From: Dictyoglomus sp. NZ13-RE01
GTDB taxonomy: Bacteria > Dictyoglomota > Dictyoglomia > Dictyoglomales > Dictyoglomaceae
Assembly: GCA_002878375.1 (NCBI GenBank)
Contig: NIRF01000001.1
Coordinates: forward strand, 414,056-478,055
Reading direction: 5' to 3'
Length of the DNA: 64,000 nucleotides
Under the pieces are notes generated by a model. The model worked only from the letters and a program-made list of their open reading frames with translations. It was not told the origin of the DNA and ran no database searches. The position numbers and the translations under genes were made by a program. Shown piece by piece: positions 1-64,000 of the stretch. How positions within the stretch are numbered: position 1 is the stretch's first letter; every line of letters begins with the position of its first letter.

Positions 1-436
1 TTTTCTTTCTTCTTTTCCTATAGCTTATTACTATCTTTTTAACAACAAAATAGCTAAGAACTGAGAATAAAAAAGAAACAATTAGATTCCCTATAAGGTA
101 GGTTACTGCAAAAGATTTTATATGTCCATTTTTAAATACTGTAAAATCTAATTTACCCTCTAATAACAAACTTCCTACGAAATAACTTAAAGACCAAAAT
201 ATAGGAGATGTAAAATAATTCATGATAAAAGTGCCAATTATAGCGGAGATATAGTTCAGTTTAAAAGCTTTCGCTAATAATAAAGCCAAGATCCCACCAA
301 AACCAAAAGTAGGAAATATTCCTATGAAAACCCCTACTGAAAATCCCATTGCAATTTTTTCTGGAGAATCGTTGATTCTAATTAATCTAATATATAAGTA
401 TCTGAGAAATCTTTTAAGGCTTCTTTTTTTCCTCAT
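1..436 (-). CDS. DUF2062 family membrane protein (C-terminus cut by window edge)
   Basis: I translated this from the minus strand, where it stays open to base 1. The ATG at 436 is the only usable start because in-frame TAA and TGA codons lie just upstream. The visible 145 residues begin MRKKRSLKRFLRYLY, a basic start, then run through SPEKIAMGFSVGVFIGIFPTFG, the conserved opening of the DUF2062 family, and on through at least three hydrophobic membrane segments. The visible C-terminal end is very basic. DUF2062 proteins are small inner-membrane proteins of unproven role, sometimes found near glycosyltransferases. The start lies inside the end of the HIT gene (23 bp overlap), so the two are probably translated from one message. 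The family call is firm; the function is unknown. Confidence 0.8.
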   Translation of the reverse strand, partial: MRKKRSLKRFLRYLYIRLIRINDSPEKIAMGFSVGVFIGIFPTFGFGGILALLLAKAFKLNYISAIIGTFIMNYFTSPIFWSLSYFVGSLLLEGKLDFTVFKNGHIKSFAVTYLIGNLIVSFLFSVLSYFVVKKIVISYRKRRKK

Positions 437-926
437 ATATTGCTTTCATTACAGGTTGAAGCTTTCTATAGGTACTTGGCAAATCTTCGGGAATAATTTT
501 GGTTTCTGCAATAGTTAGCATAAAATTAGAGTCTCCCTCCCATCTTGGGACAATATGCAAATGTATATGATCCGCAATTCCTGCTCCTGCAGAAGTACCA
601 ATATTCATACCTAAATTAAAGCCATGAGGCATCATAACCCTGGTTAAAGCTTCAATGCTTACCTGAGCCAAAAACATAAGCTCAGTGTATTCTTCTTTTG
701 TAAGATATATTAGATTATCTTTATGAGAATATGGAATTACCATTAAATGCCCATTATTATATGGATATAGATTGAGCATTACAAAACAATAATCACCCCT
801 TAAAAGGATAAGATTTTTCTCGTCATTATTCTCCTTAATATTTTCACAAAAGACGCATTTTTGTTCTTTTGGAGCTGATATATATTTCATTCTCCATGGT
901 GTACATATTCTACGTATGATGCTCAT
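414..926 (-). CDS. HIT family hydrolase (Ap4A phosphorylase-like)
   Basis: This is a histidine-triad protein. It has a CxxC pair near the N-terminus (CVFC), the NLYPYNNGHLMVIPYSH segment, and the active-site motif HIHLHIVPRW. HIT proteins of this subgroup cleave or phosphorolyse dinucleoside polyphosphates such as Ap4A, or nucleotide adducts. I place the start at the ATG at 926 because GGGAAAGGAG lies just before it; the open frame runs on to an ATG at 947, but that codon sits in front of the ribosome binding site and has none of its own. The product is 170 residues, normal for the group. Upstream is the divergent tRNA-Leu. The exact substrate cannot be read from sequence. Confidence 0.88.
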   Translation of the reverse strand: MSIIRRICTPWRMKYISAPKEQKCVFCENIKENNDEKNLILLRGDYCFVMLNLYPYNNGHLMVIPYSHKDNLIYLTKEEYTELMFLAQVSIEALTRVMMPHGFNLGMNIGTSAGAGIADHIHLHIVPRWEGDSNFMLTIAETKIIPEDLPSTYRKLQPVMKAIYEEKKKP

Positions 927-954
927 GTGAAATTTCTCCTTTCCCATCTAAACC

Positions 955-984
955 TTGACATATTTTAAATTTTATAGTTATATT
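955..984 (+). promoter_or_regulatory. Sigma70-type promoter for tRNA-Leu
   Basis: A perfect -35 TTGACA (955-960) and a -10 TATATT (979-984) are separated by 18 bp. The tRNA begins 11 bp after the -10 box. The sequence match is direct; activity is inferred. Confidence 0.7.
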
Positions 985-994
985 TATTTAGGTT

Positions 995-1084
995 GCCGAA
1001 GTGGCGGAATTGGCAGACGCGCCAGACTCAAAATCTGGTGAGTGGGTGACACTCGTGCGGGTTCGACTCCCGCCTTCGGCACCA
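995..1084 (+). tRNA. tRNA-Leu (anticodon CAA)
   Basis: A full cloverleaf can be drawn. The acceptor stem pairs GCCGAAG with CTTCGGC, the anticodon stem is CCAGA/TCTGG with loop CTCAAAA (anticodon CAA, reading UUG), there is a long class II variable arm typical of leucine tRNAs, and the T-arm is GCGGGTTCGACTCCCGC. The 3' CCA is encoded (1082-1084). It is the only minor plus-strand gene in the first 52 kb and has its own promoter just upstream. Confidence 0.97.
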
Positions 1085-1087
1085 AAG

Positions 1088-2044
1088 TTACAATACACTC
1101 TCCACTTCATAGAACAATTGAGGATCAACCCTTTTCTTATTGCTAGCCACATCTTTTAATGGTACTAAATGAGGTTTATTTTCTTGCCATCCAACCATAA
1201 AACCGCTTTTTCCCTCTACTAATGCTTTTACTGCCTCAACTCCCATAAATGTTCCCAATGTTCTATCCAAAACAGAAGGAGAACCACCTCTCTGAATATG
1301 CCCCAAAACCACAATTCTTGTAGATATTCCTAACCTATCTTCGATTTGTTTTCCAATAAAATACGCACTTCCAACTCCTTCTGCGACAACAATTATATTA
1401 TGTCTTTTTGCCCTTTGTTGTCTTTGTTTTAATTTTTCTACGATATAAGGGAAATCTAAAGGAACCTCAGGAATAAGTATGATATCTGCACCACTGACAA
1501 GTCCGGAAGTAAAAGCTATATAGCCACATTCTCTCCCCATTACTTCTATTACAAAGGTCCTTTCATGGGCAGCTGCTGTATCTCTTATTTTATTAATGGC
1601 ATCAATAACGTTGTTACAAGCAGTGTCAAATCCTATAGAATAATCTGTTCCCCAAACATCATTATCAATACTTCCAGGTATACCAATAACTGAAAAACCT
1701 AAGTTATATAAATCGTATGCACCTTTAAGAGAACCTTCTCCGCCAATAACAATTAAGCCCTCAATATTATTTTTCTCTAAATTCTCTAATGCTTTTCTTT
1801 GTCCTTCTTCTTTATAAAATTCTTCAGATCTTGCAGTCTTTAGTATTGTGCCCCCTTTCTGAACAATCTCACTAACATCATCCCTACCCAATATTCTAAA
1901 ATCTCCTTCTATCAGTCCTTGGTATCCCCTCTCAATTCCTATTACCTCAAGTCCATTGGCAATTCCATATCTAACTATTGATCTAATAGCAGAATTCATG
2001 CCAGGTGCATCTCCACCACTCGTTAAAACTGCAATTCTTTTCAT
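1088..2044 (-). CDS. pfkA: 6-phosphofructokinase (ATP-type signature residues)
   Basis: The enzyme phosphorylates fructose 6-phosphate to fructose 1,6-bisphosphate in glycolysis. The 318 residues align with E. coli PfkA without a shift: GGDAPG near residues 10-15, Gly104, Gly124, the catalytic PGSIDND with Asp127, and MGRECGYIA for sugar phosphate binding. Gly at 104 and Gly at 124 are the marks of ATP-dependent enzymes, while PPi-dependent ones carry Asp104 and Lys124. The odd point is Glu103 (GGEGS) where most bacterial ATP enzymes have Asp, so nucleotide use should be tested. The ATG overlaps the accA stop by 4 bp (ATGA), so it is translationally coupled to accDA. It is the last gene of its operon. 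Confidence 0.92.
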   Translation of the reverse strand: MKRIAVLTSGGDAPGMNSAIRSIVRYGIANGLEVIGIERGYQGLIEGDFRILGRDDVSEIVQKGGTILKTARSEEFYKEEGQRKALENLEKNNIEGLIVIGGEGSLKGAYDLYNLGFSVIGIPGSIDNDVWGTDYSIGFDTACNNVIDAINKIRDTAAAHERTFVIEVMGRECGYIAFTSGLVSGADIILIPEVPLDFPYIVEKLKQRQQRAKRHNIIVVAEGVGSAYFIGKQIEDRLGISTRIVVLGHIQRGGSPSVLDRTLGTFMGVEAVKALVEGKSGFMVGWQENKPHLVPLKDVASNKKRVDPQLFYEVESVL

Positions 2045-2859
2045 TTTTTTACCTCCTCTAAAAACTTCCCGTAGTTTCTTATCTTCTCATATCTTTCCTT
2101 CAATAGAGTCTCCACAGGTTTATTTTTCAGGTTCTTGTAGGCTTTTTTAAGTGCCTTCCTTATGTTCTCTGCAGTTTTCAGAAGGTCTGTGTGAGCACCA
2201 CCTTCTGGCTCTGGAATTATTTCATCAACAAGTCCCAAATTAAATAAATCCTCAGCAGTTATTTTTAAAGCAGATGCTGCCTCAGGGGCTTTTGATGCAT
2301 CCCTAAAAAGAATAGAAGCACATCCTTCTGGGGATATTACTGAATAATAGGCATTCTCCAAAATCATTATATGGTCCCCTACTCCAATTCCTAATGCCCC
2401 ACCACTTCCTCCCTCACTAAGCACCACAACAATTATTGGTACCTGCAAAAGTGACATTTCTTTTAAATTTACTGCAATAGCCATTGCCTGTCCTCTTTCT
2501 TCCGCCCCGATACCAGGATAAGCTCCTGGAGTATCTATAAAACTAAAAATGGGGATATTAAACTTTTCTGCCAATTTCATTATTCTCAATGCCTTTCTAT
2601 AGCCCTCAGGATGTGGCATTCCAAAATTTCTCTTTATCTTTTCCTGTATATCTTTCCCCTTCTCCTGTCCTATAATAGCAACGCTTTCTCCCTCAAAAAA
2701 GCCAAAACCTGTAATTATGGCAGGATCATCACCAAAGTATCTATCTCCATGTAGTTCCACAAAATCTTCAAACAACTCATTTAGATAGTCAAGAAAGGTA
2801 GGTCTCTGAGGATGCCTTGCTAAAAGGATCCTTTCCCATGGAGTTAAGTCTTTTCTCAT
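2041..2859 (-). CDS. accA: Acetyl-CoA carboxylase carboxyltransferase, alpha subunit
   Basis: With AccD this forms the carboxyltransferase that moves the carboxyl group from biotin to acetyl-CoA, the first committed step of fatty acid synthesis. Family marks are LHGDRYFGDDPAIITG, FIDTPGAYPG and the glycine-rich EGGSGGALGIGVGD of the crotonase-like fold. I chose the ATG at 2859: it overlaps the accD stop as ATGA and has GGAGGAG 4 bases ahead. An in-frame ATG at 2871 lies in front of that ribosome binding site. At about 272 residues it is shorter than E. coli AccA (319), lacking much of the N-terminal helical extension. It sits between accD and pfkA. Confidence 0.94.
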   Translation of the reverse strand: MRKDLTPWERILLARHPQRPTFLDYLNELFEDFVELHGDRYFGDDPAIITGFGFFEGESVAIIGQEKGKDIQEKIKRNFGMPHPEGYRKALRIMKLAEKFNIPIFSFIDTPGAYPGIGAEERGQAMAIAVNLKEMSLLQVPIIVVVLSEGGSGGALGIGVGDHIMILENAYYSVISPEGCASILFRDASKAPEAASALKITAEDLFNLGLVDEIIPEPEGGAHTDLLKTAENIRKALKKAYKNLKNKPVETLLKERYEKIRNYGKFLEEVKK

Positions 2860-3704
2860 TTTCTCCTCCATAATAGTTTTAGCAAGGTGATAACAGTAGG
2901 TCTTAATCTTTTTCTTTCAACTACCATATCTATCATTCCATGTTGTAAAACAAACTCTGCCTTTTGAAAACCTTCAGGCAACTTTTGTTTTATTGTTTGT
3001 TCTATAACTCTTGGTCCTGCAAATCCAATAAGAGCACCAGGTTCAGCTATTATAACATCACCAAGAGAGCCAAAACTTGCAAGTACCCCAGCAGTGGATG
3101 GATGTGTCAGAATAGTTATATATGGGATTTTAGCTCTATCAAGTCTTGCAATGGCGGATGATGTTTTTGCCATTTGCAATAGAGATATCAAGCCTTCTTG
3201 CATTCTTGCACCACCAGATGCTATAACCCCTATCAAAGGAATTTTTTTCTCTATAGATCTTTCAATTGCCCGAGTTACTTTCTCTCCTACTACTGATCCC
3301 ATACTTCCACCTATAAATCTAAAATCCATAACCATTAAATTTACAGGAATTCCATCCATACGGGCAAGTCCTGTAACTACAGCTTCCTTCAATCCAGTCT
3401 CATTTTGGGCTTCTATCAATCTCTGACTATATGGTTTTGTATCCTGAAAACCTAAAATATCATAAGAGATTATATTACTATCAGTTTCTTCAAAAGTGTT
3501 TTCATCCACTAATATTTCTATGCGTTCCTGGGCAGTAAGTTGGGAGTGGAAGCCACATTTTATACATACTTTATAATTTTCTAACCAATCCTTGGAATAA
3601 ATAATTTGATTACATTGAGGACACTTTATCCAAAGACCATCAGGAATATCCTTTCCTTTCGTTTCTCTGGAATCTTTCCTTTTTCCTATGAAATCTCTAA
3701 ACAT
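2856..3704 (-). CDS. accD: Acetyl-CoA carboxylase carboxyltransferase, beta subunit
   Basis: This is the zinc-ribbon subunit of the carboxyltransferase. The four zinc ligands are visible at Cys28, Cys31, Cys47 and Cys50, followed by the crotonase-fold core with VMDFRFIGGSMGSVVGEK and GVIASGGARMQEG, which helps form the acetyl-CoA site. The 282-residue length is usual for the family. The start is an ATG with GAAGGGAAAG just upstream. The biotin carrier (accB) and biotin carboxylase (accC) are not in this window. Its stop overlaps accA by 4 bp. Confidence 0.95.
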   Translation of the reverse strand: MFRDFIGKRKDSRETKGKDIPDGLWIKCPQCNQIIYSKDWLENYKVCIKCGFHSQLTAQERIEILVDENTFEETDSNIISYDILGFQDTKPYSQRLIEAQNETGLKEAVVTGLARMDGIPVNLMVMDFRFIGGSMGSVVGEKVTRAIERSIEKKIPLIGVIASGGARMQEGLISLLQMAKTSSAIARLDRAKIPYITILTHPSTAGVLASFGSLGDVIIAEPGALIGFAGPRVIEQTIKQKLPEGFQKAEFVLQHGMIDMVVERKRLRPTVITLLKLLWRRK

Positions 3705-3733
3705 GATAAACTTTCCCTTCCTTCAAATTTAGT

Positions 3734-6700
3734 TTAATATAAACTGGTCAAAGAAAATTTATGAGTATTTCCTAAGATTCTTTTTAAATTAGATAAGAAT
3801 TCATCATTTATGGATATCCAATACTCTGGTGCCGTTACAATTTTTATACCTTTTATATCTATAATCACAGGGATCATACCTTTATTATTCTTCAAAAGAT
3901 CTTTCAAATTAAAAAGTACATGATAATCCAAATTATTTGCATCTAATTTTATCTCTAACAAACGTCCCTCTAAATCCCCTACATCCTCCACAATAATCTT
4001 AATTCTCTCATTCTCCTCCTTAGGTACTTCTAACTTTCCTCCTATAATAACCTTTTTCCCCTCAATTATCAAATCCTGATACTTATTATAAACCGATGAA
4101 AAAACAGTTAAATCCGCTTCTCCTGTCAAATCTTCAAGAGTAGCAAATACCATTTTCTGTTTTTTTCTATCTATAACTTCTCTAATATTTTTCAAAATCC
4201 CTGAAATAACTACATATTTTCCATCTTCAAACTCCCTCAAATCATCAATATCATAATCCAATATTTTATTTACTTTCTTTTTCATATCCAACAAAGGATC
4301 GTATGATACATAGAATCCTATGACCTCTTTCTCCATCGCCAATAATTCATCTAAAGTAAATTCAGGTAAATTTTCTAAAGCAATGTCTGAAACCCCAAAA
4401 GATTCTGTTCCAAACAGAGAAGCTTGGGCCACTTTAATTTTTTTGTTCTTTTGGGCATAATCAATAATTTTATCAATATTAGTCAAAAATGTCCTTCTTG
4501 AATAATTAAGACTATCAAAAGCTCCTGCTTTTATTAAACTTTCTAATGCCCTCTTATTTGTGTACTTACTATCTAATCTATTAATAAAGTCTAATATAGA
4601 GCTAAATTTTCCATTCTTTTCTCTTTCATTCACAATAGCTTCTGCGACACTCTCCCCCACATTTTTAATTCCAGATAATCCAAATCTTATTCCCTCATCA
4701 GTTACAGTAAAACCTACCATACTTTCATTTATGTCTGGTTTCAGAATACTTATTCCCATTCTCTTAACTTCCGCTAAATATCTTAAAAGTTTATCATTAT
4801 TTCCCATTACGCTTGTTAATACTGCAGACATATATTCCTTGGGATAATATGTTTTTAGAAAGGCAGTTTGATAAGTAATTAAGGCATAAGCTGCACTATG
4901 AGACTTATTAAATCCATATTCTGCAAATTTTGCCATATCCTCAAAGATTTCCTTTGCTATTTCCTCTGGAATACCTCTTTCTTTAGCTCCATTTATGAAT
5001 AATTCTCTTTGCTGTTCCATAACTTCTGGTAATTTCTTTCCCATTGCTCTTCTCAATAAATCCGCTTGTCCTAATGTGAAACCTGCAAGTTTATGTGCAA
5101 TCTCCATTACCTGCTCCTGATAGACAATAACTCCGTAAGTTTCTGCTAAAATAGGTTCTAATGCAGGATGGATATATTTTACCTCTTCTTCTCCCCTTTT
5201 CCTCTTTATATAACTCTCAAGTCTTCCCAAAGGACCAGGTCTATACAATGCTAAAACAGCTATTAAATCCTCAAATTTTTCTGGTTTAACTTCTTTAAGC
5301 AAATTACGCATTCCCTTACTTTCTAATTGAAAAACTCCTACTGTTTCACCAGATTGTAAAAGCTCATAAACCTTTTTATCATCCAATGGTATATTATTAA
5401 TATCTATTTCAATGCCATAACGTCTTTTAATCTCCTTCAATGTATCATTTATTACTGTAAGTGTTCTTAAACCTAAAAAATCCATTTTTAAAAGTCCCAA
5501 TTCCTCTAAATTCGTCATTGGGAATTGGGTTACTATTTCATTACCTTCCATTATTTGAAGAGGTACGTACTCTACAATAGGTTCTTTTGAAATAACTATA
5601 CCTGCTGCATGAATTGAAGCATGTCTTGCATAGCCTTCTAATTTTTTAGCAATAGAAATAATTCTCTCATAAGTTGGATTTTGATTTATAAGTTCTCTTA
5701 ATTCTTCAGAGTTCTCAATAGCTTCGTCGATTGTAGAATTCTGTGGAATCATTTTAGCCAATCTATCTACATCACCATAAGGAACATCTAATACTCTTCC
5801 TACATCCCTAATTGCAGCACGAGAAGCCATAGTTCCAAAGGTTATTATTTGTGCTACATGATCTTTTCCATATTTTTCCCTTACATAGTTTATAACTTCT
5901 TCTCTTCTTTCAAAACAAAAATCTATATCGATATCAGGCATTGTCACTCTTTCTGGATTCAAAAATCTTTCAAATATGAGTCCCCATCTTGTAGGTTCCA
6001 GATTAGTTATTCCTAAAACATAGGCTACTAAAGAGCCTGCTGCAGATCCTCTTCCAGGTCCTACTGGTATTCCTTTACTCTTTGCATAGTTGACAAAATC
6101 TGAAACAATAAGAAAGTAACCGGCAAACCCCATCTGCTTTATAATAGATATTTCATAACTGAGTCTTTCTTTAATTTCAGGAGTTAATTCCTTAAACTTT
6201 AATTCCGCATTCTTCCAACAGAGTTTCTCAAAATAGGACTCCAATGTTTCTCCTTCTGGGATTTCAAAGGTAGGCAAAATTATTCTATTAAGAGGCAATT
6301 CTAAATTACATAATTCAGCAATTTTCAAAGTATTTTCTAAGGCGGTCGGAACATTATAAAAAAGTCTTTCCATTTCCTCGGGGGATCGTAAATAAAATTC
6401 GTTTGTTCCAAAACGTAGTCTATTTTTATCGTTTAATTTAGAGCCCGTTTGAATACACAAAAGAATATCGTGAATTTCTGCATCTTCTTTATTTATATAA
6501 TGCACATCATTTGTAGCAACCACTGGAATTCCTAATTCCTTGGAAAATTTGATTAAAGTAGAATTTACAATTTTCTGCTCAGGAAGTCCATTATCCTGCA
6601 ATTCTAAATAAAAATCTTCCCCAAAGATATCTAAATATTCATTAATTGCCTTCCTTGCATCTTCAATTCTATTTTGGAGAATTAAAGTAGGAATCTCTCC

Positions 6701-7114
6701 TGCAAGACAACTCGTTAAAGCTATTAAACCTTTATGGTGATTTCTAAGTAACTCCTTATCAACTCTTGGCTTATAATAAAAACCTTCTAAATAAGAAGCA
6801 GTAACAATACGAGATAAATTCTTATACCCCTCTAAATCTTTTGCTAATAGGATAAGATGGTATAAAGAGTTTCTTTGTCCCTTTTTATCAAATCTTGAAC
6901 CAGGAGTAACATAAACCTCACATCCAATTATTGGCTTTATTCCATTTTCTTTTGCAGTTTTATAGAAATCAATAGCACCATACATTACCCCATGATCTGT
7001 CAAAGCAATAGCAGGCATGTTAAACTCTTTTGCCCTTTGCACTAAATCAGGAATTCTACATGCCCCATCTAACAAACTAAACTCAGAATGGACATGCAAA
7101 TGTACAAAACTCAT
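3734..7114 (-). CDS. dnaE: DNA polymerase III, alpha subunit (DnaE type)
   Basis: This is the catalytic subunit of the replicative polymerase. The 1,126 residues show the family domains in order: a PHP domain starting FVHLHVHSEFSLLDGA, the palm with GRGSAAGSLVAYVLGI and the catalytic PDIDIDF carrying metal-binding aspartates, the thumb and fingers, a helix-hairpin-helix part near SGIKNVGE, and a C-terminal OB fold (YVVISGILKNIREVID) with a short tail. PHP histidines are kept, so a metal-dependent proofreading role is possible. The length is normal and there is no intein. It lies between accD and a small unknown gene in a run that is probably one transcript. Confidence 0.96.
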   Translation of the reverse strand: MSFVHLHVHSEFSLLDGACRIPDLVQRAKEFNMPAIALTDHGVMYGAIDFYKTAKENGIKPIIGCEVYVTPGSRFDKKGQRNSLYHLILLAKDLEGYKNLSRIVTASYLEGFYYKPRVDKELLRNHHKGLIALTSCLAGEIPTLILQNRIEDARKAINEYLDIFGEDFYLELQDNGLPEQKIVNSTLIKFSKELGIPVVATNDVHYINKEDAEIHDILLCIQTGSKLNDKNRLRFGTNEFYLRSPEEMERLFYNVPTALENTLKIAELCNLELPLNRIILPTFEIPEGETLESYFEKLCWKNAELKFKELTPEIKERLSYEISIIKQMGFAGYFLIVSDFVNYAKSKGIPVGPGRGSAAGSLVAYVLGITNLEPTRWGLIFERFLNPERVTMPDIDIDFCFERREEVINYVREKYGKDHVAQIITFGTMASRAAIRDVGRVLDVPYGDVDRLAKMIPQNSTIDEAIENSEELRELINQNPTYERIISIAKKLEGYARHASIHAAGIVISKEPIVEYVPLQIMEGNEIVTQFPMTNLEELGLLKMDFLGLRTLTVINDTLKEIKRRYGIEIDINNIPLDDKKVYELLQSGETVGVFQLESKGMRNLLKEVKPEKFEDLIAVLALYRPGPLGRLESYIKRKRGEEEVKYIHPALEPILAETYGVIVYQEQVMEIAHKLAGFTLGQADLLRRAMGKKLPEVMEQQRELFINGAKERGIPEEIAKEIFEDMAKFAEYGFNKSHSAAYALITYQTAFLKTYYPKEYMSAVLTSVMGNNDKLLRYLAEVKRMGISILKPDINESMVGFTVTDEGIRFGLSGIKNVGESVAEAIVNEREKNGKFSSILDFINRLDSKYTNKRALESLIKAGAFDSLNYSRRTFLTNIDKIIDYAQKNKKIKVAQASLFGTESFGVSDIALENLPEFTLDELLAMEKEVIGFYVSYDPLLDMKKKVNKILDYDIDDLREFEDGKYVVISGILKNIREVIDRKKQKMVFATLEDLTGEADLTVFSSVYNKYQDLIIEGKKVIIGGKLEVPKEENERIKIIVEDVGDLEGRLLEIKLDANNLDYHVLFNLKDLLKNNKGMIPVIIDIKGIKIVTAPEYWISINDEFLSNLKRILGNTHKFSLTSLY

Positions 7115-7133
7115 AGTTTTATCACAGCTGAAA

Positions 7134-7433
7134 TTATATTTGGCTTGGATCTATTCCTAATAGTACAAAAAAGCTTTCTAAAGCCCTTTTTCTTCCTCTT
7201 GAGATAGCATCACTACTTTCTCCTATTAGTTTGTATTCTTCTATAGCAATTTTAAGAGTCTCATCAATCCCCTTCTCTTCAATATTTTTGTAAAGCTCTT
7301 TATATTTTTCATAACGAGCCTTTGCATTCTGTTCCCAATACTCTCGATCAGAAACTACAGCACTTTTCAAAATATCCTGTTTCGCAAGTTTGGCAAAAGC
7401 ATCCAAACCTTTTAAAATCTCATCTTTTTCCAT
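7134..7433 (-). CDS. Small helical protein of unknown function
   Basis: I do not recognise this 99-residue protein. It is rich in Lys and Glu and looks fully alpha-helical, with no signal peptide, membrane segment or cysteines. The reading frame is supported by a good ribosome binding site (GGAGG about 9 bases before the ATG), gene-like codon use and its tight place between udg and dnaE. Residues 25-50 (SDREYWEQNAKARYEKYKEL) may form a coiled coil. The context suggests a link to DNA replication or repair, but that is a guess. Confidence 0.7.
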   Translation of the reverse strand: MEKDEILKGLDAFAKLAKQDILKSAVVSDREYWEQNAKARYEKYKELYKNIEEKGIDETLKIAIEEYKLIGESSDAISRGRKRALESFFVLLGIDPSQI

Positions 7434-7457
7434 AAAAATTTACCTCCATTTAAAATT

Positions 7458-8069
7458 TTACCAAAAGGATAATTGCTCTTTTGTGAGAGTTTTACTTTCG
7501 CTTGTTTCCTTTTCAATAAGGTCCTTTAGTTTTTCAAAATCCCTTTTAATCTCATCCATAACTTTAGCATGATATAATGCAGCTGCAGGATGGTAAGTTA
7601 CAAATACTAATCTACCCTCTATACTAAAAGTTTTTCCATGATAGGAACTCATATTAATAGGAGTTTTTAAAATAGCATATGCGGAATATCTACCAAGGGT
7701 ACATATAATCCTTGGATTAATTATTTTTATCTGCGCTTCTAAGTACGGATAACATGCTTTTATTTCATCAGGATTAGGCTCCCTGTTGTTAGGAGGTCTG
7801 CATTTTAAAACATTAGCGATATAAACTTCTTCCCTTTTTAGTCCTAAAGACTCAATAAGATTTGTTAATAATTTTCCTGCTGCGCCTACAAAAGGTCTTC
7901 CTTCTTGATCTTCATGAAAACCAGGAGCTTCGCCAATAAACATAATTTTTGAATGAATATCTCCTTCACCAAAAACCACATTAGTTCTTTCCTTCCATAG
8001 GGAACATTTTTTACAGTTTTTGACCTCTTCTTCCAACTTTTTAATATCTAAATTATTCATGCCATCCAT
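7458..8069 (-). CDS. Type-4 uracil-DNA glycosylase (iron-sulfur)
   Basis: The enzyme removes uracil, formed by cytosine deamination, from DNA as the first step of base excision repair. Family 4 marks are GEAPGFHEDQEGRPFVG, the loop VTYHPAAALY near the C-terminus, and four cysteines at 19, 22, 90 and 106 with the spacing of the 4Fe-4S cluster. Such enzymes are typical of thermophiles, where deamination is fast. The gene starts inside the end of pcm (17 bp overlap). A second ATG lies three codons later, so the exact start is open. The tail after residue 185 is charged and variable. Confidence 0.93.
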   Translation of the reverse strand: MDGMNNLDIKKLEEEVKNCKKCSLWKERTNVVFGEGDIHSKIMFIGEAPGFHEDQEGRPFVGAAGKLLTNLIESLGLKREEVYIANVLKCRPPNNREPNPDEIKACYPYLEAQIKIINPRIICTLGRYSAYAILKTPINMSSYHGKTFSIEGRLVFVTYHPAAALYHAKVMDEIKRDFEKLKDLIEKETSESKTLTKEQLSFW

Positions 8070-8715
8070 ATTTACCTATTAAAGGTACAAAAACTACACC
8101 TCCTAAATTATATACTTTTTTCTCTCCATCCTTTTTCACAATTTTATAAAGTGTTTGATATTCTCTACTTCCTATCGGAATTACTATTATACCATTATCT
8201 TCTAATTGTTCCCATAGAGGAGGAGGAATATCTGGAGCAGAGGCAGTAACTATTATTCTGTCGTATTTTGCAAATTCTTCCCATCCTTCTGTACCATCAC
8301 CTAACTTAAAATGAATATTTTTATACCCTAAAAAGGTCAAAAGATCTTTGGCACGCTCCATTAAAGATTTTATTCTTTCAATTGTGTAAACTTCCTTTGA
8401 AAGTTCTGCTAATATTGCGGTTTGATAGCCAGAACCAGTACCAATCTCTAAAACCTTTTCTTTCCCTGTTAAATCTAAAGCTTGTGTCATCAATGCTACA
8501 ATATATGGTTGTGATATGGTTTGACTTTCTCCAATAGGTAAAGCATTATTTTCATAAGCCAAATCCTCTAATTCCTTTGGCAAAAACAAATGTCTTGGTA
8601 TCTTTCCTATAGCTCTTAGTACAGATTCCGATGTTATACCTTCTTCCCTTAAAAGCTCAATTAATCTTTGCCTCTTCTTTTTATGCTCCCATGTATCAAA
8701 GAGTTCTTCTTTCAC
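8053..8715 (-). CDS. pcm: Protein-L-isoaspartate O-methyltransferase
   Basis: The enzyme methylates isoaspartyl residues formed by ageing or heat damage so they can return to aspartate. The 220-residue protein has the family signature IGESQTISQPYIVALM, the SAM-binding VLEIGTGSGYQTAILA, and the later RIIVTASAPDIPPPLWEQL motif. All expected regions are present. It lies between the aminopropyltransferase gene and udg, next to other repair functions, as suits a thermophile. Confidence 0.95.
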   Translation of the reverse strand: MKEELFDTWEHKKKRQRLIELLREEGITSESVLRAIGKIPRHLFLPKELEDLAYENNALPIGESQTISQPYIVALMTQALDLTGKEKVLEIGTGSGYQTAILAELSKEVYTIERIKSLMERAKDLLTFLGYKNIHFKLGDGTEGWEEFAKYDRIIVTASAPDIPPPLWEQLEDNGIIVIPIGSREYQTLYKIVKKDGEKKVYNLGGVVFVPLIGKYGWHE

Positions 8716-8716
8716 T

Positions 8717-9568
8717 CTAATCCCTTAAATATTTTGGAAGATAAAAGAGAGAAAGATGGGTTATACCATCATAAAATCTTAAATCACCTTTAACTTTTTC
8801 ATTTATAAGATGATTTATCTCTTCCTCTGATCTAAAAGGATTAATTGGACCTTTTCCTGCTATTAAAAAGCCCCAAGTACTATCAAAAGATGGTATATAT
8901 GTCTGATATGAATAAATATTATTAGAAAATACCTTTTTCATGTTATTTTTTATCCAAAGATGCTTATTGTGTTGTCCCCATTGAGTAGTTTCTCCTTGAG
9001 TAACTACTATTCCATCACTACTCAATCTATCCCATACCATTTTATAAAATTCAGGTGTATATAGCCTATAGGCAGGAGTATCTGGATACGGCTCTGGTAG
9101 GTCTAAAATAATAATATCAAAAGAGTTTTCATAGTTCTTAATATATTCCCAACCATCCATATATATTAATTTTACTCTTGGATTCCTAAAGGCTCCTTGA
9201 TGCCATTCTTCTAAATACTGCTCAGCAAAATTTATAATATCCTGATCAATCTCAATAGCAGTTATAGTTAAGTCATGATACTTTAGTAATTCTCTTAAAG
9301 TTGCACCTTCACCTGCACCAATCACTAAAACATTCTTTGGCTCAGGATGCAGTATTAGAGCAGGATGCACCAATGCTTCATGGTAAATATGCTCATCCAT
9401 CTCCGTAGATTGGATTTTTCCATCAATAATCAAACACTTTCCAAAAGTTTTATTTCTAATTATCTGAATCTTTTGCCATTGAGTCTTAACATCTACAAGC
9501 ACTTCATTAATTGCATAACAATGGTATTGATCTTCTGCCACCTGATCTACATACCAGTGCGAATACAT
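8717..9568 (-). CDS. speE: Aminopropyltransferase (spermidine synthase family)
   Basis: The family moves an aminopropyl group from decarboxylated SAM to a polyamine acceptor. The 283 residues show an N-terminal beta domain, the SAM-binding motif VLVIGAGEGATLRELLKY, and the acidic AIEIDQDII stretch. The active-site loop reads DLPEPYPDTPAYRLYT rather than the DSTDPxGP form of classical spermidine synthases, and resembles the thermophile and thermospermine branch. The acceptor could therefore be agmatine, spermidine or a longer amine. A ribosome binding site (AAAGGAGAGGG) precedes the ATG. speH and speB lie 15 kb away on the same strand. Confidence 0.88.
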   Translation of the reverse strand: MYSHWYVDQVAEDQYHCYAINEVLVDVKTQWQKIQIIRNKTFGKCLIIDGKIQSTEMDEHIYHEALVHPALILHPEPKNVLVIGAGEGATLRELLKYHDLTITAIEIDQDIINFAEQYLEEWHQGAFRNPRVKLIYMDGWEYIKNYENSFDIIILDLPEPYPDTPAYRLYTPEFYKMVWDRLSSDGIVVTQGETTQWGQHNKHLWIKNNMKKVFSNNIYSYQTYIPSFDSTWGFLIAGKGPINPFRSEEEINHLINEKVKGDLRFYDGITHLSLFYLPKYLRD

Positions 9569-9581
9569 ATCTCCCTCTCCT

Positions 9582-9854
9582 TTAATATATATTAAAATCG
9601 TTATATTTTCCTTCCGTTTCTTCCCACTTTACGTCAACTTTCTCTACTACAGCGCCAAAAGGTCCTTGTTCTAATTTTTCTAAAAAAGCTTTCAGAGTTT
9701 CTTCATCCCCCTCCCCAATCACCTCTACTCTTCCATCAGACAAATTCCTCACAAACCCATTAATACCTAACCTTTTTGCCCATTTATAAGCAAAATATCT
9801 ATATCCTACACCCTGAACAATTCCGTAGACAAAAACATGGATTTTCTTTTTCAT
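9582..9854 (-). CDS. acyP: Acylphosphatase
   Basis: This 90-residue enzyme hydrolyses acyl phosphates. The catalytic pair is visible as Arg19 in VQGVGYRYF and Asn37 in GFVRNLSDGRVEV, and the rest fits the ferredoxin-like fold. The ATG is 12 bases after the CCA end of a tRNA-Pro gene and no ribosome binding site can be seen between them, so after tRNA processing the message would have almost no leader. It is followed closely by speE. Confidence 0.94.
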   Translation of the reverse strand: MKKKIHVFVYGIVQGVGYRYFAYKWAKRLGINGFVRNLSDGRVEVIGEGDEETLKAFLEKLEQGPFGAVVEKVDVKWEETEGKYNDFNIY

Positions 9855-9866
9855 GATTTATACAAC

Positions 9867-9942
9867 TGGTCGGGGCGACTGGACTTGAACCAGCGACCTC
9901 CTACTCCCGAAGCAGGCGCGCTAGCCACTGCGCTACGCCCCG
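9867..9942 (-). tRNA. tRNA-Pro (anticodon CGG)
   Basis: The minus strand folds as a cloverleaf with acceptor stem CGGGGCG/CGCCCCG, anticodon stem CCTGC/GTAGG around loop TTCGGGA (anticodon CGG), and T-arm GCTGGTTCAAGTCCAGT. The 3' CCA is encoded (9867-9869). It lies 12 bp downstream of the second tRNA-Pro and 12 bp before acyP. Confidence 0.96.
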
Positions 9943-9954
9943 TTAAAAATTTAA

Positions 9955-10030
9955 TGGTCGGGGCGACTGGACTCGAACCAGCGACCTTCCGCACCCCAAA
10001 CGGACGCGCTAACCCCTGCGCTACGCCCCG
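9955..10030 (-). tRNA. tRNA-Pro (anticodon GGG)
   Basis: The cloverleaf has the same acceptor stem and an almost identical T-arm as its neighbour, with anticodon stem TCCGT/GCGGA and loop TTGGGGT (anticodon GGG). The CCA end is encoded (9955-9957). The two tRNA-Pro genes differ mainly in the anticodon arm, D-loop and variable region, which suggests an old tandem duplication. They lie 26 bp after minE and may share its transcript. Confidence 0.96.
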
Positions 10031-10056
10031 ACACCTATTAATTATAGCATAAACTT

Positions 10057-10287
10057 TTAATTTCTTAAAGGAATATCTATCCTTAAAACCGTCTGATTAT
10101 CTCTACTTGAAACATTTACTTCAATATTTTCTGTATCCAACTGTGAATATTTAGATATTATTTTTATTATATCTTCCTTAATTGAATCAATTGCTCCTTG
10201 TTCTAAGCCAGCTCTATCATATATTACCATTACACTAAGGCGTCTTTTAGCTTCAGCTGCAGAGCCAGATCTTCCTGCAGACAACAT
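10057..10287 (-). CDS. minE: Cell division topological specificity factor MinE
   Basis: MinE stimulates the MinD ATPase and sets the position of the MinCD inhibitor. The 76-residue protein has AKRRLSVMVIYDRAGLEQGAIDSIKEDIIKIISKY, matching the conserved MinE core, and a C-terminal beta-rich part ending IDIPLRN. It is slightly shorter than E. coli MinE (88). A clear AAGGAGGAG site stands before the ATG. It follows minD by 10 bp. Confidence 0.94.
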   Translation of the reverse strand: MLSAGRSGSAAEAKRRLSVMVIYDRAGLEQGAIDSIKEDIIKIISKYSQLDTENIEVNVSSRDNQTVLRIDIPLRN

Positions 10288-10297
10288 TTTCTCCTCC

Positions 10298-11092
10298 TTA
10301 AATACTCAAAAATTTACGAAGCCTGTCTATAAATGATTCTTCCTTAAAGAGTACATTCCAATCTACTTTTTCTCCCAACATGCTATCCACAATCAAGCTA
10401 AAAGCAAGTCCTGCTTTACTCTTGTTTCCATTTAATATAATTGGCTCTCCTTTATTTACACTAACAATAATCTCCTCATCTTCTGGAACAACTCCTAACA
10501 ATTTTATTGCCAGAACATCTAATACATCCTCTACTGATAACATGTCCCCTTTCTTTACCATTTCAGGTCTCAATCTATTAATTATTAACACTGTATCTTT
10601 AAAACCATTCGCTTCCAAAAGCCCAATTACTTTATCAGCATCTCTAACAGCTGCAACTTCTGGAGTAGTAATAACTATAGCACTATCTGCTCCAGCAATC
10701 GCATTTTTAAAACCTTGCTCAATTCCAGCAGGACAATCAATTAATATGTAGTCAAAATTTGGTCTTAGATTTTCAACAATTTCTATTATTTGGGTTCTCT
10801 TTATTGCTTCTTTATCTCTTGTTTGTGCTGCAGGAAGTAAGAATAAATTGGACAGTCTTCTGTCTTTTACCAAAGCTTGTCTTACATTACATTTACCTTC
10901 AGCAACATCTACGATATTATACACAATTCTGTTTTCTAATCCCAAAAGAAGATCCAAATTTCTAAGTCCAATGTCTGTATCTATTAAAACTACATTGTAA
11001 CCTTTTAGTGCAAGTCCTGTTCCAATATTTGCAACAGCAGTTGTCTTTCCAACTCCCCCTTTCCCAGAAGTTACGACAATAGACTTTCCCAT
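10298..11092 (-). CDS. minD: Septum site-determining ATPase MinD
   Basis: This membrane-associated ATPase recruits MinC and is moved by MinE. The deviant Walker A motif GKGGVGKTTAVANIG starts near residue 10, with switch regions LIDTDIGLRNLDLLLG and ILIDCPAGIEQGFKNAI. The C-terminus (FKEESFIDRLRKFLSI) can form the amphipathic helix that targets the membrane. The length of 264 is normal. It lies within a minC-minD-minE unit. Confidence 0.97.
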   Translation of the reverse strand: MGKSIVVTSGKGGVGKTTAVANIGTGLALKGYNVVLIDTDIGLRNLDLLLGLENRIVYNIVDVAEGKCNVRQALVKDRRLSNLFLLPAAQTRDKEAIKRTQIIEIVENLRPNFDYILIDCPAGIEQGFKNAIAGADSAIVITTPEVAAVRDADKVIGLLEANGFKDTVLIINRLRPEMVKKGDMLSVEDVLDVLAIKLLGVVPEDEEIIVSVNKGEPIILNGNKSKAGLAFSLIVDSMLGEKVDWNVLFKEESFIDRLRKFLSI

Positions 11093-11101
11093 ACTTCCCT
11101 C

Positions 11102-11689
11102 CTAAACTAAGTATAGACTTATTTTTATTTTTTCATTCTCTATATAAGTCCAATATCCAATACCTTTTTCCTTTATCTTTTCCTTATTCCAAATTAAATC
11201 AGCAATCTGAAGATGAATAGGATCAAGATCCAAACAGAATATTAATGCCTTTCTATTATCTTCAAAGCCAGCATAAACTGAACCTTTCAATTTTCCAATA
11301 ATATATATGCTCTTTTCACTAACAACTTCTGCTCCTGGATTTACATCTCCCAAAATTAAAATGTTCTCTCTTGAAAATATTTTCCTACCATTTCTAACTG
11401 GACCAATAATAATCTCCGCTAAATTTTTCTCGACAATTTTGGTATTGAAAATATCCCTGTATAACATTATACCAAATTTTTTAAAAATTTCCTGTTGGAA
11501 ATTATACCACTCTTCTTCATCGATCCTTCTATCCTTGAGATCCACATTCATAGAAATGCCTTTTAGGAAATCTTGTCTTTTCTCCAATTCTTTTTCAATT
11601 TCCTCCTTAATCTCAAGCCAAGTTAATGAAGGATCAACCTCTATTTTAATACCATCCCTCAAATTGCCCTTAATGGAGATTTTTGCCAA
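11102..11689 (-). CDS. minC: Septum site-determining protein MinC
   Basis: MinC blocks FtsZ ring assembly away from mid-cell. The C-terminal beta-helix is clear (VRNGRKIFSRENILILGDVNPGAEVVSEKSIYIIGKLKGSVYAG), and the N-terminal half fits the MinC-N domain. It begins at a TTG codon preceded by AGAGGTG, and this start lies 20 bp inside the end of the penicillin-binding protein gene. The 195 residues make it a compact member of the family. Confidence 0.93.
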   Translation of the reverse strand: MAKISIKGNLRDGIKIEVDPSLTWLEIKEEIEKELEKRQDFLKGISMNVDLKDRRIDEEEWYNFQQEIFKKFGIMLYRDIFNTKIVEKNLAEIIIGPVRNGRKIFSRENILILGDVNPGAEVVSEKSIYIIGKLKGSVYAGFEDNRKALIFCLDLDPIHLQIADLIWNKEKIKEKGIGYWTYIENEKIKISLYLV

Positions 11690-13415
11690 TTTTATTCACC
11701 TCTTTATTCTCAAGATAAGATATAATCTTTTGAGCTATAGGTGCACATTTGGCACCTCCACTCTTACCATGCTCTACAAAAACTGTAATTACATATTTAG
11801 GAGAATCCAAAGGAAAAACTGCTCCAAACCATGCATGGCTTTCTCCATGAGGATTTTGGGCAGTTCCAGTTTTTCCACCTACTTCCCAAACTTCACTTTT
11901 TGCAGCTCTTCCAGTACCTTTCTCAACTACTAATTTCATTCCCTCCTTAAGAATATTCCATGTATCTTTTCTAATATTAACCTTTCTTATGATCTCCGGC
12001 TCAAAAACCTTTACTTCATTACCTTCATAGTCAATTATTTTCTTTACCAAATGAGGCTTAAATCCGTACCCTTCAGTAGCTATCATGCTAAGCATTAAAT
12101 GGATCTCAATAGGAGTTGTTAATATATATCCTTGTCCAATGGACATATTCAAAGTATCTCCAGGATACCAGGACTCCTTAAGTGTACTTTTTTTCCATTC
12201 AGGAGATGGAATAAATCCCTTTACTTCTCCAGGTAAATCAATTTTAGTATATGCATCAAGTCCAAAATCTTTTGCCATTTTTGATATACTATCCGCACCT
12301 ACCCTTAGTCCCAAATTATAAAATACCACATTACATGACTGAGCAATACCGTTAAGAAAATCAATTATGCCGTGTCCCTCCTTCTTCCAGCAAGCAAAAT
12401 ATAAATTACCAAGCTTTAATCCACCTGTGCATACAAATTTTTCTTTTAAGGAGACTTTATTTTCTTCAAGGGCTGTTAACGCAACTATTAACTTAAAAAT
12501 GGAACCTGGTGGATATAAGCCTGAGATTGCTCTATTGTGAAACGGATTTCTCTCATCAGTAATTAAACTTTGCCACTCTTCCTTAGAAAAACCAATAATA
12601 AATTTATTAGGATCAAACTTTGGAGAACTTGCCAAAGCAAGAATTTCACCTGTCCATGGATCCGATACAATAACTGTTCCCACATCATCTCCTAAGGCTT
12701 CTTCTGCCAACTTTTGTAATTCCAAATCTATGGTAAGTACCAAATTATTTCCAGGTTTTGGATCTTTGCTTGGCAATAATTTATACTCTTTATTCCCAGA
12801 GAAAAGTTCAACACTTTTATAACCTTTTACTCCTCTTAAAAATTTTTCATAATACTTTTCTATTCCCCATTTTCCCACAAAATCACCTAAAGAATAATCA
12901 CTTTCTTCATCTAATAACTCATCCTTGCTTACTTCTCCCATATATCCAAGAATATGCGATGCAATATCATTATTGGGATAATATCTATAAAGCTCCATGT
13001 TAATAGTAAAAGATGGAAGATTTTCTCTGTTCCCTTCTAATAGTGCAATTTCCTTATGATTTAAATCAGATTTTATTAGCATGGCTGGATAATATGGACT
13101 TACTTTTTTAAACTTCTTTTCCAAATCTTTATATGGAATATTTAATATCTCACTTAGCTTTTTATACTTCCTCTCATCAAACTCGAAAGGTGGAATTAAA
13201 TATAGAGAATATTTGACTTTGTTTGATGCCAATATATTGTTATTCCTGTCTAAAATTAATCCTCTTGGTGCTGGAAGAATTATAAATTTTAAATAATTTC
13301 TCTTAGCAAGATCACTGTAAAAGTCATATTTTAGAACTTGAATATAAAATAATCTTAGTACTAATAAAGTTATAAGAAATATGATGAGAAAAAGGAAAAA
13401 CTTAGGTTTTTTCAT
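11670..13415 (-). CDS. mrdA: Penicillin-binding protein 2 (elongasome transpeptidase)
   Basis: This class B penicillin-binding protein cross-links peptidoglycan during cell elongation. It has one N-terminal membrane segment (FFLFLIIFLITLLVLRLFYI), a pedestal domain, and a transpeptidase domain with the SxxK motif in PPGSIFKLIVA, the SxN motif in AQSCNVVFYNLG and the KTGT motif in GGKTGTAQNPHG. The 581-residue length fits. It directly follows mreD in a shape-gene block, the standard place for mrdA/pbpA. No rodA is next to it. Confidence 0.94.
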   Translation of the reverse strand: MKKPKFFLFLIIFLITLLVLRLFYIQVLKYDFYSDLAKRNYLKFIILPAPRGLILDRNNNILASNKVKYSLYLIPPFEFDERKYKKLSEILNIPYKDLEKKFKKVSPYYPAMLIKSDLNHKEIALLEGNRENLPSFTINMELYRYYPNNDIASHILGYMGEVSKDELLDEESDYSLGDFVGKWGIEKYYEKFLRGVKGYKSVELFSGNKEYKLLPSKDPKPGNNLVLTIDLELQKLAEEALGDDVGTVIVSDPWTGEILALASSPKFDPNKFIIGFSKEEWQSLITDERNPFHNRAISGLYPPGSIFKLIVALTALEENKVSLKEKFVCTGGLKLGNLYFACWKKEGHGIIDFLNGIAQSCNVVFYNLGLRVGADSISKMAKDFGLDAYTKIDLPGEVKGFIPSPEWKKSTLKESWYPGDTLNMSIGQGYILTTPIEIHLMLSMIATEGYGFKPHLVKKIIDYEGNEVKVFEPEIIRKVNIRKDTWNILKEGMKLVVEKGTGRAAKSEVWEVGGKTGTAQNPHGESHAWFGAVFPLDSPKYVITVFVEHGKSGGAKCAPIAQKIISYLENKEVNKIGKNLH

Positions 13416-13848
13416 AATTAGTCCCTAAATAGTTGGGAAGGAATATATAAAAGGGAATAAAAAATAAGATATTTGCAGATATAAAAAATAAGATCTTCTC
13501 TGGTAATAGTATATTATATACATTCCAGTAAATGAGAGAAAGAATACTTAGAAAGATGATAATAAGCATAGATATTACTTTATGAGCTAATATTAGTCTT
13601 GCTCTCAGAACCTCTAATATAAGAAATATAAAAAACCAAAATAGTAGACTTTGATAAAATGTTGCTGAAGAGAATAGAGCATCCCACAAAGAAATATATA
13701 AAAAATAATATCTTGGAATAATATCTTTTAAAAAGACAAAAACATAAAATAAGAGTAGAAAGTAAGGATTAAGATTTCCAAGATTGATTATACTCTGAAA
13801 TATAGAAATCAATGGTGGAAAAAGTATCAATATCAATAGGTTTTGCAA
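13402..13848 (-). CDS. mreD: Rod shape-determining membrane protein MreD
   Basis: A small very hydrophobic protein (148 residues) with about five membrane segments, rich in Phe, Leu and Ile. Sequence alone would be weak, but its place between mreC and mrdA, with overlaps on both sides, makes MreD the natural call. The start is a TTG codon preceded by AGGGGTGG within the end of mreC. It acts with MreC in the elongation complex in the membrane. Confidence 0.85.
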   Translation of the reverse strand: MQNLLILILFPPLISIFQSIINLGNLNPYFLLLFYVFVFLKDIIPRYYFLYISLWDALFSSATFYQSLLFWFFIFLILEVLRARLILAHKVISMLIIIFLSILSLIYWNVYNILLPEKILFFISANILFFIPFYIFLPNYLGTNYEKT

Positions 13849-14618
13849 ACCATAACCACCCCTAATTTTGAAATATCTATGAAAGATAAAACTTTAACCT
13901 TAGGTAAGAAATAAACAGTATTTTTATTTATCTCCGATATATAACCCACCTTAATACCATAAGGTATATCCTCATCAATGCCTGATGTTACTACTTGATA
14001 ACCATCCTTGATCCCATTGTCACTAAAGAGATATGAAAGCTCCATATGATCTATAGCACCCTTAATAACACCTTGGTCCTTTGTTTCATATATCACTACC
14101 CCAATAGAAAAAGAGGGATTATATATAGTTTCAACCTCAGAAAAATTCATAGATACCTTTCTTATCTTTCCAATCAATTGATCTTCATATATCACGGGCA
14201 TATTCTCCTTTATGCCATCTTTTTTCCCTAAATTAATCCTAAAGGACAAATTCCAATTAAGAGGATCTCTACCTATGATAAGTGCAGGAATAATATCAAA
14301 GTTTTTAAACTTATTACCAAATATTAAAACTTCTTGGTATCTTTTAATATTCTCCAAATTTAATTTGAGGAGTACATTCTCTTTTAACAATTCTTCCGCT
14401 TTCTTTTCCCAGTAATCTTTTTCTAATGCAATATTTTTATAAATTGTAAAAACATCAACTATGTTTTTTATTACATTTACTACTCCTTCTTTAGATTCCC
14501 AAAAAAATTTTTGAATATTAAAAGTCCAATCTTCTAAGGTTCCTTCATTCCACAAACTTAGAATTATTAAAAAGATTATTATTAAAAAACGCCAATTAAT
14601 ACCTTTTCTTTTTTGCAT
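13833..14618 (-). CDS. mreC: Rod shape-determining protein MreC
   Basis: MreC links the MreB cytoskeleton to the wall-building machinery. The 261-residue protein starts with a short basic region and one membrane anchor (FLIIIFLIILSLW), then a coiled-coil stretch around residues 65-95, then the beta domain with IIGRDPLNWNLSFRINLGKKDGI, a good match to the MreC core motif. Its ATG shares a base with the mreB stop (both at 14618), so translation is coupled. Confidence 0.94.
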   Translation of the reverse strand: MQKRKGINWRFLIIIFLIILSLWNEGTLEDWTFNIQKFFWESKEGVVNVIKNIVDVFTIYKNIALEKDYWEKKAEELLKENVLLKLNLENIKRYQEVLIFGNKFKNFDIIPALIIGRDPLNWNLSFRINLGKKDGIKENMPVIYEDQLIGKIRKVSMNFSEVETIYNPSFSIGVVIYETKDQGVIKGAIDHMELSYLFSDNGIKDGYQVVTSGIDEDIPYGIKVGYISEINKNTVYFLPKVKVLSFIDISKLGVVMVCKTY

Positions 14619-15658
14619 TAATAGTTTGCTAACTTAGGAAGCATTTGTTTATACCTATCATATTCTTCAATAATTTTCCCTGTCCCCTTCACTACACAAT
14701 ATAACGGCTCATCTGCAACAAAGGCAGGAACTCCTAATTCTTCCGCAATATAATTATCAAGCCCTCTTAGAAGAGCCCCACCTCCAGTTAAAACTATTCC
14801 TTTATCCATTATATCTGCTGCAAGTTCTGGAGGAGTTTTTTCCAAAGTATCTCTAATAGTATTAACAATTATATTAACAGTTTCTCTTAAAGCTTCCCTC
14901 ACTTCCGCAGAGGAAATCTCAATTGTTCTTGGGACTCCGCTTATTAAGTCTCTTCCTTTTACCTCCATATACTCTTTACTTTCTTCAGGATAGATATTGC
15001 CCAATTTAATTTTTATTTCTTCCGCTGTTCTTTCTCCTATAAAAAGGCTATATTTTTTTCTTATAAAATGCATAATTGCCTCATCCATCTCATCGCCAGC
15101 CACTTTAATAGAACTACTTACTACAATACCCCCAAGAGAAATTACTGCTATCTCAGTAGTCCCACCACCTATATCCACAACGATATTTCCAGAAGGCTCC
15201 CATATAGGAATATCAGCTCCCAAAGCAGCTGCTATTGGTTCTGTTACTAACAAAACATCTCTTGCCCCTGCCTGGTAAGATGTATCCATAACTGCTCTTC
15301 TTTCAACAGAAGTAGTACCAGAAGGTATTCCTATTACTATACGTGGACTTACAAAAAAGTCCCTTCTATTATGGGCTTTTTCAATAAAATATCTCAACAT
15401 CTTTTCAGCAGAATCCAAATCTGCAATTACCCCATCTCTAAGGGGTCTCACAGTAACAATCTCTTCTGGGGTTCTACCGAGCATCTTCTTTGCCTCTTCT
15501 CCAACAGCAATTACTTTCTTGTCTTGTCTTCTAATGGCAACCATGGATGGCTCAAAAATTACAATTCCTTTTCCTCTCACATAAACTACAGTATTAGCAG
15601 TTCCTAAATCTATTCCTAAATCTTTAGAGAATATATTTGCTAAAAAGTTTATTGGCAT
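14618..15658 (-). CDS. mreB: Rod shape-determining actin homologue MreB
   Basis: MreB forms short membrane-bound filaments that guide wall growth. The 346 residues show actin-fold motifs: [17 protein letters not shown] (phosphate 1), [17 protein letters not shown] (phosphate 2) and [15 protein letters not shown] (adenosine). The length and layout are normal for rod-shaped bacteria. A ribosome binding site (GGAGG) precedes the ATG. Downstream come mreC, mreD and mrdA. Confidence 0.97.
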
Positions 15659-15677
15659 ATTTCCTCCTTTCCTATTT

Positions 15678-16256
15678 TCATAAAATATTTATTCCTACTT
15701 TCTTTAGCAGTAAATATAAATAACCAATGGGTAAACCAACTATATTATAGTAATCACCTTCAATTTTTTCAACGAATAAAGCCCCCTTTCCCTGTATCCC
15801 ATAAGCTCCAGCTTTATCCAAGGGTTCACCTGTATCAACATATTTTTCAATCTCTTCTCTTGTGTATTTTCTCATTTTCACCATACTTTTTGCAACCTTA
15901 CAAAAATATCTATTTTCTGGTGTTTCCCATACTACAACTGCAGTAAAAACATAATGCTTTTTCCCCTTTAACTTTTCCAAAATTCTTATTGCATCATCCC
16001 TATCCTTTGGTTTACCAATTACTTTCCCCTCTAATACTACAATAGTATCTGCAGAGATAATTACAGCATTAGAAAAATTAGAAGCTACTGCCTCTGCCTT
16101 TTTAATGGCATTTTTAAGAACTATGTCTTTTGGTGAGCAATTCTCTTCATTTATCTCCTCAATATTTGGTGGATATACAATAAATTCAAGCCCTAATTCT
16201 CTCAACAATTCCTCTCTTCTTGGTGATGCTGAAGCTAAAACAATCTTTTTATTCAT
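15678..16256 (-). CDS. maf: Maf family nucleoside triphosphate pyrophosphatase
   Basis: Maf proteins hydrolyse non-canonical or modified pyrimidine nucleotides such as dTTP or UTP derivatives. The start [18 protein letters not shown] is the classic signature, with [18 protein letters not shown] and [27 protein letters not shown] later. It is 192 residues long, as expected. It often lies with mreBCD, as here. Overlap with the upstream membrane protein gene is 8 bp. Confidence 0.94.
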
Positions 16257-17091
16257 TTTTAAAAGACTTGAATCCCTCCCCTAAAACTTCATGGGCTGGA
16301 GAAATTACTACAAAAGCTTTTGGATCATTCTTATGGATTATCTCTTTTAGTCTTCCTACTTCTTGCTGACTAACTACACAATACAAAATTTCTCTTTCTT
16401 GTCCAGAATAGAGCCCCATACCATAAAATATAGTAGCTCCTCTTCCTAACTCTTCTAATATCTTTTTTCCTAATTCTCTTGGTTTATCGGAAAATATGAG
16501 AGCAGATTTCGTGTAAGAAAGTCCTTGCTGTACTAAATCAATCGCATACCCTTGTATAAAAATAACTAAAAGAGCATATAAAGCCAATTCAAAATTAAAA
16601 ATAAACCCGGCTGTTAATACTATAATCCCATCTATGATAAGTAATGCCTGTCCTAAATTTAGTCCCGTATAATGCGATAATATTTGAGCAAGTACATCAG
16701 TACCACCAGTAGAGCCACCATACTTAAAAACAATCCCTAAACCTAAACCAGCAATGAGTCCCCCATAAATCGTAGCTAAGAAAGTATTAGATATAGGTTG
16801 AACGGGAAATAAATTAAAGAAATCTACTAAAACAGATAATAAAATTGTACCAAGAAGAGTCTTTATACCAAAATGAATCCCTAACAATTTAATTCCCAAA
16901 ATAAATATGGGGATGTTTAATATAAGCATAACTATTCCAATAGGGAATTTAAAAAGATGATAAAGAATAATAGCAATACCACTTACCCCTCCTCCAACCA
17001 ATTTGTTTGGAGCTAAAAACACAACAATACTCAGAGCAACAAGAAGAACACCAAATAATATTCCTAATAGTTCTATTAATTTCTTAAACAT
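16249..17091 (-). CDS. YitT family membrane protein (DUF161 plus DUF2179)
   Basis: The first 190 residues hold about five hydrophobic segments, starting LIELLGILFGVLLVALSIVVFL and including GGVSGIAIILYH and the glycine-rich FKYGGSTGGTDVLAQILSHY. The last 85 residues form a soluble DUF2179 domain (LEELGRGATIFYGMGLYSGQEREILYCVVSQQEV). This is the standard architecture of the YitT/YvjA family, whose transported substrate is not known. It is co-transcribed with maf and the envelope glycosyltransferase gene. Confidence 0.92.
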   Translation of the reverse strand: MFKKLIELLGILFGVLLVALSIVVFLAPNKLVGGGVSGIAIILYHLFKFPIGIVMLILNIPIFILGIKLLGIHFGIKTLLGTILLSVLVDFFNLFPVQPISNTFLATIYGGLIAGLGLGIVFKYGGSTGGTDVLAQILSHYTGLNLGQALLIIDGIIVLTAGFIFNFELALYALLVIFIQGYAIDLVQQGLSYTKSALIFSDKPRELGKKILEELGRGATIFYGMGLYSGQEREILYCVVSQQEVGRLKEIIHKNDPKAFVVISPAHEVLGEGFKSFKNE

Positions 17092-17807
17092 AGCCTACTT
17101 CTTATAAAAAGATAAAAGAAATAAAATAAATTTGGAGCTCTCTTAATAAATCTTTTTGGCTCTTGCAACATTCTATAAAGCCATTCTAAATGGAGCCTAA
17201 TAAAAAAATTTGGAGCTCTTTTTTTTCTTTCAGAAAGAACATCAAAACTTCCACCTACACCCATAGCAATCTTTGCTTTTATCTTATCTTTATTATTGTA
17301 AATAAAGAACTCTTGCTTTGGAGCACCTAAGGCTACAAATAGTATATCACAATCAATATCACTTATAATCCTTTCTATCTCGTTATTACTAAAATATCCA
17401 TGATGCCAACCTGCAATATCTAATCCTGGAAATTTCTTTCTTAATTTATTTATCATATCCCTCAATACTTCATCTTTTGCACCTAAAAAATAAACTTTCT
17501 TCTTCTTTTTCTCTGCTATTTCTAAAATTTTTACCATAGCATCAATTCCAGCAAATTTTTTCAAACTAACCCTCTTATCCTTCTTAGCAAGTAGTAGCAC
17601 CCCATCACCATCAGGCAGGTTCAGATCTGCATACTTTAGAATTTCCTTTAATTTGCCATCTTTATGGGCTATTGATATTATCTCAGCATTTGGAGTAAAA
17701 ATAAGGTTCAATTTTTTTGAGGATAAAAAGGATAAAATTAAGTTCTCAAATTCTAACTCGTCATCAAAAAATATGAATGGTATTCCTAATATTTCCAATT
17801 TTTTCAT
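17076..17807 (-). CDS. WecG/TagA/CpsF family glycosyltransferase
   Basis: A GT26 family enzyme that adds N-acetylmannosamine or a related sugar to a lipid-linked acceptor during wall polymer synthesis. Marks are NAEIISIAHKDGKLKEIL, the LPDGDGVLLLAKK motif with the catalytic-region Asp, YFLGAKDEVL, and the C-terminal LFVALGAPKQEFFI and GVGGSFDVLSERKKRAP. The C-terminus is basic and hydrophobic, fitting membrane association. It overlaps csaB by 4 bp. With wecB 6 kb upstream (making ManNAc nucleotide) it suggests a ManNAc-containing secondary wall polymer. Confidence 0.92.
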   Translation of the reverse strand: MKKLEILGIPFIFFDDELEFENLILSFLSSKKLNLIFTPNAEIISIAHKDGKLKEILKYADLNLPDGDGVLLLAKKDKRVSLKKFAGIDAMVKILEIAEKKKKKVYFLGAKDEVLRDMINKLRKKFPGLDIAGWHHGYFSNNEIERIISDIDCDILFVALGAPKQEFFIYNNKDKIKAKIAMGVGGSFDVLSERKKRAPNFFIRLHLEWLYRMLQEPKRFIKRAPNLFYFFYLFIRSRLCLRN

Positions 17808-18811
17808 AGACTCTCAATAAACTCCTCTATTTCTCTTTTTAATATATCTCTTTTTTCCTCTGTTATAATCTTCAAATAGGATCGAAGTATTTCTTCTTCC
17901 TCCTTAAGCTTGATCCATAAAGGATAAAAATCTGAAATTTCATTAGTATTAATATAATATTTCCATCCCAAATCATCAAGATAAGCTTGAATCTTCTCAT
18001 CATATGAAATACCTAAAAATGGGATTCCAGCTATTGTGGACAATATAAGAGAATGGAGTCTCATTCCCACAAGATATTTACATGTAGAAAACTTTTCCCA
18101 AAAATTATCACTATTACTTGAAACAACTTCTATCTCTTTTATCATCTCTTTATCTAATTTTTTAAATAATTCTAAATCCATGGAATCTTGAAAGGAGAAA
18201 AAAATTATTTTTCTATTTTCTTTAAGTAGCTCCTTTAGAATTTTCTCTAAATCCTCAATTTTTAATTCATCCCATGGTCTAAAATTAATACCAATATTCT
18301 CTTTATCTCTTCTTACATCTGGAAATTGTGTAAGAAATACAATATCCGGTAAAATTTTTATCTTATCCTTCGGAACATTCAAGTTTTGTAGGAATTGATA
18401 AGAAAAACTATCCCTAACATATATTTTTCCACAATGAGGTAATGTAATCTTTAATAAATACCTGCTTATCCTGTATTTTAATGGACTAAAACTTTGTCCA
18501 ATTATATATACCTTTTTCTTGGTTAAAAGGGCATACCAAAGAATAAACAAATAATATAAGAAAGAATGCAAACTGGTTTTATCTTGAAAGATTCCTCCCC
18601 CACCACCAATAACTACATCCGCCCAATTTATAGCTTTTAATAACTCTCTTATTCTATCAAAAAGGATAATTTTATTTTCAGTTTCTTTTTTCTTACTTAC
18701 TAAAGCTCCTACTAAAAATCTTTCTGAAAACTTATCAATTAGATTTTTTAATAATAGCTCATCTCCTAAGTTTCCTTCACCATAATAACCAAAAAACAAA
18801 ACTTTCTTCAT
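17804..18811 (-). CDS. csaB: CsaB-type polysaccharide pyruvyl transferase
   Basis: CsaB-like enzymes add a pyruvyl ketal to a wall polysaccharide, which then anchors S-layer proteins. The start MKKVLFFGYYGEGNLGDELLL is the family opening; GGGGIFQDKTSLHSFLYY, YVRDSFSYQFL and the later VGMRLHSLILSTIAGIPFLGISYDEK are conserved. It is 335 residues. With the neighbouring glycosyltransferase and wecB it points to a pyruvylated cell-wall polymer. The overlap with prfB is 4 bp. Confidence 0.9.
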   Translation of the reverse strand: MKKVLFFGYYGEGNLGDELLLKNLIDKFSERFLVGALVSKKKETENKIILFDRIRELLKAINWADVVIGGGGGIFQDKTSLHSFLYYLFILWYALLTKKKVYIIGQSFSPLKYRISRYLLKITLPHCGKIYVRDSFSYQFLQNLNVPKDKIKILPDIVFLTQFPDVRRDKENIGINFRPWDELKIEDLEKILKELLKENRKIIFFSFQDSMDLELFKKLDKEMIKEIEVVSSNSDNFWEKFSTCKYLVGMRLHSLILSTIAGIPFLGISYDEKIQAYLDDLGWKYYINTNEISDFYPLWIKLKEEEEILRSYLKIITEEKRDILKREIEEFIESL

Positions 18812-19924
18812 TTAGATTTCTCTCTTCTCTTTTGCCATTCTTTTATTAAATATGCATTTATAAAAGGATCAATATCTCCATCAATCACCGCTTGAATATT
18901 TCCTATTTCTACTCCTGTTCTATGATCTTTAACTAAAGTATAAGGATGAAAAACATAAGACCTTATTTGATTTCCCCAACTGATCTCTTGAACCTCCCCC
19001 TTCAAACTTTGAATTTGCTCTCTTCTCTTTCTTTCTTCCAGCTCCTCTAATCTTGCCTTTAGAATTCTTAACGCCATTTCTTTATTTGCATGCTGAGATC
19101 TCTCATTTTGGCATTGAACAACAATTCCAGTAGGGATATGGGTAATTCTTACCGCAGATTCCACTTTGTTTACATGTTGCCCACCAGCTCCTCCAGCTCG
19201 AAAAGTTTCAATTTTTAAATCTTCCGGCTTAATTTCAACTTTACTATCTGGAAGTTCTGGAATTACCTCAACTAATGCAAAAGATGTATGTCTTCTGTGA
19301 TTTGCATCAAAAGGAGATATTCTTACTAATCTATGGACTCCTTTTTCACACTTCAGATAACCATAGGCATTTTCTCCTTCTATTAATAAAGTAGCACTCT
19401 TGATACCTGCCTCCTCACCAGGTGATATATCAATAATCTTTACTTTATAATTTTTCCTTTCTGCCCATCTTATATACATCCTTAAGAGTATTTCAGTCCA
19501 ATCTTGAGCATCGGTACCTCCTGTACCTGCATGAAGGGACAAAATAGCATTTCCTTTATCATGGGGATCCTGGAGCATTGATTCCAAGGTAAATTCCTTT
19601 AATATTTCTTCAAACTTCTTAAGTCTTTGGTAAAATTCTTCCCTAAATTCTTCTCCTTCTTCCAGTAATTCCTTCCATTCTGAAAGTTCTTTTTCTTCTC
19701 TTTCCAAAAATCTCCATTTTTCTAACTTTTCCTTTAAAGTATTATATTTTATATAGAGGTCCTTTAATCTCTCCTGATCGCTCCAATCTCCATGGGAGAG
19801 TTCTTTTTCTAAATCTTTTAATCTTTCCTCTTCCTTTTCTATGTCAAAGATACCCTCTCAATTCATTAAACTTATTTATTAATTCTTCATATAAACTTAA
19901 TAAATCCAATGTTGATACAACCAT
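18808..19924 (-). CDS. prfB: Peptide chain release factor 2 (programmed +1 frameshift)
   Basis: RF2 ends translation at UGA and UAA. The gene is read in two frames. The first 26 codons start at the ATG at 19924, which shares its A with the secA stop, and end at an in-frame UGA (19844-19846). Skipping one base joins GAC and the rest, giving about 371 residues. The second part has SPFDANHRRHTSFA (the stop-codon-reading SPF motif) and GAGGQHVNKVESAVRI with the catalytic GGQ. The site AGAGGGTAT-CTT-TGA-C is the known autoregulatory RF2 form. It is followed by csaB. Confidence 0.97.
19843..19860 (-). promoter_or_regulatory. RF2 programmed +1 frameshift site
   Basis: The minus strand reads AGAGGGTATCTTTGAC at the end of a 26-codon first frame. 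It contains the internal Shine-Dalgarno-like AGAGGG, a CTT slippery codon, the UGA stop and a following C, as in E. coli and most bacterial prfB genes. Low RF2 lets the ribosome slip to +1 and make more RF2. Confidence 0.95.
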
Positions 19925-22389
19925 TATAACCTCCTATTCTTAGAATAGGATTTTGCACTTTTCTCTTCTGTTATGTGTATATTAAATAGATATCTTATAC
20001 TTTCCCACTCAAAGATCTCTACCATATTCTGAAACATTTCATAAGCTTCCTTCTTATATTCTACTAATGGATCATGATGAGCTATAGCTCTTAAACCTAT
20101 TCCCTCTCTTAAAACATCCATATCATTTAGATGTTCTATCCACAGTTTATCTATCACATATAGTAAAACTAACTTCTGAATCTGCTTCCAAATCTCATCT
20201 CCAAACTCTCTCTTTCTTTCCTCAAACTTTTGCTCAATTTGTTCTCTTAATATCTGAAATATTTCATCGTTATCCTTTTCAATTATACTTTTCCAATCAC
20301 TTGGTAAAAATCCAAATAAGTTTAAAAATAGTTTATGCCAATTCTCTTTATCCTCATTAACAAGCTCTGCAAAAAATCTATCTATTACTCTATTCAAGAT
20401 CTTTTTAACTAATTCTTCTAAGTCTTCCTCTAATAGGATTTTTCTTCTTTCCCCATAAACTATTTCTCTTTGCTTGTTTAGTACATCATCATATTCTAAC
20501 AATTGTTTTCTAATTTCAAAGTTCATCTTTTCTACTTTCGCTTGGCTGTTTTCAATTATCCTTGTTAAGATAGGAGATTCAATAGGTTGTCCATCCTCCA
20601 TTCCCAAGCGAGACATAATACTTTTTATTTGATCACCACCAAATAATCTCAAAAGATCGTCTTCAAGGGATAGGTAAAAACGTGATGATCCTGGATCTCC
20701 CTGCCTTCCAGCCCTTCCCCTTAACTGATTATCAATTCTTCTGCTTTCATGTCTTTCTGTTCCTATTACGTGAAGACCACCAAGCTCAACAACTTTTTTC
20801 CTTTCTTCTTCACATATTTTTTTATACTCTTCAAGCTTTTTTTCATATTTTGCTCTATCTTTTTCTGGATCTACTTCTTGTCTCGCTAACATCTCAGGAT
20901 TTCCACCTAAAAGAATATCGGTACCTCTTCCTGCCATATTTGTAGCAATTGTTACCGCTTTATATCTCCCTGCTTGAGCTATAATATATGCCTCTTTTTC
21001 ATGATATTTTGCATTTAATACTTGGTGAGGTATACCTCGCCTCTTTAGCATTTGACTTAATCTCTCAGATTTCTCAATAGATGTGGTTCCAACCAATACA
21101 GGTCTGCCAATTTTATACATCTCCTCTATCTCATTTACTACTGCATTAAATTTCTCCCTTTCTGTCTTATAAATAACATCTGGGTAATTTATTCTTCTTA
21201 GAGGTTTATTGGGTGGAATAACTACTACTTCTAAACCATATATTTTTACAAATTCTTCCTCTTCAGTTGCTGCAGTACCAGTCATACCAGCAAGTTTTTT
21301 ATACATTCTAAAGTAATTTTGAATTGATATGGTAGCTAAAGTAACATTCTCATCCCTTATTCTTACACCTTCTTTTGCTTCTATTGCTTGATGCAACCCA
21401 TCACTGTATCTTCTCCCAAACATTAATCTACCCGTAAATTCATCTACAATTATTACTTCTCCATCCTTTACTATATAATCCCTATCCCTTTGAAATAAGT
21501 TTAATGCTTTCAAACATTGTAATAAAGCATGAGCTAAATCCATATGTTCAAAATCATATAAATCTTTTACTCCAAGAAACTTTTCCGCTTTTCTCAATCC
21601 TTCATCAGTTAAGGTGACAGTCTTTGATTTCTCATCTACTATATAATCCTCATCCTTTTTAAGGTATCTCGCTGCCCTTATTGCAAGCTTGTAGATTTGA
21701 CTGTTACCCTGGGAAGGTCCAGAAATAATTAAAGGTGTTCTTGCCTCATCTATTAGTATACTATCTACCTCATCCACAATAGCGTAATTTAAAGGTCTCT
21801 GTACCAAATGTTCCGGAGACATAGCAATATTATCTCTTAGGTAATCAAAACCAAATTCATTATTAGTTCCGTAAGTGATGTCCGCTAAATATGCCTTCTT
21901 TCTCTCTAAAATTGGTGTATCATTTTGTAATAATCCTACTGTCAATCCCAAGGATTCATATATAGGTCCCATCCAATACCTATCTCTTTTTGCCAAATAA
22001 TCATTAACGGTAACAATATGAACACCTTTCCCTTCTAAAGCATTTAAATAGGCAGGCATTGTAGCTACCAAGGTTTTTCCTTCCCCTGTTTGCATTTCCG
22101 CTATCTTTCCCTGATGTAAAACAATTCCTCCCATTAATTGAACATCAAAGGGGCGCATACCAACTTTTCTCTTTGCTGTTTCTCTTACTACTGCAAAAGC
22201 CTCTATTAGTAAATCATCAAGAGTTGCGCCCCGTTCTAATCTATTTTTGAATTCAAAAGTTTTATTCCTTAATTCCTCATCAGTAAGTTTAGAAATTTCA
22301 GGTTCTAATTCATTTATTCTTCTTACATACTCCTCTAATTTTTTTAAAGTCCTTGCATTGGAATCAAAAAGTTTTGATAATAAACCCAT
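19924..22389 (-). CDS. secA: Preprotein translocase ATPase SecA
   Basis: SecA drives secreted proteins through SecYEG. The 821 residues show Walker [22 protein letters not shown], the DEAD-type [21 protein letters not shown], and in the second motor domain [29 protein letters not shown] and [23 protein letters not shown]. The C-terminus ends [17 protein letters not shown] and lacks the zinc-binding tail found in many SecA proteins, which is common in some thermophiles. It lies between hpf and prfB, the usual order. Confidence 0.97.
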
Positions 22390-22926
22390 CTACTCCTCCT
22401 CCGCAATTATAAGCCCATAATTGCCATCCTTTCTTTTATATAATAGTGATATTTTCTCAGTCTCCGCATCTAAGTACAAGAAGAAATCGTGACCAAGCAT
22501 TTCCATTTGAAGAATTGCTTCCTCTATATCCATAGGTTTTAGTCCAAATTTCTTTACCTTAACAACTTTTGGTTTTGATTCCTCCTCAGAGGATAGATAT
22601 TCTGAAAGACTTAATGATCTTCTTCCTTTATCTATCATCTTCTCTTTTAGCTTTTTCAATTGTGCCTCTAATTTATCAACAACTAAGTCTACACATGTTC
22701 TAAAATCTTGGTTCTCCTCTACTGCTTTAACAATTCTACCATTTACCTTAACAGTTACCTCAACAATATGAGTCTTTCCTGCATCTTTTCTGTCTTCCCC
22801 TTTAAAAATTACATCAATCTGAGAAATTTGATCATTAAATCTGGAAAGTTTTGAGAATTTCTTTTCAACATACTCCTGCATAGTGGAAGAAACAGATACA
22901 TTCTTACCAGTAATATTTATTTGCAT
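22390..22926 (-). CDS. hpf: Ribosome hibernation promoting factor, long form
   Basis: Long HPF pairs 70S ribosomes into inactive 100S dimers under starvation. The first 100 residues are the ribosome-binding domain (MQINITGKNVSVSSTMQEYVEKKFSKLSRF); after a linker the C-terminal domain KPMDIEEAILQMEMLGHDFFLYLDAETEKISLLYKRKDGNYGLI makes the dimer contact. It is 178 residues long. It has a good site (GGAGG) and is directly followed by secA with no gap. Confidence 0.94.
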   Translation of the reverse strand: MQINITGKNVSVSSTMQEYVEKKFSKLSRFNDQISQIDVIFKGEDRKDAGKTHIVEVTVKVNGRIVKAVEENQDFRTCVDLVVDKLEAQLKKLKEKMIDKGRRSLSLSEYLSSEEESKPKVVKVKKFGLKPMDIEEAILQMEMLGHDFFLYLDAETEKISLLYKRKDGNYGLIIAEEE

Positions 22927-22944
22927 AATTAAACCTCCTCCAAA

Positions 22945-23661
22945 TTAATTTATTGCCCTACAGATAACAAAAACATAAATCTTATTACATCTTCCATTTC
23001 TCAATTCCTTTGCACATTCCCTTATTGTTGCCCCTGTAGTATAGACGTCATCAACAATTAAAATATTCTTCCCTTCAATATCAACATTTTCCATTAGTTT
23101 AAAGGCGTTTTTCACATTTTCCAACCTTTCTGCTCTCCCCAAATTTTTCTGTTCTAATATAGGTCTTTCCTGTTTCAAAGTAGAAACAACAGATAATTGC
23201 AATTCTCTACTTAAATATTTCGCAAGAATATAAGATTGATTGTATCCTCTCTTTTTTTCTTTATCTTTCCACATAGGAACATAAGTAATTAAATCAATAT
23301 CCCAATTCCTGCTCAATATCCTTTCTCTACCCATCTTGGCAAAGGTTTTTGCGATGTAAGGTTTATGCTCAAATTTGAATTTAGATATCAAATCTTCCCA
23401 AATTCCTTTATAGTAACCTAAGAATTCAAAACCTTCTATCAAAATATTATTCTCTTTTTTACAATTATAACAAACTTTCTCTGGAAAAGTAAGAGGTGCT
23501 CCACATAATAAACAATAGTTTTCTCCAAACTTCAATTTTTCTCTACATTTACTACAAATATATCCTTCTAAATATCTACCACAAAGGACACAGCGCTCAG
23601 GGAAGATTATATCTAAAAAGGGTTCGAAAATTTCAAAAAGATTATTCACCTTTAAATTCAT
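22945..23661 (-). CDS. comF: ComF family phosphoribosyltransferase-like protein
   Basis: ComF proteins have a zinc finger plus a phosphoribosyltransferase fold and are linked to DNA uptake and to recombination at the fork. Here two CxxC pairs are clear in the first 70 residues (CVLCGRY, CSKC, CLLCG, CYNC), and the PRPP-type motif ILIVDDVYTTGATIRECAKEL is at the C-terminus. It is 238 residues. It overlaps wecB by 20 bp. No other competence gene is in this window, so a role in uptake is only suggested. Confidence 0.9.
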   Translation of the reverse strand: MNLKVNNLFEIFEPFLDIIFPERCVLCGRYLEGYICSKCREKLKFGENYCLLCGAPLTFPEKVCYNCKKENNILIEGFEFLGYYKGIWEDLISKFKFEHKPYIAKTFAKMGRERILSRNWDIDLITYVPMWKDKEKKRGYNQSYILAKYLSRELQLSVVSTLKQERPILEQKNLGRAERLENVKNAFKLMENVDIEGKNILIVDDVYTTGATIRECAKELRNGRCNKIYVFVICRAIN

Positions 23662-24784
23662 CAGGTAACTTGTCTGAAAGTTTGAAATAATATCTAAGAG
23701 CTTGAACTATTCTTTCGCTTGCTCTTCCATCCCCATAAGGATTAACAGCATTTGACATCTTCTCATACATTTCTTTATTCATTATTAAGTTAGATACTTC
23801 TTCCACAATTTTTTCCCTTGATGTTCCTACTAATTTTACAGTTCCAGCCCTTACTGCTTCTGGTCTCTCAGTGACATCCCTCAAAACTAAAACTGGTTTT
23901 CCTATTGAAGGAGCTTCTTCCTGAATACCTCCAGAATCTGTCAATACTAAATAGGAATTAGATATTAAATATACCATTGTACGATAATCTACAGGTGGAA
24001 TTATAAATACTCTTTCGTGAGATCCTAAAATTGGTGAAAATGCATCCCTTATTAATGGATTAGGATGCATAGGGAAAACTATATAAATATCTTCAAACTT
24101 ATCTAATAAATCCTTTAAAGCAAGAGCAATATTTTTCATGGGATCTCCCCAATTTTCTCTTCTATGACTTGTTATTAATATCATTTTTTTTCCATCCAAT
24201 ATAGGAACTTCAGAAGGCTTAAAATCACCTAAATTTTTGTATACAAATAAAAAGGCATCAATCACAGTATTTCCAGTAACAAATATTTTATCTTCAGGTA
24301 TATTCTCCTTAATCAAATTAACTTTAGCTGATTTTGTTGGAGCAAAATGGATATCCGCTAAAACTCCTGTAAGATGCCTATTCATCTCCTCTGGATATGG
24401 CTGGTATTTATTATAAGTTCTTAAACCAGCCTCTACATGACCAATAGGAATTTTATAGTAGAAGGCGGATAAACTTGCAGAAAATGTGGTTGTTGTATCT
24501 CCGTGAACAAGTACCATATCAGGTTTATCTTTCTCCCATATATCTCTTAATCCCTGTAAAACCTTTACAGTAATATCAGTTAGAGTCTGACCCTCCTCCA
24601 TAACATTTAAGTCGTAATCCGCATCAAGACCAAATAAATCCATTACCTGATCTAAAAGTTCTCTATGTTGGGCGGATAAAATGATTTGCACAAAAAACTC
24701 TTTAGAGTTTTTCAAGGCATAAGCAAGGGGAGCCATTTTTATAGCTTCGGGTCTTGTTCCAAAGACTAAAGCAATCTTAATCAT
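23642..24784 (-). CDS. wecB: UDP-N-acetylglucosamine 2-epimerase
   Basis: The enzyme interconverts UDP-GlcNAc and UDP-ManNAc for wall polymers. Marks are VFGTRPEAIKMAPLAYAL, VHGDTTTTFSASLSAFY, GHVEAGLRT, ITSHRRENWGDPMKNI and the C-terminal LTDSGGIQEEAPSIGKPVLVLRDVTERPEA. The 380 residues match the family. It likely works with the WecG/TagA enzyme 6 kb downstream in the same run of genes. It overlaps speB by 4 bp. Confidence 0.95.
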   Translation of the reverse strand: MIKIALVFGTRPEAIKMAPLAYALKNSKEFFVQIILSAQHRELLDQVMDLFGLDADYDLNVMEEGQTLTDITVKVLQGLRDIWEKDKPDMVLVHGDTTTTFSASLSAFYYKIPIGHVEAGLRTYNKYQPYPEEMNRHLTGVLADIHFAPTKSAKVNLIKENIPEDKIFVTGNTVIDAFLFVYKNLGDFKPSEVPILDGKKMILITSHRRENWGDPMKNIALALKDLLDKFEDIYIVFPMHPNPLIRDAFSPILGSHERVFIIPPVDYRTMVYLISNSYLVLTDSGGIQEEAPSIGKPVLVLRDVTERPEAVRAGTVKLVGTSREKIVEEVSNLIMNKEMYEKMSNAVNPYGDGRASERIVQALRYYFKLSDKLPDEFKGE

Positions 24785-25659
24785 TTCTTAGAAAACTCTT
24801 TATAATATCCAATAATCTTATATATTAAGCGAGCCACTATATAATCTGGAGCAATAAAACCAGGAATTGGTGAAAACTCAACCACATCTATTCCTAAAAC
24901 TCTTTTATTTTTAAAAACTTCCTTTAACAACGAAGTAACCTCAAACCAGTTTAGACCATAAGGCTCTGGTGTTCCTACTGAGGGAATCAATGAAGGGTCA
25001 AAAACATCTAAATCCAAAGTGATATAAACATTATCATCTAAGGAATCTATCACTTTGGATAGCCAATTTTTATCCTCTCGGATTTCATATGCCCAAAAAA
25101 CCTTGATATTTTCTTTCCTATTGATAAAATCTCTTTCTTCTTTTGAAAGACTCCTTATGCCCACCTGAACTAAAGGAAGACTTTCCCCAGCTTTCCTTAG
25201 AGCACAAGCATGATGATAAGATGTACCCTCATATTCCTCTCTTAGATCAGCATGGGCGTCCAAATGCAAAACACTAAAACTACCAAATTTTTCTTTATAT
25301 GCAGATAGTATCCCAATAGTAATAGTATGCTCTCCACCTAAAAAAATTGGAAACTTCCTCTTATTTATTAAATCAATGGTTAAATCTTTTATGTATTTGA
25401 GTGGTAAAACTAAGTCGCTAATAGGAAGCAAAGGCTCAGGGTAAGTATAAATACCTATTTCCGCAGGTATTGTATCTAATTCTTCATCATAAAGCTCCAA
25501 ATTGTAAGATGCGCTTAGAATTGCACTGGGACCTTCTTTTGTACCTTTTCTATAAGAAGTTGTTACCTCATAGGAAAGAGGAACAACAACCACCTGAGCC
25601 TTATCAAATGTAACATTAGAAACTCCTGCAAAAGAAGGATTCAGTTTAACCTGCTCCAT
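24781..25659 (-). CDS. speB: Agmatinase family ureohydrolase
   Basis: The family cleaves agmatine, or aminopropylagmatine in some thermophiles, releasing urea. The binuclear manganese site is intact: GGEHTITIG, LHLDAHADLREEYEG and TLDLDVFDPSLIPSVGTPEPYGL. It is 292 residues, normal. It overlaps speH by 14 bp, so polyamine synthesis genes are paired here. Whether the substrate is agmatine or N1-aminopropylagmatine cannot be told from sequence. Confidence 0.92.
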   Translation of the reverse strand: MEQVKLNPSFAGVSNVTFDKAQVVVVPLSYEVTTSYRKGTKEGPSAILSASYNLELYDEELDTIPAEIGIYTYPEPLLPISDLVLPLKYIKDLTIDLINKRKFPIFLGGEHTITIGILSAYKEKFGSFSVLHLDAHADLREEYEGTSYHHACALRKAGESLPLVQVGIRSLSKEERDFINRKENIKVFWAYEIREDKNWLSKVIDSLDDNVYITLDLDVFDPSLIPSVGTPEPYGLNWFEVTSLLKEVFKNKRVLGIDVVEFSPIPGFIAPDYIVARLIYKIIGYYKEFSKK

Positions 25660-26047
25660 TTCTACCTCTTCTCAAAAGATGGACAGGAAACTCTCTTCCT
25701 CTTACTAAGATCTCCCATTCTATCTTCTCTGGTTTGAATTTTTCTTCAATAATAGCTTTAGCTTTATCTATATCAAATAATTTACAGGAGAAAATATCTA
25801 TACTTACATAATTTAAATCAGGCCACGTATGAATTGCTATGTGACTTTCTGCAATAATAACTACTCCAGAGACCCCCCAATCCATGGGATCTTCTTCAGG
25901 AAGATATCTAATAACATATGGAGGCATGATTTTGTGCATACCAATCATTGTTGGAAGTTCATCAAGAACTCTATATATATAATTGACATCCTCTAATAAC
26001 TCTTTGGGACACCCATATAAATCTAAAACAAGATGCGGTCCTAACAT
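25646..26047 (-). CDS. speH: S-adenosylmethionine decarboxylase proenzyme
   Basis: The enzyme makes decarboxylated SAM, the aminopropyl donor for polyamines. It self-cleaves to form a pyruvoyl group at the serine of AESHIAIHTWP (Ser68 after Glu67); His73 and Cys88 (DIFSCKLFD) complete the active site known from the Thermotoga type. The 133-residue length is usual. It is the first gene after a strong promoter at 26.1 kb and leads speB. Confidence 0.94.
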   Translation of the reverse strand: MLGPHLVLDLYGCPKELLEDVNYIYRVLDELPTMIGMHKIMPPYVIRYLPEEDPMDWGVSGVVIIAESHIAIHTWPDLNYVSIDIFSCKLFDIDKAKAIIEEKFKPEKIEWEILVRGREFPVHLLRRGRNGAG

Positions 26048-26090
26048 CTCTCTTCTCTCTATACCCCTTTCCTTTTAAAATTCAAAGCTA

Positions 26091-26119
26091 AATATACATC
26101 AAACCCCCCTCTATGTCAA
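26091..26119 (-). promoter_or_regulatory. Strong sigma70-type promoter before speH
   Basis: On the minus strand a perfect TTGACA (26114-26119) is followed after 17 bp by TATATT (26091-26096), with a TG just ahead of the -10 box. The gap to the next gene upstream is only 86 bp. The promoter could drive the whole series from speH towards the min genes, since all gaps there are very short. Confidence 0.75.
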
Positions 26120-26133
26120 TAATAATTTTTTAT

Positions 26134-26961
26134 TTATTCTTTTCCATATCTACCCTTATAGGGGACAGGAATGTATTGAACCGATGGTTTTCCAGTTTGA
26201 GTTTGAGGGTATAAACTCATTAATGCATAAATCTCAGGAGGTAAACCTACTTTTACAGGGAGGCCAATTTTTATTGCCTCTTCAACAGTAATTGGATAAT
26301 CATGAGTCCATCTTCCAGACGTTAAAATCTCTGCAATTTCCATAGCTTTTTCTTCAGACATGTTATTATTCCTCAGAAGTTCATAAACTGCATTCTTAAC
26401 CTGATTCATAGCTTTTTCTGCTATATCTGCCAGAATAAGAGTTTTATCTTCAACCTTATCTATACCTTTTTTATTTACTGCGGAAAGAATGGATGCCGCT
26501 GGATACTCTCCAAGTTGAGGATCAACAGGACCTAAAACTGCATTCTCATCCATGACTATCTCATCAGCAGCAAGGGCAATAAAAGTTCCACCAGACATAG
26601 CATAATGAGGAACAAACACAGTAACTTTTCCTTTATGTTGACTTAAGGCATGAGCAATCTGTTCTGCTGCTAAAACTAACCCACCTGGAGTGTGCAATAC
26701 TAAATCAATTGGCATATCTTCAGGAGTTAATCTAATTGCCCTTAAAACTTCCTCTGAATCTTCTATATTAATGTATCTTGCAATAGGAACACCCAAAAGG
26801 CTCATAGCTTCTTGACGATGAATTAAAGTTATTACTCTAGATCCCCTCTTTTTCTCCAAAGATTGGATTATTCTATATCTTTCCGCCTCAATTATCCTCT
26901 GTCTTACAATTGGAGAAAAGGCGGATATTAAAAATATTAACCAAAAAATATCCCAAAACAT
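26134..26961 (-). CDS. SDH family ClpP-fold serine protease, membrane anchored
   Basis: A 275-residue protein with an N-terminal membrane segment (FWDIFWLIFLISAF) and a ClpP/crotonase-like core typical of the SDH (PF01972) proteinases related to SppA. The nucleophile region is HYAMSGGTFIALAADEIVMD with Ser123; LVLHTPGGLVLAAEQIA precedes it and GPVDPQLGEYPAAS follows. Such proteins are thought to cut membrane or signal peptides, but the substrates are unknown. A good ribosome binding site (AAGGAGGTG) stands before the ATG. It lies next to a rhomboid protease gene. Confidence 0.88.
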   Translation of the reverse strand: MFWDIFWLIFLISAFSPIVRQRIIEAERYRIIQSLEKKRGSRVITLIHRQEAMSLLGVPIARYINIEDSEEVLRAIRLTPEDMPIDLVLHTPGGLVLAAEQIAHALSQHKGKVTVFVPHYAMSGGTFIALAADEIVMDENAVLGPVDPQLGEYPAASILSAVNKKGIDKVEDKTLILADIAEKAMNQVKNAVYELLRNNNMSEEKAMEIAEILTSGRWTHDYPITVEEAIKIGLPVKVGLPPEIYALMSLYPQTQTGKPSVQYIPVPYKGRYGKE

Positions 26962-26976
26962 TAAATATACACCTCC

Positions 26977-27657
26977 TTAGTAATAGTAAAAATGGTATCT
27001 TCTATATTTTTTTAATCTTGGAGCAAGAATTAATCCAAAAACAAACCCTCCAATATGAGCCCACCAAGCAACTCCCCCTGTAAATTCATATAAGGCTAAA
27101 GAAAACATTCCAGAAAAAAGTTGAATTAAAAACCAAAAAAGTAAGTAAAAACCTGCAGGAATATAAATGAATTCTATAAAAAATCCTAATATGGCAAAAG
27201 TTAAAATTTTTGCGCTAGGAAAATAAACTAAATATGCTCCTAAAACACCCGCTATTGCCCCACTTGCTCCTATAGTGGGAATTAATTTATTAAAACTAAA
27301 AATTCCCTGCACTAAGTTGGCAAATATTCCTGCTGAAAGATAAAAAATTAGATATCTAAAATGTCCCATACTATCTTCCACATTGTCCCCAAAGATATAT
27401 AAATATAACATGTTTCCCAAGATATGAGCCCATCCTCCATGTAAAAAGATAGAGGTAAACAAAGTGAGAATATTATGAGGGAACATGGATAATTCGAATA
27501 GCCGTTGAGGAATAAAACCATATTTCCAAAATACGAACTCTCGTAAATTATTACCCAAACTCAATTCCCAAAAAAACACAATAAAATTAATCACAATAAG
27601 GGTAATATTTACAATTGGAAACCTTCTTGATGGTATATTATCCTTTAAAGGTATCAT
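26977..27657 (-). CDS. Rhomboid family intramembrane serine protease
   Basis: A six-helix membrane protease of 226 residues. The catalytic dyad is Ser132 in TIGASGAIAG and His201 in WWAHIGGFVFG, and the conserved loop HGGWAHILGNMLYLYIFGDNVED is present. Rhomboids cut helices of other membrane proteins. It lies 15 bp upstream of the ClpP-fold protease gene, so the two may act on the same substrates. Confidence 0.94.
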   Translation of the reverse strand: MIPLKDNIPSRRFPIVNITLIVINFIVFFWELSLGNNLREFVFWKYGFIPQRLFELSMFPHNILTLFTSIFLHGGWAHILGNMLYLYIFGDNVEDSMGHFRYLIFYLSAGIFANLVQGIFSFNKLIPTIGASGAIAGVLGAYLVYFPSAKILTFAILGFFIEFIYIPAGFYLLFWFLIQLFSGMFSLALYEFTGGVAWWAHIGGFVFGLILAPRLKKYRRYHFYYY

Positions 27658-27663
27658 ATTGCT

Positions 27664-28041
27664 CTAAATTATAGCAGTTGCTTCAATTTCAATACGTACA
27701 TCCTTTGGAAGTCTTGAAACCTCTACTGTTGAGCGTGCAGGTGGCTTATCTTTAAAGTATTCTGCATAAACTTCATTCATTTGAGAAAACTCCTCAAGGC
27801 TTTTCAGAAAAACTGTTGTTTTAACTATATTTTCTAAACTTCCTCCTATACTTTCAATTATAGCCTTTATATTTTCTATTACTCTTTTAGTTTGTTCTTT
27901 AATGTCCCCTTCCACCAAATTTCCAGTTTTTGGATCTATAGGTATTTGACCAGATATAAAAACAAAATTTCCAACTTTGATCGCCTGAGAATACGGACCT
28001 ATAGCTTTGGGTGCATTATCGGTGAAAATAACTTCCTTCAT
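27664..28041 (-). CDS. ridA: RidA family reactive enamine/imine deaminase
   Basis: RidA removes reactive 2-aminoacrylate made by PLP enzymes. The family motifs are [24 protein letters not shown], with the key Arg in [26 protein letters not shown] use the ATG at 28041 because GAGGAGGGC lies just before it; an in-frame TTG at 28056 would put that site inside the gene. The product is 126 residues. It overlaps the end of rdgB by 26 bp. Confidence 0.95.
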
Positions 28042-28648
28042 GATTGCCCTCCTCAATTAAATTTTTAATAATCTCCTTTGCCTTAAGAAAAGCCTTTGTC
28101 CTATGGCTTATCTTATTCTTATCTTCATTAGATAATTCGCCAAAAGTTTTTCTTAGGGGTGGATAATAAAATATGGGATCATAACCAAAACCAAAATTTC
28201 CCTTAATTTCCCAATTTATATACCCCTGAACTCTTTCTTCAATAAAAATTGGATTTTCTTTATCTTCAGGAGTTATTATAGCTAAACAACATACAAATTC
28301 TGCCACTCTATCCTCCCATTCCACATTCTTCATCTTATCAAGAATCAAACGCATTCTCTCTTCATAGGATATATCTCCTAAATATCTTGAAGAGTATATG
28401 CCAGGTTCATTATTCAAAAATTTAATCTCTAAACCAGAGTCCTCTCCTATTGCAGGAAGATTTGTTTTTTCACACACATAGAGTGCCTTTATAAGAGCAT
28501 TTTCTCTATATGAGGATCCACTTTCTTCTGGTAACTCATATATAGAAAATTCCTTTGGACTAACCAAAAACCCTGAAATATCCTTTAATATTTCCTTTAT
28601 TTCTCTTATTTTGTTATCATTCATGGTCGCTAAAACAATTTTTCTCAT
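28016..28648 (-). CDS. rdgB: XTP/dITP diphosphatase (non-canonical purine NTP pyrophosphatase)
   Basis: The enzyme clears ITP and XTP from the nucleotide pool. Motifs: [17 protein letters not shown] at the N-terminus, [25 protein letters not shown], and [33 protein letters not shown]. All match the HAM1/RdgB family. It is 210 residues. It follows rph, a very common pair, with a 4 bp overlap. Confidence 0.95.
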
Positions 28649-29367
28649 AATAACCCCAAAACCCTTTTTTGTGCTTCTATTAACTGTGCAATACCTTTTT
28701 GAGCTAAACTTAGCATTTTTTCTAACTGCTCAAGGGTAAAAGGAGTTTTTTCTGCTGTTCCCTGTATCTCTACAATTTTAAAAGTCTCAGTCATTACAAC
28801 ATTAAAATCAACTTCCGCTCTCATATCTTCTTGAGCTGCTAAATCCAAAAGAATCTCATTATCGAGTATCCCTACTGAAACTGCTGCTAAAAATTCCTTT
28901 ATGGGAAATTCTTTTATAACTCCCTCTCTTTTTAATTTAGTCAGTGCATCATAGAGAGCTACAAAAGCACCAGTAATAGCAGCTGTTCTTGTGCCTCCAT
29001 CCGCCTGAATTACATCTGCATCAACCCATATAGTTCTCTCTCCTAACTTACTTAAGTCAACAACTGCCCTCAAGGATCTACCAATGAGTCTTTGAATTTC
29101 ATGAGACCTTCCATTTATCATGCCTTTTGTTACATCTCTCACCTTTCTTTCAGGTGTTGAGCCAGGTAACATTCCATATTCTGCTGTAAGCCAGCCTTGA
29201 TTTGTTCCTTTTAAAAAAGGAGGTACTTTATCTTCTATCGAGACAGCACATAAAACTTTCGTTTCTCCCATCTCTATTAATACAGAACCTAAAGGATATT
29301 TAAGATAGTTTCTAAATATACGTATAGGTCTTAAATCCGAATTACTTCTTTTATCCGCTCTTATCAT
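28645..29367 (-). CDS. rph: Ribonuclease PH
   Basis: A phosphorolytic 3'-5' exonuclease that trims tRNA ends. Conserved segments are [67 protein letters not shown] and [25 protein letters not shown]. The 240-residue length is typical. It lies right after the methylaspartate cluster (4 bp gap) and leads rdgB. Confidence 0.96.
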
Positions 29368-29371
29368 ACTC

Positions 29372-30292
29372 TTACCCTTTCTCCTTTAGTATTTTTAATA
29401 CCTTATTATACTCTTCCATACTTACAAAACCAACTAAAAGAAAACAATCATCAATAGGTGAATATATGTATTCTGGATACAATACGAACTCATCTATTTT
29501 ACCAGTACTTTCTACATGCAAACGAGGACCTGTACATTTAATAATCTTATCACCAATCTTTATATGCTGAGAATCATAATAGCTAACAGGTAAATTCATA
29601 GATATATACTTTCTTACTTCTTGCTCAATCAAGTCAATCTCTATATGAGGTTTTTCTTTGAGAAATATAACAAATCCATGTATAACATCACTATGAGCTT
29701 CTATTAATCTCGAATATCCATAATCTTCTAAGACAATTCCTGTTAAGTCTTCTGCGGTATGAGCTTTTAACCGGAATTCGAGAGATTTAAAAACTATATC
29801 CGCAATTTCCTGAGGTTCTGGACCAAATATGTTTGGTCTTACTATAATAACCTCTTCACCAATACCTATTAGTATATCCGCATTCCTCTTTAAATAAGGG
29901 TATATTACTTCAAAATGTTCCACTACAACCTTTCTATCCTTTTCTAAAGCTCTTTTAATTGCTTCTGCCAATATATAAATTGATACAAAGGCAAGCTCAA
30001 ACCTTACATCAACATGATAAATATAATCCCTGAAAACATTCCTTTCATAATCTTCTAATAATGGTAATGGACGTCTATATATTCCTTCATCATCATTTGT
30101 TAGATTTAGTCCTGGAAAGAGCCCTCTTATCAATAGAGATTTTCCAGAGCCAGCAGAACCTATTATACCTATCAATTTATCGAAGGGTGAAAGATAATTG
30201 TGAGAAATTATATTGCCAAGAAGAACTAAACGTGCCTCTCCTCTTGGAGCATAATAAACGGCTTGTCTTAGTAGAACTTTCTCGCTTTTCAT
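29372..30292 (-). CDS. P-loop NTP-binding protein of unknown function in the methylaspartate cluster
   Basis: A 306-residue protein. A clear Walker A motif GSAGSGKS spans residues 45-52, followed by [20 protein letters not shown], whose acidic stretch may help bind metal. The second half contains [17 protein letters not shown] and [11 protein letters not shown], and a segment around [20 protein letters not shown]; the HTAEDL part recalls the second additional domain of alanyl-tRNA synthetase, a weak resemblance noted from memory. The first residues include [12 protein letters not shown]. Its ATG overlaps the fumarase beta stop by 4 bp, so it belongs to the cluster. It may be a kinase-like or chaperone-like protein; the function is not known. 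Confidence 0.7.
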
Positions 30293-30816
30293 TTTTCTAA
30301 ATAATAATCTCTACCAGAGGAGTCTATTGCTACCATTACAGGAAAATCATATAGTTCTAAGAGATAAATTGCTTCCGGACCTAAATCTTCATATCCAACA
30401 AGCTGGAACCTCTTTATTCTCTCAGAAAAATAAGCACCTGCTCCTCCTACTGTAGCAAAATAAATACCTTTGTATTTTCTAATAGCAGTTCTAACTTCTT
30501 CTCCTCTCTTTCCTTTACCAATAAATCCTTTTACTCCTTTTTCCAGCAAAATTGGAACATAGGGATCCATTCTCATACTTGTAGTTGGACCACAAGCCCC
30601 AATAATTCTCCCAGGAGGAGTGGGAGAGGGTCCCATATAATATATTACTGAGCCTTCTAATTGAAAGGGAAGTTTTTCTCCTCTCATTAAAGACTCAACT
30701 ATTCTCTTATGGGCAGCATCCCTTGCAGAATAGCATTCTCCATATAATCTAACCCACTCTCCAACCTTTAAATCCTCAATAACTTCATCCTTTAATGGTA
30801 AATAAATTTTCCTCAT
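30289..30816 (-). CDS. Class I fumarate/mesaconate hydratase, beta subunit
   Basis: This is the small subunit of a two-part iron-sulfur hydro-lyase (fumarase, tartrate dehydratase or mesaconase). The catalytic segment ARDAAHKRIVES is present, along with MGPSPTPPGRIIGACGPTTSMRMDPYVP and GKGKRGEEV. It overlaps the alpha subunit gene by 4 bp. In this setting, downstream of methylaspartate ammonia-lyase, hydration of mesaconate to citramalate is the most likely reaction, but fumarase or tartrate dehydratase activity is possible. Confidence 0.88.
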   Translation of the reverse strand: MRKIYLPLKDEVIEDLKVGEWVRLYGECYSARDAAHKRIVESLMRGEKLPFQLEGSVIYYMGPSPTPPGRIIGACGPTTSMRMDPYVPILLEKGVKGFIGKGKRGEEVRTAIRKYKGIYFATVGGAGAYFSERIKRFQLVGYEDLGPEAIYLLELYDFPVMVAIDSSGRDYYLEK

Positions 30817-31652
30817 ATAACAATTTCACCCCATCTTACAGCAGAACACTGCAAAGTAACTGCCAAAGGAAGACCTGCTATATGGGTAGGAAAGCTTTCT
30901 ACAAATACATCTAAAGCTGTTAATTTTCCCCCAAAACCCCCAGGACCAATATTTAGATCATTTACTCTTCTCAATATCTCTTCCTCTAATCTTCTTAAAT
31001 GCTCTTTATCGTTTCTTTTAAAAAGGGGTCTCATTATAGCCTTTTTAGATAAATAGACAGCTTTTTCCATTGTACCACCTAAACCAACACCAATTATTAA
31101 AGGAGGACATGCATTAGGTCCGTAGTTTTTTACATGCTCAACTACAATATTTATAATTTCCTCTTCGGACGTTGTTGGCAGAAGCATCTTAACCATACTG
31201 GCATTTTCACTCCCAAATCCTTTTATCATTACACTAATCTTTAAATTATCTCCTGGAATATAGTCCCAATGAACAATTGGTGGTGTATTATCAAAGGTAT
31301 TTTCTCTTATGATAGGGTCTTTTACTACAGATGGTCTTAAATAATTATTCAAATATACTTCTCTCACTGCTTTGTTTAAATAATCCATTATAGGACCCTC
31401 AATACATACATCTTCTCCTTTTTCAATAAAGATTAAAACCATCCCACAATCTTGACAAATAGGGATTTTCTTCTCCTTTGCAATTTGGGAATTTTCTATT
31501 AGAATATCCAAAACAATCTTAGCATTAATATTTTCTTCTTCATTCCTTTTTCTTTTCCATTCTAACAAAACATCATCCCTAACATTAAAATTTACATACT
31601 CAATTAATTCTTTAACCTTTTCGTAAATTTCATTAGCATTAACCATTCTCAT
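30813..31652 (-). CDS. Class I fumarate/mesaconate hydratase, alpha subunit
   Basis: This is the cluster-bearing large subunit. Motifs: IPICQDCGMVLIFIEKG with its cysteines, YGPNACPPLIIGVGLGGTMEKAVYLSKKA, GPGGFGGKLTALDVFVE and LQCSAVRWGEIVI at the end; these hold the 4Fe-4S ligands. The 279-residue length suits the split alpha form. The start lies within the end of the DUF4387 gene (14 bp overlap). Its role as mesaconase is inferred from the surrounding genes. Confidence 0.88.
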   Translation of the reverse strand: MRMVNANEIYEKVKELIEYVNFNVRDDVLLEWKRKRNEEENINAKIVLDILIENSQIAKEKKIPICQDCGMVLIFIEKGEDVCIEGPIMDYLNKAVREVYLNNYLRPSVVKDPIIRENTFDNTPPIVHWDYIPGDNLKISVMIKGFGSENASMVKMLLPTTSEEEIINIVVEHVKNYGPNACPPLIIGVGLGGTMEKAVYLSKKAIMRPLFKRNDKEHLRRLEEEILRRVNDLNIGPGGFGGKLTALDVFVESFPTHIAGLPLAVTLQCSAVRWGEIVI

Positions 31653-31959
31653 CTTCTATCTCAACCTCCAAAAGAGGAGCATGTTGTTGGGCACCATAAA
31701 CGTCAGAATCTCCAAAATCTCCAGAGGATATGTATCTTTTAATATTAGCTTTTACAGCAAAAGCTGGATCAAAATAAAAAACAGATAATACATCCTCAGG
31801 AGGAATATTATATAAGCTTGCCCACCAATCAGAAGAGAAATAATTTCTTTTTTTCAATTTATAATACATTTGTTCATCTTTAAAAATTATGTCAATTGTT
31901 ATAATAAAGGGACCACTATTCTTTGTCCTTATCACCCTCGCAATATCAATTAATTTCAT
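31639..31959 (-). CDS. DUF4387 family protein
   Basis: A 106-residue protein with the DUF4387 features: IRTKNSGPFIITIDIIFKD at the start and RYISSGDFGDSDVYGAQQHAPLLEVEIE at the end. I know of no proven function for the family; it is often found beside, or fused to, AtuA/DUF1446 proteins, as here. It has no signal peptide or membrane segment. It is 3 bp after the AtuA gene and overlaps the hydratase alpha gene. Confidence 0.85.
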   Translation of the reverse strand: MKLIDIARVIRTKNSGPFIITIDIIFKDEQMYYKLKKRNYFSSDWWASLYNIPPEDVLSVFYFDPAFAVKANIKRYISSGDFGDSDVYGAQQHAPLLEVEIEDENG

Positions 31960-31962
31960 ATC

Positions 31963-33303
31963 TCAAACCTCTTTTTTAATGATAGAAATATCTAAATAAT
32001 TTTCTTTAATGAGATGATAAATAGAGAATCTAAAAACTTCTCCCCATATTACATCAGAAGGAGAAAAAGGAAAAGCCAGGTTACCAGCAGTAGATATTCT
32101 TCCAGGATATCCATAATGAAGAAGAGTAGATCTAATAAAACCTATAACAGTCTTCGCAATTTTTTCGTTTTCACTAAGAACTTCAATTAAAAGTCCTATC
32201 TCATGACAAGCTTCTTTATTTTTCTCCCATTTTCCCATTACACCATTTTTCCCATACAAATGGAAATGTATTTTAAACTTATCTATCCAATCTGGAAAAT
32301 TTTCTTTTGTTATTAATTCCATTTCACTTAGTATATTATCTATCTGTGATATAAATATAGGATCTCTAATTCCTGCAAAACATACGCTTCTAAAACCAAT
32401 AAATTCTGCTCCTTCAATCTTTATCCATTTTTCCTTTGGTGGTATAAACTTTGTACCAGTCACCCTTACCATTCTCTCATTAATTTGAGAAAACTTTGTT
32501 TCTTCTAAAGAGATAGTTCCATCAGGACCTGCTAAGTGATAAGGATCTGACTTTTCGTATAGAGTATGGGCAGAGACTGAAAGCACTGTGCACCTTCTTC
32601 TTGGATTAAGAGGAAAAACATCAAAATAATCTGAGCTTAGGACTCCTATTAAACCATCTCTTCCGCTACCAGGTTCACTGGCAATAGCTCCACATTCCAA
32701 GATTTTGCCTAAATGCAAAGAAAGTCCCATATCATAACCTTTCATAACAGGTATTACTGCAAAAGGTGCTGGATCGTAGCTTCTCCCAGCAATAATTACT
32801 TGAGCATCTTCCTTTATCGCTTCCATAAATGGTTCTATACCAATCTGAGCAGTAATATTTGTGCATCTATCAATTATACTTTCATTCAGCTCAAAAGAGC
32901 CATCTAAACTACGAATATTTCCATCTTTCAATGCCTTTTTTACTCTTTCTTTATCCACATCAGTGTAAATAATAGAAACCTTAAAATGAATATTTAATTC
33001 TTTACATAGACTTTCTACTATAGAATAGGTGAAGTCCACTGATGATTTTGTCCCACATCCTCCAGCACTTCCAATTATTAAGGGAATATCCAAATCTTTA
33101 GCCAAAGTCAATAGTAGTGATAGATCTCTCTTTACTGCCTCAGCCTCAACAAAAGATATACCCTTTCCTAAATAATAAGGACCAGGATCTGTAGAACCTG
33201 CATCTACCGCAATTAAATCAGGTTTTTCCCTATAAGCTTCCTTATGACTTTCTAAAGGAAAACCATAACCCAATATAGCAGTTGGTGAATAAATCTTAAT
33301 CAT
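31963..33303 (-). CDS. AtuA-like (DUF1446) protein
   Basis: The 446 residues match the DUF1446/AtuA family: AILGYGFPLESHKEAYREKPDLIAVDAGSTDPGPYYLG at the start, PLIIGSAGGCGTKSSVDFTYSIVES, ITAQIGIEPFMEAIKEDAQVIIAGRSYDPAPFAV, GHLGKILECGAIASEPGSGRDGLIG (read here as HLGKILECGA) and an intact C-terminus. AtuA is named from acyclic terpene use in Pseudomonas, but its reaction is not firmly known. In this cluster it lies right after mal with no gap, so it may handle citramalate or another C5 acid. That is an inference. Confidence 0.85.
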   Translation of the reverse strand: MIKIYSPTAILGYGFPLESHKEAYREKPDLIAVDAGSTDPGPYYLGKGISFVEAEAVKRDLSLLLTLAKDLDIPLIIGSAGGCGTKSSVDFTYSIVESLCKELNIHFKVSIIYTDVDKERVKKALKDGNIRSLDGSFELNESIIDRCTNITAQIGIEPFMEAIKEDAQVIIAGRSYDPAPFAVIPVMKGYDMGLSLHLGKILECGAIASEPGSGRDGLIGVLSSDYFDVFPLNPRRRCTVLSVSAHTLYEKSDPYHLAGPDGTISLEETKFSQINERMVRVTGTKFIPPKEKWIKIEGAEFIGFRSVCFAGIRDPIFISQIDNILSEMELITKENFPDWIDKFKIHFHLYGKNGVMGKWEKNKEACHEIGLLIEVLSENEKIAKTVIGFIRSTLLHYGYPGRISTAGNLAFPFSPSDVIWGEVFRFSIYHLIKENYLDISIIKKEV

Positions 33304-34548
33304 TTATTTATAACCTCTCGCATTAAGAATAGCTATTGTTCTCTCCATCTCATTGTTTACAATCATCAACCCCTCATCAACACCCATGCCAGGCTTTGCT
33401 AATATCTGATCCGCCTGAGTTGCTAATGCAATATGGACCGATATTTGGGCAGATCTATCTGTTTCATTACATGTTCCTCCAACATAAGCACCAACTTTAT
33501 TTTTCTTACACAATAATACCGCTTCTATTGACTTGTGAATGCTACCAAGGACAGGAGTCTTTATTTGTATCATATCTACAGCATCAGCATTTATAAAGTC
33601 TTTTATATCTTCCAAACTATTACACCACTCATCCGCAACAATCTCCACATGAATTCCTTTCTCACGCAAAGCTCTTTTCAACTTACTTAGATATTCAATT
33701 TGAGCCTCTTTGTTTTCCAAATCTACAGGACCTTCAATTCTAAGCTTATAAGGATAGGCAATTTTTTCTAACTGAGCAAAATAATTAGTAATCTCCTCTA
33801 AATTGTAATTAAAGGCTATGCCAATAGTTCCATATACATCTATATGGAAGATTGGCTTATAATTTTCATCTCCCAAAATCTTCACCCTCTCCTTTATCCA
33901 ACCCAAGTATTCTATTAATTTTTCGCCTCTCCATCCCAACTTCGTTTCTACATTATTAATTAGTCCGTGAGGTAATACATCCGCCCTCTTCATGATCATC
34001 TTATCAACATTGTTGTATCTGTCATCTCCCGACTGACAAAATATAGGTACTCTTTTGGCAACTACTGGTAGATTATACTCCTCCGCTATTATTTCAGTCA
34101 TGGTTTTTCTCTGACTTTTGGAAAAAGCATCAAGAACTGCCTGTGTTAAGCCATATCTAAGTGCGGAGTGTAGCTTAATTGTTCCTATATTCCAATCTTC
34201 AATTATCTCTGATAGTTCTCTAAAACTTCTCCATTCTTTGTTTACAATGTTAGGATAAATAATATCGGTGATAATTTCTACAAAGTCTTTTGCTCTAAAT
34301 AGTGGCTCCCTTCCACCAGCACCAGAGTATTGTATTGCAGCACAATCTCCGAAAGCTATAGAGTCATCCTCCAAGATAAATATTATTGATAAACTTTCTC
34401 CCTTTTGGCGAACTGCGTTAAAACCATTTGTCAATGGAACACCTCTATAAGCAAAACCATCCTCTCTTGCACCTGCTTTTATGGCTCTTTGATCATCAAA
34501 ATAAAAACCCGAAAGCCCAATAGAATATAAAGCCTTTTTTATTCTCAT
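33304..34548 (-). CDS. mal: Methylaspartate ammonia-lyase
   Basis: The enzyme splits L-threo-3-methylaspartate to mesaconate and ammonia. It is an enolase-superfamily TIM barrel of 414 residues. The two catalytic bases are visible: His194 (VLPHGLINN) and Lys330 in DMIQIKTPVLGSIHKS, matching the known His194/Lys331 pair. Metal-binding FHIDVYG (Asp237) and YVGGTCNETDRSAQ are also present. It follows glmE by 6 bp and leads the AtuA gene. Confidence 0.96.
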   Translation of the reverse strand: MRIKKALYSIGLSGFYFDDQRAIKAGAREDGFAYRGVPLTNGFNAVRQKGESLSIIFILEDDSIAFGDCAAIQYSGAGGREPLFRAKDFVEIITDIIYPNIVNKEWRSFRELSEIIEDWNIGTIKLHSALRYGLTQAVLDAFSKSQRKTMTEIIAEEYNLPVVAKRVPIFCQSGDDRYNNVDKMIMKRADVLPHGLINNVETKLGWRGEKLIEYLGWIKERVKILGDENYKPIFHIDVYGTIGIAFNYNLEEITNYFAQLEKIAYPYKLRIEGPVDLENKEAQIEYLSKLKRALREKGIHVEIVADEWCNSLEDIKDFINADAVDMIQIKTPVLGSIHKSIEAVLLCKKNKVGAYVGGTCNETDRSAQISVHIALATQADQILAKPGMGVDEGLMIVNNEMERTIAILNARGYK

Positions 34549-34554
34549 AGTTAT

Positions 34555-36006
34555 CTATCTCCTTGGTCTTCCTATTAATCTTCCTCTACTTATAGCATAA
34601 ATATCATCTAACACCATTTGGAAAGAAACAGGTCTTTTCTCAAACTTAGCTCTCTCTTCTAATTTCTCTCTATGATAATTTTTAATCTCTTCAGGTATTG
34701 GGATGTTTCCAAAATCAAAAAATCTTATAGCTCCATTATTATCCCGTACAGGCATGACTCTACCTAAAGCATATTTACTTGGAGCAAAAGGAACATCTAA
34801 TACTCCAGCAGAAAAAGCCCTTACTGTTCCTATTAAGAAATCACCATCGCCCAACTCATAAACCTTGTTTAAAATGCTGAGCACTTCATTTTTTATAATC
34901 TCTTCCTCTTCTGAAATTAATTTCTCGTCTATAAAGTTTTGATTTTCTAACATTTGCATTATTTGTCTTGTATTCCTTAATGCTTCGCCATTTGCTTCTT
35001 TTGTAGGAATTCCAATTGCTTCCTGTGGAGTCTTAACAATAATCTTACTTGCAGGAGCCAAAACACCAGGAATAGTTCCATAACTTATAACTGCAAAGGC
35101 TTTTGCATAATCTTCAGGAAATCCTCCCATCCAATGATGAAAAACTGTCGTTACATGTACATCATAGTAACCAAAATCATTTAAGAATTTCTTTGTGAGA
35201 TTATACATAACCCTTACTGCAGCTACATCCTGAATTAAATTACCTCCCTGTCCATATCCTACGCTTATACTCTTTACCCCCTGTTCAGCTGCAAGAAGTG
35301 CCTCTATGATTCCTATACTAATTGATATGCAAGGTGGAACTAAAGTGCCCGTTAGAGGTCCAAAGGACTCTCTATTTATAATAATTCCATGATTTGCATA
35401 ATATCCTACCAGATAATCCACATATTGCCAATAAAGGAGAGAAGTTTCTAAGGGTACATCCTTTGCGTATGGTATATTATAAGAAATTCCTCCCCCCTCA
35501 AAAGAAGTAAAACCAGAGCATAAAGTTATTTCTGCTAATAGTCTTGCATCAGGAGATCCATGTCTTACTTCCACAGGAACATTAACATTTTCTATTATCT
35601 CTCTACATCCTTTTACTCCATAGTTTACTGCTGGAAAACCATTTAAAAGATGTCTTCCTTCTCTTAAACTTTCTTCAAGACCATTTTGAGCTTCCTTATA
35701 TCTATTCTGGCGAGTGTAACTATCAATTGTTGTAGGTAACAAATCTGCACCATTTTCCTCTAAATACTTAAGTAGTTCTATATGATCCTTTAATATAGGA
35801 ACTCCAGCCCGTGGCTGTAATAGTATCTTTTTCTCTTTCTCTGCAGTTTTTAACACATAATCACACCTTTTATTATCAGGAAGACTTTTCTGATATTCTA
35901 TTCCAAGATTAAGATCTACTTCTTTGCCAGTAATCCACGTATTTAAAACTTCATCTCTCATCCTAAAAAAATAATTCTCATCCCATCTTTTATTTTTTAA
36001 TATCAT
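34555..36006 (-). CDS. glmE: Glutamate mutase (methylaspartate mutase), epsilon subunit
   Basis: This is the catalytic subunit of the coenzyme B12-dependent mutase that turns L-glutamate into (2S,3S)-3-methylaspartate. The 483 residues have the signature VRHGSPDARLLAEITLCSGFTSFEGGGISYNIPYAKDVPLE, GPLTGTLVPPCISISIGIIEALLAAEQGVKSISVGYGQGGNLIQDVAA and TTVFHHWMGGFPED. It overlaps glmL by 17 bp. It needs the GlmS partner encoded two genes upstream. Confidence 0.96.
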   Translation of the reverse strand: MILKNKRWDENYFFRMRDEVLNTWITGKEVDLNLGIEYQKSLPDNKRCDYVLKTAEKEKKILLQPRAGVPILKDHIELLKYLEENGADLLPTTIDSYTRQNRYKEAQNGLEESLREGRHLLNGFPAVNYGVKGCREIIENVNVPVEVRHGSPDARLLAEITLCSGFTSFEGGGISYNIPYAKDVPLETSLLYWQYVDYLVGYYANHGIIINRESFGPLTGTLVPPCISISIGIIEALLAAEQGVKSISVGYGQGGNLIQDVAAVRVMYNLTKKFLNDFGYYDVHVTTVFHHWMGGFPEDYAKAFAVISYGTIPGVLAPASKIIVKTPQEAIGIPTKEANGEALRNTRQIMQMLENQNFIDEKLISEEEEIIKNEVLSILNKVYELGDGDFLIGTVRAFSAGVLDVPFAPSKYALGRVMPVRDNNGAIRFFDFGNIPIPEEIKNYHREKLEERAKFEKRPVSFQMVLDDIYAISRGRLIGRPRR

Positions 36007-37387
36007 TAGACCTTTCCTCCTTTGAAACCCTTACAATATATTTTGAGATTAGTTTATCAGATTTCTCTGGGAAAATTTCTGAAATTAAACCTATTGCATA
36101 TAATATATACTCCTTGTCAATAAAAATATCTGGATTTTTAGGTTTAAGAACAAAAGGTTCATTTGGATTAAATAAGGCAAAGGATATTGATTTCAAATTA
36201 TATGGGTTATAAATTAAAGGTCCACCAGTACCTATTAAAGCCCTTACATCAGTTAAATCTTTTCCATACTGAAAGTACAAACTTCCCATAGGAGAATAAA
36301 CAACCTCAATATGTCCCACATGTCTTCTTACTGCTATATCTATTGCAACAGAAGCCAATACATGATCAAAATATATGTCTTCTTCTTTTGTTGGAATAAA
36401 ATCCGTATTCTCTGACAAAAATTTCACCTTTTCTCTATAGGAATTGAGATTACCCAATAAATTTTTCCATACTTCTTCACTTACAGCTTCCCATAACGAG
36501 TAAGCACTAACCCTAACCCCTAAATCTCCCTCGACAGTTCTCTTTACATAAGGTTCTGGTAATCCTTTTAAAATAACAAAACTTTGAGTTGGTTTTCCAG
36601 ACGCAACAGAACAAACATCAGTGGTAGCTCCACCTACATCAACTAGCATTGTTTCTCCATTTAAACTTGAAAACTTCTCACATGCCTTCAGTACTGCAAG
36701 AGGAGTAGGCATTACTATACTATCTACAAATTTTTTTGCCTTATCCAATCCCTTTGATATTATTAATCTTTCTAAAAAAATCTCTCTTATCTTGCTTTGA
36801 ACAGGTGTTATATTTAATACACCAAATTCTGGCATTACATTTTCAGTTATATAAATTTCCTTTTTTGCTTTCTCAAATATCCTATGAACCTCATCAGCTA
36901 CATCCTTATTTCCAGCATAAATGACTGGTATATCTAAATCTAAACTACTAAGTTTTTTAGCATTAATAAGAGGGTAATATTTGTTTCCGCCATCTGTTCC
37001 GCCCGCCAAAACTATCAAATCAGGTTTCAATCTATAAATTTCATCCAAATCACTTTCCGAAAGTTCATAGCTATAGGTTTTTATCACCTTTGCACCAGCA
37101 CCAAGGGAGGCTCTTTTTGCTGCCTCTGCAGTTAAATCTGGGACTAAACCAACTGCTACAATTCTTAACCCACCTTTTGCACTACTTGTTGCTCTTCTCA
37201 CGTCAAAATCTTCTATTTTCTTACCTGTCTGCTTAAAAACTTCAGATAATGCATTATTTAATCCTATAGTTATATCAATATTTGCTGTTGACGGAGCTTT
37301 AGCCTTGGCAATAAGCTCGCATTTATCCAAATCAAAAGCAGATACCTTAGTAAAAGTACTACCCAAATCAAAAAACAATCCCAGCAT
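35990..37387 (-). CDS. glmL: Glutamate mutase reactivating factor MutL/GlmL
   Basis: An ASKHA-fold ATPase thought to reactivate B12-inactivated glutamate mutase. It opens FFDLGSTFTKVSAFDLD (phosphate 1 region), has LIVLAGGTDGGN, and MLVDVGGATTDVCSVASG (phosphate 2). The 465-residue length fits. It lies between glmS and glmE, the standard order of this system. Confidence 0.94.
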   Translation of the reverse strand: MLGLFFDLGSTFTKVSAFDLDKCELIAKAKAPSTANIDITIGLNNALSEVFKQTGKKIEDFDVRRATSSAKGGLRIVAVGLVPDLTAEAAKRASLGAGAKVIKTYSYELSESDLDEIYRLKPDLIVLAGGTDGGNKYYPLINAKKLSSLDLDIPVIYAGNKDVADEVHRIFEKAKKEIYITENVMPEFGVLNITPVQSKIREIFLERLIISKGLDKAKKFVDSIVMPTPLAVLKACEKFSSLNGETMLVDVGGATTDVCSVASGKPTQSFVILKGLPEPYVKRTVEGDLGVRVSAYSLWEAVSEEVWKNLLGNLNSYREKVKFLSENTDFIPTKEEDIYFDHVLASVAIDIAVRRHVGHIEVVYSPMGSLYFQYGKDLTDVRALIGTGGPLIYNPYNLKSISFALFNPNEPFVLKPKNPDIFIDKEYILYAIGLISEIFPEKSDKLISKYIVRVSKEERSNDIKK

Positions 37388-37388
37388 A

Positions 37389-37802
37389 CTACTTAAGTCC
37401 TAAATCCTTTTTTAGATCTTCTATAACTTCATCAGGCAGTGTCTTTGGTGGATAAACTCTATGAAATCCAAGTTGCTTAAATTTTTCTTCTACTTCTTTC
37501 CAATCTTTCTGCCCTACACCTAAATTACCACCTATATAGAGGATAATGTTTTCCAAACCTGCTTCAATCAATTTTTCTTTAAAACCTTGACAATCTAATT
37601 CAGCGTGTCCATATAAAGAAGAAACCAATATAGCCCTTGCTCCTGTCTCTAATGCAGCCTTGATAAAGTCCTCTTGAGAAGATAAGACCCCAATATTTAC
37701 AACATCAAATCCCGCATTCCTTAATGCATAATCCAAAACTCTTAAGCCTACTGCATGTACATCCGCTCCAATAACACCAAGGACAATAGTCTTTTCTCCC
37801 AT
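37389..37802 (-). CDS. glmS: Glutamate mutase, B12-binding sigma subunit
   Basis: This small subunit carries cobalamin. The DxHxxG motif is visible at Asp14, His16 and Gly19 (GADVHAVG), with the later [18 protein letters not shown] and [13 protein letters not shown] of the family. It is 137 residues, the usual size. It is the first gene of the glutamate mutase unit and lies 3 bp after the M20 peptidase gene. The symbol glmS is also used for glucosamine synthase; here it means the mutase sigma subunit. Confidence 0.95.
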
Positions 37803-37805
37803 ACA

Positions 37806-38906
37806 TCATTCTCCTTTTAACAACTCATATACTATTTTTGAAAGATTAAATAAATTATCTATCTTCACTTTTTCTTCTACAGAATGGGGATTTTCAATTG
37901 CAATTCCTACATTTAATGCCTTAATCCCCTTTTCATTAAATATATTTGCATCACTTCCACCGATTGTAGATTTGAGTTTCAATTCAATTCCCAATTTTTT
38001 AAAGACATTATTTATATTTTTAATAACATCCTCATCATCCTTTATGCTATACCCTTTATATAAATCTTCTCTTTTCAATTCCCATTTCCCTTGTTTTAGT
38101 TCAATCTTTTTAAGACTATTTTTTAGATTATCAAAACAAGCTTCTACTTTATTGTTATCCAAACTTCTGAACTCTCCCTCTAAATAAACTTCATCTGGAA
38201 TAATATTCGTGGCTCTTCCTCCTCTTATAATACCCACATTTCCAGTTGTCTCCTCGTCCAATTTACCCCATCTTGACTCAAGAAGAAACTCACTTGCAAG
38301 TAAAATTGCGTTCACACCTTTTTCAGGCTCCGCACCAGCATGAGAAGCCTTTCCATAGATATTTATATAGAATCTTGAATGATAAGGAGCTTTTGTTATA
38401 ACAGTTCCTAAATCTCCATCTGCATCAAGAACATACCCAAACTTTGAGTTTAACAATGAAAAATCTAAATTTTTTGCTCCAAGTAAGCCAACTTCTTCAG
38501 CTATGGTAAATACTATTTCCGCCCTTTTTACTTTTATGTTATCTTCTTTTAGAGCAGTAATTGCCTCCAAAATTGCACTAATTGCAGCTTTATCATCAGC
38601 ACCAAGAATAGTATTTCCGTCAGTTATTATATTTCCATCAAGGATTATGGGATTAATATTTTCTCCTGGAGTTACAGTATCCATATGTGCACAAATAAAG
38701 AAAGGTTCCCCATCCCCTTCTAAATAGCCAATTAAATTATTTGCATTACTTCCAATCTTTTTTCCTGCATTATCTTCTTTAAACCTTATATTAAGTCTTT
38801 CAAATTCTTTTTTAATATAACTACTGAATTCTCCTTCTTTAAAAGATATACTTGGAATTCTTACCATTTCAATAAATCTATTTACCAATCTCTCCCTTGA
38901 TAACAC
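37806..38906 (-). CDS. M20 family metallopeptidase (PepT-like)
   Basis: A zinc exopeptidase of 366 residues. The metal-binding motifs are FFICAHMDTVTPG, GADDKAAISAILEA and FTIAEEVGLLGAKNL, and the dimerisation domain has APYHSRFYINIYGKASHAGAEPEKGVNAI. It resembles tripeptidase PepT and related YqjE proteins. The gene starts within the end of murI (29 bp overlap). Its peptides could feed glutamate into the mutase pathway encoded next; this is an inference from position only. Confidence 0.9.
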   Translation of the reverse strand: MLSRERLVNRFIEMVRIPSISFKEGEFSSYIKKEFERLNIRFKEDNAGKKIGSNANNLIGYLEGDGEPFFICAHMDTVTPGENINPIILDGNIITDGNTILGADDKAAISAILEAITALKEDNIKVKRAEIVFTIAEEVGLLGAKNLDFSLLNSKFGYVLDADGDLGTVITKAPYHSRFYINIYGKASHAGAEPEKGVNAILLASEFLLESRWGKLDEETTGNVGIIRGGRATNIIPDEVYLEGEFRSLDNNKVEACFDNLKNSLKKIELKQGKWELKREDLYKGYSIKDDEDVIKNINNVFKKLGIELKLKSTIGGSDANIFNEKGIKALNVGIAIENPHSVEEKVKIDNLFNLSKIVYELLKGE

Positions 38907-39690
38907 TTAATTCACTCCTTTCTAAATCTTTTCTTTCAACCTTCCAGTCAACCTTCAATAGATTATGAACAATCTCTTGAAATTCCTTCTCTTTATCACT
39001 CACATAAATAATAATATTATAATACTCACTTTTATTGTCATCCTTTGTAACTAATCTTAAAATCTCCTCAGATGGATCTATAATAGTAAGATTTGGATAA
39101 TTCCTTTTGATAACAGGAGCCACAAAAGGTAAATGAGTACAACCAAGAATCAGTCCATCTATTCCTTTATCTAAGAGTGGCTTTAAGCATTTATTTAGTT
39201 CCTTTTCTACAATTTCTCCATCTATTATTCCCATTTCAATAACATCTAAAAGAGGTCCTTCACTACAGGATTCTACAAAGACCTCTATATTCCCATACTC
39301 TTTTTTAATTAGATATGGATATACACCACTCTCCTTCGTTCTACGAGTAGCTAAAACCCCTATTTTTTCTCCTTTGAAATTTGACAAACCTAAAATTGCA
39401 GAATGAACTATGCTATATATGGGAATGGAAAATCGGGATTTAAGATATTCATAAGCATTTGAAGAGGCAGTATTACACGCTATAATTACTTCATCTACCT
39501 TTTGCTCTATAAAAAATTGTACTATATCCTCAACTCTCTTCTGAATAAAATCTACAGGTTTAATACCATAAGGAAAATACTTTGTATCCGCAAAATAGAT
39601 AACATCCCTTGTTATACTATTATCAACAAGACTTTTTAATACTGTAAGTCCACCAACACCAGAATCTAAGATCCCAAACTTTTTACCCAT
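38878..39690 (-). CDS. murI: Glutamate racemase
   Basis: The enzyme makes D-glutamate for peptidoglycan. Catalytic residues are visible: Asp9-Ser10 in GILDSGVGGLTVL, Cys72 in IIACNTASSNAY and the second cysteine in LILGCTHLPFVAPVI. The 270 residues match the family. It overlaps the amidase gene upstream by 25 bp. This is another wall gene in the same transcript as the glutamate mutase genes. Confidence 0.95.
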   Translation of the reverse strand: MGKKFGILDSGVGGLTVLKSLVDNSITRDVIYFADTKYFPYGIKPVDFIQKRVEDIVQFFIEQKVDEVIIACNTASSNAYEYLKSRFSIPIYSIVHSAILGLSNFKGEKIGVLATRRTKESGVYPYLIKKEYGNIEVFVESCSEGPLLDVIEMGIIDGEIVEKELNKCLKPLLDKGIDGLILGCTHLPFVAPVIKRNYPNLTIIDPSEEILRLVTKDDNKSEYYNIIIYVSDKEKEFQEIVHNLLKVDWKVERKDLERSELSVIKGEIGK

Positions 39691-41315
39691 TCTTCTATTG
39701 CCTCCTGTATTTTTTCTACTAAATTATTTTGATATTCTTCTGTTGTTAATAATTTTCTTTCATCGTCATTGCTCAAAAAACCAGTTTCAATTATAATTCC
39801 TGGTATAGGAATACGAGACAATACATAGAATCTTCCTTGTCTCATATTTCTTACATTATAATATCTTGAAAGAACTCGATAAATAGTCTGTGCAAAGGGA
39901 AGAGAGAAATCAGTAGCATAATAAAGTTCTATTCCCTTTATTTCAGGTGAAAGTGCAGCATTAGAATGAATACTGATGAATAGAAATTTTTCTTGATTAG
40001 AATTATTATTGCTATTTAAATAATCCTTTACTATATTTACCCTCTCATCCAATGTGACAGTTACATCTTTATCTCTTAAAAGAACCACATTATAGCCAGC
40101 CTTTTTTAAAATATCTGCAAGCTTTAGTGAAATTTTCAGATTCAAATCCTTTTCCTGTATATTAGAGTAAATTGCACCGGGATCTGTTCCTCCATGTCCT
40201 GGATCAATAAAAATAACAAACTTATTCCTAAAATTTTCTTCTGTTTTCTCACTATTCTCTTGAATAGGGAATGATACCCTTAACGTATTTGTAAAGCTTT
40301 CTTCCTCAGCTATGGTAGAAGTATAAACATCAAAGACAATTCTTAGATTTTTTGTTTCATTATTTAAAATTCCTATTCGAATTTTTTCTACAGGACCTTC
40401 ATTAACAACAATAGTATCTGTTAGAGTGTTTTTAAAATTAGGGAAGAAGTCATAATATATTCTCTCTGGGTCTTTTAAATTTCCCTTAGTATAAGTAAAG
40501 GAAGAGTCAAAAGATATATTAAATATTAGTTTGTCGTTATTTTTAGACCAATTTATATTCAAAAGACTACCAACTTTCTTCTCATCTTTTATGGTCTCTT
40601 TATAATTAAAAAAATCAACAACAAGCTCTCCCTTTGCTTGAGAAATTTTATAATCAAGAACACCCTTAGTAAATTCAATAACAACTCTTACCACATATGG
40701 TTCTGTAGAGAACTGAGAATATCTTATTTGTTTAATACCAGATATTTTCGAGATTTGTTCTTTCTTTTCAATGACTATACAATCTCTTATATCTATGACC
40801 AATCTATTAGGATCTTTCAAAGTAAAGAAACTAAAAGAGGGAACATCTTGTGTTCTAAATTTTATAAATATTTTATCATTACTTTCTAAAATTTGTTCTA
40901 AAATTTGTAATATATAAATATTTTTTTCTTTAATTATTAACCTGTAACCTAAAAAGGAGAAAAAAGATTTAGCGGGAATATAAATATCATCTTCCTTAGC
41001 CATTACAGGCTCCAACAAATTTAATTTTTTATCCCTAATAATTGCTTCTTTATTTCCTATGGTCCCTTTAAAAAGAACTTCTTTTTCTCCTTTAAGAAGG
41101 AAAATATTTTTATTCTCTATTTTTAACGTGGTTTGAAGTAAGGATGAAATAAGTTTTAGAGGTAAATAAACTTCTTCCCCTTGGAGGATAGGAGTAATTA
41201 TTATTTTATCTTTGCTATTCAAGTAATATAAAGAAAAAATTTCTTCCCCTAAGGAAGAGAAGAAACCCAATAAAAAGGTAAAAAATAATAAATAAAAAAG
41301 AATTTTTCTGTAAAT
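39666..41315 (-). CDS. N-acetylmuramoyl-L-alanine amidase with AMIN-like domains, AUU start
   Basis: The C-terminal 190 residues are an Amidase_3 domain: FVIFIDPGHGGTDPGAIY (first zinc ligand), a Glu in NIQEKDLNLKISLKLAD, FLFISIHSNAALSPEIKGIELYY and IPGIIIETGFLSNDDE. The N-terminal part has copper amine oxidase-like and AMIN-like beta regions (RLVIDIRDCIVI; GPVEKIRIGIL). I place the start at an ATT codon at 41315: AAGGAGG is 8 bases ahead, and the frame from there gives a signal peptide (YRKILFYLLFFTFLLGFFSS). The first standard codon (TTG, 41270) has no ribosome binding site and would cut off most of that signal. Confidence 0.85.
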   Translation of the reverse strand: MYRKILFYLLFFTFLLGFFSSLGEEIFSLYYLNSKDKIIITPILQGEEVYLPLKLISSLLQTTLKIENKNIFLLKGEKEVLFKGTIGNKEAIIRDKKLNLLEPVMAKEDDIYIPAKSFFSFLGYRLIIKEKNIYILQILEQILESNDKIFIKFRTQDVPSFSFFTLKDPNRLVIDIRDCIVIEKKEQISKISGIKQIRYSQFSTEPYVVRVVIEFTKGVLDYKISQAKGELVVDFFNYKETIKDEKKVGSLLNINWSKNNDKLIFNISFDSSFTYTKGNLKDPERIYYDFFPNFKNTLTDTIVVNEGPVEKIRIGILNNETKNLRIVFDVYTSTIAEEESFTNTLRVSFPIQENSEKTEENFRNKFVIFIDPGHGGTDPGAIYSNIQEKDLNLKISLKLADILKKAGYNVVLLRDKDVTVTLDERVNIVKDYLNSNNNSNQEKFLFISIHSNAALSPEIKGIELYYATDFSLPFAQTIYRVLSRYYNVRNMRQGRFYVLSRIPIPGIIIETGFLSNDDERKLLTTEEYQNNLVEKIQEAIEEWVKSLGS

Positions 41316-41337
41316 TACTACTTCCTCCTTAATTAAT

Positions 41338-41689
41338 TGGTGGAGGCGGCGGGAATCGAACCCGCGTCCAAAGAGTAGGAGCCAAAAACCTCTACAGGCT
41401 TAGCGGAAGTTTTACATTTTTCGGAATCTATAGACTCCCTTCCGCCGGATTCTATAGATTCCTATCCCATACTTTTTCTCCCTCTCTTATGGGAGTCGAG
41501 AGGGATAGCTGGCTAATCTCACGCCCATCTTAACCCTGCCAGCCCGGGTTAAGAGGACGTAGCTGCTAAATTATGCAGCTAATGCTAAATTTGTGTTGGC
41601 ACTTCTTTTTTGCCGTTGTTTTATGAGGTGACGGCACCTCAGCCTGCAGTTTTTGACCCCCAAACTCCTTGTCGAAACCATTCGCCCCC
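41338..41689 (-). ncRNA. ssrA: Transfer-messenger RNA (tmRNA)
   Basis: The 5' end GGGGGCGAATGGTTTCGAC and the 3' end CGCCTCCACCA form the tRNA-Ala-like acceptor stem, with a G-U wobble at the third pair and an encoded CCA. The T-arm (GCGGGTTCGATTCCCGC) is present. The internal reading frame (41571-41600) gives ANTNLALAA then stop TAA, a normal tag ending. It is a single-piece molecule of 352 nt. It begins 1 base after the smpB stop codon, so the two are probably one transcript and the 5' end made by RNase P. Confidence 0.97.
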
Positions 41690-41690
41690 A

Positions 41691-42152
41691 TTAATACTTT
41701 ATCTTAAAGGCTCTTTCTAGTTCTCTTTTTTCCGCCTTTTCTGCTAAATCCCGTCTCTTATCGTAAAGTTTCTTTCCTTTAGCAAGCCCTAATTCTACTT
41801 TTGCCCATCCTCTATTATTAAAATATATAGAAAGAGGAATCAATGTCAAGCCTTTTTCTTTTATTTTTCCAATTAAATGGGCTATCTCATCTTTATGCAT
41901 CAATAATTTTCTCGGTCTTTTTGGATCATGGTTATATATATTTCCTTTATCATAAGGACTAATATGTAAATCATAAAGCCATAACTCTCCATTCTTAATA
42001 TCTGCATAGCTATCAACTAAGCTTACTTTTCCTTCTCTTAAGGACTTCACCTCTGTTCCAGTAAGAGCTATCCCAGCTTCGTAAGTTTCGAGAATAAAAT
42101 AATCATGTCTTGCTCTTCTATTTACCGCAACTACTTTTTTCTCCTTCTTCAT
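41691..42152 (-). CDS. smpB: SsrA-binding protein SmpB
   Basis: SmpB binds tmRNA and brings it to stalled ribosomes. The 153-residue protein has [43 protein letters not shown] and the basic C-terminal tail [24 protein letters not shown]. Its stop is separated from the ssrA 5' end by only one base. No ribosome binding site is visible before the ATG and a -10 box sits 7 bases upstream, so the message may be leaderless. Confidence 0.96.
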
Positions 42153-42158
42153 ACTTAA

Positions 42159-42167
42159 ATTATATCA
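42159..42167 (-). promoter_or_regulatory. Extended -10 promoter element before smpB
   Basis: The minus strand has TGATATAAT (TG-n-TATAAT), an extended -10 element. A -35 match is weak (TGGTTA at 42182-42187), which extended -10 promoters can tolerate. Transcription would start at or near the A of the smpB ATG (42152). Confidence 0.5.
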
Positions 42168-42171
42168 CAAA

Positions 42172-43164
42172 TTAATCAGAATAACCATTTGGATGGTTTT
42201 TAAACCAATTCCATGCGGTTTTAATAATATCTTCCAATTCTTTATATTTTGGTTCCCATCCTAAATCCTTTTTTATCTTTTCTGAACTTGCTATAAGCAC
42301 TGCAGGATCTCCAGGTCTTCTTGGTCCCTCTTTTACGGGTATATTTCTGCCTACTACCTTTTCTGCTATTCTTATCACTTCCTTTACAGAAAAGCCCCTT
42401 GAATTTCCTAAGTTATAATAATCAGAACTTTTTCCATTAAATAAGGCTTCTAAGGCTAATATATGGGCATAACTTAGATCAGAAATATGTATATAATCTC
42501 TGATGCAAGTACCATCTGGTGTAGGATAATCAGTGCCATAAATTTCAATATATTCTCTCAATCCAAGAGCAGTCTTCAAAATCAAAGGAATAAGATGAGT
42601 CTCTGGATTATGATCTTCTCCTAATTCTCCCTCAGGGTCCGCACCTGCAGCATTAAAATATCGTAGAGAAATAAACTTTACCCCATAAATTCTATCATAC
42701 CATTTTAAAATATCCTCAAACATTAATTTAGATGCTCCATATACACTTGTAGGAACTGTTGGATGATCTTCTTTTATAGGAATTTCAATAGGTTCTCCAT
42801 ATACAGCTGCAGTTGAAGAAAATATTATATACTTTACATCATTTCTAACCATACAATCAAGAAGATTTAATCCCCCCAATATATTGTTTTCAAAATATTT
42901 ATATGGGTTTGTCATAGACTCCCCCACCAAACTTGCAGCTGCAAAATGTAGCACCCCGATGATTTTATTAGATGAAAAAAAATCAGCAAGTTTCTTTTTA
43001 TCTCTAAGATCTATATTATAAAAGTAGGGAGTTTTAACAGCGGATCTATGTCCTTTTTCCAAATTATCAATTACAATAACCTGATATCCTCTTTTCAATA
43101 AATCCTTAACTACATGACTACCTATATAACCAGCACCACCAGTTACTAAAATCTTCTTCTCCAT
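42172..43164 (-). CDS. galE: UDP-glucose 4-epimerase
   Basis: The enzyme interconverts UDP-glucose and UDP-galactose. It is an extended short-chain dehydrogenase of 330 residues: VTGGAGYIGSHVVKDLL binds NAD, FSSTAAVYGEP carries the catalytic Ser, and YGASKLMFEDIL holds the Tyr and Lys of the YxxxK motif. The later FNAAGADPEGELGEDHNPETHLIPL is typical of GalE. It lies 3 bp after the Wzz-type gene and ends an exopolysaccharide gene set. Confidence 0.95.
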   Translation of the reverse strand: MEKKILVTGGAGYIGSHVVKDLLKRGYQVIVIDNLEKGHRSAVKTPYFYNIDLRDKKKLADFFSSNKIIGVLHFAAASLVGESMTNPYKYFENNILGGLNLLDCMVRNDVKYIIFSSTAAVYGEPIEIPIKEDHPTVPTSVYGASKLMFEDILKWYDRIYGVKFISLRYFNAAGADPEGELGEDHNPETHLIPLILKTALGLREYIEIYGTDYPTPDGTCIRDYIHISDLSYAHILALEALFNGKSSDYYNLGNSRGFSVKEVIRIAEKVVGRNIPVKEGPRRPGDPAVLIASSEKIKKDLGWEPKYKELEDIIKTAWNWFKNHPNGYSD

Positions 43165-43167
43165 AGC

Positions 43168-44544
43168 TCACACTCCAGCCTTTTTTAATTCCTCTTTAAA
43201 CTTTACCCAAAATTCTAAGAAAAAGGCTAAAAATATGCCTAAGAATACACTGCTTACTCCTGCCACAAGCACATTTAAAGTAGTGGAAGGTTTACTCTTT
43301 TTCTCAGGAGGTATTGCATAATCAACTACCTGTATTGTAATAGACTCTTTTGCCTCATTTACTTTAGCCTGCTCATATTGAGAAGTAAGCAAAGTATACA
43401 CTGTCTCTTGAACCTTTACATTTCTCATCAACCTTGCCAATTCAAGCCCCAAAGCAGGAAGATTACTCAGTTTCTTCTCGTATTTAGAAATTACTTCATC
43501 TAATGCCTTTTTCTTTGCGGAGTTAAATATAATACTTAGTTGTAGTTGGAAAAGCTGATCAAGAGATGAATTTCCGATTGCCTTAACTAATCTTTCTATT
43601 TCATCTTTCATAGCCTTCTTTGTCATCTCTATACTTGCCTTTACTGCTGCAACTTTTGGATGCTCAGGACCATACTCTAAGGAAAGCAACGCCAAATCAA
43701 TTTCCTGATTAATTAACTTTTCTCTCCAATTTGCCAAGGTAGAAGTTTCAGTTAAGGAAGTGATAGCTAATATATCACTCTTCTGGATATTTGCCTGTCT
43801 TATAAGCATGTTTTGTAAATCGGTGAGATTTCTTTTTGCAAGAGTTATAGACATTTCAGTTGATTCTCTATCAGAATATAATTTTGCCAAATTATCAATT
43901 ATTGTTTTTGCTTCAGTATCTACATCAAAAAGAAGATTTTTCTCCTGAAATTCTTTTAATTTTTCTTCCGCTTGCTTTAAATCTTTTTCCACTCTTTTTA
44001 ATTGTTCTTCAAGAAACATTCTCTCTCTTTTGGCAGAGCTAATATTTAAAGAACTAATAATTTTGTCTAATGCGGATATAAAACTATTAGCAATATCTGC
44101 AGAAAGTTTAGGATCCCTTGCCTCTACAGTTATAGTGATTGTGTTTTCTTTCTCATTATAATTTACTCTTACACTCTTTCTTAAATTTTCTATCTTCTCT
44201 TCGCGAGTTTTTCCTTCAATATAACTATCCAGTTTCAATTTATCAAATACATACTCTGCTGCACTTCTACTCTTCAAAATTGCTATATAATTTGCTCCAA
44301 TGCCAGATAGTCCTAAAGCTCCAATACTTATAGGAAGACTAGAGGCAAGTGCTTGCAAAGCCCCAGAAGACTGCTCAGAAGGAGCCAAAATTACCGCTGA
44401 TGCAGAATATATTTTGGGAGCTAAAAGGCTATATACTAATGCTATTACAACAGATAAGATAAATAATGTAATAATCAATATTCTTCTCTTCCATATAACT
44501 TGAAATAATTCTACTAAACTAATTTCTTCATCCATTTCTATCAC
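43168..44544 (-). CDS. Wzz/GNVR-type polysaccharide chain length protein
   Basis: An inner-membrane protein with an N-terminal Wzz domain (LVELFQVIWKRRILIITLFILSVVIALVYSLLAPKIY), a long coiled-coil middle (residues about 180-330), the GNVR-like LARLMRNVKVQETVYTLLTSQYEQAKVNEAKE, and a second membrane helix near the end (LNVLVAGVSSVFLGIFLAFFLEF). There is no tyrosine kinase domain. The start is GTG at 44544 or ATG at 44535; both have purine-rich sites. It works with the SLBB export proteins encoded just upstream. Confidence 0.9.
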   Translation of the reverse strand: MIEMDEEISLVELFQVIWKRRILIITLFILSVVIALVYSLLAPKIYSASAVILAPSEQSSGALQALASSLPISIGALGLSGIGANYIAILKSRSAAEYVFDKLKLDSYIEGKTREEKIENLRKSVRVNYNEKENTITITVEARDPKLSADIANSFISALDKIISSLNISSAKRERMFLEEQLKRVEKDLKQAEEKLKEFQEKNLLFDVDTEAKTIIDNLAKLYSDRESTEMSITLAKRNLTDLQNMLIRQANIQKSDILAITSLTETSTLANWREKLINQEIDLALLSLEYGPEHPKVAAVKASIEMTKKAMKDEIERLVKAIGNSSLDQLFQLQLSIIFNSAKKKALDEVISKYEKKLSNLPALGLELARLMRNVKVQETVYTLLTSQYEQAKVNEAKESITIQVVDYAIPPEKKSKPSTTLNVLVAGVSSVFLGIFLAFFLEFWVKFKEELKKAGV

Positions 44545-46280
44545 CTACCATCCTATTAAGGGTCCTATTGTAGTCTTAATTACTCCAATAGACATAATTA
44601 TTTGAACAATATCCTGCCAGCCCTTTATGAAAACTTCAGGAACAAAGACTATATCATTTTCCTTTATCTCAATATCAAGCTTGCTTTGTCCCTTATTTAT
44701 CAAGTCATTCATATTTACATTAATAACCTTAGATTCCCCATTCTCCTCTCTTATAATGGAAACTTTATTTAGATTTGCCCTATCTTTTAAACCTCCTGCC
44801 AGACTTATATATTCTGTGAGTCTTCTTCCCTCTTTATATTCAAAAGCACCAGGATTATTCACTTGCCCTAATACATACACTAATCTTCTTTTCTCCGCTA
44901 TGTATATAGTATCTCCATCTTGCAATGATAAATTATCTTCCTCTTTTCCTTTTAAAACGTTATCTGTATTAAAAGTATATACTACTTTCTTTCTTTCAAC
45001 TACTCTTTCCAATTGCCCATTCTCTCTACTTGCTTTTGGAGTTAATCCTCCAGCACGAAGAATCATATCCCTTATTTTATCTCCTGGATTTACCTCATAA
45101 ACACCTGGATTCCTTACTTCTCCCAATATTTTTATAGTTCTAATTACAGGGGGGACATATATGACATCTCCTGGATAAACTTTAATATCCTCCTCAGATG
45201 CTTCCCCCAATACTAATGTTCTATATAAATCAACTATAACCTTATCATTTGGATTTCCTTTTCTTCTTATCTCAATATTTCTTAAACTTCCATTAGGTAG
45301 AACTCCTCCAGCACTATTTATTATTTCACTTATTTTTGCCCCCTCTTGGGTCTGACCAGATACCACCGTACCCTCAGGTGTAGTTCCCACCTTTTCAACT
45401 AATTGCACAGGTCCAGGATTTTTAACATATCCTAACACATAAACCCTTTTTACTTCAGCAAGGACACTTATAGTATCTCCATCCTGCAAAACCAAATTCG
45501 CCTTTTCTCTCTCTTCTGGTTTTCCATAAAATAGACTATAGAGGTCAAGCTCGATTCTTTCTCCTGTAATCTTGTCTAATGTAGCTCCAAATAAAGATGC
45601 ACTTGCTGTAAACCCTCCTGCCATATTTATAATATCCAAAAGCTTCTCCCCTTCCCTTATCTCATATATCCCTGGACTTTTCACCTGACCAAGTACCCTC
45701 ACATACTTTTTCATCAAAGGAACATATACTAAATCTCCATCTTCAAGATATGGGTTTTGGCTTAGATCTCCATTTTTTAAAAACTGTAAGTAATCAATTT
45801 CTATTATCTTATTTCCCCTCTTTATCTGTATCCCCCTAACTGATGCAGAACTCCTTAAACCTCCTGCCATCTTTATTAAATCATCTAACCTGCTTAAAGC
45901 AGAAAGGATATAGGTCCCTGGATTTGCTACCTCACCAGAAATAAATACCTTTATATTACGAGGATATAAAAGATCAATGGAAACAACACTTTTAGGATAA
46001 AATCTTATTAATTGCCTCGAAATCTCTTTTTGGGCATTTATCAAACTTAATCCTGAAATTTTTATACTTCCAATCAAGGGTAAGGATATGGATCCTGTTA
46101 AAGAAACTTCCAAGTCAAAAGTATCAGTAACATTATTTTCTCTTATTAAAAAACCCTAATCTTATCGCCAGGACCTAAGATATAACTTTCCGGATCTATT
46201 TGAGTTAGGTAAACTTTCTCTTGCGCAAAGGATATTGTAAGTAGAAGAATGAAAAATAAAAGGACTATAAACTTTCTCAT
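44545..46280 (-). CDS. SLBB polysaccharide export protein, split by a frameshift
   Basis: From the ATG at 46280 (an in-frame ATG also lies at 46283) the frame encodes a signal peptide and the start of the export domain (MRKFIVLLFFILLLTISFAQ ... ILGPGDKIRVF), then hits TAA at a run of six T. Adding one T restores LIREN and joins the main frame, which starts 46113 and runs 522 residues with at least five SLBB repeats (GEVANPGTYILSAL and similar) and a hydrophobic end. The neighbour gene keeps the matching LIKEK. Such proteins form the exit channel for exopolysaccharide. The break may be a real mutation, a sequencing error or slippage. Confidence 0.82.
45617..45951. repeat. Near-identical segment shared with the upstream SLBB gene (copy 1)
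   Basis: This 335 bp stretch aligns without gaps to 47012-47346 (offset 1,395 bp) with about two dozen mismatches counted by eye, and a run of about 97 identical bases. The flanking parts of the two genes are clearly more diverged, which suggests recent gene conversion or selection. Confidence 0.85.
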
Positions 46281-46290
46281 CATAACCTTT

Positions 46291-47706
46291 TTACTCCATC
46301 CTTACAGGTATGTTTACTATATCTCCATCCTCTAACTCAATATTATAAGTTTCATCACCCTTAGTAAATAATGTTGTCAAATCAAGATTTATAATCTTCT
46401 TTGTTTCTGTAATGTATCTCTCAAGGGTAACATTTTTCAAGTCCGCTCTAACAGTAAAACCTCCAGCCATCTCAATCAAATCTTTTATCTTTTCTCCCTT
46501 TTTAATCTCATAAATTCCAGGAGCTTTAACCTCTCCAAGTATTTTTACACTTTTTTCCATTAAAGGTACATATATAATATCTCCTGGAATTAATTTTATT
46601 GCCTCCTCATTAGTATCACCTTTTACTAAGACTTTAAATAAGTCTACTTCTTTTATCACTTTACCTTCTCTGATAATCTGTACCTTTCTTTGACTACCAA
46701 ATGGTAATATCCCTCCTGCTCTACTAATAAACTCACTGATTTTGGCTCCTTCCCTTATATCACTTTCTCCTAAAGCCATACCTTCTGATGTTACAAGAGT
46801 AAATGCTTGTGGTTTAGATACATAACCCAATACATATATCCTATTTACCTTTGTAGGAACAATTATAGTATCACCATCTTGCAAAGCTATATTTACCTTC
46901 TCATCCTTCTCAAAAAGCAACTTAAATAAATCTATCTCAATAATCTCTCTTTTGTTTTCTTTCTGCCTTTCTATCACTCCTCCAAATAGATCCGCATTAA
47001 CAGTAAGAGAACCTGCCATATTTATAACATCCAAAAGCTTCTCCCCTTCCCTTATCTCATAGATCCCTGGACTTTTCACTTGACCAATAATTTTTACGCT
47101 TTTTTTCATCAAAGGAACATATACTAAATCTCCATCTTCAATATATGGGTTTTGGGTTAAATCTCCATTCTTTAAGAACTGTAAATAATCAATCTCTATT
47201 ATCTTATTTCCCCTCTTTATCTGTATCCCCCTAACTGATGCAGAACTCCTTAAACCTCCTGCCATCTTTATTAAATCATCTAACCTGCTTAGAGCAGAGA
47301 GGATATAGGTTCCTGGATTTGCTACCTCACCAGAAATAAATACCTTATAACTTCTCGGATTAATGAGATCAATAGATATAATACTTTTTGGATAGAACTT
47401 TATTAATTGTCTTGTAATCTCCTTTAATGCATTATTTAGGGTAAGATCAGCAACCTTAATATTTCCAACCATGGGTAGAGAAATAGAACCTGTAGGGGAT
47501 ACTAATAAGTCGTATATTTCTGGAGGTTCTTTCTCTTTAATAAGATAAAGTCTTAAACTATCTCCAGGACCTAAAATATATTTTTCAGGATCAACTTGAG
47601 GACCAAAATATGGAGTCTGTTGTATAGATGTAGTTTTGCTCTCTTGAGAAAAAACAGGAGTAAAAAATAACAAAATACATATAAGGATAAAAAAAATCTT
47701 TCTCAT
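46291..47706 (-). CDS. SLBB polysaccharide export protein
   Basis: A 471-residue exported protein. The signal peptide is MRKIFFILICILLFFTPVFS; the poly-export domain follows (YILGPGDSLRLYLIKEKEPPEIYDLLVSPTGSISLPMVGNIKV), then four or more SLBB repeats of the form VKILGEVKAPGIYEIKKGEKIKDLIEMAGGF. It is intact, unlike its downstream paralogue. Wza/OtnA relatives build the outer channel for exopolysaccharide. It lies 37 bp after mglA with no promoter seen between them. Confidence 0.92.
   Translation of the reverse strand: MRKIFFILICILLFFTPVFSQESKTTSIQQTPYFGPQVDPEKYILGPGDSLRLYLIKEKEPPEIYDLLVSPTGSISLPMVGNIKVADLTLNNALKEITRQLIKFYPKSIISIDLINPRSYKVFISGEVANPGTYILSALSRLDDLIKMAGGLRSSASVRGIQIKRGNKIIEIDYLQFLKNGDLTQNPYIEDGDLVYVPLMKKSVKIIGQVKSPGIYEIREGEKLLDVINMAGSLTVNADLFGGVIERQKENKREIIEIDLFKLLFEKDEKVNIALQDGDTIIVPTKVNRIYVLGYVSKPQAFTLVTSEGMALGESDIREGAKISEFISRAGGILPFGSQRKVQIIREGKVIKEVDLFKVLVKGDTNEEAIKLIPGDIIYVPLMEKSVKILGEVKAPGIYEIKKGEKIKDLIEMAGGFTVRADLKNVTLERYITETKKIINLDLTTLFTKGDETYNIELEDGDIVNIPVRME
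47012..47346. repeat. Near-identical segment shared with the downstream SLBB gene (copy 2)
   Basis: This is the partner of 45617-45951. The shared stretch codes for GEVANPGTYILSALSRL through GQVKSPGIYEIREGEKLLD, about 112 residues nearly identical in both proteins. Confidence 0.85.
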
Positions 47707-47743
47707 GCTTGTTTTCCCCCTTAAAAATAGTTTACAAAGCTAC

Positions 47744-48331
47744 TTATCTCTTACTAATTTTAGCAAGAACAAGTTGCATTATAGCTTTTAATGTTTCCAT
47801 CACACCTACATTCTCTATAGCAATAGCCTCAAAGTATGGATATTTTCCATCAACATTTAAAGCACTATTTAACTCTTCGATAGAGGATATGTTGGGTAAA
47901 TCTCTCTTATTATACTGAAAGACAAAAGGAATATCTTCAAACTTATAACCCACATAAGAAAGTTCTTTTTTCAAAGATTCAAATATTTTAATATTTTCTT
48001 CTAACCTCTCCTTTTGAGAATCTACCACAAAAACTAATCCATCCGCTCCTCTTAGAATTAACTTTCTACTTGCTTCATATAATGCCTGTCCTGGAGTTGT
48101 ATATAATTGAAATCTTAATTTAAAACCTTGTACAGTTCCAACCTCCAAAGGTAAAAAGTCAAAAAATAAAGTTCTTTCTGTTTCAGTAGCTAAGGACACT
48201 AATTCTCCTCTTCTATCAGGTGATACAGTTTTGTAAATTTGTTGAAGATTTACCGTTTTACCTGAAAGACCTGGACCACAATATACAACCTTACATGTTA
48301 TTTCTCTTTCTGCAAAATTTACTATAGCCAT
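47744..48331 (-). CDS. mglA: MglA-like small Ras-family GTPase
   Basis: A 195-residue small GTPase. G1 is GPGLSGKT (residues 19-26), the G3 region is LYTTPGQALYEAS as in MglA, and G4 is NKRD in VFQYNKRDLPN. In Myxococcus and Thermus such proteins set cell polarity and control type IV pili or gliding. It follows its likely partner, the roadblock protein gene, by 23 bp, and precedes polysaccharide export genes. Confidence 0.92.
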   Translation of the reverse strand: MAIVNFAEREITCKVVYCGPGLSGKTVNLQQIYKTVSPDRRGELVSLATETERTLFFDFLPLEVGTVQGFKLRFQLYTTPGQALYEASRKLILRGADGLVFVVDSQKERLEENIKIFESLKKELSYVGYKFEDIPFVFQYNKRDLPNISSIEELNSALNVDGKYPYFEAIAIENVGVMETLKAIMQLVLAKISKR

Positions 48332-48354
48332 AAACCTTTATATCCCCCTAAGCT

Positions 48355-48837
48355 TTATTTTTTAAAGAAGTCTTCTACATCACCAAACTGAATTTCCACT
48401 TGAGGAAGCTCTTTTTGTTTTTCCCTAATTTTCTTTATAATTTCTGCAAGATTTTGGCATGCTTTTTGAGCAAAAAGTCTTACCATACCCAAGGTTGTAG
48501 AATCGTCAAAAATAACAAGAAGCAAAACCTGTTTCTCAATATGAGAGATATGTAAGTGATTTCTTTTACCTTGATGGAATATCAAAGAAAATTCCTCTTC
48601 ACCAAGGAGTTTTGCCAATTCCTGAGTTGCAGAAAAAGCACCAGCTGCCAATGCAGAAATAGTTACAAAGTCAAATTGAGAGGCTGTACCTTTACCCCCT
48701 ATAACAGTACCGCTTTTATCTACCAGGAGTGCTGCTTTAGCTTTAGATTCATTCAGAAATTGACCTAAATACCGCTCTATCTCTTCTTGGTCCTCAAGAG
48801 ATATTATTAACGATAAAAGTTGTTCTCTCTCGTCCAT
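48355..48837 (-). CDS. mglB: Roadblock/LC7 domain protein (MglB-like)
   Basis: A 160-residue protein whose centre fits the roadblock fold (AALLVDKSGTVIGGKGTASQFDFVTISALAAGAFSATQELAKLLG ... LIFHQGKRNHLHISHI). MglB proteins of this fold are GTPase-activating partners of MglA, encoded next. The start has AAGGAGGGC before the ATG and a strong promoter lies upstream. Confidence 0.88.
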   Translation of the reverse strand: MDEREQLLSLIISLEDQEEIERYLGQFLNESKAKAALLVDKSGTVIGGKGTASQFDFVTISALAAGAFSATQELAKLLGEEEFSLIFHQGKRNHLHISHIEKQVLLLVIFDDSTTLGMVRLFAQKACQNLAEIIKKIREKQKELPQVEIQFGDVEDFFKK

Positions 48838-48873
48838 TTATAGCCCTCCTTAAAAAATATACCTTTTTGTAAA

Positions 48874-48902
48874 ATTATAGAACTTTAAAATAGAATAGTC
48901 AA
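48874..48902 (-). promoter_or_regulatory. Sigma70-type promoter for mglB-mglA
   Basis: The minus strand has TTGACT (48897-48902), a 17 bp spacer and TATAAT (48874-48879), 37 bp before the mglB ATG. It begins directly after the dnaB stop codon. It may also serve the SLBB, wzz and galE genes. Confidence 0.75.
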
Positions 48903-50261
48903 TCAATCCTCACTTCTCAAACTTATAGAACGAAAGGCATTTGATCCCTTTAGGAATAATAACTTCACAGATCCTGTAGGACCATTTCTCTGTTTAGCAA
49001 TTATCACCTCTACTTCCTCAGGAAGATTCATCTCTTCCTCTTGGATTTGGGTCTTATAATATCCCTCTCTATATAAAAATAATACCACATCTGCATCCTG
49101 TTCTAATCCCCCAGAACCTCTAAGATCCGATAGTTGAGGTCTTCTATCCGCACGTGCCTCAACTGCTCTTGAAAGTTGAGAAACTGCTATTACAGGCACC
49201 TCTAATTCTCGAGCCAGTGCTTTTAAACCCCTTGAAATCTCAGATATTTCTTGCTGTTCTGTCTTGTTTTTTTCTCCAATTCTAATCAATTGCAGATAAT
49301 CAACTATTATTAAGTCAAGTCCACGCTCTGCTTTTAATCTTCTGGCTCTTGCCTTCATCTCAATAATGTTCAAGTTTGGAGTATCGTCAATATAGATAGG
49401 GGCATTTGCTAATTTACCAAAAGTATTAGCTAATTTTGGCCATTCATTTTCTCTCACTTGACCATTCCTTAATCGATAAATATCTATACCAGCTTCTGAT
49501 CCCAACATTCTCAAAGCAAGCTGAAAGCCGGACATTTCTAAACTAAATATTACTACAGGCCTCTTCTCCTCTAAAGCAACATTCAAAGCAATATTTAAAC
49601 AAAAAGAAGTCTTTCCCATTCCTGGTCTTGCTGCTACTAAAATCAAATCTGAAGGTTGAAGCCCTCCTGTCATTCTATCCAAATCCCAAAAACCTGTTGG
49701 AATCCCTGTATAAGGCTTACCTGTTTGATGAATGGTCTCTATTTGATGGAAGCTTCTTGCAAGAAGCTCCCTCAATGCTATAGGTCCTCTCAATTGATGG
49801 GTTTCTGCTATCTCAAATACCAACTGTTCTGCTTTATCCACTAAATATTCTATGGATTCTGTCTCGTTATAACCTAATGAAACAATTTCAGTTCCAACAC
49901 TAATAAGCTTTCTTAACAAAGCTTTTTCTTGTACTATTTGCATATAGTATTCAACATTAGCAGATGTAGGTACTACCTCTAATAAAGAAGCTAAATAAAC
50001 ACTTCCTCCAACTTTATCCAATAATTGTCTACTTCTCAATTCCTCTGTTACAGAGACTAAATCTACAGGATATCCTCTATTATGTAAATCCTGGATCACG
50101 CTAAAAATAATGCTATGATGCTCATAATAAAAACTCTCTGGTTTCAATACATCAACAACTTTAATTAAAGCCTCCTTTGAAAGGAGCATAGATCCTAAAA
50201 CTGCTTGTTCTGCCTCTTCATTATGGGGAGGAACTCTTCCTAAAATCTCTTCCTTTTTCAT
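48903..50261 (-). CDS. dnaB: Replicative DNA helicase DnaB
   Basis: The ring helicase unwinds DNA at the fork. The N-terminal domain begins RVPPHNEEAEQAVLGSMLL; after a linker the RecA-like motor has Walker A AARPGMGKTSFCLNIALN, Walker B LDLIIVDYLQLI, and SQLSRAVEARADRRPQLSDLRGSGGLEQDADVVLFLYR. It is 452 residues without an intein. It follows rplI by 2 bp, a common arrangement. Confidence 0.97.
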   Translation of the reverse strand: MKKEEILGRVPPHNEEAEQAVLGSMLLSKEALIKVVDVLKPESFYYEHHSIIFSVIQDLHNRGYPVDLVSVTEELRSRQLLDKVGGSVYLASLLEVVPTSANVEYYMQIVQEKALLRKLISVGTEIVSLGYNETESIEYLVDKAEQLVFEIAETHQLRGPIALRELLARSFHQIETIHQTGKPYTGIPTGFWDLDRMTGGLQPSDLILVAARPGMGKTSFCLNIALNVALEEKRPVVIFSLEMSGFQLALRMLGSEAGIDIYRLRNGQVRENEWPKLANTFGKLANAPIYIDDTPNLNIIEMKARARRLKAERGLDLIIVDYLQLIRIGEKNKTEQQEISEISRGLKALARELEVPVIAVSQLSRAVEARADRRPQLSDLRGSGGLEQDADVVLFLYREGYYKTQIQEEEMNLPEEVEVIIAKQRNGPTGSVKLLFLKGSNAFRSISLRSED

Positions 50262-50263
50262 TA

Positions 50264-50719
50264 TTATTCAGGAATAACCTCCACTTTCACCTTAGCTATA
50301 ACTTGGGGATGAAGTTTAACTTCAACATCATATATGCCAATATTTTTTATTGGATCTTCTAATAAAACCTGTTTCTTATCAATCTCCATTTTAAATTTCT
50401 TTTTCAACTCCTCCGCTATATCCTTAGAAGTAATAGCACCAAAAAGTTTCCCTTTCTCTCCAACCTTTGTTCTAATAACTAATATTTCTTTCTCTAAAAT
50501 TTCCTTATCCTTCTTATATTTATTTATTAATCTTTCTTCTTTCAATTGTTGAGAAAGTTTTTGCTCCTCTATACTTTTTAGCATTTTCTCTGTAACTTCT
50601 TGAGCAAGTTTTCTTGGAAATAGATAATTTCTTGCGTATCCATCACTAACCTCCACAATTTCTCCCTTTTTTCCAACACCACTTATATCTTGTAATAATA
50701 AAACTTTATATTTCTTCAT
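50264..50719 (-). CDS. rplI: 50S ribosomal protein L9
   Basis: The N-terminal domain KVLLLQDISGVGKKGEIVEVSDGYARNYLFPRKLA is the L9 signature; a long central helix and a C-terminal domain (LFGAITSKDIAEELKKKF ... VEVKLHPQVIAKVKVEVIPE) follow. It is 151 residues. It lies between the DUF2232 gene and dnaB in an rpsF-started operon. Confidence 0.97.
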   Translation of the reverse strand: MKKYKVLLLQDISGVGKKGEIVEVSDGYARNYLFPRKLAQEVTEKMLKSIEEQKLSQQLKEERLINKYKKDKEILEKEILVIRTKVGEKGKLFGAITSKDIAEELKKKFKMEIDKKQVLLEDPIKNIGIYDVEVKLHPQVIAKVKVEVIPE

Positions 50720-50730
50720 ATCTTCACCCT

Positions 50731-51675
50731 CTATGCAAATTTTTCTCTTAATGGATAAAAAATATCAATAAATCCTATTATAAATAGAATAAAACTGAAA
50801 AATGGGTTAAATATAATCAGTAACAAAATTATAGCCCTTATTATTTTAGAATAAAAGACCCTTTTTAAAAAACTCAGAGAAACAAATATTCCTTCCAAGA
50901 TAACAAGAAATTGAAAAACAAATAAAACATTATTAAAGAAATATAATCCCACCTTCGAAAATAAAGGAATTATACCTAAGATGAAGGAGACTATTAAAAT
51001 AGTTGCCAATATTCTCCATATTTTCTGAGGAATTTTTAAATTATCTAATGACGGTAATGTAGGGATTTCCCAACCAAACCTTTTGAAAACCTTTTGGACA
51101 ATCCAATAATTAAAAACTCCTTGAAAGAATGCTGAAAATAACAATATGGATGGAATTATAATATTTATAGATTTAAAGAATTCCTTGTACATTTCCTCCA
51201 AAGATTTTAGATAATTTTGATCTAAATTAAAAGATTTTAACAAATTAAAAGAATTATCAATACTCTCTCTCATTAGATCTAAACCTAACGCCTTATCAAA
51301 GGGCAATTTAAAGAAAACCATAGAAATGAAAATATTAAACAATTCTGTAAAAAAACAAATTAATGAGCTCAAAAATATTATTTTTGAAAGAGGATATTTC
51401 TTTTTAATACTCCAGCCTAATACTATCCCTAATATTCCTGATGGAGCAAAGAAGAGAAAAGAATTAACAGGTGAAAGAATTAAGCTAAGGATTAAGATTG
51501 ATACTATAAAAGATAAAAAACTTATTTTTAAATTCCATCTGTAACTAAGGAATACAAGAGGAACAGAAGATAGAAATACAAGGGGAAAAATATAATAAGA
51601 AAGCCAAGTTATTACTACAGTTATCCCTGCAAATAAGCTACCTTCTACTAATGCCTGAATTTCCTTATTCTTCAC
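50731..51675 (-). CDS. DUF2232 family membrane protein (YybS-like)
   Basis: A 314-residue protein with about seven to eight hydrophobic segments and little else; for example ITVVITWLSYYIFPLVFLSSVPLVFLSY and GVFNYWIVQKVFKRFGWEIPTLP. DUF2232/YybS proteins lie between rpsR and rplI in many Firmicutes, as here. The start is GTG with AGGAGGGATTGA ahead; this site partly overlaps the base of the hairpin at 51686-51716. The function is unknown. Confidence 0.88.
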   Translation of the reverse strand: MKNKEIQALVEGSLFAGITVVITWLSYYIFPLVFLSSVPLVFLSYRWNLKISFLSFIVSILILSLILSPVNSFLFFAPSGILGIVLGWSIKKKYPLSKIIFLSSLICFFTELFNIFISMVFFKLPFDKALGLDLMRESIDNSFNLLKSFNLDQNYLKSLEEMYKEFFKSINIIIPSILLFSAFFQGVFNYWIVQKVFKRFGWEIPTLPSLDNLKIPQKIWRILATILIVSFILGIIPLFSKVGLYFFNNVLFVFQFLVILEGIFVSLSFLKRVFYSKIIRAIILLLIIFNPFFSFILFIIGFIDIFYPLREKFA

Positions 51676-51685
51676 TCAATCCCTC

Positions 51686-51716
51686 CTTTGGGGAGTATTT
51701 TTCATACTCCCCAAAG
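51686..51716 (-). promoter_or_regulatory. Hairpin between rpsR and the DUF2232 gene
   Basis: A perfect 13 bp inverted repeat (CTTTGGGGAGTAT and its complement) with a 5-base loop starts 3 bases after the rpsR stop. On the minus strand no T run follows it, so it is not a normal terminator; its 3' base merges with the AGGAGG of the next gene. It may protect the ribosomal message or limit translation downstream. Confidence 0.7.
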
Positions 51717-51718
51717 AG

Positions 51719-51970
51719 CTATTTTACAACATAAGGAAGAAGTCCCATATATCTTGCTCTTTTAATGGCTTTGCTTAACTGTCTTTGATGTCTTGCACAA
51801 TTTCCACTTACCCTTCTTGGATAAATCTTACCTTTCTCTGTCATAAATCTCTTTAGTCTTTCAATATTTTTATAATCAATCTCTTCTATTTTTTCACTAC
51901 AAAATACGCAATATTTTTTCTTAATATTAGGTCTTCTAAATTCCTGGGTTTTTACAGTCTTATTACTCAT
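51719..51970 (-). CDS. rpsR: 30S ribosomal protein S18
   Basis: The 83-residue protein has [62 protein letters not shown]. The CVFC and the CARH cysteine look like the zinc-binding form of S18. It overlaps the end of ssb by 8 bp. The order rpsF-ssb-rpsR is standard. Confidence 0.97.
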
Positions 51971-52400
51971 CTTTTTCCTCCTCGCTATCGTTTAAGATTT
52001 CAGCCAAAATTTCTTCTTCATTGATAGTATCCAAAGAAGAATCTTCACTTAAATCAGAAACTGGAGCAATATCAGGAGCTTCCTCTTTTTTTCCCAAAAA
52101 ATGGACATTAGTAGCCACCACTTCAACAACTCTTCTTCTTTGTCCATCTGCTGTCTGGTAAGAACGAGTTCTTAAGCTACCCTCAACAGCAACCAATCTT
52201 CCTTTTTTTAAATAATCCCCGCAAATCTCAGCAAGTTTCCTCCAAGTTACTATATCAATAAAGTCTGCACTCTGTTCTCCTTTACTATTTTTAGGTCTAT
52301 TCACAGCAATTCTAAATGTAGTTACAGGGATACCACTTGGAGTGTATCTCATTTCTGGATCTTTTGTTAAATGTCCTATTAATAAAACTTTATTTAACAT
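51963..52400 (-). CDS. ssb: Single-stranded DNA-binding protein
   Basis: The OB fold runs through [36 protein letters not shown] and [33 protein letters not shown]. The acidic C-terminus is about 40 residues and ends in [18 protein letters not shown], without the usual DDDIPF tip, so partner binding may differ. It is 145 residues. It shares a base with the rpsF stop. Confidence 0.94.
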
Positions 52401-52696
52401 TATTCTTCCCCTCTATCCCTGAGGATCAATAAGTATCTTAGAACATCCTCCTTTAATTTTAATCTTCTTTCTAATTCTTTCAACTGAGTTTGAGGAAATT
52501 TGAAATTATAAACTATATAGTATCCTTCCTTCCTCTTCTTTATGGGGTAAGCTAATGTTCTTTTACCCCATACATCTACGTTTTCTACTTCACCTCCTAA
52601 TCCTTGCATTTCATTTTGTAATTCCTGAGATAAATTCTGTAACTCTTGTTCCGTCAACTCTGGACGGATTAAACACATTAACTCATAGCTACGCAT
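52400..52696 (-). CDS. rpsF: 30S ribosomal protein S6
   Basis: S6 pairs with S18 in the small subunit platform. The core is [21 protein letters not shown] through [26 protein letters not shown] use the ATG at 52696, with GGGAGG about 6 bases before it; an in-frame ATG at 52729 lies before that site. The product is 98 residues. It is the first gene of the rpsF-ssb-rpsR-DUF2232-rplI-dnaB unit, with a promoter 70 bp upstream. Confidence 0.96.
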
Positions 52697-52765
52697 CTTT
52701 TTACCTCCCTCTGGACTTATTGGCCCCAAGATAGCTCTTGGAGCAGGTGTTGTTTTTATTTTAAC

Positions 52766-52793
52766 ATTATACCACTTTCTGACAAATTTTCAA
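52766..52793 (-). promoter_or_regulatory. Promoter for rpsF
   Basis: On the minus strand, -35 TTGAAA (52788-52793), 16 bp spacer, and extended -10 TGGTATAAT (hexamer 52766-52771). It is back to back with the ilvE promoter; the two -35 boxes are 9 bp apart. The leader contains a small hairpin CCAAGA/TCTTGG. Confidence 0.75.
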
Positions 52794-52802
52794 AAAATTT
52801 TA

Positions 52803-52831
52803 TTGAAAATTCATTATCAAGGATATATAAT
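52803..52831 (+). promoter_or_regulatory. Promoter for ilvE and the aspartate-family operon
   Basis: -35 TTGAAA (52803-52808), 17 bp spacer and -10 TATAAT (52826-52831), 26 bp before the ATG. I see no riboswitch, T-box or leader peptide in the short 5' region. Confidence 0.75.
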
Positions 52832-52857
52832 TTAACTTCAAAAAAGGGAGTGATATC

Positions 52858-53742
52858 ATGGGGTTAGTTTATATTAATGGAGAATTTATTCCTACTGAAG
52901 AAGCCAAAATCTCTGTATTTGATCGAGGACTTCTTTATGGAGATGGAGTATTTGAAGGAATAAGAGCATACAATGGAAATATTTTTAAACTAAATGAACA
53001 TCTTGAAAGGCTTTATGCATCTGCCCAGGCTATATGGCTAAAAATACCACTAACTTTTGAAGAAATGAGAAAGGCTGTAGTTGAGACAGTAAAAATAAAT
53101 AACTTGAAAGACTGTTATATAAGACTAATAGTTACTCGTGGTTCCTTCGGATTAGGAATAGATCCATGGGACTTAAACAATCCTACAGTTATAATAATCG
53201 CAGATAAAATAAGAGTATTCCCTGAAGAATTATATGAAAAAGGACTTACAGCAGTCACAGTTGCAACAAGAAGATCTCCTACCGATGTTTTAGATCCTCG
53301 CGTAAAATCTTTAAATTATCTTCACAATATTTTAGCAAGAATAGAGGCAAGAATTGCTGGAGCTGCGGAAGGAATTATGTTAAATCACCAGGGATATGTT
53401 ACAGAAGCCACAGTAGATAATGTATTCATTGTACATAAAGGATCAATAATAACACCCACTGTTACGTTAGGAGTATTACCTGGTATAACAAGGGCTGTGG
53501 TAATGGAGCTTGCCCAAAAATATCTAAATATCCAAGTCAAAGAAGGATTTTTAACAAGATATGATCTATACAATGCGGATGAAGTATTCCTTACAGGAAC
53601 AGCTGTAGAAATAGTACCCGTTGTTAAGATTGATGAGAGAATAATAGGGGATGGTAAACCTGGAAAACTCACGAAAGAGTTAAGGAAAATTTTCTTTGAG
53701 TATGCAAGAAAAGAAGAGTCAGGGGTACCAGTATATGCATAA
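52858..53742 (+). CDS. ilvE: Branched-chain amino acid aminotransferase
   Basis: A class IV PLP aminotransferase of 294 residues. Motifs: FDRGLLYGDGVFEGIRAYNG, the catalytic Lys in VKSLNYLHNILARIEA, and the C-terminal ADEVFLTGTAVEIVPVVKIDER. It converts 2-oxo acids to Val, Leu and Ile; a D-amino acid form of the fold is less likely given the EGIRAY signature. It leads an operon for Lys and Thr synthesis. AAAAAAGGGAG lies before the ATG. Confidence 0.93.
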   Translation: MGLVYINGEFIPTEEAKISVFDRGLLYGDGVFEGIRAYNGNIFKLNEHLERLYASAQAIWLKIPLTFEEMRKAVVETVKINNLKDCYIRLIVTRGSFGLGIDPWDLNNPTVIIIADKIRVFPEELYEKGLTAVTVATRRSPTDVLDPRVKSLNYLHNILARIEARIAGAAEGIMLNHQGYVTEATVDNVFIVHKGSIITPTVTLGVLPGITRAVVMELAQKYLNIQVKEGFLTRYDLYNADEVFLTGTAVEIVPVVKIDERIIGDGKPGKLTKELRKIFFEYARKEESGVPVYA

Positions 53743-55003
53743 TTATCTATTTCCAGAAACCTTAAAAAAGAATGGCAATAACTGGGAAATAGGTAGAATT
53801 CCCATCTCTGAGTTAGCTAAAAAATACGAGACACCTCTCTATGTATTAGATAAAAAGACCCTCCTAACTCAGGCACGAAAATATATGAACTCTTGGAGAA
53901 CTTACTGGGATAACTTTAAAGTATTATATGCTATAAAGGCTTTACCAGTAATGGAAGTAATAAGAATTTTTAGTAATGAAGGGTTAGGAGCCCTTGTATC
54001 AACTGGTGGAGAGTTATTCATTGCATTAAAATCAGGAGTAGATCCTAATAGAATCTATTTTCATGGTAATGCAAAATCTTTAAAAGAGATAGAGTATGCT
54101 ATTGATGCAAATATTTATGCCTTAATTGTCGATAATTTAGACGAAATAGAAAAAATAAAATACATCACATATAAAAAAGATAAAAAAGTAAATATTTTGG
54201 TAAGGATAATTCCTAATATAGAAGCTAACACCCATAGCTCTATTAGAACAGGGCAAATGGATACTAAATTTGGTTTACCAATTCCTACAGCCCTAAATTT
54301 AATAGAATCATTAAAAGAGGAAAAACATATTGTTTTTAAAGGAATCCATTCCCATATAGGGTCCCAAATTTTTGATCTTAGTGCTTATACGAGATTAGCT
54401 AAAACTTTATCAGATGTATCAAAAGAAGTCCTTAAAACTGGAGTAAATATTGAAGAAATTAGTATTGGTGGAGGTTTAGGCATAGCTTATACTTACGATG
54501 ATATACCCCCAAAGATTGAAGACTTAGCAAAAGAAGTTTCGGAAGTATTTAAAAATGAAATGCCTATTAAATTTACTTTAATATGTGAACCGGGAAGGTC
54601 CTTAGTAGGTAGAGCAGGAATAACTATATACGAGGTTGAAAGTAGAAAGGTTTTACCTATTAATAAATATGTATCTGTAAATGGAGGAATGTCTGATAAC
54701 CCACGACCAGTATTATATGGAGCAAAGTATACAGCAATCTTTTTAAACAATGGAAATTCTCAGGTATATAATCTTGCTGGAAAACATTGTGAGTCAGGTG
54801 ATATTTTAATTAGAAACTTAGAGGGACCTTGGCCAAACGTTGGTGATTTAGTCTTCACACTTGCTACTGGAGCTTATAATTTTTCCATGTTTAACTGGTA
54901 CAATGCAGTTCTAAGACCAGCAGTAGTAATGGTAGACGAGGGAAAGGACTATTTGGTTGTGAAAAGAGATACTTTTGAGGACCTATTAAGAGGGCAATTA
55001 TGA
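53735..55003 (+). CDS. lysA: Diaminopimelate decarboxylase
   Basis: The last step of lysine synthesis. Type III PLP fold: the Lys in YAIKALPVMEVIR holds PLP, HSHIGSQIFDL and SIGGGLGIAYTYDD follow, CEPGRSLVGRAG binds substrate and HCESGDIL comes from the partner subunit. I use the ATG at 53735, inside the end of ilvE; an in-frame TTG lies at 53696 but gives an odd lead. The product is about 422 residues. It overlaps hom by 4 bp. Confidence 0.94.
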   Translation: MHNYLFPETLKKNGNNWEIGRIPISELAKKYETPLYVLDKKTLLTQARKYMNSWRTYWDNFKVLYAIKALPVMEVIRIFSNEGLGALVSTGGELFIALKSGVDPNRIYFHGNAKSLKEIEYAIDANIYALIVDNLDEIEKIKYITYKKDKKVNILVRIIPNIEANTHSSIRTGQMDTKFGLPIPTALNLIESLKEEKHIVFKGIHSHIGSQIFDLSAYTRLAKTLSDVSKEVLKTGVNIEEISIGGGLGIAYTYDDIPPKIEDLAKEVSEVFKNEMPIKFTLICEPGRSLVGRAGITIYEVESRKVLPINKYVSVNGGMSDNPRPVLYGAKYTAIFLNNGNSQVYNLAGKHCESGDILIRNLEGPWPNVGDLVFTLATGAYNFSMFNWYNAVLRPAVVMVDEGKDYLVVKRDTFEDLLRGQL

Positions 55004-56274
55004 AAATAGGGTTTTTAGGCGGAGGACAAGTGGGGCAAGCTCTCTGGGAAGTTATTCAAAAAGAGAATGAGAATATTTTGAATCTAATAGGGGAACCTTT
55101 AGAGGTTAAAAAAATTTTAGTGAGGGATTTAAACAAGAATAGATTAATCCCTAAATATTATCTAACAGATAATCCAGACGAAATATTATACGACCCAGAA
55201 ATAAAATTAGTCGTTGAAGTAATGGGTGGAGTTGAACCAGCAAGCCTATATATACAAAAGGCTTTAGAAAACAAGAAATTTGTTGTAACTGCAAATAAAG
55301 AGGTTATAGCAACAAATGGAGATAAATTATTCAACTTGGCCAGGAAAATGGGAGTAGATCTCGGATTTGAGGCAAGTGTAGGTGGAGGTATTCCACTAAT
55401 TAAGGCAATAAAAGAAGGGTTAGTTGTAGATAAAATCAAAGAAATATGGTCCATACTAAATGGAACAACTAATTATATATTAACCCAAATGGAAGAATCC
55501 CATAAAGATTTTTCTTCTATTCTTAAAGAAGCACAAGAAAAAGGGTATGCGGAGCCAGATCCTTATAAAGACATTTCTGGATTAGATTCTACCTATAAAC
55601 TTGCCATATTAAGCTCCTTAGCTTTTCATACTAATGTGAAACCTGAAAATATCTTTAGAGAAGGAATCGAAAATATCTCTATAAGAGATATAGAATATGC
55701 GAAATCTTTAGGATATACAATAAAATTACTCGCAATTGCAAAGGAGGATAACGGTTCATTAGAAGTAAGGGTTCATCCTACAATGATATCCCAAAATAAC
55801 CTTCTTTCTTCTGTGAGAGGGGTTAATAATGCAGTTTTATTTAAAGAAGAAAGACGAGGAGACATAATTTTATATGGACCTGGTGCAGGTCCAAAACCAA
55901 CTGCCATGGCTCTTTTGTCTGATATTATTGAGTTAAGCTACAGTATAATTCATTCTTCCCCAAGATACTACAATTTTGCTTATTTATATCCACCTAAAAT
56001 TAAACCATGGGAAGAGATAAAAACCCGATATTATATGAGATTCTGGGCTAAGGATAAACCAGGTGTTCTCGCACAAATTGCGAAAATATTGGGCGATAAT
56101 CATATTAGTATTGCTTCAGTTATCCAAAAAGAAACAAATCTTGAGTTTGAAAAGGCAGAAATTGTAATTCTCACCCATATAACTTGTGAAAGAAACATGC
56201 AAAAAGCCATAGAAGAAATAAAAACCTTGCCAATTATTGAAGAATGGAGTTCTTTAATAAGAATTGAGGTGTAA
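55000..56274 (+). CDS. hom: Homoserine dehydrogenase with ACT domain
   Basis: The enzyme reduces aspartate semialdehyde to homoserine. The NAD(P)-binding start is [51 protein letters not shown] and [13 protein letters not shown] are the catalytic-domain motifs. The last 80 residues ([34 protein letters not shown]) are an ACT domain, probably for feedback control by threonine. It is 424 residues. It overlaps lysA as ATGA and is 2 bp before thrC. Confidence 0.96.
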
Positions 56275-56276
56275 AA

Positions 56277-57323
56277 ATGATTAAAGGAGTATTGTTCAAA
56301 TATAAAGATTATCTTCCAGTTACCGATAAAACTCCTATGATAACCTTACATGAAGGAGACACTCCACTTATCTTTGCTAAAAACCTAAGCAAAGAATATA
56401 AAATCAATGTTTACCTAAAGTACGAAGGTCTGAATCCCACATGTTCCTTTAAGGATAGAGGAATGGTTGTTGCAGTAGCAAAAGCATTAGAAGAGGGTAC
56501 TAAAGCTATAATATGTGCATCAACTGGGAATACTGCAGCCTCAGCAGCAGCCTACGCTGCATTATCGAATATTAAATCCTATGTACTTTTGCCCAAAAAT
56601 GCTATTGCCTTAGGTAAATTGGCACAGGCGATTATGTATGGTGCGGAGGTAATTAGTATAGATGGCAATTTTGACTCTGCCTTAAAACTTGTAAGAGAAA
56701 TATCCAATATTTATCCTGTTACAATAGTTAACTCAATAAATCCCTATAGAATAGAGGGACAAAAAACTGCAGCTTTTGAAATTTGTGATGTGCTTAATAA
56801 AAATCCTGAATTTTTAGCTATACCTGTAGGAAACGCTGGGAATATTACAGCATATTGGAAAGGCTTTAAAGAATATTACAATCTTGGGAAAATAAAAGCT
56901 CTTCCCAAATTATTAGGCTTTCAAGCAGAGGGATCAGCTCCACTTGTAGTAGGACATCCCATTGAAAATCCTGAAACAATTGCCACAGCAATAAGAATTG
57001 GAAATCCAGCAAGTGGAGAAAAGGCATTACAAGCAATAAGAGAGTCAAACGGAATTATTGATACTGTATCTGATGATGAGATATTATCTGCTCAAAGAGA
57101 GTTAGCCTCTAAAGAGGGTATATTTGTAGAACCAGCCTCTGCTGCTTCTTGGGCAGGGGTTAAAAAGATTTTAAGAGAAAAGAAAATAAAACTTGAAGGA
57201 GACGTTGTTTGCGTTTTGACAGGACATGGACTCAAAGATCCAGATATAGCATTAAAATTTGCAAAGATCTCTAAGGAAATAAAACCAAGCCTAAACGAAT
57301 TAATGAAGATTTTAGAACAATGA
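56277..57323 (+). CDS. thrC: Threonine synthase
   Basis: The final step of threonine synthesis, from O-phosphohomoserine. A fold type II PLP enzyme of 348 residues: the PLP lysine lies in [18 protein letters not shown], with [36 protein letters not shown] and [15 protein letters not shown]. It is the short bacterial form without the long N-terminal domain. It overlaps thrB by 4 bp. Confidence 0.96.
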
Positions 57324-58213
57324 TTAAGATTAAAATACCAGCTACCTCCGCAAATTTAGGACCTGGATTTGATACATTAGCAATTGCATGGAAATTATTC
57401 CTCCATATTAAAATTGATCCAAGCTATTATGGTAAAGAAATAATTTATAACACAAAATCTCAGCAGATCAAAGAAGAGGACAATTTATTCCTAAAAGCTC
57501 TTAATAGAACCTTGGAATTAATAGGTTATTCACCAAAAAATTATCTCATTGAATTAGACTCTGAAATACCAATTGGAAAAGGATTAGGAAGTAGTGCTAC
57601 TGTAATATGGGGAGGAATTTTTTCTGCTGAGATATTAGCAAAAAAAGAATTGTCAATGCATGATAGATTTAAGATTGCTTACTCCTTAGAAAATCACTTA
57701 GATAATCTATCCGCCTCCTATTTTGGAGGATTAACTATATGTACAATGGAAAATAATAATCCTAAAATAGTAAAATTTCCATATCCAGATGAACTATGTG
57801 GAGTTATTTACATTCCACCCTACTCTCTTCCTACTGAAAAGGCAAGAAAATTGCTTCCAAAACTCTATGAGAGAGACAAAGTAGTATATAACCTACAAAG
57901 TTTAGCCTTTCTACTCTCAGGTTTTCTATATAAGGATGAGAATTTATTAACCTTAGGAATTAGAGATTCAATTCATCAACCCTATAGGTTTCCATTAATT
58001 TCAGAGGTAAATATAATAAAAAAGAAAATTAATGATCTTGGAGGAATTGGTATTGTTCTTAGTGGAGCAGGACCTTCTCTACTTACTTTTGCTTTGAAAG
58101 AAAAAGCAATAAAAATAAAGAGTGGATTAGAAGAATTTATCAAAAAGGAAGGTCTAAAAGGAGAAGTTTTATTACTTGAGATATGTAAAGAAGGAATTAT
58201 AATTGAAAAATAA
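57320..58213 (+). CDS. thrB: Homoserine kinase
   Basis: A GHMP kinase of 297 residues that makes O-phosphohomoserine. Motifs: [19 protein letters not shown] at the start, [21 protein letters not shown] for ATP binding, and [18 protein letters not shown] near the end. The order hom-thrC-thrB is classical. It ends just before asd. Confidence 0.96.
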
Positions 58214-58226
58214 AAGGAGGGAAAAA

Positions 58227-59225
58227 ATGTCTTATAAAATTGCAGTAGTTGGGGCAACTGGTCTTGTTGGTCAAGAAATGCTAAAGATATTATGGGAAAG
58301 AAAAGTTCCAGTAAAAGAAATTTATGCCTTTGCATCATCCAGATCTGAAGGAACTTATGTTAATTTCGGTGATGAGAAAATAATAATTGAAGAAGCAAAG
58401 GCAGAAAAGATAGCAAGAGCGGATTTTGCGTTATTTTCTATAGGTGAAGAAATAAGTAAAGAGCTTTCTCCGGAAGTAGCAAAAAGAGGCACAATAGTTA
58501 TCGATAATAGCAATGCTTTTAGAATGGACCCTGATGTACCATTAGTGGTTCCTGAGGTTAATCCTGAAGATTTAAAATACCACAAGAATATCATAGCAAA
58601 TCCTAATTGCTCCACTATCCAAATGGTCGTAGCCCTTTATCCTTTGCATAAAAAATATAATTTAGAAAGGATTGTGGTTTCTACTTATCAATCAGTATCA
58701 GGAAAAGGTAAAGACGCAGTTACAGAACTTTTTGAACAAACAAGGGCTTTCTTAAATAATGAAAATATAGAGCCAAAAGTTTTCCCTTATCCCATAGCAT
58801 TTAACCTCCTACCTCATATTGATAGATTTGAAGAGAATGGATATACAAAAGAAGAAATGAAGATGGTAAGAGAAAGCCAAAAAATTATGCATATACCTAA
58901 CCTAAAGGTTACTGCGACATGCGTTAGAGTGCCAGTAGTAAGAGGACATTCAGAATCTATAACAGCCACCTTTTCTAAAGACTTTAGCTTAGAGGATGTA
59001 TATAAAATTTTATCAACAGCAAAAGGCGTAAAAGTCATAGATTCTCCTGAAGAAAATCTATATCCCTATCCTTTATTATGCGATGGAAAAGATGAGGTTT
59101 TTATAGGTAGAATTAGAAGAGATTTATTCGAGGAGAGAACTTTAAATCTTTGGGTTGTATCGGATAATATTAGAAAGGGAGCTGCTTTAAATGCTGTTCA
59201 AATATTAGAAGAATTAATAAAGTAA
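58227..59225 (+). CDS. asd: Aspartate-semialdehyde dehydrogenase
   Basis: The enzyme reduces aspartyl phosphate to the semialdehyde, the branch point of Lys, Thr and Met synthesis. NADP-binding AVVGATGLVGQEMLKIL starts it; the catalytic Cys lies in IANPNCSTIQMV, with VSTYQSVSGKGKDAVTEL and VRVPVVRGHSESITATF later. I use the ATG at 58227, which has AAAGGAGGG before it, not the in-frame ATG at 58203. The product is 332 residues. Confidence 0.96.
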   Translation: MSYKIAVVGATGLVGQEMLKILWERKVPVKEIYAFASSRSEGTYVNFGDEKIIIEEAKAEKIARADFALFSIGEEISKELSPEVAKRGTIVIDNSNAFRMDPDVPLVVPEVNPEDLKYHKNIIANPNCSTIQMVVALYPLHKKYNLERIVVSTYQSVSGKGKDAVTELFEQTRAFLNNENIEPKVFPYPIAFNLLPHIDRFEENGYTKEEMKMVRESQKIMHIPNLKVTATCVRVPVVRGHSESITATFSKDFSLEDVYKILSTAKGVKVIDSPEENLYPYPLLCDGKDEVFIGRIRRDLFEERTLNLWVVSDNIRKGAALNAVQILEELIK

Positions 59226-59237
59226 GGAGGCATAAAA

Positions 59238-60461
59238 GTGAGTCTAATAGTTCAAAAGTATGGTGGTACTTCAGTTGGAAATATTGAAAGAATTAAAAAA
59301 GTTGCAGAAAGGATAAAAAAATATCATGATCAAGGACATAAATTGGTTGTAGTAGTTTCCGCTATGGGAGATACAACCGATGAATTAATAGAAATGGCAG
59401 AAAAAATAAACAAAAATCCAAGTCCAAGAGAAATGGACGTTTTACTCTCCTCTGGGGAAAGAATATCATCCGCACTGCTCGCTATGGCCTTACAAAACTT
59501 AGGTCTTCCTGCAATATCCCTTTCAGGAAGACAAGCTGGAATATTCACTGACTCAACACACACAAAGGCACAAATTATAAATATAAATCCTGAAAGGATA
59601 CTAAAAGAGATTTCTGAAGGGAAAATAGTTGTTGTAGCAGGATTTCAAGGTTACGATTTAGAAAATAATAATGTAACTACTCTGGGAAGAGGAGGGTCCG
59701 ATGCAACAGCGGTTGCTTTAGCTTATGCAATTAAAGCGGATTTATGTGAAATCTACACAGATGTAGATGGAATCTATACTGCAGATCCAAGGATTGTACC
59801 TAATGCTAAAAAATTAGATTACATATCTTATGAAGAAATGATAGAAATGGCAAGCCAAGGAGCACAAGTTATGCAACTTAGAGCAATGGATCTTGCAGCT
59901 ACCTACAAAGTACCTATAATTGTTAGATCAAGCTTCAACGAGAACTCAGGAACTTTTATTGGGGAGGTAGAAAAAGTGGAAAAAACAAAAAAGGTTACAG
60001 GAATTGCCCATAATAAGAATATTGCTAAGATAACAATATTCGGTGTTCCTGATAAACCTGGAATAGCTTATAAAATCTTTGCTCCTCTTGGAAATATGGC
60101 TATAAATGTGGATGATATTGTTCAAAATGTTAGTAAAGAAGGAATTACTGATATTTCTTTTACTGTACCAGAAAAAGAGCTTGAAAAAGCTTTAGAAGTA
60201 GTTAACAATGTTGCAAAAGAAATAAATGCTAATGGAGTAATTTATGATAGCAATGTAGGAAAGGTATCTATTGTTGGTTGGGGGATGCAAGGAACCCCTG
60301 GAATAGCAGCAAAAATGTTTGGTATTTTAGCTGAAAACAATATAAATATTGAAATGATAACAACATCTGAGATTAAAATTACATGCATTATAAGGAGAGA
60401 ACTTGTTGAAAAAGCGGTAAGAGCACTTCATGAAGGATTTAATTTAGGGGAAGAGAGTTAA
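59238..60461 (+). CDS. lysC: Aspartate kinase
   Basis: The first enzyme of the aspartate family. KYGGTSVGNIERI is the kinase signature, with GRGGSDATAVALAYAIKADLCEIYTDVDGIYTADPRI after it. The C-terminal 150 residues hold two ACT domains (FGVPDKPGIAYKIFAPLGN; VGWGMQGTPGIAAKMFGILAENNINIEMITTSEIKITC), the usual site of lysine/threonine feedback. It begins at GTG after AAGGAGG and has 407 residues. A terminator overlaps its stop codon. Confidence 0.96.
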   Translation: MSLIVQKYGGTSVGNIERIKKVAERIKKYHDQGHKLVVVVSAMGDTTDELIEMAEKINKNPSPREMDVLLSSGERISSALLAMALQNLGLPAISLSGRQAGIFTDSTHTKAQIININPERILKEISEGKIVVVAGFQGYDLENNNVTTLGRGGSDATAVALAYAIKADLCEIYTDVDGIYTADPRIVPNAKKLDYISYEEMIEMASQGAQVMQLRAMDLAATYKVPIIVRSSFNENSGTFIGEVEKVEKTKKVTGIAHNKNIAKITIFGVPDKPGIAYKIFAPLGNMAINVDDIVQNVSKEGITDISFTVPEKELEKALEVVNNVAKEINANGVIYDSNVGKVSIVGWGMQGTPGIAAKMFGILAENNINIEMITTSEIKITCIIRRELVEKAVRALHEGFNLGEES

Positions 60462-60475
60462 ACTCTTCCCCTTTT
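60447..60475 (+). terminator. Rho-independent terminator at the end of lysC
   Basis: GGGGAAGAG and CTCTTCCCC (9 bp stem) flank a 7-base loop that contains the lysC stop codon TAA, followed by TTTT. The last lysC codons form the 5' arm. It ends the aspartate-family operon facing the convergent rplL. Confidence 0.9.
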
Positions 60476-60481
60476 ATCAAC

Positions 60482-60856
60482 CTACTTAATCTCTACTACT
60501 GCACCCTCTGCTTCTAATTTCTTCTTAATATCTTCTGCTTCTTCTTTACTTACTCCTTCCTTAACTGGCTTTGGTGTAGAATCTACTAAGTCCTTTGCTT
60601 CTTTTAAACCAAGTCCTGTAACCTCACGTACAACTTTTAGTACCTTTATCTTATTGGGTCCTGCATCTTTTAGAATAACATCAAAAGTAGTTTTTTCCTC
60701 AACTGGTGCTGCAGCTGCCCCAGGAGCAGCAGTTGCAACAGCTGCAACAGGCATTGCTGCACTTACTCCAAACTCTTCCTCTAAAGCTTTTACTAACTCT
60801 ACAAGCTCTAATACTTTCATCTCTTTGATTGCCTGAATAATTTCCTCTTTGTTCAT
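60482..60856 (-). CDS. rplL: 50S ribosomal protein L7/L12
   Basis: The stalk protein that binds translation factors. The N-terminal dimer domain ([31 protein letters not shown]) is followed by an Ala-rich hinge and the C-terminal domain ending [43 protein letters not shown]. It is 124 residues. Downstream comes the convergent lysC, so rpoBC does not follow here as it does in most bacteria. Confidence 0.97.
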
Positions 60857-60874
60857 CTCTTCAACTCCTCCTTA

Positions 60875-61405
60875 TTATTCTGAAATTTTTTCTTTTTCAT
60901 TCTTAATAGCATTTAAAGTCCACACTAATTTATTAACAGGCCAGTTTAAGCTCATAACAAGTCTTGTTAAAGGAGCGCTTATACTGCCTATTAATTGTGA
61001 CAATAAAACTTCTTTTGGTGGTAAGTTTGCAAGAGCTTTTATCTCTTCAGCATTATATAACTCTCCTTCAACAATACCACCTTTGAGCTTTAACTTCTCA
61101 TGCTCTTTAGAAAAGTCCAACAAAATTTTTAATGTAGTAAAAGGATCATTATAACAATAGGTAAATGCTGTGGGACCAACTAAATAGTCCTCCACGTTCT
61201 TACTGGGCATAAATTTCTTAAAAGCCCTTAATGCTAACGTATTTTTGACAACTCTGTATTCTGCTCCAACTCCTCTTAACTTTGCCCTTAACTGAGTAAG
61301 ATCTGCAACCGTTAGACCACTAAACTCAGTAAATATTACACTATTTGCTTTTGAAAGCTTTTCGTAGATCTCCTCTACTTTTAGTTCTTTCTCTGGCTTC
61401 GGCAA
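60875..61405 (-). CDS. rplJ: 50S ribosomal protein L10
   Basis: L10 anchors L7/L12 dimers to the ribosome. NSVIFTEFSGLTVADLTQLRAKLRGVGAEYRVVKNTLALRAF is the L10 signature, and the C-terminal helix (LTRLVMSLNWPVNKLVWTLNAIKNEKEK) binds L12. It is 176 residues. It begins at a TTG codon with GGAGGTGAGAGA ahead, and is preceded by an attenuator hairpin and an L10-type leader. Confidence 0.96.
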   Translation of the reverse strand: MPKPEKELKVEEIYEKLSKANSVIFTEFSGLTVADLTQLRAKLRGVGAEYRVVKNTLALRAFKKFMPSKNVEDYLVGPTAFTYCYNDPFTTLKILLDFSKEHEKLKLKGGIVEGELYNAEEIKALANLPPKEVLLSQLIGSISAPLTRLVMSLNWPVNKLVWTLNAIKNEKEKISE

Positions 61406-61424
61406 TCTCTCACCTCCTTCTCAT

Positions 61425-61462
61425 TTTAAAAACATAAGGAAAGCCTTCTGGCTTTCCTTATG
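61425..61462 (-). terminator. Attenuator hairpin before rplJ
   Basis: The minus strand has a perfect 13 bp stem (CATAAGGAAAGCC and its complement, 61433-61445 and 61450-61462), a 4-base loop and then TTTTTAAAA. It lies between rplA and rplJ, just ahead of the rplJ ribosome binding site. It should end some transcripts coming from rplKA. Confidence 0.88.
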
Positions 61463-61464
61463 GA

Positions 61465-61545
61465 AATTACTATTTTTATATCTTAAGGTAACCAGTAAGG
61501 CCTACGTAGGATTTAAAAACCTACGGTCTTGGGCCCCAATATTTA
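61465..61545 (-). ncRNA. L10-type ribosomal protein leader
   Basis: Upstream of rplJ, the minus-strand RNA has CCAAGACCGTAGG, a short loop, and CCTACGTAGGCC, forming the 6 bp stem CGTAGG/CCTACG (61520-61525 with 61505-61510). CCAAGACCGTAGG is the form known from L10 leader RNAs that bind L10-L12 for feedback control. I recognise this by eye; a covariance-model search would confirm it. Confidence 0.75.
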
Positions 61546-61560
61546 ATTTTTTATTCTATT

Positions 61561-62289
61561 TTAGGCAACTTCCTCCCTACGTAATACTTCTGTTAAATTC
61601 TTAGTATCTATTGGTATACTAGGTCCCATTGATGGGGATATATAAACACTCTTAAAGTATTGTCCCTTTGCAGTAGCAGGCTTAAGCTTTAAAATTGTAT
61701 ATAGAGCAGTAACTAAGTTTTTCAATAATGCCTCCTCGCTAAAAGATGCCTTACCAATGGGCATATGAATTATACCGTATCTATCTGTTCTAAATTCAAC
61801 TTTCCCCGACTTATACTCTTTTACCGTTTTGTATATATCTTGAGTAACAGTACCACTCTTAGGATTGGGCATTAGTCCTCTTGGTCCTAAAATTTTTCCT
61901 AACCTTGAAGGGATCTTTAAGGTACCCATAATATCTGGTGTTGCTATTGCTACATCAAAATCTAACCATCCTCCCTCAATCTGTTTTACTAAATCCTCTC
62001 CTCCTACATAATCTGCTCCTGCTTCTCTTGCCTCCTGAGCCTTCTCTCCTTCAGCAAAAACCAAAACCTTCTTCTCCTTACCAGTCCCATAAGGTAAGAC
62101 TACTGTACCTCTTACCTGTTGATCCGCATGTCTTGGATCAACCCCTAATCTTACAGAAAGATTAATAGTTTCATCAAATTTAGCATTAGCCAACTTCTTT
62201 ACCAGACTAACTGCTTCTTCCAAGGAATATTGCTTATTGGGCTCAATCAATGTTAAAAGCTGTAAATATCTTTTTCCATGTTTTGCCAT
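61561..62289 (-). CDS. rplA: 50S ribosomal protein L1
   Basis: L1 forms the mobile stalk at the E site. Key stretches are [73 protein letters not shown] and [21 protein letters not shown]. It is 242 residues. It lies between rplK and rplJ. In other bacteria L1 can repress its own message by binding near rplK. Confidence 0.97.
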
Positions 62290-62308
62290 TTAAGACTCCT
62301 CCTTATTT

Positions 62309-62734
62309 TTATCCTTCAACAATCTCAATCCCCATACTTCTTGCAGTACCTGCTATTATTCTCATAGCAGCTTCTATATCATTAGCATTCAAATCTTTCA
62401 TTTTAATTTCTGCAATTTCTCTTAATTTGCTCTTTGTTATTTTACCAATCTTATTTTTATTTGGCTCTCCCGAGCCTTTTTCAGCTCCCACAGCCTTCTT
62501 AAGAAGTTCTGAAGCAGGGGGTGTTTTTGTTACAAAAGTAAAACTCCTATCTTCGTAAATAGTTATTTCTACAGGAATGATTCCTTCTTGTCCTGCAGTA
62601 GCAGCATTATATGCCTTACAAAATTCCATAATATTTACTCCATATTGACCTAAAGCAGGTCCAACAGGTGGAGCTGGTGTTGCCTTCCCTGCAGTCAAAT
62701 TTAATTTAACTTTACCAACTACTTTTTTTGGCAA
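62309..62734 (-). CDS. rplK: 50S ribosomal protein L11
   Basis: L11 binds 23S rRNA at the factor-binding centre. [36 protein letters not shown] is the signature; [38 protein letters not shown] ends it. It is 141 residues and starts at a TTG codon with AAGGAGGG before it. Confidence 0.97.
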
Positions 62735-62748
62735 TTTTAATTCCCTCC

Positions 62749-63288
62749 TTAATCAGTTTTTTCTACTTGAGAATGATCGATCTCTGTAGGAGTTTCTCTC
62801 CCAAATATAGAGAGTAAAACAACCACAGTTCCTTTTTCTGGATACACTTCCTCAACTCTTCCCTCATATCCCATAAAGGGACCACTTTTTATATATACTT
62901 TATCGCCTTTTTTAACTTTAAGCTCTGGCTTTATTTCCTTTTGCTCTATAAACTTTCTAATCCAATGTTCCTCCTCCGGATTTAGAGGACTGGGCTTTCC
63001 TTGTGCTCCTACAAAGCCAGTAACACCCGCTGTATTTCTAATCAATCTTTGAGCTTCTTCGTCGTCAACCATTTTAATGAACAAATAGCCTGGGAAAACC
63101 TTCTTTGACTGAATTATCTTTCTTCCACCTCTAACAACCATTACCTTCTCTTCAGGAACAATTATCTCAAAAATTTTATCATCCAAATGTAATAATTTTA
63201 TCTGTCTCTCTATAATTGCTTTTACCTTATGTTCATGCCCTGCTAACGTATGTATCACATACCATTTAGCCTCAGACATAGATATCAT
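62749..63288 (-). CDS. nusG: Transcription antitermination factor NusG
   Basis: NusG binds RNA polymerase and links it to Rho or ribosomes. The N-terminal domain is [26 protein letters not shown] through [32 protein letters not shown]; the KOW domain [34 protein letters not shown] follows. It is 179 residues from the ATG at 63288; a second ATG lies at 63279. It follows secE by 8 bp. Confidence 0.96.
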
Positions 63289-63296
63289 ATTCCTTT

Positions 63297-63518
63297 CTAA
63301 CCTGCAAATCTTCCTAATATTAATGATGTTAATGCGCTAAAAATAAAATCATAAAAAGCAATAAGAGCAATTAAAAATATAAGCATTACCCCTAAGGCAA
63401 GAGAAAGTTTTAATACCTTGTCTCTATCGGGCCATAAAACCTTTTTTAACTCCGCCTTTTCATTTATCCAGAAGTTTCTTATTCTGTCTTTTAAAGTCAA
63501 TTTACTTTTTACTGCCAT
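63297..63518 (-). CDS. secE: Preprotein translocase subunit SecE
   Basis: A 73-residue protein with one membrane helix (LSLALGVMLIFLIALIAFYDFIF) preceded by the amphipathic RIRNFWINEKAELKKVLWPDRDKV, typical of small SecE. It stabilises SecY in the translocon. It lies between tRNA-Trp and nusG, the usual order. Confidence 0.95.
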   Translation of the reverse strand: MAVKSKLTLKDRIRNFWINEKAELKKVLWPDRDKVLKLSLALGVMLIFLIALIAFYDFIFSALTSLILGRFAG

Positions 63519-63542
63519 ATTAAACCTCTCTCATATAAATTT

Positions 63543-63619
63543 TGGCAGGCCCGGCAGGGCTCGAACCTGCAACCCCCGGATTTGGAGTCCGGTGCTCTCC
63601 CTATTAGAGCTACGGGCCT
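63543..63619 (-). tRNA. tRNA-Trp (anticodon CCA)
   Basis: The acceptor stem is AGGCCCG/CGGGCCT with discriminator G; the anticodon stem is CCGGA/TCCGG with loop CTCCAAA (anticodon CCA); the T-arm is GCAGGTTCGAGCCCTGC. The CCA end is encoded (63543-63545). Its first base lies inside the rpmG stop codon. Confidence 0.96.
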
Positions 63620-63767
63620 ACCTCACCTCACGATGAATAGTATGTTTTCTACATTTTGGGCAATATTTTCGTAGTTCTAATCTATCGGGATCATTCTTCT
63701 TATTCTTTTCAGTTATATAATTCCTATTTTTACATTCAGAGCATGCTAAAGTTACTTGTACTCTCAT
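63618..63767 (-). CDS. rpmG: 50S ribosomal protein L33
   Basis: I found this 49-residue gene by translating the gap between tuf and tRNA-Trp. The product starts [23 protein letters not shown] and has a second CPKC pair, so it is the zinc-binding form of L33, ending [19 protein letters not shown] lies before the ATG. The TAG stop (63618-63620) overlaps the first two bases of tRNA-Trp, so processing of the tRNA would remove the stop from the message. Confidence 0.95.
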
Positions 63768-63780
63768 AGCTCATCCCTTC

Positions 63781-64000
63781 TTACTCTATAATTTTAGTTA
63801 CCACGCCAGCTCCTACAGTTTTTCCTCCCTCTCTTATAGCAAACCTTAATCCTTCCTCTAATGCAACTGGCTTTATCAACTTTACTTCCATCTCTATATT
63901 GTCCCCTGGCATCACCATCTGTACTCCCTCGGGTAACTTTATCTCACCTGTTACATCTGTAGTCCTGAAGTAAAATTGTGGCTTGTACCCACTGAAAAAT
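63781..64000 (-). CDS. tuf: Elongation factor Tu (C-terminal part only; N-terminus beyond the window)
   Basis: About 72 residues of the third domain are visible: [69 protein letters not shown] and the stop TAA (63781-63783). This is the ending of bacterial EF-Tu, which brings aminoacyl-tRNA to the ribosome. It is followed by rpmG after 13 bp, as in many thermophiles. Confidence 0.97.

Follow-up and report, generated by a model that had tools for sequence, protein, structure and literature searches.

A Dictyoglomus gene cluster for the methylaspartate route of glutamate breakdown, with a putative CmlAB-type citramalate lyase and a predicted fusion of TsaE-like and AlaX-like domains

The window analysed here, a stretch of 64,000 nucleotides from Dictyoglomus sp. 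NZ13-RE01, carries a run of nine genes at 29372-37802, all on the minus strand: glmS-glmL-glmE-mal, an AtuA gene, a DUF4387 gene, a pair for the two subunits of a class I hydratase and the gene of a P-loop protein. GlmS, GlmL, GlmE, Mal, AtuA (PF07287), DUF4387 (PF14330), Fumerase and Fumerase_C were matched far over the Pfam/NCBIfam cut-offs, which bears out the gene set and place given in a preliminary description of this DNA. The genes, together with the neighbouring rph, are as follows:

37389..37802, minus strand: glmS, glutamate (methylaspartate) mutase B12-binding subunit; NCBIfam NF002612/TIGR01501 over cut-off
35990..37387, minus strand: glmL, glutamate mutase reactivating accessory protein; NCBIfam NF040745, 584 bits (cut-off 475)
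34555..36006, minus strand: glmE, glutamate mutase catalytic subunit; TIGR01503, 735 bits; PF06368, 716 bits
33304..34548, minus strand: mal, 3-methylaspartate ammonia-lyase; TIGR01502, 579 bits (cut-off 286)
31963..33303, minus strand: cmlA-type gene (AtuA/DUF1446), putative citramalate lyase subunit A; phmmer match to PDB 9erq_A
31639..31959, minus strand: cmlB-type gene (DUF4387), putative citramalate lyase subunit B; phmmer match to PDB 9erq_B
30813..31652, minus strand: mesA, class I Fe-S hydratase alpha subunit (mesaconase/fumarase); PF05681, 330 bits; NF004885, 335 bits
30289..30816, minus strand: mesB, class I Fe-S hydratase beta subunit; PF05683, 181 bits
29372..30292, minus strand: P-loop protein with two predicted domains, a TsaE-like ATPase and an AlaX/SAD editing-type domain; AlphaFold2, Foldseek, VIA-align and weak Pfam matches in relatives
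28645..29367, minus strand: rph, RNase PH, neighbour gene; Pfam and gene order

By coordinates, rph lies 4 bp from the P-loop gene, which overlaps the hydratase beta gene by 4 bp, as beta does alpha; alpha overlaps the DUF4387 gene by 14 bp. The DUF4387 and AtuA genes are separated by 3 bp, AtuA and mal by 0 and mal and glmE by 6 bp, while glmE overlaps glmL by 17 bp and 1 bp lies between glmL and glmS. The run has no clear boundary, with murI and a PepT-like peptidase gene on the same strand upstream and rph-rdgB-ridA downstream. The same gene order was seen in the other Dictyoglomota loci examined and, complete, at locus L021. In 37 of the 71 loci that were scored, the next gene after the P-loop gene is rph.

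These genes very likely make up the full methylaspartate (Barker) pathway for glutamate, closed by a CmlAB-type citramalate lyase. Both glutamate mutase subunits (E and S) and GlmL were found with Pfam/NCBIfam, as was the methylaspartate ammonia-lyase, and the hydratase pair belongs by Pfam to the class I family, in which fumarase and mesaconase are inseparable by sequence here. GlmES would convert glutamate to (2S,3S)-3-methylaspartate, from which Mal would form mesaconate and ammonia. MesAB may then hydrate mesaconate to (S)-citramalate, which CmlAB (AtuA plus DUF4387) would split into pyruvate and acetate with no need for the acyl-carrier-protein system on which CitDEF relies. We infer these enzyme activities in this organism, along with the direction of flux and the independence of CmlAB from acyl-carrier protein. 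The Barker clusters of Clostridium tetanomorphum and C. tetani likewise contain glmS, glmL, glmE, mal and a class I hydratase pair, but they encode CitDEF and CitCXG where the Dictyoglomus locus has AtuA/DUF4387. A nearer relative with the same kind of operon is the Dictyoglomus thermophilum cluster, for which a DUF1446 gene downstream of mal has already been noted (Kronen & Berg, 2015; PMC4682846, Figs 4, 5). The passages of that paper on the cluster leave the function of DUF1446 and the fate of citramalate open, and do not discuss the P-loop protein.

Over nearly their full lengths, the AtuA and DUF4387 proteins match the two subunits of a solved structure (PDB 9erq/9evf) deposited as citramalate lyase CmlA and CmlB, an activity label that is the depositors' name only. 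AtuA aligns to 9erq_A over residues 2-434 (phmmer, E=1.8e-136) and DUF4387 to 9erq_B over residues 3-101 (E=1.9e-26). The solved CmlA aligns ungapped over all 456 residues (967 bits) with an E. coli plasmid protein, whose cluster reads glmS-glmL-glmE-mal-AtuA-DUF4387-symporter-fumarase; this enterobacterial relative lies in the same glmSLE-mal gene order as the window pair. The window pair differs in coming from a thermophilic anaerobe, in a CmlA that is ∼49% identical to the E. coli relative, and in being known here from sequence. A search of genome contigs for related loci with CmlA alone as query returned no match, nor did blastn of glmE against E. coli, and a literature search for DUF4387 and CmlAB found nothing relevant.

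In a sample of 391 Clostridia genomes, 21 contain a full GlmE; 14 of these have CitF, six have a pathway-linked DUF4387 and none has both (P=1.3e-4). The CmlAB and CitDEF lyase types complement one another across genomes, and this mutual exclusivity, together with the matches to CmlAB, argues that the methylaspartate pathway is closed by CmlAB rather than CitDEF, with AtuA/DUF4387 as the probable citramalate-cleaving enzyme of this organism. The preliminary description held that the window lacks citramalate lyase genes, which stands for the CitDEF type only, since AtuA/DUF4387 match CmlAB. Its treatment of these two as genes of unknown role, working in a new way, has to be given up because the solved lyase makes them neither unknown nor new. 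Its expectation that no full lyase set would turn up elsewhere in the genome, and that all three interleaved genes would accompany the glm genes in other genomes, agrees with what was found: PF04223 (the CitF alpha subunit) was not matched anywhere in the Dictyoglomus genome, and AtuA, DUF4387 and the P-loop protein all co-occur with glmE.

It is very improbable that AtuA/DUF4387 use another acid in this organism while a different enzyme splits citramalate. The AtuA and DUF4387 pair also occurs where there are no glm genes, with transporters, CoA-transferase or flavin enzymes as its neighbours, and the family therefore probably acts on several substrates. However, the window AtuA shares 46-63% identity with AtuA proteins linked to glm or fumarase genes, compared with 34-42% for the others, groups with the former (support 88/70) and aligns to CmlA along its entire length; furthermore, there is no linked CitF wherever DUF4387 is linked.

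Si-citrate synthase was found in 0 of 7 Dictyoglomota genomes, compared with 13 of 14 control genomes, and the individual pathway reactions are regarded as reversible. Both points would suit a pathway running in reverse, with glutamate made from pyruvate and acetate, yet we consider this improbable. An NADP-isocitrate dehydrogenase is present (645 bits, cut-off 335), as is a NifV/homocitrate-type synthase that could act as a Re-citrate synthase, so 2-oxoglutarate can probably be reached by the usual way and reverse flow is not forced. Moreover, the concentrations in cells disfavour a condensation that uses free acetate, and the only type of citramalate synthase seen, CimA, makes (R)-citramalate for isoleucine.

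With an alignment of the P-loop protein as query, relatives were located at 549 places in ∼85,000 species genomes. Among the best 80 of these loci, GlmE is encoded in the locus itself in 48 and elsewhere in the genome for 29 of the remaining 32, a total of 77 of 80. In the unbiased sample of 391 Clostridia genomes, 12 of 14 strong P-loop matches fall in GlmE genomes, where 0.75 would be expected (P ∼1e-15). The protein is encoded in all six CmlAB-type GlmE genomes of the Clostridia and in 5 of the 14 CitF-type ones; its absence from the other nine, and from the enterobacterial glm clusters, indicates that the pathway can do without it. Since it occurs with CitDEF as well as CmlAB, it does not belong to the lyase, and we rejected it as a component of either assembly. 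The suggestion that all three genes complete the breakdown of C5 acids can accordingly be retained for AtuA/DUF4387 alone.

The P-loop protein matched no Pfam or NCBIfam family at E<=0.001. Its AlphaFold2 model (pLDDT 90) divides into a TsaE-like P-loop ATPase domain (residues ∼7-158) and an AlaX/SAD-type domain (∼169-292). Structure alignment of the model gave a Z of ∼10 for TsaE and ∼7 or less for other P-loop folds, and for the second domain ∼15 for AlaX-M, AlaRS and ThrRS, with which Foldseek agrees (E 1.7e-4); Foldseek rows to aminotransferases (TM ∼0.2, rmsd ∼15) were dismissed as spurious. Pfam TsaE matches weakly in 40 of 42 relatives and Pfam tRNA_SAD, also weakly, in 35 of 42 (best 8.9e-5); among the matches listed, the window protein has no tRNA_SAD hit. 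The Walker A residues G45, G48, G50, K51 and S52 are invariant in all 42, as are H178, D182, C253 and H259. The classical SAD metal ligands HxxxH/CxxxH are absent, and an equally invariant variant, HxxxD...CxxxxxH, is found instead (42/42); in a profile alignment with E. coli AlaRS, HTAED falls opposite HSATH and CTGPRLH opposite CGGTH. A more distant Prevotella protein strays further from the classical metal site.

On this predicted model, the P-loop protein is a TsaE-like ATPase fused to a tRNA-editing (SAD) domain of the AlaX/AlaRS/ThrRS type. Its C-terminal half has the fold of those SAD domains and conserves the positions equivalent to their metal ligands, but differs in the replacement of the second His by Asp, in a Cys-His spacing longer by two residues with the conserved Arg257, and in the fusion to a pathway-linked TsaE-like ATPase. 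The P-loop fold is common to TsaE (YjeE), and the window protein matches the TsaE of a relative in the phylum (E=3e-4). However, a phylum relative has its true tsaE as a separate gene beside tsaB- and tsaD-like frames (L019), so a role for the P-loop protein in t6A synthesis with TsaB/TsaD is unlikely; we rejected it as a true TsaE.

The P-loop protein would have no step in the pathway chemistry. The 3-methylaspartate that the pathway would make is an analogue of aspartate and glutamate and could mischarge tRNA; the P-loop protein, whose predicted fold points to tRNA, would deacylate such tRNA and so shield translation. We tentatively propose that it edits 3-methylaspartyl-tRNA. Whether it could be a pathway-dedicated trans-editing factor, i.e., an ATP-dependent AlaX-type enzyme that strips 3-methylaspartate from mischarged tRNA, is rather doubtful. 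Our literature searches found no report of 3-methylaspartate charged to tRNA and no paper linking TsaE/AlaX to glutamate mutase, and SAD-like domains can also occur in non-editing proteins. The departure of the metal site from the classical ligands, greater still in the Prevotella protein, likewise speaks against an editing role.

A possible but less favoured alternative is a sensor or chaperone, in which the SAD domain would bind a pathway amino acid (glutamate or methylaspartate) and the P-loop domain, as an ATPase or kinase, would control or help to mature either glutamate mutase or the Fe-S hydratase. The close packing of its gene with mesAB and cmlB and the occurrence with either lyase type are consistent with this, and other B12 mutases are served by P-loop chaperones, MeaB/MMAA (PMC10481361). 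However, glutamate mutase already has a known reactivator in GlmL, TsaE scores well above the other P-loop folds, the metal-site positions of the SAD domain do not vary among the 42 relatives, and the P-loop gene stays beside rph-rdgB even where the glm genes lie elsewhere. The whole explanation, with the Barker route, CmlAB and the P-loop protein as a 3-methylaspartate tRNA editor, is plausible, if somewhat short of probable.

The identification of AtuA/DUF4387 as CmlAB answers the question of how citramalate would be handled at this locus. It is also relevant to the E. coli O157:H7 and Dictyoglomus clusters, for which what becomes of citramalate was still an open point in 2015. An unannotated protein family can now be named as a close follower of glutamate mutase. 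If the proposed editing role is true, a metabolic pathway would come with a proofreading enzyme that protects translation from an intermediate of that very pathway.

The nine-gene set proved to be as the preliminary description had it and, since same-strand genes flank it on both sides (a PepT-like peptidase gene and murI upstream; rph, rdgB and a RidA-type gene downstream), it is part of a longer same-strand run. The genome (G000, in which the window is C1:414056-478055) is 1.93 Mb in size, and the closest named record was 'Dictyoglomaceae bacterium' (L021).

29372-37802, minus strand: glmS, glmL, glmE, mal, AtuA, DUF4387, mesA, mesB and a P-loop gene
29372-30292, minus strand: the P-loop gene, encoding the TsaE-SAD protein
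24781-26047: speD (AdoMet decarboxylase) and an agmatinase/arginase-family gene overlapping by 14 bp, likely a small polyamine operon
44545-47706: adjacent polysaccharide-export-like proteins of 522 and 471 aa that share long near-identical stretches, in appearance a tandem duplication

Judged by its sequence matches, the methylaspartate pathway with AtuA and DUF4387 is accounted for by a named enzyme, CmlAB. Residues 2-434 of the window AtuA matched PDB 9erq_A (E=1.8e-136), which its depositors named citramalate lyase subunit A, as well as 9evf, and DUF4387 matched 9erq_B, deposited as subunit B (E=1.9e-26); the predicted lyase activity takes its basis from the depositors' name. An E. coli plasmid protein aligned to the solved CmlA without gaps over all 456 residues (967 bits), within the gene order glmS-glmL-glmE-mal-AtuA-DUF4387-symporter-class I fumarase-cobO. 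Glutamate would pass via 3-methylaspartate, mesaconate and (S)-citramalate to acetate and pyruvate, releasing ammonia. The earlier proposal that AtuA, DUF4387 and the P-loop protein finish or control C5-acid breakdown in a new way thus appears to hold for the first two as the lyase, but an already named one, and not for the P-loop protein, which is present with either lyase type. Kronen and Berg (PMC4682846) already recorded this DUF1446 gene adjoining mal in Enterobacteriaceae and Dictyoglomus thermophilum; they detected no citramalate lyase activity in E. coli and treated the fate of citramalate as unsettled.

A search of G000 for a CitDEF-type lyase gave no match to CitF, its alpha subunit. 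Full GlmE was present in 21 of 391 evenly drawn Clostridia-class genomes, where linkage was judged from listed coordinates and CitF was counted at about 10 kb or less from GlmE. CitF was so placed in 14 of the 21 and solely on other contigs in one, while DUF4387 was linked to GlmE in six, counting one draft genome where DUF4387 sat instead with the P-loop gene, away from the GlmE contig. Linked CitF and linked DUF4387 never occurred together (0/21; chance of zero overlap 1.3e-4, shared ancestry ignored), and the best 80 of 549 P-loop loci included AtuA in 33, CitF in 8 and both in none, shared ancestry again being ignored. In six Desulfotomaculum-type glm clusters (L022, L023, L025, L026, L028, L040), mal/glmE and the P-loop gene are separated by genes for a 2-hydroxyglutaryl-CoA dehydratase D-type protein and its activator, and the locus contains no CmlAB or CitDEF.

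In a tree of 38 AtuA proteins, that of the window grouped with glm- or fumarase-linked members, apart from six pairs from other settings, although the separating branch reached just 88/70. Those AtuA and DUF4387 pairs occur near transporters, a CoA transferase and flavin enzymes, which suggests more than one substrate for the family. On Klebsiella and Neorhizobium plasmids (L010, L012), AtuA, DUF4387 and fumarase genes lie near dehydrogenases without glutamate mutase, suggesting mesaconate or citramalate of other origin in these hosts.

The preliminary description also raised the pathway running in reverse to make glutamate, which we consider very unlikely. It gains some footing from Si-citrate synthase, which was not found in any of the seven phylum genomes, G000 included; however, 2-oxoglutarate is probably obtainable otherwise, because an NADP-isocitrate dehydrogenase and a NifV/homocitrate-type synthase (L117), which may be a Re-citrate synthase, are both present. 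The citramalate synthase found was CimA, whose product, (R)-citramalate for isoleucine, would not supply the (S)-specific route.

The P-loop protein had no match in Pfam or NCBIfam at E<=0.001, and a scan of genome contigs placed its relatives at 549 loci. Among the best 80 of these, GlmE lay within the locus in 48 and elsewhere in the genome for 29 of the remaining 32, the other three being apparently incomplete metagenome genomes. Co-occurrence with glutamate mutase, which the preliminary description had named as a check, was also seen in Clostridia: 14 of the 391 genomes had strong matches, and 12 of these also encode GlmE, where chance would predict 0.75 (P about 1e-15). The protein accompanied 6/6 CmlAB-type and 5/14 CitF-type GlmE genomes (one-sided P=0.012), its gene being flanked by citC and citX in Peptoclostridium acidaminophilum and by DUF4387 and hydratase in Prevotella nigrescens. 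Being present with both cluster types, it is therefore bound to the glutamate mutase pathway and not to one lyase. The seven phylum genomes, all from one family, encode DUF4387 in every case and the P-loop protein in six, the exception being 72% complete. Downstream of the P-loop gene, at 28016-29367 in the window and in roughly half of the relatives' loci (L021-L100), rph comes directly next and, as a rule, rdgB after it. Directly 3' rph was scored in 37 of 71, including Desulfosporosinus loci without nearby glm genes; this order recurs in genomes of Dictyoglomota, Halanaerobiales, Desulfosporosinus and Desulfotomaculum-like bacteria, including those with their glm genes in another part of the genome.

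An AlphaFold2 model built from 42 sequences (mean pLDDT 90.3, pTM 0.82) resembled TsaE/YjeE over residues about 7-158 (Z about 10, against no more than about 7 for the other P-loop folds) and the editing domains of AlaX, AlaRS and ThrRS over about 169-292 (Z about 15), with Foldseek agreeing on both halves (E 3.6e-5 and 1.7e-4). Pfam gave weak matches to TsaE in 40 of the 42 sequences and to tRNA_SAD in 35 (lowest E-values 1.8e-5 and 8.9e-5), and the window protein matched the TsaE of a phylum relative (E=3e-4), whose own TsaE adjoins TsaB- and TsaD-like reading frames. H178, D182, C253 and H259 are invariant in 42/42 members, and their motifs align with the E. coli AlaRS metal-site motifs HSATH and CGGTH, suggesting a metal site. 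The P-loop protein differs from AlaRS in having Asp at the second His and two additional residues, one of them R257 (Arg in 41/42). The putative site is not universal, as a distant Prevotella protein has Glu at D182 and Gln at H259.

3-Methylaspartate is a non-protein, aspartate-like amino acid and a glutamate isomer, so its high production may cause tRNA mischarging. A trans-editing domain accompanying glutamate mutase would fit its removal, and the additional Arg could hold the acidic side chain. We tentatively suggest, as the likeliest reading, that the protein may be a tRNA editing factor against 3-methylaspartate, though we rate this below even. Against it, no report of 3-methylaspartate charging onto tRNA was found in the literature that could be searched, and enterobacterial glm clusters function without the P-loop protein, which was absent from those examined. 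Also against it, a role as sensor or chaperone is rated only slightly lower. Whether as an editing factor or otherwise, the TsaE-SAD protein is the part of the gene set worth pursuing.
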